Origin: Anadara kagoshimensis
Taxonomy: Eukaryota; Mollusca; Bivalvia; Arcoida; Arcidae
Length of the DNA: 64,000 nt
Direction of reading: 5' to 3'
Assembly: GCA_021292105.1 (NCBI GenBank)
Contig: CM037865.1
Location: 69,926,356 to 69,990,355, forward strand
The notes beneath the pieces were generated by a model. The model did not search any database and was not told the DNA's origin. It saw nothing but the letters and a program-made list of their open reading frames with translations. Positions 1 to 64,000 of this stretch are shown piece after piece (the stretch's first letter is position 1; the number at the start of each line of letters is the position of its first letter). Both the position numbers and the translations under genes were made by a program.

Positions 1-3000
1 TCTAAACAAAGACTAAACATCACTAGAAAACCAAACAAATGAAAAACAAACAAATTGAGAACTATAGATTGGGGAATCTGCTAACAAAAGAAAGCTAGAA
101 AATTTGTTTTACCAAATGATCGCAAGGAAACCAGAATACATTAAATACAGAATGAACAGATAGACAAGTTATAAATGATTGCTGTAAGACAGCAACAAAC
201 TTTAATATTTCAAAAGAATATAAAACATTTCAAAACATACACAGAAAGGAAAACTTATTATTGCTAAACACAAGAACAAACTAAAACAGTTCTAAAGAAA
301 TCACATTTCAAAACATACACAAAAACTAAAACTATGATATCAAATGAAATCAAATTATAATGAACATTTAAAAAAATGAGTTAGTTTTAAAATTTAATAA
401 TAATCTGAGCTATTATTATAATACATAAATATTGTGTTTTAACACTAGAGTTTAAATATTTAGAAACTTTACGTGTACTTAAGCGTCAAATATCGGATAT
501 GTAAGCATGAAGTAATACATAACATGCACATATATAAGAGTTTTTGTTTCCTTTAGTCCTTATAATGATAAGGAAATAGGACTCCTGGCCACTTACAACA
601 CTTGGATGCAGCACACTCCTACGACAAAACAATTAAAGAACAATATCTCTTCACACAGCGAACGAGCGAAGGAGATGAATCATTGCAGAAGGATACTCTA
701 TCATCTCCAATGACTTCGTACTTTATTTCTAACAAAATCGTGAGCGACAAAGCATTCTACGTCAAACCAATAGAATACATTCGTACATATCACTATTATA
801 AGCAGGATGTTGACTGTCAAAAAGTGCGACTGACCTTGAAGGAGTTCTGTTGTCAACTCTTTCTTGATGCTGATATTTTATGAAAAACGTGACTGAGTTC
901 GAAATATCTGTCTTGATGCTGAGCTGACCTTCTGAAAATGTGACAAAACCAAAAGGGGTCCTGTAGGCATATCTGGCTAGGCGCTTCCTGGTATTGAATG
1001 TCAAAATGCGTCACAGAAACCCCGTTAGGAAATCTGACTCGGTGCTGATATTGCTGACATTGAAGGCGTGTTGTAGAAACATGTGTTTTGTTGCTTAACT
1101 CTAAACTATTTGTATGGACATATTAACTAAAACCCAAAATGCTTCTTTTTAATATTTCTGATGACTGATTCAATATAAACCAAGTGTATCAGAATATTTT
1201 TCAACGTGGTGGAATTATGCTTCCTAGATTTAAGGATGGTCGAATACCTAACATCTGAGATAGCGAATTAATTTTTTTCAAACGTTTACATCTTAGGTTT
1301 GTGACATATTGGCATAGAACAACACACTGTTAAATTTCAATTATCCGATTTAAATGTTCCTATATTATTCTAACTGCCATCTGCTATATAGCTTGTTTTT
1401 TTCATTCATCAATCATGCACATTTATAACACAGCTAATTCCTCAAGGACTCAAAAGTACCAATTGAACCAACGCTAACATAAACTATACAACTAATTCTA
1501 AATGAAATCAAATTTTCTTAAAATGAGAAGTCATTAGACCAGAACTATTAAAATACACATAAGGATTCACGGGAGAACATTCGTGTTTCCAGAACATTCA
1601 GAGAGAATTAATCTATAATTCAGACCAGCAGGATTTATCTAATTTAAATTGTTGTACGAAATTTATTTCTGCCCAAGAGACAAAAAGGGTGCACTAATTT
1701 CCCAATCACGTGACTCTGCCATTCATTTAGATAATGTGTACGCCATTTTGTGACATGGTCATAAACCTCTTACATCATATCTGGAAATGAGTTCTTAATT
1801 GAAATCCCTTAAGGATCATTGTTAAGACAGTTACGAAGTGCAGTTTTTCACCGACTTACTTCAGTTTCAATGTAATACGTTCATGTAGAACATATTAATT
1901 TTGAAAATGATGCATTCAATTAATTAAACAACGTGTTTCAAACGAGAGAGAGAGAGGGAGAGGGCGTGATATATTGTGTAATGTTTGTTAAAGGAAATGC
2001 AATGTGTTCTATACCATTGTAATTGACATGTTTCAGAAAACATTCAGAAAACATATCCAGTTAATTTAATGGTTGTACAATGTCTCAGTTTCCTTTTACT
2101 TCTGCTTTAGGTGGGTTGGATGTTTTAGACTTGCCTTGTTTGTTTTGATATGAAACCTTTTTTGATTTACACATTTCAGTGTTCAAACTGTTTAGTTCTT
2201 ACAGCACCGTCCTTCTGACACTCTCATAGTGTACATCAAAATCCAATACACTGGTGTATAAAGATTTAAAACATCTTACATCATGATGTATTATAATGGC
2301 CCTTTTTCATTTCATATTCGTCCTAAAAACATACTTCAAGCTTCTGGAATATTGAACATATCGGGCCCTGATGTATGTTTTTGATATTTTTACGAGGACA
2401 ACGAATTCATAAATCCTTCTTCTGATAATTAAACAATATTGTTTTTGGCGTTAAGGGACTTGTGAGTCTTACTCTAATTAATTATAAGATATTATTTATG
2501 TATGATAATATTGTCTTCCTTATCTATGGAGATGTTCACGTAGTGAAACCAAATATTGAAATTAAAATTAAACATGATATCATACGAAAAATGGAAAACG
2601 CATGACTCTATTAAGAGTTTTTTAAAAATCCAGTTGCGTGCTCATTTTGAATTGGTCTAGTATTTCACTAAGCACATTGCAATATTTGCGCTCATTTGAA
2701 ACGAACCTGATAGTTGCTCACGCATGCACGTGCGTGGTTCAATAACTAATATCCTGACTAGTCCCTCAAAAATTATGCTTGGTTTTAGCATAGATGCAAA
2801 ATGCACTATTCTTTGTTTGCATGTCATAATGTTTCATTAAGATTGCACGTGTCATTTAAGATAATCAAACTCACGCACGTCACCGCTCACCAAGTCGAAA
2901 GGTTATCATTTTTATTTTCTTCAAATAAGCGTAGTTAGATCTTATTATTTGCAAATATAAGTAGAATTGGAAAACAAAAATAATATTTTTATCATTGTGA

Positions 3001-3292
3001 TGTTATATATGAAGGGGTCACACTGACAATTTTTCTCACCAAAACTTTTGCCAGAATTTTTTTCGACAAATATAATTTTTATGGGCCAAAGATATTTTTA
3101 ATCTAATTGTAATTTCTGGAGAAAATTTAAGAGAAATAAAATTGAATGATAAACGGCATGTTTGATGACATGAATAAACAAACAAAACAAACAACAGTTT
3201 TCTTGTTTTACTTATTTATTCGTGAATTAAAGCAAAATTGTAAAACAATTTTCACAAACAAAAATATATTCAAGACAACTAGACAACCGTAT
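1..3292. other. AT-rich intergenic sequence, no gene recognised
   Basis: No coding region, RNA gene or mobile element could be recognised on either strand. A 93-codon open frame at 602-883 (+) has no domain, signal or family resemblance that I can identify. The stretch at about 805-1080 contains loosely repeated words ('gatgctga', 'ctgaccttgaagg') that may be a very old tandem array, but the units are too diverged to define. A short GA-rich run lies near 1945-1964. Confidence 0.5.
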
Positions 3293-3350
3293 TGTCATGT
3301 GCTACTTTTGAATGTATTATTTCATAAAAATTCAAAAGTAGCACATGACA
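3293..3350. mobile_element. 58-bp palindromic mini-element (TGTCAT family)
   Basis: The element starts TGTCATGTGCTACTTTTGAA and ends with the reverse complement of that sequence, so almost the whole 58 bp folds into one hairpin around a short AT-rich centre. It is flanked on both sides by GTAT (3289-3292 and 3351-3354), which reads as a 4-bp target-site duplication. Related hairpins occur at 5743, 6840, 11951, 37055 and 37644. It has no coding capacity. The mobilising superfamily is unknown to me. Confidence 0.6.
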
Positions 3351-3427
3351 GTATGTATAGAAAACAAATAGCATTTATTCTTACAGATGAGCCAAAACAC
3401 AATACTAGTACGCAAAACCTCTAATAT

Positions 3428-3566
3428 AAAGTTACCTTTCTGCAAAAGTGCCTATATCACAGGAAATGTCAGAACAACCAACACAAAGTTACCTTTCTGC
3501 AAATTGCCTATATCGTGACAAATGTCAGAACAACCAACATAAAGTTACCTTTCTGCAAAAGTGCAT
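3428..3566. repeat. short tandem array, about 57-bp unit, 2.5 copies
   Basis: The phrase 'aaagttacctttctgcaaa' recurs at 3428, 3485 and 3541, followed in the first two copies by 'tatat..a..aaatgtcagaacaaccaac'. The periods are 57 and 56 bp. The copies are close to identical, so the array is young. Confidence 0.75.
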
Positions 3567-4876
3567 AAGAAATCTACAGGATTATATGATCATTAAATAA
3601 CAACATGTGTGTTTGTATCATGAACATGCAATTATCTAGTAAAGAAATAGAATATATGAAATTATATTACATATTGACTTCTAAGAATTCATCTTGTTTC
3701 TAATTGTAACATATATTTAATAGCTCCGTTTTCCTGGAAGAAGAACATCCGATATCAGTTACATTATCATGATCAACTTCATCACGCGACACTCAAGAAT
3801 GTCAATCCGTGATCAATCGATGTAACTTTATTAAAATATTCTATTACTTTACGGTGATAGCATGATACACAAGTCAAATACACAGCTTGACCGTTGAGCC
3901 ACCTTTAGGAAGCAGAGTTGGGGTCCTTTGTCTAACGTCTAGACTATGCATGTATTCATTATACAAACTCAATATCAGATATGAGAAATGAGGATTTATA
4001 CAGAAATGAAGGATTTACCATTGAAGACATATAATTAAGGAATAATCCTGATATTCCTTGTATATTTCAGATGCGGGTGATGTTTTTGGGATAACAATGT
4101 AATGCTCCGGTAATACTTAATTGTTTCCAGGAAATACATCGTTTATATTTCATGTACTGGAAAATGGAAATATAATATTCTCCCATTTAAACCCACTTTC
4201 TGATATGACAGATGCCGGTTTACTGTGATAGATTTGGAGATTAAGAATACATAACTAGTTCTTATTTCGATAAAATTTTTGTTTAAGGAAATTGCAGAAT
4301 AATTGTAATTGAGTTAGTATTGCTCTGTATAAAGGGGCTTTGTTAGCTTTTTGCGTAGTTTATATCATTTAAAGAATTTTGTCTCACTTCCTTGATGGAG
4401 GGTCACTCGTTTAATTTAATATGCCATGTGTCAAAGTTTTGCATTGTTTTGTTGTTTTGGGAATTGTAATTTTGACATAGACCGGTGTCTATAAGTGTTA
4501 TTGGACATAAGGCATTACAGATGCGTATCCAGTTCTTGACTCTCTTGGTACTTAAAGCATAAAGATTATCAGTAGTTTGCTGATGTCCAATCCAAATGGT
4601 GTATTAGAATTTACAGCCAAATAAACATGCCCTTGTCAGTATTGTCAGTACCCAAAGCAAGATCACAAAAATCTAATATAGAAATTAAAAAAAAAGAAGG
4701 GGAAACTGACACATACTGAGAACATTTTAAAACAAAACGGTATCCAGCGGTACATGTATGTCTTTGGAAAGCCTTTAACATCAAACGTGCTTAACATCCA
4801 GTGGACACCACAGCGCACACATTTAAACAATTAAATTGAGCCTCAGTTTGCCTAAAAAAGAAACAACTACCCCCGT
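3567..4876. other. AT-rich intergenic, possible very old PLE tail
   Basis: No gene is seen. At about 4381-4475 the order of words 'ctcacttcc..gatgga..gtcac', 'gtcaaagtttt' and 'gggaattgtaattttgaca' follows that of the PLE 3' tail found elsewhere in the window. This would be a strongly diverged plus-strand copy, and the resemblance is weak. Confidence 0.3.
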
Positions 4877-5030
4877 ATGTGTGTTTGTAGCTAGCTAAAC
4901 AGGAGGTGCTTACCCTTCTGAAGCACCCGGCCTCACTTCCCTGGTGGAAGTTCACGTGTCTAACCTGACTTGTCGGTTCCAAAATTAACTTTGCTTCCAA
5001 TTGTGATTCGGAAATGGATTACTATGTTTT
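4877..5030 (+). mobile_element. Penelope-like element, 3' tail fragment
   Basis: The copy carries the diagnostic tail words in order: 'gtagctagctaaacaggagg', 'agcacccggcctcacttccc', 'tggtggaagttcacgtgtct' and 'ttgtgattcgg.aatggatt'. These are the same words that follow the PLE stop codon in the copies at 20122 and 47222. Only the untranslated tail is present here, as expected for a 5'-truncated retroelement insertion. It is a fossil fragment. Confidence 0.75.
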
Positions 5031-5742
5031 TTAAATTTATATGTTGGAATGTTATTATTATATAAAATTGTATTTTTATTATTCTTTTATGAATATTTTC
5101 GGTATAAAATAATTGTCAAAAAACTGATTTTAGCTTTTCACAAAATGCAACGTAGTTTATTTGGTGAGAAATGACGCCAAGACACCACTAGTAGAGAAAA
5201 AAATAGAACAGATATTTTGATCGAATCAAAAGCTTGCCTAGAAGTTATTTATTTGGCTATATTTCATTTAGACTCTTTACATATTTTCTTAATCGATCTG
5301 TTTTTACCAACAAAATGTACTTTACTGAACAATAACAACGGTACAGCTAGGCTTATAAACCAAAAGCTGTGACACTACAGAATTTATAAACATAGTTGTG
5401 TTTATCTGGTCTTGAAACAGGTGCGCGAATTATAAAAAAAACTAAATTGAGAAATCATAAATATACATTAGTACACATTTCATACATTTTTTGCATTCTA
5501 GTTGCATTATTTTATATATAATAAGGATTTGTATGAATTATATATATATCACATCTGTGACAAAGACGATTTGACCCATTTCATATAAGTTTTATTATTA
5601 AACTATAGCAACACATTAAAGAAGAAATGTAGCGAATCAATTGGGACCATTAAATATGATGTTAACTGATGATAAAACTCCATTGTGCTTAAAGAGATGG
5701 AATTTAAACTGGACACTATCAAAAATAGTTTAAGATTCTTTC
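5031..5742. other. AT-rich intergenic, nothing recognised
   Basis: This is simple AT-rich sequence with short A and TA runs. I see no gene, element or array. Confidence 0.5.
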
Positions 5743-5801
5743 TGTCCTGTCCTGATTTTGATATTTTATTAAAATAATGCATTCAAAATCAGCACATGAC
5801 A
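5743..5801. mobile_element. palindromic mini-element (TGTCAT family), diverged
   Basis: The right end 'attcaaaatcagcacatgaca' matches the family end, and the left half (TGTC..CTGATTTTGA) is its imperfect reverse complement. The flanks are tttc and cttc, an imperfect 4-bp duplication. It is the same size as the 3293 copy. Confidence 0.45.
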
Positions 5802-6002
5802 CTTCTGTTATTTACCAGCATCTGAATTGTCATAGTTTTTTTTTTAAATTCATGCATAATGTATTTCAAAATGTTCACTGTTTTGTAAAAAAAAAAAATT
5901 AAATTGTAAGTGTTTATGGACAATCGATTGCGATAACATAGGATATTTAAGACTTTTACAAAGTACTAAAACCGATCACTGGATACAACTTTGTCAATAT
6001 AT

Positions 6003-6156
6003 ACATGCACCATCACAATCCTAAAAAGCAAAGTAAAAACGTTAACAACTGGCAAATGAAGTAAATCAAGTGAATTTTCACCAGGAAAGTGAGACCGAGT
6101 GCTTAAGAAGAGTAAGCACCTCCTATCTAGTTAACTATACTCACCTGAGTGTGATT
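6003..6156 (-). mobile_element. Penelope-like element, 3' tail fragment
   Basis: This is a minus-strand copy of the PLE tail. On the plus strand it reads 'catcacaatcc', 'gcaaagtaaaaac', 'ttttcaccaggaaagtgaga' and 'agtaagcacctcctatctag', the reverse complements of the tail words. No coding part is present. Confidence 0.65.
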
Positions 6157-6839
6157 TGGACCATCAGTTATGATTGTTATGTTAAATAGCACCATTGGAT
6201 ATCGTATTGTCATTATGTCGATCCAGGGTTCGTTTTACATTACATAATTTTATTTTTTTTAACTGCGACGTTTGCTTCATGGTTCGGTTTCATTCTTAAA
6301 TCCCCGACATTAAACTGCTGATCCCATTTTCATTTCTTCCACAAAAGACCTATCTGGAGCTGTTCTTATAGAAATTTTGTTGATATAGATGTAACTAACA
6401 TATCAATTCATTAATGGAAAATATGTATATTCAATATAAACCGCTATGGTCAATGTATAATTCATGAAGCAGGGTTCACCTCACTTTATACTTATATTAA
6501 GATCTCTATATAAATTGTACTTACATATATATAATAATTAAAATCAATTAAAAACTGAATAAATCACATGGTATGTGACCTTGGTATTAAGTTGGGTTTT
6601 CTTCATTATATATATAGTTTAAAATATAACTTCTTACTTATACTGGGAACTGTGGAGAAAATAGTTACATGCAGTTAAATATGGAAATTAGACGTCATAT
6701 ATAATTGGTTTTTAGTTCGAAAAAGTTAAGTTTAACTAAAATTACGCATATATGACATATTTGCCCTTTTATGAGGTTCTGCCATTCAGCTTATTGACAG
6801 TACGTTTTGTGACTTTATTTTAAGATTGATCACATAGCA

Positions 6840-6902
6840 TAGAACTACCATGTTTTATTTTGAATTTATATGAAATGATGCATTCAAAAGTAGTACATGA
6901 CA
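6840..6902. mobile_element. decayed palindromic mini-element (TGTCAT family)
   Basis: The right half 'attcaaaagtagtacatgaca' is a good match to the family end. The left half pairs only over its inner part (TATTTTGAAT). No clear flanking duplication is visible. Confidence 0.35.
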
Positions 6903-7863
6903 ATCCGAAAATATTGCAATTCTTCAAAAATAGCGTAAAGATTTTATGTTACATTTTAGCCAAATAATACTGCACAATTTAGTGTTTGGTCGGGAAAACA
7001 CAAACAAACACCTACGTTTTCTAGATACCATTGTTTTCATCATGAGAAAATAATCGACTTTGAGTTGTATATAATCAAGGATTTAAATGCTGCTGCATCT
7101 GAAATGAAATTTGAGAAGGACTCTTGAATGAAAACTTACTGTACCAAGTTTACATATCCATACCCATAACAATGTTAGTAACTAAAACACGACCATTCAA
7201 TGCATACGTGTGTGAACATTTAAACTACGTTTTTTAAAAATATATTTCCAATTTGAAAAATGTGTTTTATTTATTTAAAAACAGAATCGATATTTCTACA
7301 GATCTATATACCTGTTCAATAAGAGATACAGGGCAAACTGGTACAACTTCAATATGAACAATTAGTGACAAGTGATTAAAAAGAATGTGTAAATAAATGA
7401 ATAAACCCAACCAATGTATAATCTGATAATAACGATTTTCAAATATTATAAATACAATTATAATATTTTATTGGTTTTTTAAATACGGAATAAACACAAG
7501 TTAAAACCAGATATTTATCTTGTCACGATTACACCGTGCCAACGACCCCCCTCCCTCCCCTTTCCCGTAATCACGTGTGCATTTATTTCAATAAGGGTGG
7601 TATTTTTTGCATTCGACAAAAACCCAAATCATTGTTCTCTGCATTCATTTATACATATAAATAAATAGTTTTATATTGCTCGAAAATATATAATAGAGTA
7701 TCGATATGTAAATAAATACAGTTCAAAAAACATTGCAATTGCAATGTAAAATGTTTTTAAACTGTCCGAGACATCGAACCTTTAATTTTTAAACCAAAGA
7801 AAATACAAAAGTTAATATGTCTTACTCTGTTTTCGAATGCTAATTATTTATGTTGCTAGAATT

Positions 7864-7920
<57 letters not shown>

Positions 7921-8475
7921 TTAACCTTGAAGGAATTGGGAAGCCTGTTAAAAGAAAACAGTTTTCATCATCATAACTGATATAGTGTTTACATTGTTTA
8001 AACACTAGGGTTAAATCTGTCTTTTTTTAAATTAGTGTTTTGTGTATACCACCTGAGTAGAAAGGGAAAATCGATCGTTAGAATCTACAAAATATTTATC
8101 ATGTGTGCCTTAGAACAATCACATGTTGATAATATGGCGTGTTACTCTGACGGGATAAGTAAAGGTCTGTATAAAGAATGTCAGTGAAATGTAAACAGAT
8201 TTGATGAGGAGAATTAATGGTTTTTATTGACCAGGTGGAACAAGTTAAACACATCATCTAAACACGCAACATTAGATATTGGTGGACGACAAATAAATCG
8301 ATCACGTATTACTACCGACCACCAATACTTACCACCAGTAGTAATTATATTGTATATAGTCAGTCAAATATTTTACTAAATGTTGATCTTTTTTCAGTTA
8401 CAACAGTACTAGTGATGGTGACAAATGCAATGACAACAACAAAAAGCGCAAATGACAGGGGAACAGAAAACACTA
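6903..8475. other. AT-rich intergenic with a GA microsatellite
   Basis: No gene is recognised. The stretch contains the (GA)n microsatellite listed separately and a C-rich patch near 7545-7563. Confidence 0.5.
7868..7915. repeat. (GA)24 microsatellite
   Basis: An uninterrupted GA dinucleotide run of about 48 bp. It is probably length-polymorphic. Confidence 0.97.
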
Positions 8476-8710
8476 GATGCTGAAATGAGGTCCATTGTTA
8501 TCTTGAAGCTGAATTCAGTGCTTAAATAAGGTCCATTGCAATGTTGAAGCCGAATTCAATGTAAACATGAGTGCTGAAATAAGATCAACTGCAATGTTAA
8601 CGGTGAATTCAGTGTAAACACTATTGTTGAAATATAGTTAATAGCAATGTTGAAGCTGAATTCAGTGTAAACACGCGTGTTGAAAATGGTCCTTTGCAAT
8701 GTTGGATGTT
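8476..8710. repeat. degenerate minisatellite, about 53-bp unit
   Basis: The core 'gaattcagtgtaaacac..gtgttgaaat...gcaatgttgaagct' is repeated about four times, with 'gaattca' at about 8511, 8552, 8605 and 8658. Spacing is about 41 bp, then 53 and 53. Short open frames on the minus strand come from this repetition and are not genes. Confidence 0.7.
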
Positions 8711-10610
8711 TACAGGAGTTCGAAAATAAAGCCCACAGCAACAATAATGTCTTCCGGTGCTAACTGGCGAAAGAAATATACTTAATGCAGCACTGGAATA
8801 GTATATTGGATGCACTTTTAAAGAAACAAATGAATAGATCAAACGAAAAATCCTGAATCCCGGGGTTATCATTTTTTAGGAATCTGAATCCAAGTCTATA
8901 GACCAGCTTACTGTATTGTATTTATCTTTCTATCTGTGACAGGTCGATACCTCTTTGATCCTGGGAACTAGAACATATTTTATGTATTTGTCTGATGTAA
9001 AAAGGGGGTTTGGTTGGTGAACGTCCAAATCTGTCTTCCGCTAACTTTCTTCGTGTTTTTTGTTGTATCTTCGAACTGTCTTAAGATATAGAATTTCTTA
9101 TCATCTGTTTTCTGTTATCAAAATCCTACACTAGGTACACCAGATTTCACGTTAAGGAATTCTGACGGGTTTACGCTTGTTTCACATTAATTTTGAAAGT
9201 GAAGACAACTAACAATACTGCAATATTTAGGAGTAGGATGATATATATACACAGTATACTAGATCTACCTTGTCTTGAAGGACTGCCTTCACTTTGTTTA
9301 CTAACCTAGTTTTAAAAGAAAACTCTAAATTAACCTGATTTTTTTATATTTCGCTTAAAATGAAATTATTTTGAGTTTAAAAGCGTGTTTATCAACAGAA
9401 CAGAATATTCTTTCTTTTCCTTGATACTTCTGACTAGGTAACTTTTTGACCAATATTTCTAAGAAATTAAAATATCTTGGTTTTACATTAGTCATACCAG
9501 AAAGTAGTGCGCATTGATGCGCATTGACGACGAACTAATACAAACGACTCTATGTGGTACCATTCCTGAGCATTCGTGTGATAAACCTGAACTTAGAGTT
9601 TCAGATACCTGAAATAAGTAATAGAAGTGTTTTTGATATTTAATTCTAATTAACGAACACAGCTATTTTTATATTAGTTAAGAAGGTTATTCTTGTAAAT
9701 GTTTAATAGGCTAGACATTATGAATAGCTAATAATGCAAAGAGAATATCTTACAATCTCCAGTTTGGTTTCATAGACCAGAACCATAGCTAATACTGTAA
9801 TCCAAATAAAACATAACCAACCACTACGACGAAATTGTCAATACGCATAACACAAGCGACTAGACACCCCTTAGCACTAAACGCTTAACTGTGATGTAAG
9901 AGAATATAATATAAAAATACTATATACGCCTTTTTGTCCATATCCATATAATAAACAACAGACAAGGTAGTTCTGAAAAGTGAAAATTTTAGAAACACAA
10001 AAACAATAAAAATCCTAGGGAAGTGTAAATAATGAGGTTTTTTCAGAAACACAAAAATGTGTATGTCGTGTGCTGCAGGTGTTATGTTTAACATGTTAAG
10101 GCGACACATAAATTGTTTTACACAAAAATTAATGTACCACTCATATAAAAGATGAGATACACTCCATAAGACATCCTGGATATGAAAAAACAGAATCCAT
10201 CGCATCAAGCAAAACGTGTGGCAAGAATTTCAAGTTATGTTTGGAAATACGACCAGATACCTTAAACTGGTAGAACATTTTTTCACCTGTGACTTCTATG
10301 ACTTTATAAAATGCAACGGTCTCGTAACTTTGTTACATCATTTCCTTTATGGTTGCAATAAACTTGCTCTCGTCCTTTTCAGGCCTAAAAGTCATTATCC
10401 TGAGAGATTAAAACTCATTTTTATGTCATCAAAATCGTTATGGTGAGACAAACGCAAAAATATATAACAATATTATAATAATCTTTGAAATGGCACAGCT
10501 ACAGTTGGCTTAAACATGCGCAATGCTGAATAATAAATTTTGTAAAGATTTCTGGAATTTGGTAAGACAGGAACAAACCCAGATATTTTTTGTTATTTAT
10601 ATACGATTTT
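8711..10610. other. intergenic, nothing recognised
   Basis: No supportable gene or element is seen. The open frame at 9885-10208 (-) is AT-rich and hydrophobic by composition, without an identifiable domain. Confidence 0.5.
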
Positions 10611-11576
10611 TGACATTAACTTTACACTCGGTCTGTATATGACTCGTTGACTGTATTCTCTATACCATGTATGTCAGTTTTTATTTGACATTAACTTTAC
10701 ACTCGGTCTGTATATGACTCGTTGACTGTATTCTCTATACCATGTATGTCAGTTTTTATTTGACATTAACTTTACACTCGGTCTGTATATGACTCGTTGA
10801 CTGTATTCTCTATACCATGTATGTCAGTTTTTATTTGACATTAACTTTACACTCAGTCTGTATATGACTCGTTGACTGTATTCTCTATACCATGTATGTC
10901 AGTTTTTATTTGACATTAACTTTACACTCAGTCTGTATATGACTCGTTGACTGTATTCTCTATACCATGTATGTCATTTTTTATTTGACATTAACTTTAC
11001 ACTCGGTCTGTATATGACTCGTTGACTGTATTCTCTATACCATGTCTGACATTAACTTTACACTCGGTCTGTATATGACTCGTTGACTGTATTCTCTATA
11101 CCATGTCTGACATTAACTTTACACTCGGTCTGTATATGACTCGTTGACTGTATTCTCTATACCATGTCTGACATTAACTTTACACCCGGTCTGTATATGA
11201 CTCGTTGACTGTATTCTCTATACCATGTATATCCGTTTTTATTTGACATTAACTTTACACTCGGTCTGTATATGACTCGTTGACTGTATTCTCTATACCA
11301 TGTCTGACATTAACTTTACACTCGGTCTGTATATGACTCGTTGACTGTATTCTCTATACCATGTTTGACATTAACTTTACACTCGGTCTGTATATGACTC
11401 GTTGACTGTATTCTCTATACCATGTTTGACATTAACTTTACACCCGGTCTGTATATGACTCGTTGACTGTATTCTCTATACCATGTATATCCGTTTTTAT
11501 TTGACATTAACTTTACACTCGGTCTGTATATGACTCGTTGACTGTATTCTCTATACCATGTATGTCAGTTTTTATT
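10611..11576. repeat. 14-unit minisatellite with 75- and 61-bp units
   Basis: Every unit starts 'tgacattaactttacac' and runs through 'ggtctgtatatgactcgttg' to 'ctctataccatgt'. Long units add a 14-bp extension ('atgtcagtttttat' or 'atatccgtttttat'). Unit starts are 10611, 10686, 10761, 10836, 10911, 10986, 11047, 11108, 11169, 11244, 11305, 11366, 11427 and 11502. The order is five long, then short-short-short-long twice, then one long. The two short-short-short-long blocks (10986-11243 and 11244-11501) are both 258 bp and share the same private variants ('cacccggtc' in the last unit, 'atatccg' in its extension), so a block duplication happened. Units are almost identical, which indicates recent homogenisation. 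Confidence 0.95.
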
Positions 11577-11950
11577 AGAACTACTCATAAATAAAAACTC
11601 TTGTCGACTTGTTTTCTCTCAACTCTATTTTCAGAACGCTGTACACTTAAAGTGCTGTTTATATATGATATATGGCATCACGTGATGTCACTCAAAGTTA
11701 TGTAATTTTTACCAAAGTAATTTTTTAAAGTTTAAAACATTTCCATTGTGTGTGTTTATCTTGTTTTTTGTCGCGTTGTTGTGTTTTTTATTGTCCTAGC
11801 TATTGTATTAGGTTATTTTGCTTTAAATTCCATTCCTACAAATAAGGTTTGTTGTTTTTGTTTGTTCCTGCTAAAGCCGGGACCATGTTTATTATTTTTT
11901 ATTTAAACACCGAATTTCCATTGTGAATAGCATCGACATTATTTTTATTC
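11577..11950. other. AT-rich spacer, nothing recognised
   Basis: A low-complexity, T-rich spacer between the minisatellite and the hairpin element. No gene is visible. Confidence 0.5.
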
Positions 11951-12058
11951 TGTCATATACCATTTTTAAAATTGAATCATAAAATACATTAAAAAATGGT
12001 ATATGACAATTTTTTTAATGTATTTTATGATTAAATTTAAAAAAAATGGTATATGACA
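11951..12058. mobile_element. three-armed palindromic mini-element (TGTCAT family)
   Basis: The first 58 bp (11951-12008) form a hairpin from TGTCATATACCATTTTT to its reverse complement. A further 50 bp then repeats the second arm ('tttaatgtattttatgatta...atggtatatgaca'). The whole 108 bp is flanked by ATTC on both sides (11947-11950 and 12059-12062), a 4-bp target-site duplication, so the three-armed unit appears to have inserted as one piece. A similar architecture is seen at 37644-37778. Confidence 0.65.
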
Positions 12059-12411
12059 ATTCTATGGAATAAGCAGTGTAAGCAAGACAAAATAAATTAA
12101 TTGAAACTATCCCTCCGTATTATACCGAATTTAAAAAATCAAAAGAAATCGCTTGCAAAATCAAAATAACATTTTCGATTTCCACCTTAAGTATCTAAAA
12201 CCAATACGTTTTGGGTTTTGTTCCCAGTGGCAACAGGCCTGCAGAACAAGGTATGTTGCGACAAAGTCCAAACCACTAGCACTGAACAATACCAATATAA
12301 AGACCATATGCCAATTATATTGTTCTGTAATCGCCAATTACAAATTTCATGTTTTCTTTGAAACTATTGAATATGTTTATTCTCCTTTAAACGTAATTGT
12401 AAAACTAAAGC
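12059..12411. other. short spacer, nothing recognised
   Basis: The open frame that crosses this stretch (12153-12464) runs into the Harbinger inverted repeat and shows no family signature. Confidence 0.45.
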
Positions 12412-13531
12412 CCCTCACACCTGAGCGAATTGCGAAATCGTTTTCAATGGTAATTGATAGTTAATCATATTTACCCTTCGTGTTTGGGTTCGCACATCTT
12501 CTGAACTAAAAGTTGCGAATTTTCAATTTCGCACGGGAGTTTTGAACATCGCGCTTTTGCCAAAGTTGGCCGTTCTCGAAAGAACCCTAAACGAAGCAGC
12601 ACGATGACTAAATATGACTTGCGCATAGAAACGAAGATAACATGACAAAAGTATTTTTGCTTGCCATCTTCTATGCGATGGGAAACCAAGATAAACTTTT
12701 ACTAAATTTGAATAGCGATGCATACAAGGAGGCAAGTCTAAGAGATACTATGACAAACTATCGATTGTGAATTGATACGAATATGAGCGAATGACCAGAC
12801 GAAAAATTTGGCAATTGCTGAGCTGCTCACTGCCACTTACCACGCTATTCATATATAAATGTTTCAAAGTTTCTTCAGTCAAATAGAAGATGCAGCCCGC
12901 CTCAGAATCCAGTATTTACTGGAATGGTTCAGAATGAAGTTATACATCAGCAGCTGCACTTACAACAGTTCATAAGAGGCCGCTTCAGATGGAGACGAGG
13001 TCTCAGACGGCGTCGTATCTGGAGAAAGACTGCTGAACCCTGCCAGAAGAAAGGCTTTTGAAATCTACGACAAGCTGTTGGTTAAGCTCCGAAGAGAAGA
13101 CCCTTTGGCTTTCAAGAACTCTTCATGCACCCTGAACTCTACGATGAAATTCCGGAGAGGGTCGGGGATGAATCAGGAGACAGTGTACCTGGTACAGGGA
13201 GCCGCTGGAAGAAGGTCTCAAGTTGGCAGCTACTCTCCGCCATCTTCGTTTCCCATCGCACGCCATATCAAATCGTTCGTCTTATCGGGTCATATGAACA
13301 TTTCGCTTGCCTTCGGCTGCAATTTACACAAAAAAGTGAACTGAAAATTCGTTATCCTTCGCATGTCATATTTATCCTTCGCTTACCTTTCGTTGATTAT
13401 ATTTGACAATAAATAGTTTATAATCAGATGATTTGAAAGCGATTTTATTTGAATTCGTTGAATTCGCGCTCATTCATGCATTTTTCCCATTCGTCCTCTT
13501 TCGTCCTCCTATATTCGCTCTGGTGTGAAGG
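12412..13531 (+). mobile_element. decayed PIF/Harbinger-type DNA transposon
   Basis: The two ends form a 19-bp terminal inverted repeat with 17 matches: CCCTCACACCTGAGCGAAT at the left, and CCTTCACACCAGAGCGAAT when the right end is reverse complemented. Subterminal sequence on both sides is rich in the word GCGAA or its complement. The interior carries remains of a PIF/Harbinger transposase N-terminus (separate entry) but nothing recognisable of the catalytic DDE domain, so it is an internally deleted, non-autonomous copy. No convincing 3-bp target-site duplication is visible. The foldback element begins about 10 bp beyond its right end. Confidence 0.6.
12890..13265 (+). pseudogene. PIF/Harbinger transposase N-terminal remnant
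   Basis: Pieces of the transposase N-terminal region lie in three reading frames in the expected order. They are 'NPARRKAFEIYDKLLVKLRR' followed by 'EDPLAFKN', then 'LFMHPELYDEIPERVG', then 'WYREPLEEGLKLAATLRHL'. The family pattern is an Arg-rich stretch, 'ED..AF.N..RM.PE.F.EL..RV', and 'W...L..GLKLA.TLRHLA'. At least two frameshifts therefore separate the pieces. The DDE catalytic domain is absent. It is not functional. The family call rests on remembered consensus, not a search. Confidence 0.6.
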
Positions 13532-13541
13532 TGATATGTTG

Positions 13542-14007
13542 CAACCGCTATTGAAATAACGACCACTATTGAAATAATTATTTCAATAGCGGTTGAGAAT
13601 GCACTGAAATAACGACCACTATTGAAATAATTTCAATAGCGGTTGGGAATGCACTGAAATCACGACCACTATTGAAATTGGAATAATTATTTCAATAGCG
13701 GTTGTATCTGCACTGAAATAATGACCTCTATTGAAATAATTATTTCAATAGCGGTTGAGGATGCACTGAAATGACGACCACTATTGAAATAATTATTTCA
13801 ATAGCGGTTGAGAATGCACTGAAATAACGGCTTCTATTGAAATAATTATTTCAATAGCGGTTGAGAATGCACTGAAATAACGACCTCTATTATTTCAATA
13901 GCGGTTGGGAATGCACTGAAATAACGACCACTATTGAAATTGGAATAATTATTTCAATAGCGGTTGTATCTGCACTGAAATAACGACCTATATTGAAATA
14001 ATTATTA
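13542..14007. repeat. left array of the foldback element, about 53-bp palindromic units
   Basis: About eight units each contain a perfect palindrome whose half is CCGCTATTGAAATAA (30 bp in full length units), joined by 'ttgagaatgcactgaaata' and 'acgaccacta'. The word 'gcactgaaa' starts at 13601, 13651, 13710, 13763, 13816, 13869, 13913 and 13972. Spacing is thus 50, 59, 53, 53, 53, 44 and 59 bp. Confidence 0.9.
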
Positions 14008-14340
14008 GTCCCCTATCGGTGAAACCGAAAGGGGATTATAGTGATAGTCGATGTCCGTCTGTCAGTCTGTCCGTCTGTCCGGGCTTGTATCCGCAACTCC
14101 TACCAAACTACTGAAGGGATTTCACTCAAACTTTACAAAATTGATCATCAGGAAGTCCTTTTATGCATATCCAAAGGACGTTGTTGTCGGATGTGCGTCT
14201 GTCCGTTCAGCCGTCCGTCCGTCCGTCCAGAAAGCTTGTATCTGCAACTCCTTCCAAACTACTGAAGGGATTTCACTCAAACCTTACAGAATTGATCATC
14301 AGGATGTCCTTTTATGCATATCCTAAGTCAACCTACGTCA
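14008..14340 (+). repeat. mollusc-type repeat with (gtcc)n runs, two internal copies
   Basis: It starts 'ccctatcggtgaaaccgaaa' and 'ggggattatagtgatag', then runs of 'gtccgtctgtcc', then 'gcttgtatc.gcaactcct' and 'ctactgaagggatttcactc'. The last block recurs 151 bp later (14083 and 14234). I recognise this type from bivalve genomic sequence. Open frames here are artefacts of the repeat. It abruptly interrupts the last palindrome of the left array, so it probably inserted into the foldback element. Confidence 0.65.
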
Positions 14341-15104
14341 GTAAAGTATAAAAGGCGCGCTGCGTTCAAATATGGCTGATAACTTCTGACCGTTAGACAG
14401 TACAGACGTGCCATAGAAAATAAAAGATCAACCATATTTAGATTATTTTGCAGTTAATCTAAATACTTTAAGCAAAGTGCTACATTTTATATCTAAGAAA
14501 GCTAACATAATTGAATAAGTTATCTCCAACCACACTGGACAAGCTGTGCAATTTTGATGTATCATTGAAGAAGATTTTAAGTCCAGTACTTATGCATTGT
14601 ATAATTTAGCTCAATGTTATTTTTAACTTGGGTCTTATTTATCAGATCTGAAATATCTTATCATTTTCTTCTCTGAAAAAAATTGCGGTTAATATGTATG
14701 GATTATAGTTCATTATGTTTATAAACTGAATGTTATAGAAAAAACCCTTCTTGAAAATATTTAAACGGATATCTTAATAATAAAATCAAAGCACCTTAAA
14801 TTCGAAAAATGCAGCTGTACATGCAAGGTTTTCGTAATGATTTTGACCAGTATATACTGTTTATAGGAAACAAGCTAATGTATAAACTTACCAGTATATA
14901 CTATACATTAGAAAACAGAGGTAAATTACGACTGTTCCTCAACAAATACCTCTTATAACTTTTGTTTTTGGTATGGTAAAATATAATACTATTAATTAAC
15001 GAATAAGATCATATTCACTGGTTGTGCAGTGATAAACATAATCGTCATCGCAAATATATTCAATAGGCGGTTAGGTTATTCGTGTAGAAAAAAGTTCTTA
15101 AGAC

Positions 15105-15554
15105 ATTATTATTTCAATAGTGGTCGTTATTTCAGTTCTCAACCGCTATTGAAATAATTTCAATAGTGGTCGTTATTTCAGTGCATTCTCAACCGCTATT
15201 GAAATAATAGAGGTCGTTATTTCAGTGCATTCTCAACCGCTATTGAAATAATTATTTCAATAGAGGTCATTATTTCAGTGCATTCTCAACCGCTATTGAA
15301 ATAATTATTCCAATAGTGGTCGTTATTTCAGTGCATTCTCAACCGCTATTGAAATAATTATTTCAATAGAGGTCGTTATTTCAGTGCATTCTCAACCGCT
15401 ATTGAAATAATTTTTCCAATTTCAATAGTGGTCGTTATTTCAGTGCATTCTCAACCGCTATTGAAATTATTTCAATAGTGGTCGTTATTTCAGTGCATTC
15501 TCAACCGCTATTGAAATATTATTTCAATAGTAGTCGTTATTTCAATAGCGGTTG
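15105..15554. repeat. right (inverted) array of the foldback element
   Basis: The same units as 13542-14007, in reverse orientation: 'tagtggtcgttatttcagtg' then 'cattctcaaccgctattgaa'. About eight units are present with the same roughly 53-bp spacing and internal palindromes, ending 'tttcaatagcggttg'. Confidence 0.9.
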
Positions 15555-16364
15555 TAACAGTGCTATAAAATATATGTGTACATGACGAAAACGGACTAGT
15601 GGCGCAATGTTAAAGATACCGTTATCAACTGCTAATGAACCACTTATCGACACAACACATATTTTATACATTGAAATTCGGCTAAAATGATTACGCGACA
15701 TTTTAAGACAATTTTCTTTGGTAGAAAAAATAAAAAGAGGTCATTTCAGATTGTGAATAAACATACAAACATTATCACACTACGATATCTGTGTGTATTT
15801 ATAAAAGCATCATATTATCAAAACGCCTCATAATATAACATGATAAATACTCCTTATAAAAGAGCAGGTTGCCGGGTAGCCGAGGAAGGCTCAAAGCATA
15901 TTAAACAGTACACCACAATATTTTAACTTTTAATCAAAAGAATTTTAATAGAAGAAAGTTAAAAGTCGACAAAGTCTGGCGATATTGGTTTGTTTTCTTA
16001 GCTAAATGTTGTGTGATAAATGAAATCTGCACTCCTTTATCAACATAGCAGGAATAAAATTGTTGTCATCTAGTCAAATAGTTCCTAAAAATAAAATATA
16101 TTTTAAACATCTGTGTTCGGTATTTATAAATGATTGGCGTGATAAATACGCGGGAATCACGACATATAATCATTTATAACTGTCACAGTTATTAACAAGC
16201 ACAATGCCACATTTTTTTCTTTTTAAAATTTGATTTTTGAAGATAACGTAAGCAAATTTCGCCTAGTATACTAGCAACTTTTGATTAAACTATAGATGTT
16301 AAAATAATTTTATTTTTGCTGGGAAGGAGTTTAAAAAATTTCTGACGATCACAGTACTTTACTA
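15555..16364. other. intergenic, nothing recognised
   Basis: No gene or element is identified. Confidence 0.5.
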
Positions 16365-16560
16365 TACCCGCCTGAGTTCTAAGGTTAAACTCCCATTCGG
16401 GCAAATCCTATATAGAGAACTTTTATCGTTCGCTCACCAAAGGTATATACGCATAGGTGGTCTTTTCTGTGCATTCTTGTTTCCGACACCATCACCGACT
16501 GAGCCACCCCGATACAAGTGAAATACTCCTGACTGGGGCGTAATTCATCATTACTTCATT
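16365..16560 (+). mobile_element. old SINE remnant
   Basis: The end 'agtgaaatactcctgactgg' followed by 'ggcgtaattcatcattactt' parallels the 3' part of the better-preserved SINE at 22381-22712 ('agtgaaatattcttgactgg', 'gacgttaaacaccattatt' on its own strand). The upstream portion ('ctgagttctaaggttaaact...') is too diverged to assign box A and box B. Confidence 0.4.
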
Positions 16561-17844
16561 CTTCAAGAACACTTGCTCATAATTTTTCATTAGTCATTCT
16601 CAATTCCGTTTTTTTATTGGCAATTTTCTTGCATACCCAAGTTCATGAGTTACTTGTTAGAATTTTCTTATGGTCTCCATCTCCGAAGAGTTTCTGATGC
16701 CTAACATTATGACTGCTGAAAAGCAGTAAATATACCCACAATACACATAAACAAGAATGATAACATGCATCATGGGGTTTCGTTCCATACGTAATGAAGC
16801 GGATATTTACGTCAAAAATTTCCGGAAAGACGTTATGTATTGGTTTCAAGGGACAGTTTCGTCTCGATGTAAGTGAAGGAAACTTCACTTGGGGTTTAAA
16901 CACCATTACTTCACATCTCTCCACAGGCAGTTGAAAGATTAAGTGATGGGCTTCGTGGATGTTTTGAAACTATTTTTGCACTATCAAAGACAACAATTTC
17001 AACAAAAAAAAACCTCACTTTTTTCTTATGTATAAACATTTTAATTCAAATTTTATGAATTAAAAATTAATCAGCAGAAATAATAATTCTATTCTAATTC
17101 CTTACAGTACACTGTTCATTCAGCAATTTTGTGTTTGTGTTGGGAGGTATTAAACGTCAGTTAAGAACCTGCAGCTGTATGGACTTGGTGGAATTGTCTA
17201 ACAGTAAACTGGATTATAATAACAATATCAATAAATCCGTCAAACCGTATTGTTGTCCTAATTACTCACTAAACAGCTGATTTTAAAAGCTCTTTTATAT
17301 GACTTAAATAACCTGGCGCCGGTCATTTCAGACATGCTGTATTTGTGTTTTATTCATTCTATTCACCTTTGGACAGTGGTCACTATTGTAAAGTGTGAGA
17401 AAAGGCGTTCTTAATACTCGACAACAAACTACTGAACGACAAAATCGACAAATAGATGAAATCTTAACTTGCAGGTCAAAAATTATATCTGGTAATAAAT
17501 CTTGTCCCTGACAACAATAGGTGTCTAAACTTAATTTGAAGGTAAACATTGAAAATTGGACATTTTAATAACCGTATTTTTCTCCGCCCATTTGGTCATG
17601 TCAAACAGTAGTTAAGAAAATAAAACTTTGTATGGACACGAAACGAGATAAACTGTTAGACAAATAACCTTAACAAGTTCAATGTTGATTTTTCTTTTTA
17701 AGGAAAGTAGTGAAAGTAAAGGTGTTTTTTGATTTTTAATCGTTAAGGCTCGACCGTAAGTAAATAGAGATATAAACCTTATTTAAACATCAGATATTGT
17801 CTGTCCTCCAGTAGTGAGTAAGGTTATTGGAAGGCTTCATTTAT
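16561..17844. other. intergenic, nothing recognised
   Basis: No supportable gene is seen. Open frames near 16643 and 17328 (-) have no recognisable domain. Confidence 0.5.
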
Positions 17845-17912
17845 TATGGTACTCGTATAGCTCTGTTGATAAAGCGCCACTCTCTGGGAGGTAGCGGGAA
17901 TATCTGACAATG
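17845..17912 (+). mobile_element. possible tRNA-like SINE head remnant
   Basis: 'gtatagctctgttgataaag' and 'cgccactctctgggaggtag' with 'cgggaatatctgac' follow the layout of a tRNA-derived SINE head (A-box-like region, anticodon-arm region, degraded B box). There is no intact B box and no acceptor stem, so this is not a functional tRNA. Confidence 0.3.
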
Positions 17913-18409
17913 TTATGAACGGTGTAATTTTAAAATAAAGATTATCCAAAGTATTTTCTCTAAATAAATTACCTTGAGTATTTAAATAAATTTTAAATAA
18001 ATCTTTTATATCAATCCATATCGTTCTGAACAATAGACAGGCGTTTTTGCACCCTGTACTTTTGTTTTTGACACTAACTCCACAAAGAAGCTTCCATTGT
18101 GACGTTTATTTACCCGATGTTAGAAAACAAAATTAACTCTTTGTGACAACAAACCAACTCTGTCACATTTTTAGACTTCTCAGAGGAAATAGCAAATCAA
18201 AATCTGTGTTGATAACGACAAAAAATTATTTGAACTCCGAGGTCTAGGTACTCATAACGTTACTTGTACGGTGAAGTTTTTATCCAATGATTATGCATTA
18301 TGGAAGAGAATTTTTTACACATGATGGGAACTCAAACGTCAAACAATATTACTTAGATCAATATTGCAATAATTACACTCAAATGAAAATTACATTGTCA
18401 AGTAAATAA
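17913..18409. other. spacer, nothing recognised
   Basis: AT-rich sequence leading into the CRE-rich array. No feature is seen. Confidence 0.45.
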
Positions 18410-18840
18410 TCATGACGTCATTGACGTCGGCTATAGGTGCACGGAAACGCACTTAACCGGTAAATATTCATGACGCCGTTGACATCGGCTATAGATCATC
18501 ACCGGTAAATAATCATGACGCCATTGACGTCGGCTATAGGTGCACGGAAACGCACTTAACCGGTAAATATTCATGACGCCGTTGACATCGGCTATAGATC
18601 ATCACCGGTAAATAATCATGACGTCGGCTATAGGTGCACGGAAACGCACTTAACCGGTAAATATTCATGACGCCGTTGACATCGGCTATAGATCATCACC
18701 GGTAAATAATCATGACGCCATTGACGTTGGCTATAGATGCATGGGAACGCACATAACCGGTACATATTCATGACGCCGTTGACGTCGGCTATAGATGCAC
18801 GGAAACGCACATCAAAAGAAAACAATTGTGACGTCAGTGG
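18410..18840. repeat. dimeric tandem array rich in TGACG/CRE-like motifs
   Basis: The 103-bp unit is made of two related halves: 'cggctataggtgcacggaaa' with 'cgcacttaaccggtaaat', and 'cggctatagatcatcaccgg' with 'taaataatcatgacg'. The phrase 'tataggtgcacgg' or its variant recurs at about 18433, 18536, 18630, 18733 and 18791. Each half contains 'catgacg.c.ttgac.tcgg'. Full CRE palindromes (TGACGTCA) occur at 18413-18420 and 18829-18836, so the array is dense in ATF/CREB-type half sites. Confidence 0.85.
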
Positions 18841-18884
18841 CGTCGGCTATTTCTAAAAATCAGAGGTGTAGCAGTTCTATTTTG

Positions 18885-18995
18885 GCCTTTACAATACCAT
18901 TAATTACAGTCTTGCAAGTTCCAATAGCATACAGCCTTGCAAGTTCTACGAGCATACGGCCCTGCAAAGTTTTACTGTCATGCAGCCTTGGTCGT
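18885..18995. repeat. short diverged tandem repeat
   Basis: The phrase 'cagtcttgcaagttc', in the variants 'cagccttgcaagttc', 'ggccctgcaaagtt' and 'cagccttg', recurs about every 27-30 bp four times. Confidence 0.55.
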
Positions 18996-20121
18996 TTGGT
19001 AGATGGTGGCAAACATGATAAAGCAACAACAGATATGGCTTAACATTACAGTTGTATGAATACCAGAACATTATGTATTGTAAAGCCACGTGTAATTAAC
19101 CTGACTATTAATGTTAAAAACTGGATAAAATGTAATATACGATTTTTATAAGACGGGGGACAGCAATGAACACTGTCCAGTTTTGATCTTTTGACCTCAT
19201 GATTAATTTGCGGAAATGTGAAAATCGATATCCTTGTTCTAGGTTTGAAATAAATAAAGAAAATATTTGTTTAATATTTATTCAATCTCAAAGCTAAAGC
19301 ATGGCTATCAGTATGATAATAATACCCCTGAGAAAAGACACGACATCCACCTAATCCAGAAATTACTACAAAGGCTCGGCTAAAATAAATGAAATGCAAA
19401 ATCTCTAGCTTTGTCCAGATAAAATGTGTTGAATAACATCAGAATGTAAGTTAATCTTCCAGAGATCAGTCGCTAACTTCTAAAAGGCGGTACCTTTGAT
19501 GTTGACATGCACGTGACATTTGGCGGTCATCGGAATTAAATGATTTACTCACCTTTCATTAAGTTTTAAGAAAGCAAATTTAAATTTATCATAACCGTCT
19601 AACGGGTACAAGCTAAATCAATGGAGAAGATTGACAAATCTCTAAAATCAAGCTCTGTGGTTGTCCATGATAAGCTTTCCGGTTATTTTACTAAATACTG
19701 AGAATTAGACTGTGTTAAATAGTTTTGACTTCTAGATTTTTATATTCAATATAGTAAGCATGTCCGGTTGTTGGTTGCTCCGTCAATGTTGTTCGCTGCA
19801 TTTCTGACGTTATTGTAAAGTCTTCTAAATATCATTTGGGTATCACTAGTTGTAAAAATTAGTGCAATTATTTTTGTCCAAAATTACTTTTATCATATCA
19901 CCAGTTATATTATCCTTATAATGTAAATGTTTGGCCGTATTTGATGATGCGTTTGGTTGTGTTGACTGTTGTTAAATTAGTGTTTTCCCATTAATTTTTT
20001 CTACCATTTTATTCAAATTTGCCATAATATGTCCATCCACATTAATTTACCATAACTGATCTTTGTATATGTTAAATTTTGTCTTTTGTATTGCTTCACT
20101 CGTTAGGTTGTTCCTTTTTTG
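18996..20121. other. intergenic, nothing recognised
   Basis: No gene or element is seen. Confidence 0.5.
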
Positions 20122-20445
20122 GTTGCTGACCCAGAAATATTGCTAGCATAGGCTTATCAGAGTCCTAAAAAGTTTTATGGCCGTCATCACAGTATTGTTG
20201 ATAAGTTTGATGTCTCTGTGTCCAGGATTGCCCTGGATATATTTGACGTCACATAGTTCCTGTTCCTTTCACTCAATTTTGATTACACACGTGGCGGGTG
20301 TAGCTAGCTAAACAGGAGGTGCTTAGCCCTCCGGAGCACCCGGTCTCATTTCACTGGTGCAAATTCACGTGTCTAACCTAACTTGTCAGTTTCAAAGCTT
20401 TACTTTGCTTCTGTATTGTGATTCGGAAATGGATTTGTATGTTTG
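20122..20445 (+). mobile_element. Penelope-like element, C-terminal codons and 3' tail
   Basis: The coding part survives as 'KKFYGRHHSIVDKFDVSVSR' followed by 'IALDIFDVT' and a stop codon at 20254-20256. This matches the end of PLE reverse-transcriptase proteins, which typically run 'LKKFYGR(H/Y)..LV..Y.VS.S.ML.DI'. The complete untranslated tail follows ('cgggtgtagctagctaaaca...atggatttgtatgttt'). The rest of the element is missing (5' truncation). This copy ties the untranslated repeat seen elsewhere to a PLE protein end. Confidence 0.8.
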
Positions 20446-21214
20446 AAACATTTGTATCTGGAATATTTTATTTTAATATCGATATATTATCTGTTGGACA
20501 CAAGGATATTGTTGGTCAAATAAAATATTTACTTTTATGTATCTTCTTTCCTATTTTAACTTTTATTTTACAAAATAAATATTTTAAAGGCCACGTGTAT
20601 GTAATGTATCTGAAAGTTAAATTCCTGTGAACATATAACACATGCAATTGACAATAAAGCACCATCAGAAATAGATTTGTTTAATTGTTGCTTAATGACA
20701 GGTATCCCCAGTAGCAAAGATTTGCTATCAAAACCATTTGTCTTTGTCAAATATATCAAATTAAAAACATAAATCTGTAACCGAAAACATGTATTTGGCA
20801 ACAGCCAACACAAGTACAACTAAAATAGCAGTCAACCCGAAAGGGCTTACGTGTAATACTTGTTTCAAACAATTCAATCTGAACTTGGCAATTAAAAACT
20901 GAATTCCAATAAAACATTCCAGGTGATAAAACAAAGTGTAAATCTGCTGCAAATCAACCTGTCCCTGTAAGCATCTTGTCAATTAAACCATAAACAAAGC
21001 CAATACACAATGGCTTCAGGGGTCGATACGTGAAATAAAGATTTACAGGAAACGGATCTTGGCTTATCTTAGGGAAATACATGAGCTTTTTATTGTTATA
21101 TAACGTGATACTTAACAATTAAAGCTTGAGTATTAAGTTTCATTTAGACAATAGATAATTCCAGTAGTGCTACACATTTTAGTTGAACCATTACTATTTC
21201 TCAGATGACTGATA
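20446..21214. other. intergenic, nothing recognised
   Basis: Short hydrophobic open frames occur on both strands by composition only. No gene is supportable. Confidence 0.5.
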
Positions 21215-21216
21215 TA

Positions 21217-21396
21217 CAGTACGTACAGACCTGTCGAAATTTTAACAGTAAGCTGGCGAATTAGTGCCGAATAGGTAGTTCATCTCGGCTACTCGTTAGG
21301 GTTAACGCTGCTGCTATCAATTCGACTACTATCTATCCATATATCGTCGACTTCTTTTCGTTAGATCAGTGTTAAACGTTCGACAGGTCTGTACTG
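21217..21396. mobile_element. 180-bp MITE, Tc1/mariner-like ends
   Basis: The ends are inverted repeats: CAGTACGTACAGACCTGTCG at the left, and CAGTACAGACCTGTCGAACG when the right end is reverse complemented. They continue with a shared 'TTTAACA' type word. A TA dinucleotide flanks both sides (21215-21216 and 21397-21398), and the CAGT start is typical of Tc1/mariner-type elements. The interior is non-coding. This is a non-autonomous copy that would depend on a transposase elsewhere. Confidence 0.7.
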
Positions 21397-22380
21397 TATT
21401 TAACAATAGACTATGCTGTGCTGACTTTTTTTAGTTTCACACAAATCATTAGCCGTAGATCGTTAGAGGGAGGGTAAAGCATGTTCTATCAATATGTCTT
21501 ATTTATCTGTCTGAACATTTGAATTTGCCCAGCTTATTTGTGCAAATAATCGTTTTGCCCGGAAACGATCATAGTTTAAAATAAAAATAAGGTTGCTGTT
21601 GATTTAGAGATTTTTTAAATGCCGGAAAAAATTGTATAAAGGACACTAACGATTGTATTGTGGGTAAAATGACGTCATTCTGACGTAGCGTATAAAAAAC
21701 TATCCAGACAGTTATCAACCGTGCAAAGCGTAATCACATATAAAAGACGTCTTTTGTGTTATGCGCTCTATGTTTTCCAAGTCAGAATGAATCAAAACGG
21801 GAACCATTGTTGACTCAAATTCTTAAAAAAACTGGATTTATGTATATTTTAAACTTTTTTTCAATTCAGTTTGGGTTCAAATAGAAACCCAATCCTATTT
21901 ACTCCATTGGTGTCGAAACTCTAAAGCCATCCAAGGTGTTTGGAATCTATGAAGCCATCAATCAGAAACAAAACAACCACACCAAAATAATTTGAACAGT
22001 GGTATCATTAGAGATTGAAAATCAAAGTTGTATTTGAATGACGATAGATACACTCGAGAATTACAAAAGAGAACCTCAAATTACATGTGTTTTGGGGTCT
22101 GGATAAAAATAACATGATCTGTCCATTTCTTGCCAAGTCGGTTCTTCTTTTACAAGAGTCTTACATAGGTATGCGTCTCCTGATCCTGCTGGTGTATTGC
22201 TAATTCTTGTCTGCTATACACAAGACTCGGCTTGTGTGTTATATACCGATATATTATTATTGCATTTTACTCTGCTACGAGACAACTTTGCTTCCGTTCG
22301 TGCTCTGTATTTTCACTCACGTTTTGCTTTTGATAGCTTGTATTCAGGTACACAAATTAATATTTAGGGTTTATTGTAGA
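21397..22380. other. intergenic, nothing recognised
   Basis: No gene or element is seen. The open frame at 22207-22404 is hydrophobic by composition and runs into the SINE. Confidence 0.5.
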
Positions 22381-22712
22381 GACCAGTTGAATAATGGTGT
22401 TTAACGTCCCAGTCAAGAATATTTCACTTATATCGAGACGTCGCTAGCTATAGGCGACGGTGCAGAAATTTAGCCAGTGCGTTGCGCTGATGGCATTATA
22501 CAGCAGGGTTTTTTAGTGTCCTAAGCCCACCGTGACACGGGACCTCGTTTATTTTAAGTTCTCATCCGAAAGAATCGTGACTTTCGTTTCGAAATGCCGA
22601 GTGCTTGGCGAAAGAACAGTCACACTATCTACTTTCAAGACTTGGGTCAGACCCGGTCGGGATTCGAACCCACGACCTCCCACTGACGAGCACTCTATCA
22701 ATGTTTATTGTT
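22381..22712 (-). mobile_element. tRNA-derived SINE
   Basis: On the minus strand the 5' head reads 'gtgggaggtcgtgggttcga' and 'atcccgaccgg', containing a perfect RNA polymerase III box B (GGTTCGAATCC). A body with 'gtcacggtgggcttaggaca' follows, and the 3' end 'aaatattcttgactgggacg' with 'ttaaacaccattattcaa' is the tail type shared by many mollusc and other metazoan SINEs. Its length of about 330 bp fits a full or near-full copy. Transcription, if any, would be from the internal promoter. Confidence 0.75.
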
Positions 22713-24305
22713 GACATAAAATATGCAAATATGGTGAAGACCAGAAGGAAGTTGAATCTGCATTTTAGATGAACCGTTTTTATTAATTGGCCACGTTGTT
22801 GATTTTAGAAAAAAAATCTGTAGATAAATAGCATTATGACACAGGAATGAAAATAATGTACCTTAATAGTTTTAAGAGCAAAATAAATAACTTTATTTTA
22901 ACACTGCTTACAAACTATATTATTTGAAAAGATTAAAAAGTTCTATATCCCTAAAAGAGTGACAGGAAAATATTTGTATTTTGAAAATTTGTAAAGCATT
23001 AACACCACCATTGTTTGACGTAAAGTCGGATTGAAATCAAACAGGATTATAATTAGCTAAATCCACCATAAACATTTGAGAAATTTGTCTTAAGATTTAA
23101 ACTTTTAACTGGATTAGGCAACCTATAGAAAATACTGATCAACATTCTTACCTCTGTTAATACCATGAGAAAACAAGATATCTCGTTTAATCTTACACCT
23201 TTTAAATCCAAAACAAGGCTTCTATTTGCTCCGTTTTCAAGTGTTGAAGTACTTGAAATTAATTGCTAAAAGTTGTTTTCGATTTTTATTTTTTGAATAA
23301 ACTATTTACATATTAAGAAGTTTTTTTAGAAAAAAATGTTCCCTGTTTTTGATTTATTGTATAACTTAACTGAATGAAAAATGAATGACCTTAATCCCGG
23401 CGAGTTAATCAGCCCAAATGGAATACTCTTTAATTCATAAAATACACAAATTAAAGAAGTCTACATGTCGTTATAAAACTTAACTTAGATCCAATTTTCT
23501 GAAACCCTCATGAAGTGTAGTAATATATATACAACATATTACTACCTCGTTAATTTACAAATACCGCCTGTTGACATATTCAATTAGTAATCCTGCATAA
23601 ACTTATTATAAATACAAGGTGTTGCATTCAAGTGGAGAGACCCAACGCTCTATGCTTTTTAATTCAAATCCAGGCTTTTCGGCTTCGCTAATGGACTTTT
23701 TAAAATTGGTTGCAAAGAAAAACGGCTTTCCGGGATGTGTCATTAGGGACAGCTTTTGTAGAACGGATTGACATTATTTCATCAAAAGGCAAAAATATGC
23801 CCCTTCTCAAATCTATTAAAGTTTGATGTGAAAATCTTTAAAGACATCGGGTTTAAACTTAAGCAGTGTAAAACATGCAAATAAAATAGATATCCGCCAT
23901 GACTGTATTACAGCGGCGAAAAATAAAACTTGGAGTGTCGCTTATGTAAATTTACATATAATTCACCAGGGGAGACAATACAAACTGTCATTTTATATTA
24001 ACAAGCAGGTGGCAAATATTTGAAATTGACTAAATCAATATTAAAACTGTTAAATCTTTATTTGCTTATATTTATGAAATTTTAATTGTTATATAAACTA
24101 CAATACGAGAAAACCCTCACCTTGATCCCGCTAACATGTACGGTAAATAAAATTAAACCCGATCTATTTTAAGACCGAATGTTTATTTTTTGGCTGTGTC
24201 AACATTTGATAATCAGATTCTACCACACTGACACCTCGCTGTGAGAGTCAAGTAGACGTGAGTTGACTATTTTCACTTTTGTTTAATCCGAAAAAGCCTA
24301 AAAAA
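22713..24305. other. AT-rich intergenic, nothing recognised
   Basis: No gene, array or element is seen on either strand. Confidence 0.5.
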
Positions 24306-24680
24306 CTGAGATGTGACTAGCAACCAAACTCAGAATGTCCCAAAATACGTGGTAATCAACAAACAGACTGTGTATCTCCTCACAAATCTGAAATCAACCA
24401 ACAACTTCAGAATGACCTCACATATCTTGCAATCAACCAGCAGCCTCGGAATATCTAAACATATCTGACAATCAACCAACAACCCCAGAATGTAGCCTTG
24501 GAAACCCCCACATATCTGGCAATTAATGAACAGCCTCGGAGTGTTCTCACATATAGGGCAATCAACCTCCAGACTACCCATAAATATATGGCAATCATTA
24601 TGGCAATCAACATCCAGACTACCCATAAATATATGACAATCATTATGGCAATCAACATTCAGCCTAAGAGTGTCAATTAA
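24306..24680. repeat. degenerate minisatellite, about 40-50-bp units
   Basis: Eight units share 'catatctggcaatcaaccaa' followed by 'cagcctcagaatgtcc' variants. The last two full units ('ccagactacccataaatata' with 'tgacaatcattat') are nearly identical, showing recent local duplication at one edge of an otherwise old array. Open frames on both strands result from the repeat. Confidence 0.75.
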
Positions 24681-25000
24681 TATTTATATATTTTTTTTTT
24701 TGCTGTATAAAACTTTTTGTAATTATATGACAATATGACATAACTACCATGACTCTACGCGTGACGTCATGGCTGTTCCAAAAATAAGATGTTTAAGAAG
24801 TTCATCTTTTGACTGTGTCCCTCCTGCATCTGACAGATCAGGTGGACATTTGAGAAAAAATCATATTACATTATGATTTTGACCTAAGTGCAGCTTTTTA
24901 AAAAAATATCTTTTATCTTTCCTGTTGCAACGGTTAATGGTTACCATCATAATAGTTGTAATGAGTATGATTATGATATATCTGTAATAAAAATGTGTTG
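24681..25000. other. spacer, nothing recognised
   Basis: AT-rich sequence between the array and the PLE fragment. Confidence 0.45.
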
Positions 25001-25203
25001 GCGTCCAATAGATCCATGTTCCTTTCATTCTAAATTTTGATAACACATAATGTAGGTGAAGCTAGCTAGACAGAAGGTGCTTACCCTTCCTGGACAACCG
25101 GTCTCGCTCCCCTGGTGGAAGGTCATGTGCTGAACTTTAGGCGCCAGTACTCAATTTTTTCTTTGCCTTTGCGATTTGGACATGGATCAGTATGTTTCTT
25201 TTT
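25001..25203 (+). mobile_element. Penelope-like element, 3' tail fragment
   Basis: Tail words in order are 'gatccatgttcctttcattc', 'gaagctagctagacagaagg', 'ctcgctcccctggtggaagg' and 'gatttggacatggatcagta', then 'tgtttc'. It begins near the position of the protein stop in other copies. It is a 5'-truncated fossil. Confidence 0.75.
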
Positions 25204-25298
25204 TATTACTTTTGCAATCTGAAGGCTTTACCTTCGAGAGGCAGACGACAGTATTATTGCTACGAAAACGCAAGGATTAAAAGATACATACATATTAT

Positions 25299-25450
25299 AT
25301 ACACAGTGTGTAGGTACAACTCTCAGTATCAGGTCGAGTCCTTTTTTCGTAGCCGTATCACTACTCGTCGCGCAAGCGCGACGAGTAGTGATACAGCTAC
25401 AAAAAAAGGACGAGACCTGATACGAAGGGTTCTACCTACACACTGTGTAT
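25299..25450. repeat. near-perfect 152-bp palindrome with GC-rich tip
   Basis: The arms 25299-25373 and 25376-25450 are reverse complements with no gaps and about eight mismatches, centred on a 2-nt AA at 25374-25375. The tip is 'gtcgcgc aa gcgcgac' and the outer ends are 'tacacagtgtgtaggta' and its complement. As DNA it can form a cruciform. As RNA it would be a long hairpin of about 70 pairs. It could be a MITE-like hairpin, a hairpin-RNA source or an inverted duplication. No flanking duplication was identified. Confidence 0.85.
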
Positions 25451-25850
25451 GTAATATTTTTATCTAACATTTCCAATTAGGTTATTTAAAATAATAAAAA
25501 AAACAATACTTAATGTGAAAAAATTATATTTTACCACAGAAAACCACTGAACTATGTTATGACATTTGTTCTACAGTCTCCCTAATGACGTCACAATGAG
25601 AACGTGCAGGTGCACTTGACCGCCAATGTTGTATCGCTACAGTGTGGTGATACAAGCTTCTGTATCATGCGTGTTTGATAAAACTTGTATTTCGTAGAAA
25701 AACTAGTCTAATGTTAGATAAAAGTTCATATAGTAACTCTTCCACATTTCAAATCGTATAACCACTAGTTATACTATTTGTCAACATATCGCTTTCCACA
25801 GTGCCGACTCCTTTCATGGCACTGCCATGTTACGGGGTTTAAAGGTTTTA
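25451..25850. other. spacer with a possible small inverted-repeat element
   Basis: 'ttttatctaacatt' at 25458-25471 faces its reverse complement 'aatgttagataaaa' at 25710-25723. This could bound a roughly 265-bp MITE, but the match is only 14 bp and AT-rich, so the evidence is weak. Confidence 0.3.
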
Positions 25851-25990
25851 AATGAGAATGGTATTGGTTTGCTTTTTTGTGTGCTTATGTGTATGTCTAC
25901 GTAATGTTCCATCGCCAGGCTGTAGGGTTGATACTTTTCAATGAGAATGGTATTGGTTCGTGTGTGTCTTTATGTGTATGTCTTCAGACT
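25851..25990. repeat. 89-bp-spaced direct duplication
   Basis: 'aatgagaatggtattggtt' followed by '..tgtgt..ttatgtgtatgtct' occurs at 25851 and 25940. There are two copies with moderate divergence. Confidence 0.6.
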
Positions 25991-28640
25991 ACGTATTTAA
26001 GGCATTTCTGTGAAAAGTAGTTTAAATCTCAATATTACATCATGAATGTTTACAGGCTGAAATTACAGTTACCGTTTCCAGCAAAGCGCTTATAGTGACT
26101 TTACATCCATTGCATTTGACTGATAAATAAATAATCAGAAACTTGAATTTGTGGGCACGGCGTCAGATTCACCTTTCCACAATTACTCTTACATTTATTC
26201 CATTTTAATATACAGAAATAAAAGCGTATTGGTTTTTACCCCAGACATCGCCAACTCTGTCGTATTTACCGCTTCTTGTGTTACTTTCCCTTTTTCAGCC
26301 TAAATGCACAATGTAATTTTAAGCGATGAAGTTACATTCAAGCATGGGATGTCATGATCTTTGTCGTGTGGTAACTAGTGTCATAGAAGGAAAGATTAGC
26401 GTTCGTTGTTTATTCAGTGACTGTATGAAAGATAAACCACCCTCCCTTCCTTTACAAACGTCTCTGAGGTATGGTTTGATGAGCAATTCCTGTACGTTTC
26501 TAAATGATGGGGGTCCGTTAAGGTAGGTTTAAGGTTTTTACAGTCAAATCAGAAAACACCGGACCAAAACCAGATTTATTAAGTTAATGAAGTAAGACTA
26601 CATGTTGTTTCACGGTAGAGATAATGCTGAACTGTAAAAAAAAAAAGAAAATTCAAGGTCGAATTATCTTTCCGGAGTTGCAAAACACCATTTTGATTCA
26701 AATTTGTTCGGCCATGCTAAGTCATACGGGTGAGCAAATTAAATTACTCCCGATTTTAAACAGGTGTAGGAAACCGAGATCTGTACTGCGACCTTTGCTA
26801 TACGCATGTGTGCACGTGTCAAATTTCAGAAAAGATTAACAATGTATAGTAAGATACAAAACCAATTTTAGATTAGGGGTCAAAGGTTACTAAACTCATT
26901 TTGCTTGTATCAGTAAAGGTATTTTAGTCTGAATTAATTTGAGAGATAAATTCTTTTAGACATGCTAGAAGTGCATTATGTAAGGGAAACCAGATTGTTT
27001 AACTTTAAATCGTTACAGGGTAGAACAGAGTTTGCCAATGTCAATTTGTTGTAACCAGTCCAATTGCAATGGAATAAGCACGGTTACTGAAAAGTTTTGG
27101 TGAAAGTTGCATTGTATCTTCAAATAACATCGATGACTCGGTCAGTTCTTCCAACTCGGTTTAGATATTCAAAGACTGTATTTTTCTCTGTTTCCAGTTT
27201 TGGTTTTTATATGTTCTGTAAGAATGTCTTTCAATGTCTGGCCATCTCTGGTGCAAAATGCATAAATTTTCGCTGGTTTCGTCTTTCGTGCTTGATGGTC
27301 AGGTCATTTCAAAGGCTAGGTTTAATTTAAGTTGTTCTTCGACAGGCTCCCGAATTGATACATTGGCTGAAGTATGGTGAAAGCAATATTAGGTTTTCAA
27401 GTTTACTCTTTGCTTATCAAATTTTACATACAAACAAAAGGACGTTTGTTGAATTTAAAAAAGCAGAATTTAGTGCACCTAATCATCTTTTACATAAACT
27501 AAAATAAAAGATTATGTAACTTTTAATCCAGTAACAACTGAGAAGTTTTCTGTTTGTGTTGAAGACAAAACATTAGTTAGTGATTTCCCTTGTCTGAAGA
27601 CGGTAAACCGGCGTTACTACCAATATCATCACAATGCCGTTAATTAGCGAGAAGCAGAAACCAAAAATCAGCGAGTCAGCGAGAAAGATTTAAACTAACA
27701 AGGCATATGTTTTGTATTGTAAGCTTAATGTTTATTATTAACATTTGACACTAATGCGAACGTGCCAGACTCCCTTAAACATTAGTCAAATATGACATAT
27801 TGCAGATCCCCAACTTCCTTTCCATAATTTTTATCTGCAATCGAACGCACCTGCCCGGAGACTCGTCAGCATTACTGAAACTTTCAAAGATGTTTTAGTA
27901 TTACATATACAACAATGGCCGCTAACATCTAAGAACGTATATAAAAAGTTGGTTTTTTGCGAACAACTGACTAAACAATATAACAAGCATCACCAGGTTG
28001 ATGTATAATGTTCAATACATTTTGTTCCTGAAGAGATCATAATATTTACTCCAGAAGGCTGGCACGGAGGAGGCATGATGTATGTTATATGATCTCACAC
28101 CAAGTTTATATATGATAAAACACAGAACCCTAGTTAAAACCAAAATGTTTAGTTTATGGTGCTCTAAGGGAGAATATTTCAACTTTTTTGCTTTTTATGC
28201 AAACAAATAATGGAATAAAACATTAATTGTGAACTAAATCGGGCTATAAATTCATATTTATTACACAATCCGCAATAAAAAAAGACCTTTATAATAAAAA
28301 CGTATATACAGTTTTTAGTGGTGGAATTTAACTTTGGATGAGCGTATTGTGTTGTTATTGTAAAGGTATTTATATTCATAAAACATATGCACATATGATG
28401 TTCAATACCCCAATACACAATCAGCTGTACTGAACGTTTTGTTTTAGTTACTTAATTTAGTTTTGTGTTTATAGTTCACTTAGGTAAAGAACATTTTAAA
28501 TACAACTGTTGGTAAATAAGTCTTAAGAAATCATTATTATTAAATTTGTACAAACTTACATAATTGTAATGACGTCATAGTCAAGGATATTTTCCTTGTT
28601 TCTATAAAAGTTTTAAGATGAGATAACTTTGTGTCTAGCC
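25991..28640. other. intergenic, nothing recognised
   Basis: Several short open frames (for example 26326-26526, 26624-26839 and 27097-27330 on the plus strand) were read and show no domain, signal peptide or family motif. No element ends or arrays were found. Confidence 0.45.
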
Positions 28641-28985
28641 ATTAGCCAAGTCCATCCTACAGAATCGTGGATCGACACAGTCTTTTTACAGAAATGACGA
28701 AGACGAGTAGATCCTGTACACAGGATCAATGAGGGAATTGCAACCGCCTTTCAACAGAACCGACAAGGGATCGCCACATCAATTCTACAGAACCGACAAG
28801 GGATCGCCACATCAATTCTACAGAACCGGCAAATTGATCCCCAAATCCTCTCAACAGAACCAACAAAGGGACCACTTCATCTTTTCTAAAGAACAGACAA
28901 GAGGATAACGACGAAGAGATCGCCACATGTTTTCTACGGAACTGACGAGAGGGTCGCTGGATCCATCCCACAGAACCGACATTGA
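28641..28985. repeat. degenerate minisatellite, about 33-bp unit
   Basis: The unit 'acagaaccgacaagggatcg' with 'ccacatcaattct' recurs about every 33 bp (clear starts at 28754, 28787, 28820 and 28854), with more diverged units out to both sides. Because 33 is a multiple of three, a spurious open frame runs through it on the minus strand. Confidence 0.75.
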
Positions 28986-30509
28986 ATCAACTAGTCTATA
29001 TAACCAGTATATAATAATGGTAATCATTGATTGGTATGTTTAATTTTTTTTTACCAAAATAAAAAATAATCACCATCATTCTCTTCCAACCATTACAACA
29101 ATGTGGCAATGTATGGATTTTGTGTATTGAATTACTTAAAACATGTTTACCATCATTGAGTAATAAACATTGTGAGTGACAGTAATGTCGTCGGGGCGGT
29201 TATATAAAGCCTGGTATCATATCCTATGTAATAAAGCTGAGAATAAACTCAAACATTTCATTGTAGAAACATGGCGTCACTTCTATCTCAGTTTTACGCG
29301 AATTGGTAAACCGATACGGACGTAAAAAACTGGCAACGCTTGATTAAAAATATTTAAAATCTGAAAGTTGTTTATTATGCCGTTAACACTAAATTCTGGA
29401 AGGTATACCATGGCGCGGACATTGTGATAATTTAAAATAAGCCAGACTTGGTAAGGTTACAGTAACGTTTAAAAACTATTTACTGCATTGTAAAGTAACA
29501 AAGGTTAGAAATATGGCATTCTAAAATAATAAAGTTTAGAAATAAAAGTCTTATTACATATACCTACAGATTGGTTGAAACTGTTCCTCAGGGCTCGGAA
29601 ATTCAAAGGTATGCTGGTTTGCGGACGATTACAAGTATTATTGTTCTTGAAATTTTTGTTTAAAGGTTTATACATATATTTGCTGACAATCAAAATAAGA
29701 TATAATTTTATTTCAGTAATTTAATAATTTATAAGCTAACCATTTTGTTGATTAATTGAAGCAAGTCAAGCGTTAAACATCCCCATACTAAAACATTGAT
29801 GGTAAGCAGAAGTGGATTGGTAGGTGATATTTGACGAACTACTTCTCAACTGTCAGCTAGCCAAACCACAAAATGGTTTTATATAAACGACGTTAGATGT
29901 CCGGCTTATTTTTGACGTTAGAATGGCAAGCGTGTGCTTTAAATTATGATATATGTTCCCCTTGCAAGAAGATTTTCGAAAAATTGCTGAACATCTGTAT
30001 TGTTTATTGCAATGTTTTCGAATTTTCCGGATGTATAAATGTCAGCATCTGAACTTATCTCAGAATACAATGCAGTGCTAAAACCAAATAGTTGCTAGGC
30101 CAACATTGCATTTATGAATATCAAATTACTAACGTGAAAGCGTTTGGTTACTATTTTCATCACTTGACTAAAATTTCAAACGGACTAAATGAACATTTCC
30201 AATACATCTTAGATGTTAAGTTTTGTATTATATAATAAGCTTTGTGGGTGTGTCATGTGGGACAAGTTGCACAAAGTATAATTAAAGTTACTGAAATGAA
30301 ATTATAATTAGCAAATCCTTTCGTGTTGTGCTAATATACTTAAATTTTGCTTTGTGAAACTGGGCCCTGGTCTATCAAGCGCTGATAAAGATTTTTGAAA
30401 AAAAGATTTGACTGACCAGACCCATAGCTAATAATAACCAAAACTTTATCATCTTACAGGATCGGTGACAGAGTCATCTAAAGCTTATCCTTACGGATAA
30501 TTGCGCCTC
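28986..30509. other. intergenic, nothing recognised
   Basis: No gene or element is seen. Confidence 0.45.
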
Positions 30510-30645
30510 TCGATAAAGATGCAAGTATAATGTGGTTTCCTCTGGTTACTCCGGTTTTCTTCACCACACCAGAACTAACTATTCCAATATAGATACATGT
30601 AATAAAGTCTTGTATGTGACGTTAAGCACCATTACTCCACGTGAC
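30510..30645 (+). mobile_element. possible SINE-like remnant
   Basis: 'ggtttcctctggttactccg' with 'gttttcttcaccacacc', ending 'gacgttaagcaccattactc', resembles the 3' half of molluscan SINE-like repeats that end 'gacgttaaacacc'. The head is not identifiable. Confidence 0.4.
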
Positions 30646-33600
30646 TCCTTTCAAGAAAGATGTATCGAAGCTTTTTTGAACACTTCTGTTTCATAAGCGA
30701 TATGCTTAAGACGAAGAACATTTTTTTTCTCTCAGTATATGTAAGTTTTGTTTATACATTAAGATCATATATGATTTTAGCATAAGTAATTAGTGTTCTT
30801 CTTTTCCATGTGACTTACTGGGTGTTCTGAAATCTATGCAGTGTACTCCTCCTCCCAACGCCATTCAAGACAGACCCCGATAATGTCAAGATAGGGTCGG
30901 TGATAACTACCAGAACTGTCTGTATATATACCATACAACTCATTAAATAAGTAAAACTTAAAAAGTTTCATGGAAAATAACCAAAATACCATTTAGTAGG
31001 TTTAAAAATTAATGTACATAGCTTGACCTAGGCGGGCGGAATAAGTGTAACCTAGAATAAGGCGGACGTGAGATGTATATACTAGATATACCAATATAAG
31101 TTTTAAGTTTAGTTTTTGTACATGTCTTTAACAAATTAAATTTAATGTTTTACAATTAATTCTTTCTATAGTTTCGACATTCATTAGTAGCAAATGACAA
31201 TTGAAACAGGTAAATGATATGTAAGTTAATGACAAACATATGATGTTAATAGCATTATTCTGTATTGAGGAATGGTGGAGGAAACAAGAGTTCCTCATTG
31301 ATAAAATATGTTTTGTAGACTTTTTAACGGTCATAGCCATACCTGTTTATGAAAAATATTTATGTTTTATGGGAAAACAGGTTTAACACTTGTAATTTTG
31401 CCCTTTTAATACGTCAAACACAAACCACATGAAACCCCATGTATGTTTAAATATATTTCAGTATACAATTATAAGGTGCTCGGAGAAAAATGTTGTAAAA
31501 ATGAACGTAATAGTTATAGACAGACTCGCAGGTGGCTCACTGACTATAAAATTAAAAAAATAATTTTTAAATCTTCTCCATATTTATTTCAATTTTTAAG
31601 TCATGAACCGTTACGGATTCAGTATGTTGTGTAGGAAATCCACGATAAATCTTTTAAATTCATTTTTTCCACATGGTGCAAAATCTGTATGCGAGTGCAC
31701 TACTGCGTGCGTGCTAATATCGATGATATTGAGCGAGATTTACCTATAGTAAACGTTAGGGCTGTTCGTCTTTATACGTGACTGTTGAAGCACGTAGCTG
31801 AGTGTAATTACGGCTAAAATTCAACAATCGCCTTTTGAGACTAGCAAGTAAAGCAGCAGAGAGTTAGGTCATACGGTGTGTTTTATTCAGGTCATAATAC
31901 CGATATATCGATTGACACTTCGGTCGATCTTTTCTATAAAACAAATTATAAAGCGTTGACAATGTATCAATAAAAATAGTATAGAAAATCCGACATTAGA
32001 TTGCACTCAATTTGTTCAGAATATTAATTGAAAACAACCTGGAACACATGGGGAGATGTTTTCAGATCGAGTTGAGAATGCTTTAACAATGTCAGTTATA
32101 TATAAATTCATCTTGTATTTTGTCTATGTTGGGACAAAAACTACTATAAAACACTCATCTGTACTTAAACTAAACATATAAATTGGTTATTTCTGTTAAA
32201 GGTGATACTAGAATGCCAATATTTGTAGAAGAAAAAAATCGATAAGAAAAAAAATCTGACGGTAATAAAAACAACAACAAACTTGGTCACAAAAAATGTA
32301 GTCCTGTTAAAAATTGACATCAATGTACAACAACAAACCCAGATAAAAAATGAATATATCTTTGGGTGGCTAATGGGGTCGTATAAAACATTCCTTTTTG
32401 GTGATTTATCATAAGTTTTTTAATTAGACATATTAGAGAGAGAAAAACGATATTTTAAAAATGTTTTAAGAAAAACTTAGAATTTTAAAAGAAACTCTTG
32501 TATTTTCATGCAAATAACATTTCTTACAAAGACGTATTACAATCATGGGTTTCCATTGCCAATAGCGACTTAAACACAATCAATTCACTTAAGACGTTGT
32601 CACGTAAGAATTGATAAATTTTCCCCTTTAACCTTGCATGGTAGACTTTATCAGTTGCCACTTTGAACATAGTCAAAAACTTATCGGACTACGGGAGACG
32701 TTGAGCTTGTTGGATAAAGAAAACGAAAGCCTTTTGAAATTTTAACAATTTATCAAGAAAAATCCCTTTCAAATTTCAAATTCTGGATTTTTCTAACAAA
32801 ATACTTTTAGAGGAGGTTTTGAGACCATTGACAGGTTAGCGTCATTAATCAGGGTCCATTGTTGATAAAAAGTGAAGTATTTACAAGTAAAGGACTTTTA
32901 GGGGATCTATTTCTCAATAATGCATTGAATCAATTACACTATTACTTGTGATACCAGCTGTTTTAGGCCTGCTATACGCTAGATTTTAATTTTTAAATTA
33001 AAATAATTCATTCAAGAAACAGACCAAGACAAAAAACCCTACATTATATATGTTAAAGTTATTTATATTATATAAGTATGTATATGATATACTGCATTTA
33101 ATTTATTACTGGTTAAGTTTTATAAAAAACATTAACACAAAACTATTTCATGTCAATTAATGTCAAAAACTAAAAAAATCAATTTAGGAATTTTTTGCAA
33201 AGTTTTTTTTCTTCAATTTTTTTTGTTATATTGATGGTATAATCATGTTATGATTGTGTTTTTACAGTAGAATTCCCATTAGATATATATAATACATATA
33301 GATATTTGACTGGGGGATCACCGTCCTTTATTTGGTTCGTTAATAAGCTAGAATTTTGACAGATTTGACGTGGACATTTGTTCCAGATAATATTTTAACT
33401 TGGTCGTTTAATAAACTGTGGAAGCGTTTATGCGTTGTAAAATACAATATTCTGGCAGCCAGCTCTATCATAAAGATAAGTTATATTTGGTTGTTTTTGG
33501 TAATAAGTAGTTTAATTCTATTTATCAAGATATAAATTTTTGTATTTATTCATACCACCATAAATCATTGACAATACAGGTATGTCACACGGTTATGTTT

Positions 33601-35859
33601 CATATATAATATTTCATGTCCCACTCATTTGCATGTTTAAAACCTGTGTGTTTAAAATCTGGCTATATATTACACTAGTCTCCTACCTCTTAACTATAAA
33701 CTATATGTTTAAATATCTGACAGCTTCGTGTAAAGATCAATACACCTTACTTTAAATCATCAAATTTTGGGTTTAAATCAATTTTTAAATATTTAGTTTT
33801 AACTTAAAAAATATACGTCAGTGCTTGTGTTTTGTTGTTCGACTATTCTTGTACTAATATGAAACTTAATATCATATCTACAGCACCATTAAAACATTAC
33901 TAGTCTCATTCTGCTGATAGCACTGAGTAAACAAAACAGAAACGTTTTAATTGTCCAGGTGTAATTAACGAAAATCCATTTCTAAAATCCATTTTACCAG
34001 GTAAATACTATCAACAACAGAATCTGCGTTGTCCTACTGGTTTTGTATAAATATTTCATTAATGTGAGGAGTGAATAAACTAGTATTCAAGATTCATCAC
34101 ATTCTTAAATGTTATATATAATCTAATTCGAATTTATTTAATTTTCGGTGTTTTTCCTTTTTTTTTATTAACTTCGCTATTTTTTTTACAAACCAATTAT
34201 ATGAAGATTGTTTTGGGGCAGGTGTGAGCACTGTCACTAAAATGCCTCGACAGCTAAAGTCATCAATGTTACTTACTCTTTATAGCAATATTCACAAAAG
34301 AATTTTTAAGAATGAAAAGGTTTGCACTTAAAAAACTTGATACCGTAGTGTGTATAAAAATGAATTTTTTAATTATTTTCACACACACGTACAAAAACGT
34401 CATTAAGGTTTCATTCAATAACAGGAAATTAATTCCATTACAAAACACCAAGAATCCCGGGCATGCATTCTGATGCGTTTTTCATTAATATACACCACGC
34501 GCATTCTAAACTTTACATTAATATGTTACAAGCGACATTCACACTTAACAGTAATTTATTGACATAAGGTTTCAGGTAAAACTATCTTATTAAGAGAAAA
34601 ACTCACAAAAAACGCACAAATTATACAGTGCATAAATCATAAGTAATTATCCTATAACTTCATATCCGACATAGCTCGTAAAATTATTAAATATGCCAAT
34701 TTAACGATTTCTGGATAAAGCATTTAGTGAAGTTGTTCTGTGCCGATGTATGAAGTAAAGATGAGGAGGATTTTCTACTGACTGCAATAATACATACTAA
34801 ATAATATGCCAAAAGCCAGTAAGTAAGTGTAGGTCGTATCCCGTTATAATTGACAGGGCTGCCTGATCGTTAACTCGCGGCTTACACATGATGTATCGTT
34901 AACACATCTGTTTATCCCAATCTTCACTGATATTTACTCCAGTATAATTTGGTTTTCTTGGTGCAAATTTAACACCCAGATACATTTTATCCATAGTGTA
35001 TACAGTAAGACCTATTTGATATTTTTGGCTGCCTTTCTGGAAAATCTATCCTCTTGTTATGTTTAAGGTGCAATCCTGTCAACAGTCATGCTGTAAGATG
35101 GAGTTTACAACCATCATGCTGAATAAAAACAAGAGAATAAATGGAGTTTTTGTTGAAACAAGATATATTGTTTTCAAGATTTTGAAAGTTAAGTTAAGCG
35201 TACCACGTGAAAGAATTTATCAATGTCGCCAGTAAAAAATGTCTGTACAGGGGTCAAAAGGCACCAACAATTTCCACTTCGGGATGATACGGGTCACTGT
35301 TTGACAGTATTACTTATGTTACAGTACTATTTCTGTGGACAAAGCGAGTCTCTCTTATTTACAGGGAATACGATACAGTGATCGTTTAAAATATTACAAC
35401 TTTTTGCATGCAATAATGAAATATTTAAACTTAAAACGCGACAGTAATTATTTTGTACCGTGTTTCCATTCATTTGTGCCACAAAATTCTTATTCATAAA
35501 ATTGTCAACATTGAAATTTAGTAGTCACAAACACAAATTTGACAGTAATTTGTACCCGAGTATCGATTTATATACATTTAAAATCAGAAATAACACATAC
35601 AAAAATATGTAGGCATTTAAGAACAAATTATTTTGAATGAGTTGTTTTGTTTATGTATAAGAGAATTACACCGAGCATAGTTGAAGGTTTGGAATACTTA
35701 TAAAGGTAGACGGCATCCGTCCAGGTGTTTCAGGTGTAATGGCAGTTATTTTAATATAGTCAGTTTACATGTTAATGACACATAATCAACTATAACGTCA
35801 TGTACAAGACGAGATTGTTATACCTGGTGGGTCAATTAGTGTAGTACCTGCCACTAAGC
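30646..35859. other. AT-rich intergenic, nothing recognised
   Basis: More than 5 kb without a supportable gene, array or element. Open frames here are short and AT-rich by composition. This is the longest featureless stretch of the window. Confidence 0.45.
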
Positions 35860-36215
35860 TTATCCAACATGCTTTAATAAACTAACTTGCATAGTTTGCC
35901 CGAGTTTCACCGTAGCTCAACCAAGGCTTAATTTGCTTGTAACTTGAGATTCACTAACATTAAGCTTATCCCATGTGCATAAACTGACTTAAATAGTATA
36001 CCCGTGTTTTCCGTGGCTTAATTGATTTGTATAACGAGGTACACTTAGCTTAACCTACGTGCCTAAACTGTCTTACACAGGTTACCCGAGTTTTACTGTA
36101 GCTTAAGGCTTAAAGATACAAAAAGTTTATCCCCCGTTTCTAAACTGACTAACATAGTTTTTCCGAGTTTTACCATAGTTCAACCAAGGCTTAATTGACT
36201 TGTAAGTTGTACAGA
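35860..36215. repeat. degenerate tandem array, about 88-bp unit, four copies
   Basis: Units share 'gcttatcc...gt..ataaact' then 'gactta.atagtttacccgag' then 'ttttaccgtagctcaaccaa' then 'ggcttaattgacttgtaa'. The 'cttaat..cttgtaa' phrase recurs near 35928, 36018 and 36190, and a degraded form lies near 36108. Confidence 0.7.
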
Positions 36216-36346
36216 TGATAAAGTATTGGCCGTTAGCATTAATGCTTCAATACACCTCAGTGTTCATTAAGATTCATCAAAGATTATTACTGATTAGCTA
36301 TATAGAGGCTTCATAAAAGTCAGACAACGACACAATGGACAGGTGC

Positions 36347-36560
36347 GTGTTGTCATATTAAAACACTGGACAGCAGCATCCGACAGTGAGCAGTGTGTTG
36401 TCATGTTAAAACACTGGGCAGCAGCATCCGACAGTGAGCAGAGTGTTGTCATATTAAAACACTGGGCAGCAGCATCCGACAGTGAGCAGAGTGTTGTCAT
36501 ATTAAAACACTGGGCAGCAGCATCCGACAGTAAGCAGGGTGTTATTGTATTATAACACTG
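36347..36560. repeat. 48-bp minisatellite, four-plus copies
   Basis: Unit starts (GTGTTGTCAT) fall at 36347, 36395, 36443, 36491 and 36539, exactly 48 bp apart. The core is 'attaaaacactgggcagcag' with 'catccgacagtgagcag'. Copies are nearly identical. The multiple-of-three period explains the open frames on both strands, which encode only the repeated peptide. Confidence 0.95.
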
Positions 36561-37054
36561 ATGTTACATTGTTATAATCTATAACTTATAAAGCAAATAT
36601 TCATAATACAGATTTGACATTATGATAATGGACATGATACCAGAGTTTGTGCGAGTCTGTTTAGATTTAATATAGGAGTTTAGGAGAATCAACTACCAAC
36701 AAATAAGACATCTTATTCAAACCAGCTTTCAATTGTTTTTGTACTAAAATTGTTTTCAAAACTAAACATGAAATTGATAAATTTAGATTTCATTGTAGTT
36801 TCTTCAAATTTTTGAGGTTGTCTATATTCGCGTATAGGTTTAACAAAATTTAAACCAGTGTATGTAGTTTTATGTTTAGAGCTATGCTGTCTTTAAATAT
36901 ATAATTTTTGAAATTTGAAAGTAGTTTTAATTATAAAACATCTTTTGTCATGGTAACAGAACCAGTGTTATACACTGATTGGTGTTGCCCTTTCCTCATT
37001 TCCAAACAGTAATATATACCATAATTTCTTAACATTGTTATTTTCCCCAAAAAG
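36561..37054. other. spacer, nothing recognised
   Basis: AT-rich sequence. No feature is seen. Confidence 0.45.
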
Positions 37055-37117
37055 TGTCATGTGCTAAGTTTTGCATTTTTATGTTGTAATAAATAATTTA
37101 AAAATTAGCACTTGACA
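37055..37117. mobile_element. palindromic mini-element (TGTCAT family)
   Basis: 'tgtcatgtgctaa' faces 'ttagcacttgaca' across an AT-rich middle, giving a 63-bp hairpin of the same design as the copy at 3293. No clear target-site duplication was found. Confidence 0.5.
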
Positions 37118-37643
37118 CAAAACTTCCTTATCTGAAGTGTTTTAAACAAATGAAACATATCCTGCTGGCGTTAATATCTCCGTAGTGAGAGGAACAAGAA
37201 GAGAATATTCTAAACATATCATTTCACCTTAAACAGTATATATGTTACTCAATAATCAATGTCTAATACATGTGCATAACTCCTACAAACACAAAACAAA
37301 TATTTAAATATTTTGCAATCATCAATTTTTCATAGTTTGTTTGTTAAGAGTTAAGTAAACATGCATCTCGTATATTTTTGATTTTATCGATATGAAGTGC
37401 CGCATTTTTATGCATATTAAATACAAGGCTCGTATAGCACAATCTGTAATGATTGGGATTGGACCATCTGTCCAATTCACACAGATGCAGTAAAGTTTAA
37501 CACCAATCAGCAATACACTATGTACTTTCTGAGCACTGAAGGAGTAATGAAATCCAACTGCTTTGTATAGTGTCATGTGTGTTATAATTTAGAATTATTA
37601 CCCTATAATTCAATGATATCCATTGATTTCATTAACACGATAA
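37118..37643. other. spacer, nothing recognised
   Basis: No gene or element is seen. Confidence 0.45.
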
Positions 37644-37778
37644 TGTCATATACCATTTTCTTTAATTTTATCACCAAATGCAAAACATTCAAAAAAATGT
37701 ATATGACAATTGCCATAAACCATTTATTCCATTTTTGATGTATTGAGTGAGGAAATTAAAACAAAATGGTATATGACA
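37644..37778. mobile_element. three-armed palindromic mini-element (TGTCAT family)
   Basis: It starts TGTCATATACCATTTTC. The internal end 'atgtatatgaca' lies at 37697-37708 and the final end 'atggtatatgaca' closes the element at 37778. The order of arms is the same as at 11951-12058, with a longer second arm. Flanks ataa and atac match at three of four positions. Confidence 0.55.
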
Positions 37779-39428
37779 ATACAATGTCATCGGACCTTCT
37801 TGAGAATAGAGCAAACTTTCATTAATAACTCCATAGTTCACAAATGTCAGGAATAACACTGTTTTAATGATATTCTTCATATGGAAATAATTCAATATTT
37901 TAGAAAAGTTAATTCATAAAATGTACTTGACATGTGCTAGCCATTACCGGTCTAATGGTACCTTCTATATAAAACATCCTGTGTACATATGATAAAGATT
38001 TGAGGAAACTTGGATAGGACTGTGATATCCACAGTGGTTATTTTATTTTATTTATTTTGTTTTACTACATTTATGCACCATGTGCTAGTGTGTAGAAATG
38101 TGTGTGTTAGCACTGATGTTCGTGTGTGTTTTTCTCTGTGGAAGAATGTGTTTTGTGAAAATGCACAAGTACCGTCGTTCGTGCGTGTTATTTGACTTTA
38201 TGTAACTAAAATATCAATTTACCGTGCACAATGTGCTTTGTAAAATTTAAGAAAAATCAAGATTAGTATAGAGACTTAACATAACCCTACACATACGTGA
38301 CCAGAAAAATAATCAGACATTTTAATGTGAGCTCATAGTTCACACAATGAAAGGTTTAATCTCTTCATATAGTACCAGTGTGCTATAATTAAACAACTTT
38401 ATCATCAAAATACGCTAGGGAATGAAGAAATCCGATAATTCATATAACCTTTTTATGATAAATAAACTACGTTTTCAAACCAACAAATTAAAATTTATTA
38501 CGATCTGGGAGTTGTAAATAATAAAAAATATTATTGATGCTATTTCCCGACATCTGTGAACTATACAATGTTATGAATGCGTTGTTGCTCTGCCCGAGAT
38601 AAATCGTTATTTGTTAGGATACAAAAATGTTTCTTCATCAATATAATCTATACCCTCAGAATAAGCTCGTATCGGGACATAAAGCTGCCATACCGTTTGT
38701 AAATCCCTGCTTGGAATAACGACGACGTGTATTGTGACGAGCTTTTAGTATTTATATATGAAAATTAGGAGACCACCTTAAGAGAGATTTGACTAGTATG
38801 AGTTTTTGTTGTAGAAAAAATGCAACTCAAAGCACAACTGTTATAATAAACTGACATTTATAAAGAATTATCTTAAATAATAAACAACATATGAAACAAT
38901 GACTCTGAAATGAATGAAAAATGACTGACATGAATTGGTAAATAACAGAATTAAAGTTTGTAAAAGCGCTTTGACTTATTTTTTACATATTGTAAACATT
39001 TTAGAATTTTGTCCAGATGCAACTTTTATTCTTGCAAAACTTAAAAAATATATATTTACTAGATAGACAGTGTGTTTGTTTTTTTGTAATAACTCTAAAA
39101 TACACGTGCTTCTTTCTAAACATTCTAAAAAATTAAAATCATGTTTTTAAAACAAATATTTTATCTTTTCAGTTAGTTAAAGAATCTTTGCCAATGTCTT
39201 TAACTAGGCGAACATTGCACCAAGTGAAGCTGGCCCCTGACCTTATAACAAAAACAGATTTGAAGGAGAACTAAGACTGCATTAAAATATATTATATACC
39301 GCAGTGTGAATGATGACTTAGAATAAGATAAGGGTTTTTTATACTCGCTTGTCTAGATCTGGGGAGAATGTTCCCAAAGTTAATATACACCATGTACACA
39401 TGTCGGTGGTAGTTAAGAAATAAGAGAA
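37779..39428. other. intergenic sequence 3' of the Frizzled gene
   Basis: No gene is recognised. The part nearest 39.4 kb may be the transcription termination zone of the minus-strand Frizzled gene. Confidence 0.4.
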
Positions 39429-39434
39429 TTTATT
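39429..39434 (-). terminator. candidate poly(A) signal of the Frizzled gene
   Basis: This is AATAAA on the minus strand, about 0.6 kb past the Frizzled stop codon. It is followed on that strand by the GT-rich stretch 'gacatgtgtacatggtgtat', as expected for a 3' processing site. An ATTAAA variant at 39829-39834 is closer to the stop but lacks a GT-rich downstream region. The choice is an inference. Confidence 0.4.
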
Positions 39435-40047
39435 CTAAAGTCTAAAAAATGCGTTTAGAGGAAGCTATTCCACTGCAAGAACTCTGCGTGCCGTCTGGAC
39501 AAGATTCTACAATGTTTAGTTGGTAAACATCCATATGCAACCACACGTTGGGTTTACTTCATCTAACAGTTAAAAAGTCCTTACACTCTAGTTAAGTGCA
39601 TTATTAAGTCTAAAGTATGTTACATCTTTAAGTAAATTGATCAGCCTTGTTCCAAAAAACGAAATGTGGTAACAACCAACGAAACACAAAGAATCATATA
39701 ATAATTGTAACAGAATAACAAATATTGAACACAATGATCATGCTTCTTAACCAATCATCTGAATTATAAAACATAGTTAAATTAATTAATTAATTACTGT
39801 TTGATTCAATTATCAATTAATTCTCGTTTTTAATACTTATCTTAACACACATATATAATAATTACCCTTTTTATCCACGATACACTAGCTGTGAGTATTT
39901 GAACATTTCTATGTAGTAGGTAACGGTTCACAGTAGTTTCATCATCATTATCATCATTTCTATGAAATCAAAGAAAATTTATAACAAATAATATACCCAG
40001 CCGAATTTTTATAAAAAAGTATTTTTTGGATTTTATGCCCAGTGTCA

Positions 40048-41784
40048 CTACACCACTGTTTCACCATCACTTTTAGTTCTTTTGGATTTCTCGACCCGAA
40101 TAGCCCTATTTTGTTTAAGTGGAACTTGTTGGTATTGGTGTCCTGGAATAAAATACTCAATTCTTTTTCTTTCACGTTTTCTAAAACATAATTTCCCAGC
40201 GAATTTTTTCCAGGAATTAATGGTCTTTGTTGACCAGATCCACATGCCACTTGTAATACCCACAACAAGTGACATAAAAATTTTTAACATGAAAATTTCA
40301 ATTTTCGGTGAATTTGAAAAACCTTTTAAATACCACGAGTCCCTATTAGCATATTCGTAAAACAAACATGCAATAACACAAGTGGCTGGGACTGTATATA
40401 ACACTGAGAATATTCCAATCCGAACCATTAATACTTCCAATTTATCTGTTTTAACACCGTCACTTCGGACCTGTTTTCTAATTCTGAATAACGCTACAAA
40501 TCCTGCAATAAGGAATGAAATTCCCAACAAGAGGTAGACTAGTAAAGGGGCTATAGCAAACCCCAGAAGTGTTTGATTATTTTGGTTTCCAACGAAACAG
40601 ATGCCTGTCAATTCATCGGCATCAACGTCCCTCATAACAAGAATAACAATTGTTTTAATAGCAGGAACTGCCCAAGCAGCTAGATGAAAGTAACTACTGT
40701 GAAGCTGTATAGCCTCATGTCCCCACTTTAAACCTGCTGATAAAAACCAAGTTAGGGTTAAAACCACCCACCATAAAGAACTGGCGGTTCCAAAAAAGTA
40801 CAATAACAGGAATACAATAGCACAATCTGTGTTTTCTAAGCCCTCCTGTATCAGAATTGTGTCTTCACTTTGGCTATCTCCATCACATGCTATTGACTGA
40901 CGACCTGCTATCAAACGGACAATAAAAGCAATGCTGTAGATAAGAAAGCACATTGATAGGAATATTATTGGTCTCTCGGGATAGCGGAATCTCTGTGAAT
41001 CTATAAGAAATGTCAGCACTGTAAATAAAGTGGATACAAAACACAAACCAGCCCATATCGACATCCAAATATCAGCAAAATACTTGTCCTCTGTGCTGAA
41101 AGCGTCGTTTTCATTACACTTAATAGCACATCGTTCTGTTCTGTTGATATAAACATACTTGTCAGGGTGCCTCATGTCCTTACACATAATTCTAGCTACA
41201 TACTCTGGTCCGTAATGTGAGGGAGGTAAAAAAGGACGAGTCCCCATCCCATTATGAGGATCATGAGATTGGTATGGAGGTAATGGACGACGAGTAGGGT
41301 TCCTGGGAATAGGATCCTCTATATCTTCACCTGGGCCGTCCATACACATGTGCTTATGGTCATTCCTAGGTGGAAACTTTGAACAGTTCAGTGCTAACGG
41401 CCATGGAAATCCAAACTCGTGTAAAACAGGTTGGCACCGTTTCTGAACATTGATACACATGGGTCTACAAGGTCCTATTGGGTCCAAAACTTTCTCTGTG
41501 CACATTGGAACATAGACAGAACACAGGAAGAACTTGAGCTGGTTAGAACAACCATACTGGATAAGTGGTGTAAATGTCTGAAGCTGAAGTTCAGCATCTT
41601 GTTGTAAGTCATGTCCCACTAAGTTTGGCATACCAGTCACATTGTAACCAAGTCCTTTACACATCTCTATCCTGATGGGATCACATTGTCTTACTACTTC
41701 CGTACTGTAAACTTTTGTAACACTCGGTATAGTAACACATAGTACAGTTACTAGTAACACGTTTACATTGTTAATAATTCCCAT
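40048..41784 (-). CDS. fzd4: Frizzled-4-like Wnt receptor, single exon
   Basis: A seven-pass plasma-membrane receptor of 578 residues for Wnt ligands. The order is a signal peptide (about 1-28), then an extracellular cysteine-rich Wnt-binding domain with all ten cysteines (34, 42, 79, 88, 95, 106, 110, 117, 134, 147). A long proline-rich linker (about 150-200) follows, then seven membrane segments (about 238-261, 271-292, 321-346, 364-385, 406-434, 452-476, 498-518). The Dishevelled-binding KTxxxW motif is KTINSW (520-525), and the C-terminal PDZ ligand is ETVV. N-glycosylation sequons lie at 48, 133, 214 and 403. The CRD phrases 'MPNLVGH' and '[13 protein letters not shown]', with the ETVV end, point to Frizzled-4 rather than 9/10. 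I chose the ATG at 41782-41784: the open frame extends two codons further to a GTG, and an in-frame TAG lies just upstream. Its context (A at -3, G at +4) is favourable. It is intact and uninterrupted by introns. The linker is longer than I recall for vertebrate FZD4. Confidence 0.93.
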
Positions 41785-41797
41785 TTTCACAGAACAT
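41771..41797 (-). promoter_or_regulatory. 8-codon upstream ORF overlapping the Frizzled start
   Basis: An out-of-frame ATG at 41795-41797 (C at -3, weak context) opens a short frame encoding MFCENGNY. It ends at TAA (41771-41773), past the Frizzled ATG. If the transcript starts upstream, ribosomes must skip or leak past this ATG, which could lower translation. It is relevant only if the 5' untranslated region includes it; no transcript evidence is available. Confidence 0.35.
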
Positions 41798-43919
41798 GTG
41801 AACTATAAACTACTATATAACACGATTGTAAAAAATTGTTTTGTATGATAAAGGTTCACTTTACAACAGAAGAAAACATTAAAATCTCATAACATTGGGA
41901 AATCTCCTCCCTCGAAGTAAACACGTTGTTATGTTGTGTCCAGGCATAATGACAACACGCTGGATAATATAACGACTGCAAATTCTGTACATAACGAATA
42001 TATAAATTCTCCTTCAGTAAATAATATCCATGATCTGGCCTGTACAAAATAATCGCGTGAAATGGGAAAATACTAGGTCTGCGCTTGCATATAATCCGAG
42101 ATAACGTCGAGTGTCAAGTTAAATTAGAAAACAGTATATGCCAATGTTTGAGCCCACCGGTATTCGGTTTCGCACAAATACAATCCAATCAGATCACTTG
42201 ATCTTTCCTTCAGCTCCTCCCAGTTCGCGTTGTGAATACCCACAGATAACCATCAATCAAGCCTTAGCTGTCAATCACTTCTCATATGTCCGGTTATCAA
42301 TGGAATGATTTCAGATTACTGTCGGTTGTGGAAGCAAGCGTTCATAATACGTTGTATATGCTTGAATTATTCAGATATGTATGACATTATTCTATTGTGT
42401 TTCGTTCCATATTCAAAACAAACACAAAGTAGAGTTTAAATCAAATATGTATATATAGATATATACCCATACACGTGAACTGCTCCGTACTATACCATAT
42501 AACCATCAAGTTTTAAAATGAACAAGACATAAACACAAACATCCGTCCTTGTAAAGTCCAGAACTAAGTTATAACTTAGCACGGTGTATTCCTAGTTATA
42601 ATACAGGTAAAACTATAATTAATTATGTTTTATATGCACTATTACCTGTACTGCCCCTTTAATAAATTTTCTCGCCACAATGCATCTCCATAACGTACAT
42701 AGGTTAACTATGTTCCCGCCTCTTCATTATAGTTGTTTACAGAGTCTGGTATAAAATCCACTGATCATTAGTAACTAGATTCAGCATTCGATTGACACCT
42801 TTATATACAGTATATATTAAGCACTTTAACTTAGTAAACTTAATTTTCTTAAACTAAACTTCTGAGAGTCTTCTGGTAATGTTGTATCTAACAGAACCGT
42901 CCTGATTTAAACAGAACTATTTAAAAAATTCTCTCTCACTCCCAGTAATATATAAGCACTATTCATATATACCATTTGTAAAATCTAAAATAACAGAGGT
43001 GAAATCTATGATCTAACAAAGTTCTCAAAGCACAGCACGACTGGCAGTGACAAAAAGCAGAAACACTTCACCAAAACTGATAAGCTAAGTATGCAATGAG
43101 ATAAGTAGCAGACGATATTTATTATCGCCATCTACCGGCATTTATGTAACCATTTACTTTCAAAATTTATAAACCATACAATGAATCAAATTAATAAGTG
43201 TAATAACTAAATAAATTATTTATTTCTATAATGCATTTATGATTTGTGTCGATAAATAAACTCATGGGAATCCAATGAACCGCGAAAATTCCATCTCTCA
43301 CAAAATTGATAACATTATATGGTATATCCTAGGCGGAATTTATAAGGACGATCAAGTTGTCTCCCTTACTTCATTAAAGTGTTAAAGTTTAAAAGCAAAT
43401 GAACCACACCACAGCATTTTATTTGGACAGTATATCGGCGTTGGTCATGATATGGGAGTGGTCACTAACAATATGTATTTACTTTTGTCTTATGCCTTGT
43501 TTTCTAATATCGTTTCTTGTGGCGCGTTCTTGGCTGCATCTGTTAATTAAGTGATGGTTATCATTATAACTGCCACATTTTAAAAATAAAATCTTTATTT
43601 TATTTGGAATTATATAATTATGAGTTAGAAAATCATTTATTAAACATGATGAATGAAATGTTTTCCTAATTCTAAATCTCGGGATTGGATATTTTTATTT
43701 ATCAGAATAATGGTACTGTGTTTACCAGACATTGCAATGCCCGGTTTATTAGAGATGTTCATCCAGCACAAACAGTTTACCAGACCAGTAAACAGCACAC
43801 ATTCTCACTGGTGACAACTTAAATTAATCAAAAGTAGCATAGTAGCAAATTTCTTAAGGGAGTTTTCATCCCAAGTTCTTGTAGATATTTATTTCGACGA
43901 CGCATGTTGCCGATATGTT
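41798..43919. other. 5' flank of the Frizzled gene and intergenic sequence
   Basis: Probably holds the promoter. A CCAAT box lies near 42184 ('caatccaatcagatc') in a locally less AT-rich patch (about 42150-42240), but no start site can be fixed. No other gene is seen on either strand. Confidence 0.35.
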
Positions 43920-44365
43920 GTTCCATGAACGAAATGTCGTTGGGATTGGGCGTGCCACCTACGATAAAAACCAAATATGTGCTTCATGCTTTCGAACTAC
44001 ATTTTAAACGATATATGCTTCTCACCTGCAGTCTAAATGAAATGTGTGCTGCATGCTTAAGAACTACAGTCCAAACGACAGGGGATCCCCCGTTTTCGGG
44101 CTGATCCCAGACCTGAACGATACACGCTTCTCACCTGCAGTCTAAATGAAATCTAGGGTAAATGCTTACCATTGACGATCAAAACGAAATCTCTGTGACA
44201 AGCTTACTATGTGCGGTCCAAGCGAAATCTGCAGTAAATAAATTCCTAATAACTACGGTTCAAACTCAATCTGTTTTACTTGCTTGTCACTCACGGTTCA
44301 AATGAAATTTGTGATGCATGCTTACTTTTTACGGTTCAAACGGTATTTGCGGTGCATGCACGTTA
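43920..44365. repeat. degenerate tandem array, about 45-bp units
   Basis: Variants of 'gcatgcttac', 'tacggttcaaacgaaatctg' and 'tgatgcatgctta' recur about nine times. A near-identical stretch ('cttctcacctgcagtctaaa' with 'tgaaat') occurs twice, about 104 bp apart (near 44015 and 44119), showing partial homogenisation. It lies beside the PLE zone. Confidence 0.65.
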
Positions 44366-44399
44366 AGGTAGTCTAACCAAACAGCCCTTACAAGTTACA

Positions 44400-45130
44400 A
44401 ATTATAATACAATCCGGTTTGGGTTTTCAAATGTAAACTTTCATGAGCGTCATAATTTAGGTGCAAGTCTGAATATGAAGCAAAATTTGAGGAATCAGTC
44501 GTATCTGTTTTTTTGTCTAGCTCACTAGGAAAGATGGCAGATTAAGTATTGTTAGGAGACAGAATCTATATGAGGAGTTGAATGTTCTGGCGACAGTCGT
44601 CTCTCCAGATTTAACAAGGCTCTGCATAAATTTTGAAAGAAACAAATCGGCAAGCAATGGAGCACAGTTTGTACCCATTGGTATAGCGATTGTTTGCTTG
44701 AAAATTATATTAACTAACACAACAAATATGTTGCCTATCAAAACCTCCAATATTTTGTTGATGGTATCTTCACTTTATGTTTTTTTAAAATCCGTATGAT
44801 GTTTGATAAAATAACCATTATCCCTGTTCAGCACTAGATATTTGTATCTTGACTTACCTTTTGTGTAAAAGAATGACAATTACATACTGTACAAGTTTTA
44901 ATTTTACAGCACTAGACGGCCTTTACGGGATACAATTCCTCATCAGTAGTTTTTAGGCCAAAATTGAAAAAACCGACATTTTTTCGCAGATGCTGAAAAG
45001 TACCCCAAAAGGACCAAAGTATACTTTATTAAGGTTAGTAAGGAAAAAATACTTTGCATGAGGGAGTATACCTAAGTTTTCGAGAAATTCCAGATTTTAA
45101 CTAGCAGCAAACGTAGACAATAGTATATTT
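44400..45130 (-). mobile_element. Penelope-like element fragment: terminal repeat, ribozyme relic, RT
   Basis: Read on the minus strand, the order is a terminal-repeat segment (about 45130-44850) shared with 46210-46500 and 62280-62510, the hammerhead relic, then reverse-transcriptase remains at about 44760-44400. The RT core 'IPMGTNCAPLLADLFL' is the signature of PLE reverse transcriptases. A nearby frame has 'TDTTDSSNFASY', a typical PLE motif further along. The reading frame is broken in more than one place, and the C-terminus and 3' tail are absent. It is a fossil. This copy links the ribozyme-bearing repeat to PLE coding sequence. Confidence 0.75.
44909..44952 (-). ncRNA. hammerhead ribozyme relic in PLE terminal repeat
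   Basis: The arrangement (CTGATGA, helix II 'ggaat', loop, closing strand, cleavage-side 'gtctagtgc') is the same as in the intact motif at 62436-62479. However, part of the conserved core and helix I has decayed, so activity is not expected. Confidence 0.6.
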
Positions 45131-45840
45131 CAATAGAATAATGTTTTTGATGTTTTTTTTTTACTTTCTCAATCTCCTATTATGAAGAAAACATTTTTGG
45201 ATGCAGCTACAGGTATGTGCATTTGATAAAAACATGCAAATATGGCAATTGTGGGTCTTGTTACTTTTATCAAAAGAAATTATTGACTAGACACCCTAGA
45301 GCTGGTCCGTGATTACTACTCATCGACTAAATCAAACAATCCCCATAAACTAGTATATATCTATAGTATTTCAATACACATCAAGAAAATATTACGTAAC
45401 AAGTAGTACATTCGTGCTGTATAGAGACAAACATATATGTTTGTATAATAAAACAATAATAAATTAGTTTTACATATTTTCATATAAAATTTCATTGTTA
45501 ACATAATGTTGATTAAAGGTAGGAATTATTTTTATTTTTTTGAATGCGTATGTTTATTCACTTTATTCACAGGAGTGCTTTAAGTAATTAAACCATATTG
45601 CTGAATCTGAATGTTTGGAATAAAAGAAAAAAGAAAAATAGTTTGCCACTGAAAAACAAGTAGTTGGCAATGCCAGTGTAACCGACACATGTTTATAACA
45701 GAAATGTGATGTTCATTAAATAATACAGCATTATTCTACGAATAAAAAGTGATATAAATATAGCTTACATAGATGTGACACTTCGAACTGACCAAAATGA
45801 GCAAAAACAAGAAATCAACAATTAAATTATCGGTGCTTGT
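45131..45840. other. spacer between PLE fragments, nothing recognised
   Basis: AT-rich sequence. No gene or named element is seen. Confidence 0.45.
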
Positions 45841-46500
45841 TCAAATCACAATCCCAAAAGCAGAGTTTGAAATTTGACCGATGAAGGAAAATAATAGTAT
45901 GTGAACTTCCACCATTTGAAGAAAGGATGTGTGCTCCGGAAGGTACATTTGAAAATGAAAAGGAACCGAGACTATGGGGCATCTAATATATGCAATATTG
46001 TTTTGGATACAGATACAGAGACATCACCAAACATTGTTGTAATGACGGTCATAAAGCTTTTTGAGAGCCTTGATAAGCCTAGGACACAGCCCTGGCCTAA
46101 ACACCCCGACTTTCTACAGGTACTTTCTACAGTTACAAAATGGTATGCGTTAGACTCGTTTTAAGACAACTTCTTTTACAAAAAGCAACACATAATAATC
46201 TAAACATTGAATTACATATTATACCATTTTAAATTTTATAGCACTAGGAGGTCGTTTTGGAATACAATTCCTCATCAGTAGTGCTTGGACCAAAATTGTG
46301 AAATCAAAATTTATTTCCAGATTTTGATAAAATTCTCAAAGGACCAAAATATGTTTTACCAAATTTAGCTAAGGAAATACTTTGCCTTAGTTTTTGAGGA
46401 AATTTATATTTTAACTAGTAGCAAATTTAGACATTAGTATATTTCTGATGATAATACATAAGGAAATAGTTTGCATGAGGGAGTATACCTTAGCTTTGAA
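45841..46500 (-). mobile_element. short PLE derivative: ribozyme repeat plus C-terminal/3' tail
   Basis: On the minus strand a terminal-repeat segment with a hammerhead (about 46500-46210) is followed within about 110 bp by the last PLE codons and the untranslated tail (about 46098-45841). The tail words include 'ccggagcacacatcctttct' and 'ctgcttttgggattgtgatt'. No reverse-transcriptase core is recognisable between them. It is either an internally deleted PLE or a non-autonomous, retrozyme-like unit. It is a fossil, with the remaining coding end degraded. Confidence 0.6.
46241..46284 (-). ncRNA. hammerhead ribozyme relic, helices I and II intact
   Basis: On the minus strand helix I (GCACTA with TAGTGC) and helix II (GGAAT with ATTCC) are perfectly paired around CTGATGA. 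The core and cleavage-site region are altered relative to the consensus, so self-cleavage is doubtful. Confidence 0.65.
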
Positions 46501-46726
46501 TTAAACAATAATTATCAGAAATAATTGTTCAGAAAATGCAAAGCAGTTTTAAATTTTGGATAGTCTGATGTTTAGACGACCTGTTACTGAAAAGTACTGT
46601 CAGTGTTACCAACACAGATAAATGACAAAAACTTCCTAAATAAATAATATATATATACGCATTATTTTTCGAATAAATAGTAACAGAAACAACATACCTT
46701 ATTATTTTTAAGAATATTGTAATGAC

Positions 46727-47085
46727 GACCGTAAAGCACTTTGAGAGGTATCAAAACGCCTTGGATTGCAATATCCGGGGGGGGGGGGTTAAGAATTTAT
46801 TTGTTAGTAGTTTGCTTCGTTGTATAAAGTTCCCGTTGTTGGAACAAGCTCTACCATAGCGCAGTACTTGTGAAATAAATACATTTTAAGCAGTAGAAAG
46901 AGGTATATTGCTGCAAGGAAAATAAGAATTAAAGTCGTCACGTTTGTCATGCAGCTTCAAATGAAGCCTTAAGCTGAAGGTACAAGTTCAAATAGGAAAC
47001 AGGACTTGAAGATTCGACCGTATCATTTCTTGCAAAATTACTAGGAAAGATTCCAAATTTAGAATTATTGAGCGAAAGAACACCG
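46727..47085 (-). mobile_element. Penelope-like element, C-terminal RT fragment
   Basis: Minus-strand frames contain 'SSSPVSYLNLYLQL' and 'HDKRDDFNSYF', both PLE RT C-terminal motifs, then sequence matching the 'ARACSNYEDF' region. It contains a run of 12 G at 46777-46788. It lies head-to-head with the plus-strand copy at 47222. It is broken. Confidence 0.7.
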
Positions 47086-47221
47086 CCTATACATCTCTAT
47101 GTGCATTTGACTATTCAGATTTAAGAAAATTCTTTAGAAATTCTGCTGCTTCATATAAATAAAGAAATAAAGCATCAATCAATGATGTATAATTAATTTA
47201 ACGCCCACGAAAGGCTACATT

Positions 47222-47743
47222 TGAAATTATGACAAACGTGATAGCTTCAATTTTTATATTGTCAACTTTCCTTTTCTATGCAGCAATATACCGGCTTATC
47301 CTGCTTATTGTGTATTTGTTTCCCAATTAAAGGCTATGGTAGAGCTTGTTCCAACTACGAAGACTTTGTACAACGAAGTAGGCTGCTTGCAAATAAATTG
47401 TTGACTCAGGGACATTGCAAGTCTAGGCTTATCAAGGCCCTCAAAAAGTTTTATGGCCGTCGATAAGTTTGATGACTCTGTGTCCAGGATTGCCCTGGAT
47501 ATATTTGAGGTCACATAGTTCCATGTTCCTTTCACACAATTTGGATTACATACGTGGCGAGTGTAGCTAGCTAATCAGGAGGTACTTACCCTTCTGGAGC
47601 ACCCGGCCTCACTTCCTTGGTAGAAGTTCACGTATCTAACCCGACTTGTCAGTTCCAAAGTTTTTACTTTGCTTCTGTATTGTGATTCGGACATGGATAA
47701 GTATGTTTGTTTTTGATTGATAGTGATAATTTGTTTGTAAGTA
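47222..47743 (+). mobile_element. Penelope-like element, C-terminus with complete 3' tail
   Basis: The longest 3' copy. Coding motifs in order are 'YDKRDSFNFYIVNFPFLCSN', 'ACSNYEDFVQRSRLLANKLL', 'SRLIKALKKFYGR', and a stop region as at 20254. The untranslated tail ('gtagctagctaatcaggagg', 'cttccttggtagaagttcac', 'attgtgattcggacatggat') ends at 'gtttgtttttgat'. The 5' part, including the RT catalytic core, is missing. It is broken in a few places. Confidence 0.8.
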
Positions 47744-47792
47744 TGTTTTCTATCAAATCAAAACTCCTAACATTTTGTTAGTGGTATCCTAA
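47742..47792 (-). mobile_element. small PLE reverse-transcriptase scrap
   Basis: On the minus strand 'gataccactaacaaaatgtt' and 'aggagttttgat' match the RT segment of the 44400-45130 copy just upstream of its 'IPMGTNCAP' core. It abuts the 3' end of the plus-strand copy, so one element probably landed in the other. Confidence 0.5.
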
Positions 47793-48169
47793 ACTATTCA
47801 CAGTATGGGAAAAATTGAGTGTATAATACAAAATTGGACGAATACAAGTGTTAACGAATAAAATAGTCTAAGGATAATCACAACTAATTTTTCTAACAAA
47901 ATTTTATAAAAGACACAATTCTTGATATATATTTAAACATATAAAATGTTTTGACATAGCACGCATTTTTTAATTTTTGTTATGAAAAAAACTATTATGC
48001 ATTGGCCTCTTTTCTTTGAAAGAAATTAATAGTGCCGAAAGGAGTTAGTAACCCGCCACCTGAACCTGTACATATTTCAATAGGACTTGGATATTACCTT
48101 CCTCTGTGTGTATAATTCAAACAACTTTCAAGACTTCTTCAAAGCTTAATTCAAATCTTAGAACATCTT

Positions 48170-48211
48170 ATTGTGATTCATGGACATGGATTAGTATGTT
48201 TGTTTTTGATT
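48170..48211 (+). mobile_element. PLE 3'-terminal scrap
   Basis: Only the last 40 or so bases of the tail: 'ttgtgattcatggacatgga' and 'ttagtatgtttgtttttgat'. Confidence 0.65.
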
Positions 48212-48591
48212 ATGTTATTGGTTTTTAAAGGAGTTGTTTGGGGCTTTCCTATAGTAGTATTATATCCACCTGTGGTCTTATTTTATTATGAAATCCCGTG
48301 TTCGTCCAAAGTATTGGGTTCTTTACTCGGTAGTCTCAACTTAACTTGTTTTCTGCTTTTGATACAAATTCATTGGTTTTTTTGCTCTTTGATACCTTGA
48401 TGTTAGATAAATACAGGGGAAACAGTTATCATCAATTCAAAAGATGTATAGTGTTACATCTACAAGAACTACAAAACAAAACATAGCCTCAGAAGAATCT
48501 TACATTACGGTTTTACAAATCTTTACATAGATAATAATTGCGTGCCTTTGCATGTACTTATTGACAACATTCTACTAGATATTGTTTATGT

Positions 48592-48707
48592 GAGCACCTG
48601 GTCTAACTTCCCTGGAGGAAGTTTACGTATTTAATTAGATATGCTAGCAATTAATTTTTTGTTTGGATTGTGAGTAGAGTATTAATTGGTATGTTTGTTT
48701 TAGATTA
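48592..48707 (+). mobile_element. PLE 3' tail fragment
   Basis: 'gagcacctggtctaacttcc', 'ctggaggaagtttacgtatt' and 'ggtatgtttgttttagat' follow the tail consensus. It lies tail-to-tail with the minus-strand copy that starts at 48884. Confidence 0.65.
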
Positions 48708-48883
48708 TGATGCAAGCCCAGTATGAATGGGGAATGTTTAGGGAAGTCAATGGTGCCTGCTGTTCGGTATTAATACTACGACTGTATTTCTAGAATATTT
48801 AATTCTACGACATTGGCCCTTTATAGCAAAATTTAGCTTACGACTTTTTGTACTTCTTTTGTTTTGCTACAGATAGTTGCATG

Positions 48884-49440
48884 AAATCAAATACAAACAT
48901 ACTAATCCATGTTTGAAACACAATCCAGAAGCAAAGTAAAAACTTTGAAACAGACAAGTGAGGTTAATCACGTGCATTTCCACCAGGGAAGTGAGGCCAG
49001 GTGGTCAGGAAGGGTAATCACCTCCAGTTTAGCGTGTGTAATAAAAATGAAGTAAAAGGAATATGGAAGTTTTGGACGTCAGACATATCCAGGGCATAAC
49101 TGGACACAGAGTCATCAGACATCAACAATACTGTGATGACAGCCATAAATCGTTTTGGGGACCCTGATAGGCCTAGGCTTGCAATATCCATACGTCAACA
49201 ATTTATTTGTAAGCAGCTTGCTGCGTTGTATGAAGTTCCAGTAGTTCTAGTTATTGGATACAAATACACTATAAGCATGAAAAGCAGGTATATTGTTATA
49301 TAGAACAGGAAAATTGACAATAGAAAATTTGAAGTTATCACGTTTGTCATACAATTTCGTTGGAATCATAATTGAGGTTTAAGTCTAAATATGAAGCAAA
49401 AGTTGATGAATCAGTCGTATCTTTTATTTCAAGCTCATGA
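48884..49440 (-). mobile_element. Penelope-like element, RT C-terminus plus 3' tail
   Basis: Minus-strand frames carry 'LEIKDTTDSSTFASYLDL' and 'KLYDKRDNFKFSIVNFPV', then 'RSKLLTNKLLTYGYCKPR', then the degraded protein end and the full tail ('ccatgtttgaaacacaatcc' on the plus strand). It is 5'-truncated and broken in several places. Confidence 0.75.
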
Positions 49441-50616
49441 TAGTGTCATAACAGCTTTAATGATTTTGATATTATTTTATTTTATTATTAAACTTTCTTC
49501 TAAACTACCAAGGGGTTTTCAACATCTTCTATGAAATTATTTTATGTCTCAAAAAGAACTTATTGGCAAGCTTGTTTAGCCACGAGTATAAATTAATTTT
49601 CCATGATTAGTCAAACATTCTTTTTAAATTATAATTTTTCTAAGGAATTGAGTTGAATTTTAATTTTAGACGTTGGTTGATAATAACATTTCAAAAATTG
49701 GTAAAATTGTTATAGAAATGACTTAATATGTTGTTTGGTGTTTTCGGTTGTATTAGATATTGTCAATTGTAATTTTAGCAACAAATTCTTTTTCTCTTAT
49801 TACACAATGTAGTTGTTGCTATTTATAACACTAGTGAACCAATAAGGCTTAAAGGTTTTAGCAACACAAATATTGCTTCTTAAAATTTACAATGTATATT
49901 TTTTTTCAAAAACGTCTTTAAAGTGACAATAAATCCGAATTTCCTCACAGATAATTTTTTTCTCCATTTATTTCGTTTGATGTATTTTAGCCATTCGGAT
50001 TTGAAGAATTTTAACAAGGAGATAAGTTCAGTCCTAGTTTAATAAAATTTAAAATACATTCATTAAGTCGAACATTTTTGTCACAAGTAAATCATGAAAG
50101 AAGAAAAGCTCGTTATAAAACGATTATCCCGTGTTAACTAATTTTTGCTATATGACAAAGCTAATTTCATCATTACCAAGATCCATTTGGTAAGATCTAG
50201 ATATTGAAACAAATATACTTTGATGTCTATAAGTACTGTGTCCGTTTAACAATAAAAGGAAATGTGGATAATTTGATAATTTTTTTCATAACACTTATTA
50301 ACAATCCACAGATAAAGCTCTAAACTGTGTTTAGTAGATGGCATTTTACTATCTTTATATATGTAAAAGCAAAAATCCATTTTAAATCGAATATTGAAAT
50401 TTGCAGTCAACAGCATACACTTGGTCATAGCCAAAAGCAACTTAAAACACGACAAAAATAGGTCCATAATTAATTCTACAATTTTACTCAATATTATTTA
50501 TCAGAGTACAAGGCAATAGGCTAATAAGATTGAACGTTGTATGAGTTTTTATCAGCCAATATTAAGGTTTGTTTTATAACATTGTTATGATACTTGTATT
50601 TCCATAGTTTTGGTGG
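49441..50616. other. AT-rich intergenic, nothing recognised
   Basis: No gene is supportable. The open frame at 50246-50491 (-) shows no family motif. Confidence 0.45.
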
Positions 50617-50675
50617 AGCACCACTGAGGGATTTTATTCCAAAACGACCTTTTTTATTCCGAAACGGGTGTCCAG
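50617..50675 (+). ncRNA. strongly decayed hammerhead relic with internal duplication
   Basis: 'agcaccactgagg' and 'gattttattccaaaacgacc' correspond to helix I, CTGATGA, helix II and core of the PLE hammerhead. The phrase 'ttttattcc.aaacg' then recurs 20-odd bases on. The core is not conserved, so this is a relic only. Confidence 0.45.
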
Positions 50676-50828
50676 ATTTTTAGGGGAGAATTTGCCAGTT
50701 AGTGAACCTAGCACTTTGAAACAGGTTTAGTAGTATAAATGTTTTGGATAATTACCTTCAGCAAGAATAGATATAGGCAATAGGAGTTTGAGAACAAGAA
50801 ACCATGAAATAAAAAGTGTGAGAATTTT

Positions 50829-51090
50829 CTTACTTACTTACTTTGGCTTTAATTTCCCGTGGAGCTTAGGCCATTGACACAATCCCTCAATTTGGCTCTG
50901 TGCAATATTTTCCATGTCTATCCAGTTGCAACCCTTTTGCTTCAATTCCACTTCTATATCACGTTTCCAGGTATTGTTGGGGGTCTTCTTTTCCTTTTTC
51001 ATTGTGTATTCCATTTCAGATATTTTGTTATGTTGTTAGCAGGTTTCCTGATCCTATGACCTATCCAACCTCATTTTCGCTTAAGTGAGA
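50829..51090 (-). mobile_element. LINE C-terminal fragment with (TAAG)n-type tail
   Basis: On the minus strand the frames give 'GWIGHRIRKPANNITKYLKW', then in another frame 'NTWKRDIEVELKQKGCNWID' and 'MENIAQSQIEGLCQ'. This is the C-terminal 'L.W.GHVLRM....K..L.WNPQGKRKRGRPRNTW.RD.E.EL' segment of endonuclease-reverse transcriptase LINEs. In-frame stops occur after 'KRK' and near 'WNTQ', and at least one frameshift separates the two halves. It ends in a short 'ttac' (complement 'gtaa') repeat at 50829-50841, like the simple tails of some LINE clades. It is dead and 5'-truncated. Confidence 0.7.
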
Positions 51091-51189
51091 ATGTTCGATA
51101 CAGGTATTAAGATAATAGGAAACTTATTTGTAGTAGATACTCTTTATATTTGTTGTAAAGTAGTCAATTTTGAGTAAAAACTGTATATC

Positions 51190-51309
51190 CGATAAAACAC
51201 AATTTAAACACAAAAGTAATGTGAAAAACTGAAAACTAGAAAATTAAGTTAAACAAAGGAATTTCCATCAGGGAAGTGAGATCAGGTACTCCGGAAGGGT
51301 AAGCAACAC
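51190..51309 (-). mobile_element. PLE 3' tail fragment
   Basis: Plus-strand text 'tttccatcagggaagtgaga' with 'tcaggtactccggaagggta' is the complement of the tail core. Confidence 0.65.
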
Positions 51310-51602
51310 TTGTGAGATTTAATATTAAATTGTAGTTTGTGTGAAATGATTTTGTATGTTTTGTTGATTTTTGGAGAATATTTTTTTTTCTAAATACATG
51401 TAATAATAGTAGTTAATATAAATGCAAAAATAAATATGTATATGCATTTTTATAGTACTTCAACACCATTGGCATATACTATGATCGTCTAGAGTATTAA
51501 GTTTGATATTCAGTAGTCCTAACATATAATACCTTGTATTGTCTGGTCTTATTTGACTGTATTATCATTTACATGTATTTGTTGTTACAAATTATTTTCA
51601 GG

Positions 51603-51770
51603 TACACTACATGGCGGGTGTAGATAGCTAACCAGGTGGTACCTACTCTGTCCGAGCATCCGACCTCATTTCCTAGCTGAGAGCTCATGTGTATAGCTAA
51701 AATTGGTAGTGTTTAAAGTTGTTACGTTGTGTTTTATATAGTGATTTGGACATGGACGGTATATTTGTTG
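51603..51770 (+). mobile_element. PLE 3' tail fragment
   Basis: 'catggcgggtgtagatagct', 'gagcatccgacctcatttcc' and 'gatttggacatggacggtat' follow the tail consensus with moderate divergence. Confidence 0.65.
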
Positions 51771-51884
51771 TTTTTTTTTTTAAATAAAGACAGGATAAAG
51801 TAATATCAAGATTTATTTTTATAAGAAAAATTGCATGACACTAAAATTTGGTACTCATATTATTTCAGTTTGCTTTTACTTACA

Positions 51885-52020
51885 TACTTACCCTTCCGGA
51901 GCACCCGGCCTCACTTCCCTGGTGGAAGTTCACGTGTCTAACCTAACTTGTCAGTTCCAAAGTTTTTACTTTGCTTCTGGATTGTGATTCAGACATGGAT
52001 TAGTATGATAGTTTTTGATT
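51885..52020 (+). mobile_element. PLE 3' tail fragment, well preserved
   Basis: 'acccttccggagcacccggc', 'ctcacttccctggtggaagt' and 'gttccaaagtttttactttg' are essentially consensus, so this is one of the younger copies. It ends 'gatagtttttgatt'. Confidence 0.75.
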
Positions 52021-52552
52021 TGATACTAGTATATACACAAATTTACAAATAAGTTCTTATTATAAACTGAATTGATGTATATTCAATATGTCCATACTTA
52101 GTTGATTTTCAGTATCAATATGTTAAAATTAAGATTAAATATTGACATTTAATATATAATTATTGTGAAACAAGAGACATAACACGTGTTTAACCAATAT
52201 ATTGACTAAAATTACATCGTAGGAGCCAAAATATAATTTCATTTACATATGTTTCATACATGCATGTGTGATTTTAATGAAACATCATCATTTTACGATA
52301 TAACGTTGGTTAATGTGGTATTGATATTATGTCTTAATATATTGACATGACTGTAAAATGGTGTAAAAATCAAATTTTAGAAAAAAAATTATCGCGTTTA
52401 TATTATAACTGCCAATGTCAATACAGATATTTATGTGTTGTTATTTATTAATAAATAAACATCTGGTTACAAAATTTATTACTAAAGATAAATGAGAACC
52501 GAGACCACTGATTACAAAACCCAGGTATTGACGAAACACGTGTAAAGCCTCT

Positions 52553-52835
52553 TGTTTTTACGGCCGCCATCACAGTATTGTTGATAACCATGATGTCTCT
52601 GTGTCCAGGATTGCCCTGGATATATTTGACGTTCATACTCACACGTTCCTTTCACTCTTTTTAAATTACACACGTGGTGGGTATAGCTAGCTTAACACGA
52701 GGTGCGTACCCTTCCGGAACACCTGGCCTCGCTTTCTTGGTGGAAGTTACGTGCTTTTACCTAATTTGTCAGTCTTAAAGTTGTTACTTTGGTTTGGGAT
52801 TGGTTGGACATGGATTAGTATGTTTGTTTTCGATT
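52553..52835 (+). mobile_element. PLE protein end and 3' tail
   Basis: It begins within the last codons ('ggccgccatcacagtattgt'), includes 'tctctgtgtccaggattgcc', and continues through 'gggtatagctagcttaacac' to 'catggattagtatgtttgtt'. It is a 5'-truncated fossil. Confidence 0.75.
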
Positions 52836-55800
52836 ACACTGAAGAGATACAATTCATAATGAAATCTGATAAATACAAGCAAATATCAAATAGAATTATG
52901 TAGTCACCAAACATACCGATCCATGTCAATTCATAATAATATTTGACTCTAAAAAAGACAACTGATTGTTTGAGTTTTTTGTTGAGAATTATCTATGAAA
53001 TCCTCAATAATGTAATTGAATTGAAATTAATTTTTTCTTTTTGTTATAGAAAGGTGAAAAATATTGACATTTGACACGCTTCACAATTCTACAAATGTCA
53101 TATGTGCAAAATGTCCAATTCCAAAAAAAGATTTTTTTCATTTTTTTATATTTCCATTTATAGAATATTTAAAACAACAATTTAATAGTTTTAACAACAT
53201 AAGAGAAATAATACAACCATAGCAAATGCAAAAAACATCATTGATATGGCACAGGATTCAAATGTTTTCAAATGATTTTTCGAGTTGTCCACAAAATATA
53301 TCGTGTCACTAAGAACCACACGATTCATGCAAAATCGAAACATCTGACTGATTAAAATGCTTGAAACACAGGAGAATCGAATTTTATACATAAAAATAGG
53401 GCAACCTATTCACAGGCACTTTATGTCTACATTGTTAATGGATGATTAAAGAAAATGTCATTGTTTATATTTTTAAATGAATTAAAAGGAAATAACCAAT
53501 CCAGGTCCTAACTCATTCCAAATTTATTGTACCAAACATACATTACTTTGCAAACGCCAACGCAGCTAGGACACAACATGAAACAACAAAACGTTTTCTA
53601 TAATAAAAGTTGGCCACCTTTTGAAAATATAGGATTTATCTCTCTGTCCATTTTTAAAGGAATACAAAACATATTCGAAAAAGTCAAAACAAACGTTTTT
53701 TTTAATGAATCACAAAAGCTGTTCGAAAAAACAACTATTCTTAATATTATATTTAGGCTTTTTAGAATATCAACCATTCTTCATAATGATAAAATCAAAT
53801 TATAAGCTTTAAACAACATGAAACACCTATTTTAGTTTTTGTAAAAATATTATTTGCACAATGTCATTTTCGAATAAGGGACTATGGAGAATGATTGAAA
53901 CCAATACAAATTATAGTCCAGCATTTAGTGTGATTTGCTTTTTTATTGCCTTAAAATTTTAAGAAAAAATTGTTCCTTTTAAATCTGGTTATATTTATAA
54001 GTATGGATACATTTCCTGTTCCAAACATAACATCTGGATTTGTTACTTTTTACTTATATATAGATTTAATTATGATTAGAGTGGGTGTAAAATACTTGAA
54101 TGTTCAAAATTGGAAAGAAATGTAAAAAATCTGTATTTAATATCAATATATAATTCTTTTCTTTTTGTTTGAGATATTTTAGTATTTGTGAAATTGACGG
54201 GAAACCGCTATAGTTTCATAACTAGGACATCTGTCCTTAAACGGTTAATATGAACAGTTGGTGCATATGTACTAAGCAACAAATTAGGCTTCATGGCATT
54301 ATTATGTAATAAAACAGTGCTTGACATTATATTTTTAAACAAATTCCCGATGAAGGGGGCGAAAACGATATTCATATTCTATTTGAGTGCAAGATTAATG
54401 GTGCAATATTTGATATATAGATAAAGAAAGATCTTATTTTATGATAAAAAAATACAGCCAGGTTTTACTACTCGACTTATATATAAATGCCAATAGTTAT
54501 ATGTAATTACAAATACTACAAAAATGTCAACACATGATGTATATACGAATTTATAAGTGACAAAATAATGCTTAATGACGAACATTTGTTTTCGATATTA
54601 AGTTCTTTAAAAAGATCAATATCGCTGTCCAAAATTTGGGATTTCGAAATAAATGTATTTAAAAAACAACAACAAAAACCTGGTCATAACACAACCTCGA
54701 ACACGAACATTTTATAAAAGGAGCCAGTCGACAAATGAAAAGACAAACGCATTAAAGAGACAACAGCATGTACAATTTTGGATTGACATTAGAGCTCATC
54801 ACAAAAAAATGCGAAGAGTCATAGATTAATTTTAGAAGGGGCAAAATATTTCATTCACTTTACAGCAAGTCATCTACCAATATGAACATGAATAAATTAA
54901 AACAATCCTTGTTTTATAAAAACCAAAAATGGACCATCAATGTTTGGATGCATATATTATACATAAATAATAAAGAAAGAGGAACATCTAAGTGTTTCAA
55001 GTAAAATTTATAATTAAAAAAATCTAAAGTCATTCCTTTTAATGTTGATTTTAATTTCAATGATGTTATAATTTGTAATTGCAAGATTCATATAAATAAA
55101 TAAGGAGTGTTATCTGTTAAGTTTGCTCCTGTTAATATGATGTACTTAATTTAAGATGTATATGAAGGATGTTCTCTTCAAATGCTGGATCAATAACATT
55201 TACAAAACATCAAGATATGTTAAAACATTATAAAGTATTTTCCTTCAACAGTTAGACTATACTGTTTCTTTTTCTGACAATAGATAAAAGACCAGCGATA
55301 ACTGAAGCATTATTTCTGGACTTATATGCATTCAATATGTCCTCTATCCATATAAAATTAGGAGAAGTTGCACATTTAGGGGACTAAATATGACTGTTTA
55401 GACCATGGTAACGATTTCCATATGAAATAAAAAAATATTCATGTTCATGTTGCTTGGTCAAATAATTTTACACTCAAAACAAGTGTTTTTAAAAACAAAA
55501 CCAAATTATGAATAAAACACACCAAAGCCTGTTTAACGATATAGATGGAGCTTATAACAAAATGACATTAATTAATAAGTGATTTTATGCTCCGATAGTG
55601 CAAAGATTTTCTAAATATGTTTGATTTAAGACTGTATTTTGTGTTCTGACTCATAATTAGGTCTACATATAAAATAAAGAATACGAATTCGAAGTATGTC
55701 ATTGACTTCTTTTCACTGATACCTCGATAATTACAGGTATTAATTTAACAGGTAAACAAAACCAGGAAGTTGTGATTTGAAAGAACGGCAATTAAAGACA

Positions 55801-57580
55801 ATCTAAGAATCACTGACAAAGATTGTAATATGATGTTACTTATATATCATAGATGTTTTAACAGTGATGAATCTGTGATATATAATACTAAGAACTAGAG
55901 AACTAAGTCTGAAAGGGGAATACACATCCTATAGTACTGGTTCTTCAAATTTGCGTATGCTCCTTGCAGTTTTATTGTATCAATAACAGAATTTACAGGT
56001 TTTGTTTTGCTGGTTACAAGATGTTCTTAGTTGCAATGACTAAAACAAGGAAGATGTGTTAAGCTAACAATCACGTAGTATTATATGAAATAGAAGAAAT
56101 AGAAATGAAACATATCCTTGCAAAAGTGTTCAAACTGGCAAATTGAGTTAAACAGACAAAATTTCACAAGGAAAATTAACATTCACAATTTCATAAATAA
56201 AATTCTCCGATGCAGACATTCACACTTTTACATATAATAAATGTTGGTGGTTAATTGTTCGTATCAGAACATTTTAAAAGGTCAAATATAAACCTTCTAC
56301 GAAAGATACGAAATGAAATATCTTAAATTATATGGAGGTTATAGAATGTTATTAAATGAATTGAATAAGATACAAGAATAAATTTAAAAAACCAAACAGG
56401 TGAGATAGGAAATAATATATATTGAGCACTACTAAATATATATAATTCACCAGATGCAACTATTAAATGAAGCCATAGGGTACAAAATGAAGAAGATAAT
56501 AATAAACAAGAAAACATAGTTGGAAAAATAATTAAGTAAATTTAATTTGGACATAATTCTTAATTGGAAATAATTTATAAATTTAACTTGCAAAGTTTTT
56601 ATCCTGAAAACAGCTTCACAATATTTCTGAAAATGGCTTTTCAAATTCAAATCTGAATAATTTTTGTAAATTTTCAGATATATGAATATAACATGTCATT
56701 TATATGACCATTCTATGCTACAATTACCTATACACTAATATTCTAATTAAGATGAAACTTTTAATACCATGAACCACTGACAAAATGTACAAGACTGAGG
56801 TTTAGGAAAGTCTTGGTTAATTAATGATTGTGAATCAGGAGCAAGTTAATCAAATAGCCTTAAATAATGTATTATGTGCCGTGCCATTCTACAGAAAATG
56901 TTGGATGTTCATGGATATTTTAACTACGTCAAAGATTCAATTTAAATGCATTATTTGTGAAAAACACCATAGTGGTTTTAGTCCGTACAAAAGAAATTGT
57001 TGTCCAAAAACAGATGGTGGTTCTGAAAAAAGTTGCACGTACGTATTCTGATCTGTTTATCTTTAATATGGCTACTGTATTTTTAAGTATGTGATGGCTG
57101 AAACATAATTCCAACCCCTTGTGTAAGGGTATTCATATCAATCAAGAATATGTTGGGACATCCCATTTAATTGTCGAAAATAAAAGGCCGATTATTTGCA
57201 TATTTTCATACATAAGTTTTAAAGTGTGATTCCTTTCAACTTTCAATTATATATGCCTGTTATTTATTGTAATTTCTTGTACATCCACAATTTTCAAATA
57301 TTTACGATTATCTTCGTTTTGTTACTGAAATTCAATATTAAAAAATTAATAAAAAGACATTGAAATTTAATTAGAACTGTACTTAAAAATTGTCAATGAA
57401 AAAATGCAGATAATCTTTATTATGGATATCTAATAATTTTCTAGGTTGGCATTATGTTTCAGCTACTGCATAGTCAAAAATAAAAAAAATACTGTAACCT
57501 TATTTAGACAGAAATTGGCATTTGTTGAAGAGAGATCAGAAAACGTGAATTGTAAGATTTAAAGTAAAGGTAAAATAATT
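52836..57580. other. AT-rich intergenic, no gene recognised
   Basis: Nearly 5 kb without a supportable gene. A 21-base phrase at about 52911 ('aacataccgatccatgtc') resembles the complement of the PLE 3' terminus. An open frame at 56824-57051 (+) contains 'CIICEKHH' and several further cysteines, but the pattern matches no family that I recognise. Confidence 0.4.
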
Positions 57581-57742
57581 TACACTCGTGTTGGGTATAG
57601 TTTGCTGAACAGGGGGTTCTTACCTACCCTTCAGGAGAAACAGACCTCAATTCCTTAGTGGAAGTTCACGTGCCAATATAAAAGTTTTTACCTTTGTTGG
57701 TTGTGATTTGGACGACATGGATTTTTATGTTTGTTTTTGATG
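57581..57742 (+). mobile_element. PLE 3' tail fragment
   Basis: 'gttgggtatagtttgctgaa', 'ttccttagtggaagttcacg' and 'gttgtgatttggacgacatg' are diverged tail words, ending 'tatgtttgtttttgatg'. Confidence 0.65.
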
Positions 57743-58979
57743 ATTACAATTATATACATCCACAAGACTTTGTCCATATATGTGGTGAAACATTTATGCA
57801 TGATTTAACTTATTAAGCAACCTCATCAGAATTAATGTAAATGTTTTGTTTTAGAATTACACGCGGGATTTTTAAGAAAATGTCAATATTATGAGTCTTT
57901 GATCTGAAATAAAAATCGATCGTTAAATATCCATTTTCTAATGTGTTCATATTTGAATTCTTGATTTTTCAAGAAGCCATTTCCTTGGTTACTAATAAGA
58001 AGACGGATTTGTAATAATGTGTCTATCGCAAATTCCTTTTCTACCGAAGTAAACATGTTCTGAAATAGCTCGCTATATTTTTAAAATTGAGTTCATTATA
58101 TATGTAAATGTTGATGTTCCATCATTAAACTAAAATATCTTTTCTAAAAACAGTAATTAGCGACTGATTGATTCTTACCTGTCTTATCCTCAGTATTGAA
58201 ACATTAAAGCAACCTTTTTACAAATCCTTCATATCTTTGATGTTTTTGCGTATAGAAAAATCTGTCAAAGATAAATTCTGGTGTCTGATTTTGAAAAGAA
58301 AATAATACTTCGTGTTTCCTATTTTCTGCAAATTAACCAAATTTACATATTTGATTGATTAAAAAATTCGTAAAGATATCAATTATAACAAATTTGCATA
58401 TTGGAGTTTATTTGATAATTAGAATTATCTAGGGAGACACATCATATGGAAACTTATACAAAACAAACTTTGTCAAAATAAATTAAAAGTAAAAACAAGT
58501 AAATATATTAAAAGGTAAAATAAACTTCAAAGCAGACACTATGAAAGAAACGCCTGCGAATTCGACACGATAATGCTCAGATTAATAAATAAGTTCGAAA
58601 ACAATTTCATAAAAGTATTTGTACTAAACACCTGAAGTGAAAAATATTTTTTCACAGAAAAGTTATTAATTTTTACATCAAAGCTAATTATCAGCATTTG
58701 AAGATACTTTAACTTAAGTATTTAAGATGGAATTCAAAACTTTCAAAGCCACAGAGTCAATATATGCAGTTTGATTATGAATTTGAAAAAAAAAATGAAA
58801 AAAATGTTAAAGAATTCAACTCCTATTACCTGTCTGAGTTATAATGAACGTAGGAGAGAAAACATAATATAAAAATCATCAAACCATATTTGTCACCATT
58901 CTGATAGAAAATGGCTAAAATACTTACACATCATAGCAGTCAGGAGACAGAAGCTTAGCATACTAGGAAACTCATCACA
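57743..58979. other. AT-rich intergenic, nothing recognised
   Basis: No gene or element is seen. Confidence 0.45.
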
Positions 58980-59258
58980 GAATATGATTTATTCCGTGTT
59001 TTGTTGAGTTATTAAGATAAATATTCATCTTCGAATTTTTTATTTCAACAAACATTTTCAGAAAACAATATAAATTGAACAGAACGTTTTATTTTGCCTC
59101 TTAATGACCTATCAAAGAATGTGATTTCTTCTGTGTTTTGTTGAGTTATTCAAGCTTAATATTCATCTTCGAATTTTTCATTTTTATCAAACATTTTCAG
59201 AAGACATAATATAAATCGAATAGAACTTTTTACTTTGCCTCTTAATGGATCTTGTGAA
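58980..59258. repeat. tandem duplication, about 137-141 bp, two copies
   Basis: 'gtgttttgttgagttatt', 'atattcatcttcgaattttt', 'aaacattttcaga' and 'ttttgcctcttaatg' occur in the same order in both halves. 'gtgttttg' is at 58996 and 59133. Divergence is moderate and there is no coding potential. Confidence 0.75.
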
Positions 59259-59890
59259 ATAAATTTATAAAGAATTATATGATTTTGTGGAATAACAGTG
59301 TTGTAACATATGAATGTCGTTTTTTTCTTAATTTCTTATAATCAAACTTGCAAGAAATTAAAATAAAAGTGTCGTGGCAGGCCAAAGTTTTCATTCACTC
59401 ATTTTAACAATGTTTGACAACACCAAATACTTTACATACAGACATATTATATCAATAAATGCTTATACAAATGTAAATGCAAAAATGACCAAAAATGCAT
59501 ATAAACATGTATGAAAAATATGATAAAATTATGTACATGATAATTACTCAGAGGAAATGTTAATAATAAAAGGTTCACAATAAATGAACACTGGTATAAT
59601 ATATAATTAATGTAAAATGTTACAGAAACTGACGTGAATTTATACAGTGCAATTTACATACATGTATATTGCAATCCTAAACTATAGTTTAAATAAAATA
59701 TGTTTATCTATATATTGTGATAATTTTTTACTTCTAGTATCAATTTTATTCTATACCCATCGTTATATTTTAGTGTCCATCAAATATTTTTCAGGATCTT
59801 CTCGTAATTCTTACATCTACAATTATGAACTTTTTTTTTTGCTTTTTTTTTTGCAAATGATGATTTTTTTAAAAAACACTAGATTGAATA
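59259..59890. other. spacer, nothing recognised
   Basis: AT-rich sequence. The open frame at 59647-59895 is compositional. Confidence 0.45.
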
Positions 59891-60145
59891 GATGACATCG
59901 GATTAGAAATATCCAGGGCTGTCCTGGATATACCATACGTCACATTGTTTTTATGTTTCTTCACTCTCAATTTTGATTACACACGCCGCGGGTATTACTA
60001 AACAGGAGGTGCTAATACTTCCGGAGTACCCATTAACACTTTCCTGGTAGCAGTTCACGTGTTTTATCTTAATTGTCAGTTTCAAAGTTTTTTCTTTGCT
60101 TTGAGATTGTGATTTGGACATGGATTAGTATGCTAGTTTTTGATT
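59891..60145 (+). mobile_element. PLE protein end and 3' tail
   Basis: It starts in the last codons ('aatatccagggctgtcctgg') and runs through 'aacaggaggtgctaatactt' to 'tttggacatggattagtatg'. It is moderately diverged. Confidence 0.7.
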
Positions 60146-60383
60146 GAACGTATTGGTGCAATTCCTGTATTATCAGACGCGGAACTATTTTTACTTAAAA
60201 GATCATCGAAAAATAATTTCAGTTTAAGAAATTATTTATATTTATATTGTAAAAGTTGGTAAATGAAAGTAAGAATAAAAGGCTGTGTATTTTGAATTTG
60301 AAATGATATGAAGTAAGTGTGTTAATAGTCATTTTACAGTATTTTGAATTATAACAATTATGCACCTAATACTTGGAAAACTA

Positions 60384-60513
60384 CATCAAACTTATCAACA
60401 ATACTGTGATGACGGCTATAAAACTTTTTGAGGGCCTTGATAAGCCTAGGCTTGCAGTATCCTTGAGTCAACAATTTATTTGCAAGCAGCCTACTTCGTT
60501 GTACAAAGTTAAT
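60384..60513 (-). mobile_element. PLE C-terminal coding fragment
   Basis: The minus strand reads 'FVQRSRLLANKLLTQGYCKP' then 'RLIKALKKFY' and 'RHHSIVDK', the same protein end as at 47222. It has no upstream start codon and is well preserved over this short span. It lies 240 bp from, and inverted to, the plus copy ending at 60145. Confidence 0.7.
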
Positions 60514-61225
60514 TATTTCTTCTAATATAAGTAGGATGATTTTGGATCTTTAAAGTACTGAATCATAACTACTGGACAGTCTTTTATATCAGCACTCTTC
60601 CAAAGCCGAAATTGTTATAATACATGTATATTTATTTTGATTTTTTTAAGCATCGTTGCTTTTGTTTAACTACTTCTCTGGACAATGCCCAGTACGTATA
60701 TTGATTTATAAATGTTTAATATCATTACATCTATTGTTATTTGTCTTACCGTTTTCTTATTTTCTTATTATCATGCTGATATTTAGTTGACTTTTTGTAT
60801 ATTAGAATAACTACATATAATGTGATCCTTTCAATGAAGAAAACATTACAATTAAAAGATATTGTTCTCAGAAATTAAATATATGCTTCAGGTCAATGAC
60901 AAAAGAAAACTTGTAACAAGCTAACAGATGTAATATGAACCACTGTTTTCTATATCATACTATTCGACATTAACCATTAATTCATCATGTAACATATGAT
61001 CTGTCATTTATATTGTATTCACTGGATTATATATCAATATAACTTCCTAGGTTTTCGGAAGGGGTCTATTTTTTATCATTTGATATCTATTGATTGTAAA
61101 GGACAGTATCGTGTATATTTAACGCATTGTTATGTTCTAACTCTATTTTATTTTTATTGTTATTTTTTACTGGTATTAGGTTGGTTCTTTATTTGGATAT
61201 TTAAACATTTTGGAAAAAATACGTA
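60514..61225. other. AT-rich intergenic, nothing recognised
   Basis: No gene is seen. The open frame at 60996-61226 is hydrophobic by composition. Confidence 0.45.
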
Positions 61226-61257
61226 ATCAAAAACAAACATACTAATCCATGTCCGAA
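61226..61257 (-). mobile_element. PLE 3'-terminal scrap
   Basis: 'atcaaaaacaaacatactaa' and 'tccatgtccgaat' are the complement of the tail terminus. Confidence 0.6.
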
Positions 61258-61435
61258 TAAATAAATAAATATAAATAAATACAAATTTATTTTTATTATT
61301 TTGTTAATTCTAAATAGTTAGTTTTTTAAACTTCACTAGACTTTTCAACTTTGTTATTTTGTTAGGACCAGAAAAATCCTATGCATTGCCTACCATTATA
61401 GATAGGTATCAATGTTAATGACAAATGGAATAATG

Positions 61436-61545
61436 ATTGAAGTTCATGAGTTTTACTCAATTTGCCAGTTATCAAAATTGATACTTTGCTTTTTGGGATT
61501 GTGAGTTCAATATGGAGCGATATGATTGTGGTTGATATATGTTAT
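61436..61545 (+). mobile_element. diverged PLE 3' tail fragment
   Basis: 'gaagttcatgag', 'ttgccagttatcaaaattga' and 'tactttgctttttgggattg' follow the tail order. The terminus is degraded. Confidence 0.5.
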
Positions 61546-62279
61546 CATTTCGTCTGTATAGGTATTATTTCTGTTTGATGTTCAAAAAATGGATGGTGAA
61601 GAGGGTTGTTTTGTGTGAAATATTTATTGCATTATTAATGGAATGGTTGAGGCTTTCAATAATAATGGAATAATGCTAGATTCAACCCATTGCCCATTAA
61701 ACGTCTTTACTTTCATATTTGATTGTCTCAATTTGAGTTTTTTCCTTTTTTGCCGCTTCTTTCGCCAATTTGATTTGTTCCATTTCCCCGAAAACGTTGG
61801 TTAGTGTATTTTTTCAGCAAGAATTTATTTGTTAAATAATGTTTTTTAATCGACAGATGGTTTTTAGTGTTGGATTTTTTGTGATTAATATCAATATGTA
61901 CCAGTGTTTTCGACTGAAGATCGAATGCTTATTGATTAATATCAACAAAACACAAGTGCTGTTGGCAGATATTATTAAGTATTGAATTGCTATTAATTTA
62001 TATAAAACATACTGACTGATAACCCCAGTGGCAACCAATAATGGACTTTTTCTACCTGATTACTACTCTTTGAGTCGGATAAATAAAACATTCAAACTTC
62101 ATAAGTTAAAAACATAATAATGAAAAACAAAAAATATGACTTTTTAATTTAGTGAATCAGAATTTCAACCAAAAAATTAATGTAAACTTCCATTTATTTC
62201 TCATGGTTTAAATAGAAAACAAATTAAAAAACATTCTACTATACACAAATATAACTTGACATGTACTCCAGTTCAAAGA
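61546..62279. other. AT-rich intergenic, nothing recognised
   Basis: No gene or element is seen. Confidence 0.45.
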
Positions 62280-62510
62280 CAGTGACTTTATAAGGGATTT
62301 CAATTATTGGTTGTCCTTTCTTCTTTCGTTTAGCTGCAAAATATTTCCTTAGCTGATTTTGGTAAAATATATTTTGGTCTTTTGGATTCTTTTCAACATC
62401 TTCAAAAAAGTCTTGGTTTCATAATTCAGGTCTAAGCACTACTGATGAGGAATTGTATTCCGAAACGGCCGTCTAGTGCTGTAAAATTAAGATTGGTATA
62501 ATATGTAATT
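62280..62510 (+). mobile_element. PLE terminal-repeat segment carrying an intact hammerhead
   Basis: It shares with the minus-strand segments at 44850-45130 and 46210-46500 the words 'aatatttccttagctgattt', 'tggtaaaatatattttggtc', 'gcactactgatgaggaattg' and 'gtataatatgtaatt'. The ribozyme lies near its downstream end, as known for PLE terminal repeats. A 3' tail fragment in the same orientation begins 560 bp further on (63070). This may be the other end of the same insertion. Confidence 0.65.
62436..62479 (+). ncRNA. hammerhead ribozyme, type I, complete core
   Basis: A self-cleaving RNA motif. Helix I is GCACTA (62436-62441) with TAGTGC (62474-62479), six perfect pairs. The core CTGATGA is at 62442-62448. 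Helix II is GGAAT (62449-62453) with ATTCC (62457-62461), five perfect pairs closed by the loop TGT. GAAA is at 62462-62465. Helix III is minimal (A-U and C-G around GGCC), leading to the GTC cleavage triplet at 62471-62473, so cleavage would fall between 62473 and 62474. All invariant hammerhead positions are present. Very short helix III is known from PLE and retrozyme hammerheads, which often work as dimers. It processes retroelement RNA; it is not a host gene. Confidence 0.87.
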
Positions 62511-63069
62511 ACTCGTGTCGCTTTCTTTGTGGCATGTATTCATGATTTTTAATTAGAACCTTTTTTCTTTTTTTAGAATACAAGAAAGTAAGAAACGCCC
62601 ATAGCCAAAGCAGTGCACTAGTTTAAATCAGCAAGGAGATTAAATCGGTTAGGTGTAAATATAGGCTTTATTCTTTCAAAATAAAGAAAGAAATGTGTTT
62701 TGAATATTCACTACAATTCTGATAAACCAAACAAAATTCAGAAGCTAAAGGGAAAAGAATTTGAATTTGCTAAGAAAAATTAAGTAAGTAAATCGATGAA
62801 TTGAAATTGAAATATAAATGATGGAATTACATACATGTAGGTGAGTCATACAATGTATGATAATTAAGCCAATTAAAAGCAAATTAAAAATGGAAGGTAA
62901 GTAATTTTGAAAATCTACGTCATATACATATGCGTTGTTCTTCTTATAAAAATGCGTTATTCTAAAACATATGTTTTGGTGTAAAATTTAAGTCGTCTGT
63001 GTTACTGTTTGAACAGGCGAAAGTTTATTTTGGAAAAACATTTTGTTTTTATTACACTTGTCACACTTA
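62511..63069. other. spacer between PLE terminal repeat and tail
   Basis: No RT or other coding remnant could be recognised here, although the two flanking PLE pieces have the same orientation. Confidence 0.4.
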
Positions 63070-63160
63070 TTTGGAGAACAGTTCACGTGTCTAACCTAAC
63101 TCCCAAAGTTTTTTCTTGTGAATTGTAATTCGGACATTAATTAGTATGTTTGTTTTTGAT
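63070..63160 (+). mobile_element. PLE 3' tail fragment
   Basis: 'gttcacgtgtctaacctaac' and 'ttaattagtatgtttgtttt' match the tail. It is separated by only 18 bp from an inverted copy (63179-63572), so the pair can fold back on itself. Confidence 0.7.
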
Positions 63161-63178
63161 TATATTGTATTATTTATT

Positions 63179-63572
63179 AACATACTAATCCATATCGAAA
63201 TCACAATTCAAAGCAAAGCAAAAATATTGAAACTGAAAAGTAAGGTAGAACCCTTAAATTCCGCCAGGAAAGTGAGGCCGTATGCTTCGTATGAGAAAGC
63301 ATCTCCTACTCCTGTGTAACTAGCTACATCCGGCACATGTGTATTCGAAATTGGGAATGAAAGGAACATGGAACTATGGAACGTCAAATATATCCAGGGT
63401 AATATGGGTTCAGAGACATCATTCATTATCAACAACATTGTGAAAACAGCCTCAAAACTTTTTTAGAGCCCTGGTAAGCCTAGGCTTGCAACATTCCTGT
63501 GTCAACAATTTATTTGTAAACAGCTTGCTTAGTTGTATGAAATTCACGCAGTGGGAACAAGCTCTGACATAA
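63179..63572 (-). mobile_element. PLE protein end and complete 3' tail
   Basis: The minus strand contains the protein-end region ('gcttgttccca', 'tttacaaataaattgttgac', 'gccctggtaagcctaggctt' on the plus strand) and the whole untranslated tail down to 'catactaatccatatcgaaa' at 63181. It is 5'-truncated and broken. Confidence 0.75.
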
Positions 63573-63681
63573 AATATGAATTGTAAAAAATACACCATCA
63601 AGCTGGAGACTCTGGTATATAGCTGCATATGTTTACGGTAGCTAATTCAATTATAAAAACGTCAGCAGACTATATTCTTAT

Positions 63682-63683
<2 letters not shown>

Positions 63684-63731
<48 letters not shown>
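63684..63731. repeat. (GT)24 microsatellite
   Basis: An uninterrupted GT dinucleotide run of about 48 bp. Confidence 0.97.
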
Positions 63732-63733
<2 letters not shown>

Positions 63734-64000
63734 CTGTTCCGTGTAAAAATGTATGTTCTAGAATTGATGATGAACATTTCTTATTGAGGAATTATAGTAA
63801 CTATACACCAAATCTCCAAACATTTAGTGGAGCTCAATATTTACAAAGTGTATCAAAATATTTATAATTTATCTATTTCGATATCATTATACTAATCGTG
63901 TCAGAGATTGCGTAAACGGTTTGATTATTGTAAATATTTATCTTATTACATCAGCATTGCATGTCATATTGACTTAGACGTAACTAAAATAAACTTGTAG

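Follow-up and report, generated by a model that had tools for sequence, protein, structure and literature searches.

A hammerhead-bearing retrozyme of Anadara kagoshimensis and an RNA hairpin it has in common with an abundant Penelope-like element

Animal retrozymes are reported as abundant self-cleaving circular RNAs, and their route back into DNA is the question addressed here. For other retrozymes, the hammerhead is described as cutting the transcripts of arrays into units that become circles (PMC7229834). Penelope-like elements (PLEs) have been named as likely helpers of animal retrozymes, since the two have hammerheads and tandem copies in common and occur together (PMC7229834, PMC7761336, PMC11722881). 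For the lizard PLE called PAc, the portions of PMC11167929 drawn on here describe copying that starts inside the RNA template, 111–118 nt into the ORF, and that requires the first 172 nt of the ORF, with RNA downstream of the copying start. The hammerhead of PAc cuts upstream of that start, 26 nt into the ORF, and its cleavage is dispensable for insertion in vitro (PMC11167929), which counts against the cycle proposed below.

Here, we analyse a hammerhead motif in a window of the Anadara kagoshimensis genome, the window being the whole stretch of 64,000 nucleotides that was examined. We will argue that the window holds a solitary old copy of a retrozyme, that the source arrays of this retrozyme would self-cleave, and that their RNA would be copied by the PLE of the same genome via a hairpin. 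To this reading we assign a probability of roughly 0.65.

The hammerhead motif and its retrozyme family

The features of the locus and of its relatives in the window are collected in Table 1. Judged by its sequence, the hammerhead at 62436–62479 is real. The earlier note had described a complete catalytic core with all parts in the correct order and a cleavage site between 62473 and 62474; direct reading bears out the former, and the latter is correctly placed as a prediction. Its count of 6 pairs for helix I becomes 7 if 62435 and 62480 are included. Helix III can be read either as an A-T and a C-G pair closing GGCC or as a palindrome able to pair between two molecules. With three helices around the core and the open end at helix I, the motif is of type I.

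Table 1. Coordinates of the window features, with the basis of each assignment
Feature	Position in window	Strand	Basis or remark
5′-truncated single unit copy, unit positions about 165–339	62335..62509	+	89.7% identity to L061 unit, 175 columns
Helix I, 5′ strand AGCACTA	62435..62441	+	7/7 pairs with 62474–62480
Catalytic core CTGATGA	62442..62448	+	sequence; Rfam alignment
Helix II GGAAT-TGT-ATTCC, 62449–62453 with 62457–62461, loop TGT	62449..62461	+	sequence; fold
GAA 62462–62464, minimal palindromic helix III ACGGCCGT 62465–62472, C 62473	62462..62473	+	sequence; Rfam alignment
Helix I, 3′ strand TAGTGCT; predicted cleavage 62473/62474	62474..62480	+	sequence pairing
35–37-nt stretch from cleavage site to fixed 3′ end (...ATATGTAATT)	62474..62509	+	same end in 21/25 exact-core copies
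Related unit copy, decayed core: GAAA reads AAAA, GTC lost	46212..46457	-	sequence comparison
Further 39-bp unit fragment, core-less, abutting the 46212–46457 copy	46459..46497	-	sequence comparison
Related unit copy, decayed core: GAAA reads GTAA, helix I broken	44880..45131	-	sequence comparison
5′-truncated PLE fragment (RT region), abutting the unit copy at 44880 (1 nt)	44425..44879	-	sequence comparison

A chance origin had been called unlikely, and the counts agree: the generic hammerhead pattern CTGATGAG-N5-25-CGAAAC-N2-10-GTC matches once in the window and in none of 100 dinucleotide shuffles. The 56-nt fold of the motif is mildly better than those of shuffles (z −1.67). The check named beforehand, a covariance-model match above threshold, gave on the other hand a score below it. 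Rfam Hammerhead_1 (RF00163) aligns to 62436–62479 over its full length with the core (model positions 1–45 of 45; E 1.2e-5 in a 76-nt slice), and it differs from an accepted match by its score, 28.1 bits where the gathering score is 34. Scanning the whole 64-kb window gives zero matches at the gathering level, and in a 4-kb slice the three matches at E up to 10 do not include a hammerhead. The gathering score is likewise unreached in a 13-unit array with intact cores (L061), so the low score looks like a property of the minimal helix III of this family in combination with the threshold.

In the genome to which the window belongs (1.115 Gb, 36 contigs), there are 3061 exact matches to the 32-nt core, compared with 0 for the reversed control. 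The repeated unit has 339 bp and a GC content of 34%, and it is found singly and in arrays. One array (L003) repeats it 5.0 times with a period of 339 and 98% matches, while the longest array examined (L061) consists of 13 full units and a partial one. For the main subfamily, an exact match to the 37-nt tandem junction is present at 787 places in the genome. A further array (L062, 463–1900) has four full units and a partial one at a spacing of about 350–368 bp, with five hammerhead cores intact.

With this length and one type I hammerhead, the unit lies within the range of about 150–450 bp of metazoan non-LTR retrozymes, and it shares with them multiple tandem copies, low GC and the lack of coding capacity, its longest stop-free stretch being 49 codons. 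No flanking LTR pair was noticed around units in the loci looked at. PLEs are recognised by an encoded RT, with GIY-YIG in canonical members, and the unit, being without an ORF, is not one of them. The fold of the whole monomer is no better than those of shuffles (z −0.56). The family fits the animal non-LTR retrozyme, a kind already known; its own cleavage and circles are predicted.

Some other features of the window and the loci can be mentioned here. On the minus strand of the window, a 584-codon stop-free frame (40051–41802) has Fz and Frizzled membrane domains (Pfam 3.2e-32 and 2.8e-127), which share this single uninterrupted frame. Tandem repeats of a 53-bp unit at 13552–14006 and 15116–15544 look mutually reverse-complementary, and an array at 10609–11576 contains one unit in two intermixed lengths, 75 bp and 61 bp, with 96–99% matches. 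On contig C1, there are two pairs of loci (L014/L016 and L017/L019) whose members are separated by hundreds of kilobases and agree in repeat layout, the first pair having nearly the same 470-codon frame; either a segmental duplication or an artefact of assembly seems to lie behind this.

The Penelope-like element and the common hairpin

RT fragments near many retrozyme copies belong to one hugely expanded PLE (59,776 first-look candidates, of which 150 were scored). Its segments make up about 11% of the sampled sequence, i.e. 20 regions and the window, with overlapping pieces not merged. The longest of its frames quoted here is a stop-to-stop frame of 1067 codons (L049), of which approximately the first 49 lie upstream of the element start; two other long frames, on the reverse strand, have 962 (L050) and 939 codons (L051). 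In the first frame, GIY-YIG (residues 203–292) precedes RVT_1 (814–917), with Pfam E values of 1.7e-4 and 2e-4 and scores just under the Pfam cut-offs. For the 962-codon frame, Pfam lists GIY-YIG only (E 0.0074), and for two RT pieces of L009 the Pfam search matched no family. A search of the PLE frame against solved structures gave nothing. Naiad-type PLEs are said to place the endonuclease before the RT (reportedly the work of Craig et al. in 2021), and we take GIY-YIG N-terminal to RT to be the domain order of this group. The abundant PLE resembles Naiad-type elements in its very high copy number and in this order, and it is by the order that it is tentatively placed with them.

In 12 loci, the PLE copies terminate at or a few nucleotides from ...TTTTTGATTA, followed by unrelated flanks. 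The tandem junction ...TTTTTGATTA-TTACTACTGGGTCGG... was found in four loci (L052, L053, L054 and L056) and, with one change, in a fifth (L057); in its exact 37-nt form it occurs at 75 places in the genome, many of them within short arrays. Rfam gave no hammerhead at the junction in three junction loci, and the pattern scan had no match in the three long copies (L049–L051). An Rfam scan of 3.4 kb of L049 (1400–4800) also gave no hammerhead, a weak result given that a similar 4-kb slice missed the one in the window.

Fragments of one PLE are dense in the window between 4886 and 63629, on both strands and with many ending at the same 3′ point (for example 20123–20445, 47201–47718, 48885–49437, 59912–60145 and 63179–63629). 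In L050, an oppositely oriented retrozyme fragment (reverse strand, 4925–5026) has its 3′ end about 8 nt from that of the long PLE copy.

The sequence and the position of a 53-nt RNA hairpin are common to the two families. It begins 4 nt into the PLE unit and 9 nt into the retrozyme unit, where it sits just downstream of the element's 3′ terminus. The local score between retrozyme and PLE is 38. When the first 200 nt of the retrozyme are dinucleotide-shuffled 2000 times, the highest score obtained is 28, and 2000 shuffles of the whole unit reach at most 35. The 3′ ends of the two elements have no significant similarity, 353 of 2000 shuffles reaching the score. Folded alone, one PLE and one retrozyme sequence adopt an identical structure, as do three sequences in a second fold run, and among 18 distinct sequences, 13 have the hairpin as their minimum-energy fold (the exceptions are L021, L049, L057, L058 and L060). 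Compared with shuffles, it is more stable in the PLE (z −2.9) and hardly so in retrozymes (z −1.2 and −1.3).

Covariation was evaluated in an alignment (A2) of 10 rows of our own choice, 3 from the PLE and 7 from the retrozyme, of which 9 are distinct and one is shortened; it represents essentially two families, its structure was taken from the sequences' own folds, and four loci (L021, L049, L058 and L060) were left out of it. The 19 pairs are formed in 98.8% of 167 cells. Three of them are changed on both sides between forms with pairing kept, and one alternates between A-U and G-U. When the partner is slid by 1 to 3 columns, pairing falls to 40–49%. Of five measures, three (paired cells, doubly changed cells and covariation score) are matched by none of 500 shuffles; at least three doubly changed pairs are seen in 109 of these shuffles, and 303 have as many pair types as the alignment or more. 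Two 53-nt forms of the hairpin have 14 differences, 7 of them in the 38 paired columns, and if these 7 are placed at random, all 19 pairs together with at least three double changes are obtained in about 1.4e-4 of trials. A model built on the alignment scores the left-out loci at 85.3 (L021), 67.0 (L058), 49.2 (L049) and 25.9 bits (L060).

A 28-place pattern of the hairpin core occurs at 1728 places in the genome, with 0 for the reversed control; by eye, 7 of the matches listed have the PLE form and the others the retrozyme form or variants. Its one match in 2.9 million viral contigs (L063) was taken as chance; by eye, the surroundings are unlike both families and the listed frames are without retroelement signs. 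Judged by titles and the beginnings of abstracts, a scope outside which most subscription papers fall, no shared retrozyme–PLE recognition motif has been reported. A structured hairpin shared by a retrozyme and an autonomous PLE of one genome is the part that appears to be new, and it points to the PLE as the copier. We also considered joined retrozyme–PLE insertions as a sign of one enzyme, and rejected them: 2 of 41 retrozyme 3′ ends meet a PLE, near the background of 2% of random positions, counted on one side only.

It is important to ask whether the hairpin could simply be inherited. The retrozyme might have arisen from a relative of the PLE by internal deletion, and the hairpin would then be uninformative about present mobilisation. 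Derivatives of the PLE that have lost internal sequence are indeed present in this genome as tandem units of 116–126 bp. They were seen in L064 (1–361, contig C10), L065 (1–331, C5) and L066 (1–361, C4), with units of 116, 126 and 120 bp made of approximately the first 75 nt and the last 39–56 nt of the PLE with breakpoints that differ per locus; an Rfam scan of these arrays gave zero matches and no hammerhead. However, in both families the hairpin has been preserved through compensatory changes, which suggests that it is still used, and outside the hairpin the retrozyme unit has no match at E 0.01 to the PLE copy in L049. We consider this origin unlikely, though it deserves to be taken seriously. 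The short arrays retain the hairpin region and the PLE 3′ end, and their support for a link between PLE and hairpin is weak, since local duplication explains them equally well.

Ends of the copies and age of the window copy

The ends of the retrozyme copies were compared in 25 distinct exact-core copies, with duplicates dropped and L009, L029, L061 and L062 excluded before the count. Their starts are spread over unit positions 1 to 271, while 21 of them stop at the last unit position, and the sequence that follows ...ATATGTAATT varies among copies. A fixed 3′ end 35–37 nt past the cleavage site together with scattered 5′ ends is the anatomy of an animal non-LTR retrozyme. Such ends would be expected from the copying of multimeric or circular RNA with one internal start and stops anywhere.

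Metazoan retrozymes have target-site duplications of >4 bp when these are present. Neither family has them consistently (1 of 30 insertions in each), and a second counting method gave no signal; integration of the two by one machine thus draws no support from them. For the retrozyme, the only long flanking repeat among the 30 insertions sits in a repetitive locus. For the PLE, the sole long target-site duplication among 30 insertions is a 46-bp perfect direct repeat that flanks a 5′-truncated copy (L036).

The absence of consistent duplications would also suit an ordinary satellite DNA that is spread by unequal crossing-over and carries the hammerhead passively, as would tandem arrays of near-identical units (98–99% in L009). 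Against this, the copies number in the thousands and lie on many contigs among those listed, and one fixed 3′ end with scattered 5′ ends is a signature of copying from an RNA template. A satellite is thus quite improbable.

A different possibility is that the unit is not a separate non-autonomous element, being instead the pseudo-LTR of an autonomous PLE. It was suspected first, on seeing an RT motif 200 bp from the 44.9-kb copy and an RT frame in front of the L009 array; PLE terminal repeats are indeed described as carrying type I hammerheads (PMC7761336), and PLE RT fragments lie near many retrozyme copies. Yet such proximity is expected from the share of the PLE in the sampled sequence, given above. 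Moreover, the 3′ end of the abundant PLE is not that of the unit, and a hammerhead was found neither at its junction nor by the pattern scan of the three long copies. In the loci listed, units that reach the first positions (1–4) are each preceded by another unit piece, the exception being L009, where the DNA before the first unit is unrelated. Set aside on account of that coverage and of the PLE's own 3′ end at L009:2867, a pseudo-LTR origin, judged on this one PLE family, seems to us highly unlikely.

We now return to the copy in the window, which we read, from its sequence, as a solitary, 5′-truncated, old copy of the non-autonomous non-LTR retrozyme. It is 88.2% identical to the L003 unit, and 39 other scored relatives across the genome are 91–93% identical to it (40 of 4671 first-look candidates were scored). 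The earlier note had it as either the youngest copy or one kept by chance. The first option does not hold: in a list of 31 insertions with at least 85% identity to an L061 unit, L061 itself being left out of the comparison, 22 of the 29 others resemble that unit more closely than does the window copy (90%), which is about 10% diverged. As for the second, the core it has kept is the usual one of the family, as the 3061 exact copies imply, and is not special to it. Slower change of the hammerhead or the hairpin in old copies was considered and dropped, the numbers being confounded by the choice of copies and by alignment ends.

The three decayed relatives claimed for the window are in part recovered: two copies, both on the minus strand, are 80–81% identical to the L061 unit and have broken cores, and the third may be the fragment at 46459–46497. 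The adjacency of a PLE fragment to the copy at 44880 is not clearly above background.

A solitary, 5′-truncated unit offers no monomer that could be released between two cleavage sites, and alone it should therefore yield no RNA circle; little or no function is expected of the window locus. That this copy is itself a working ribozyme kept by the host can be all but dismissed: the core is intact although the copy is about 10% different from the L061 unit, but the copy is solitary and truncated, some old copies among so many exact cores would retain theirs by chance, and the weak helix III would favour dimers.

Proposed cycle and comparison with known systems

For the retrozyme and its PLE, we propose the following cycle. 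Transcripts of the arrays would self-cleave at each hammerhead, where two hammerheads probably pair through their palindromic ACGGCCGT helix III, and the cleaved monomers may be ligated into circles. Multimeric or circular retrozyme RNA would then be copied by the RT of the abundant PLE, whose protein would recognise the hairpin a few nucleotides downstream of the copying start, with copying beginning just upstream of it. The order of hammerhead, copying start and downstream RNA is the same as in PAc; on our reading, the hairpin would be bound by the PLE protein, which would then copy the RNA lying upstream. Copying started there would explain the fixed 3′ end 35–37 nt past the cleavage site, the variable 5′ ends and the insertions of one to many units.

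A more specific claim can be made, for which we see the odds as evenly balanced. A specific PLE would act in trans on the retrozyme and mobilise it by way of the covarying hairpin just downstream of the copying start, in a SINE/LINE-like relation; the hairpin would be the recognition element of that PLE group, and the hammerhead would cut the array transcripts into units. With a shared motif at nearly the same place, the link between retrozyme and PLE becomes an experiment on binding and copying with defined mutants, and the motif predicts where such PLE proteins would read their RNA.

Among known systems, PAc, a Poseidon PLE of the green anole, has the same order of hammerhead, copying start (here the 3′ end) and downstream RNA as the retrozyme, and also tandem copies (PMC11167929). 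Unlike the retrozyme, PAc is autonomous, has a C-terminal endonuclease and has its needed RNA within the first 172 nt of the ORF (PMC11167929); the likeness drawn here is one of layout. The retrozyme of Mytilus galloprovincialis is likened to the present one by features and not by unit sequence: both have a type I hammerhead, thousands of copies, tandem arrangement, low GC and no ORF, with PLEs in the genome, and the units are 339 bp here and about 350–390 bp in Mytilus galloprovincialis (PMC7229834). What may distinguish the Anadara family is the hairpin that it shares with an autonomous partner, a feature unmentioned for retrozymes of the Mytilus galloprovincialis type in the portions of PMC7229834 on which this comparison draws.
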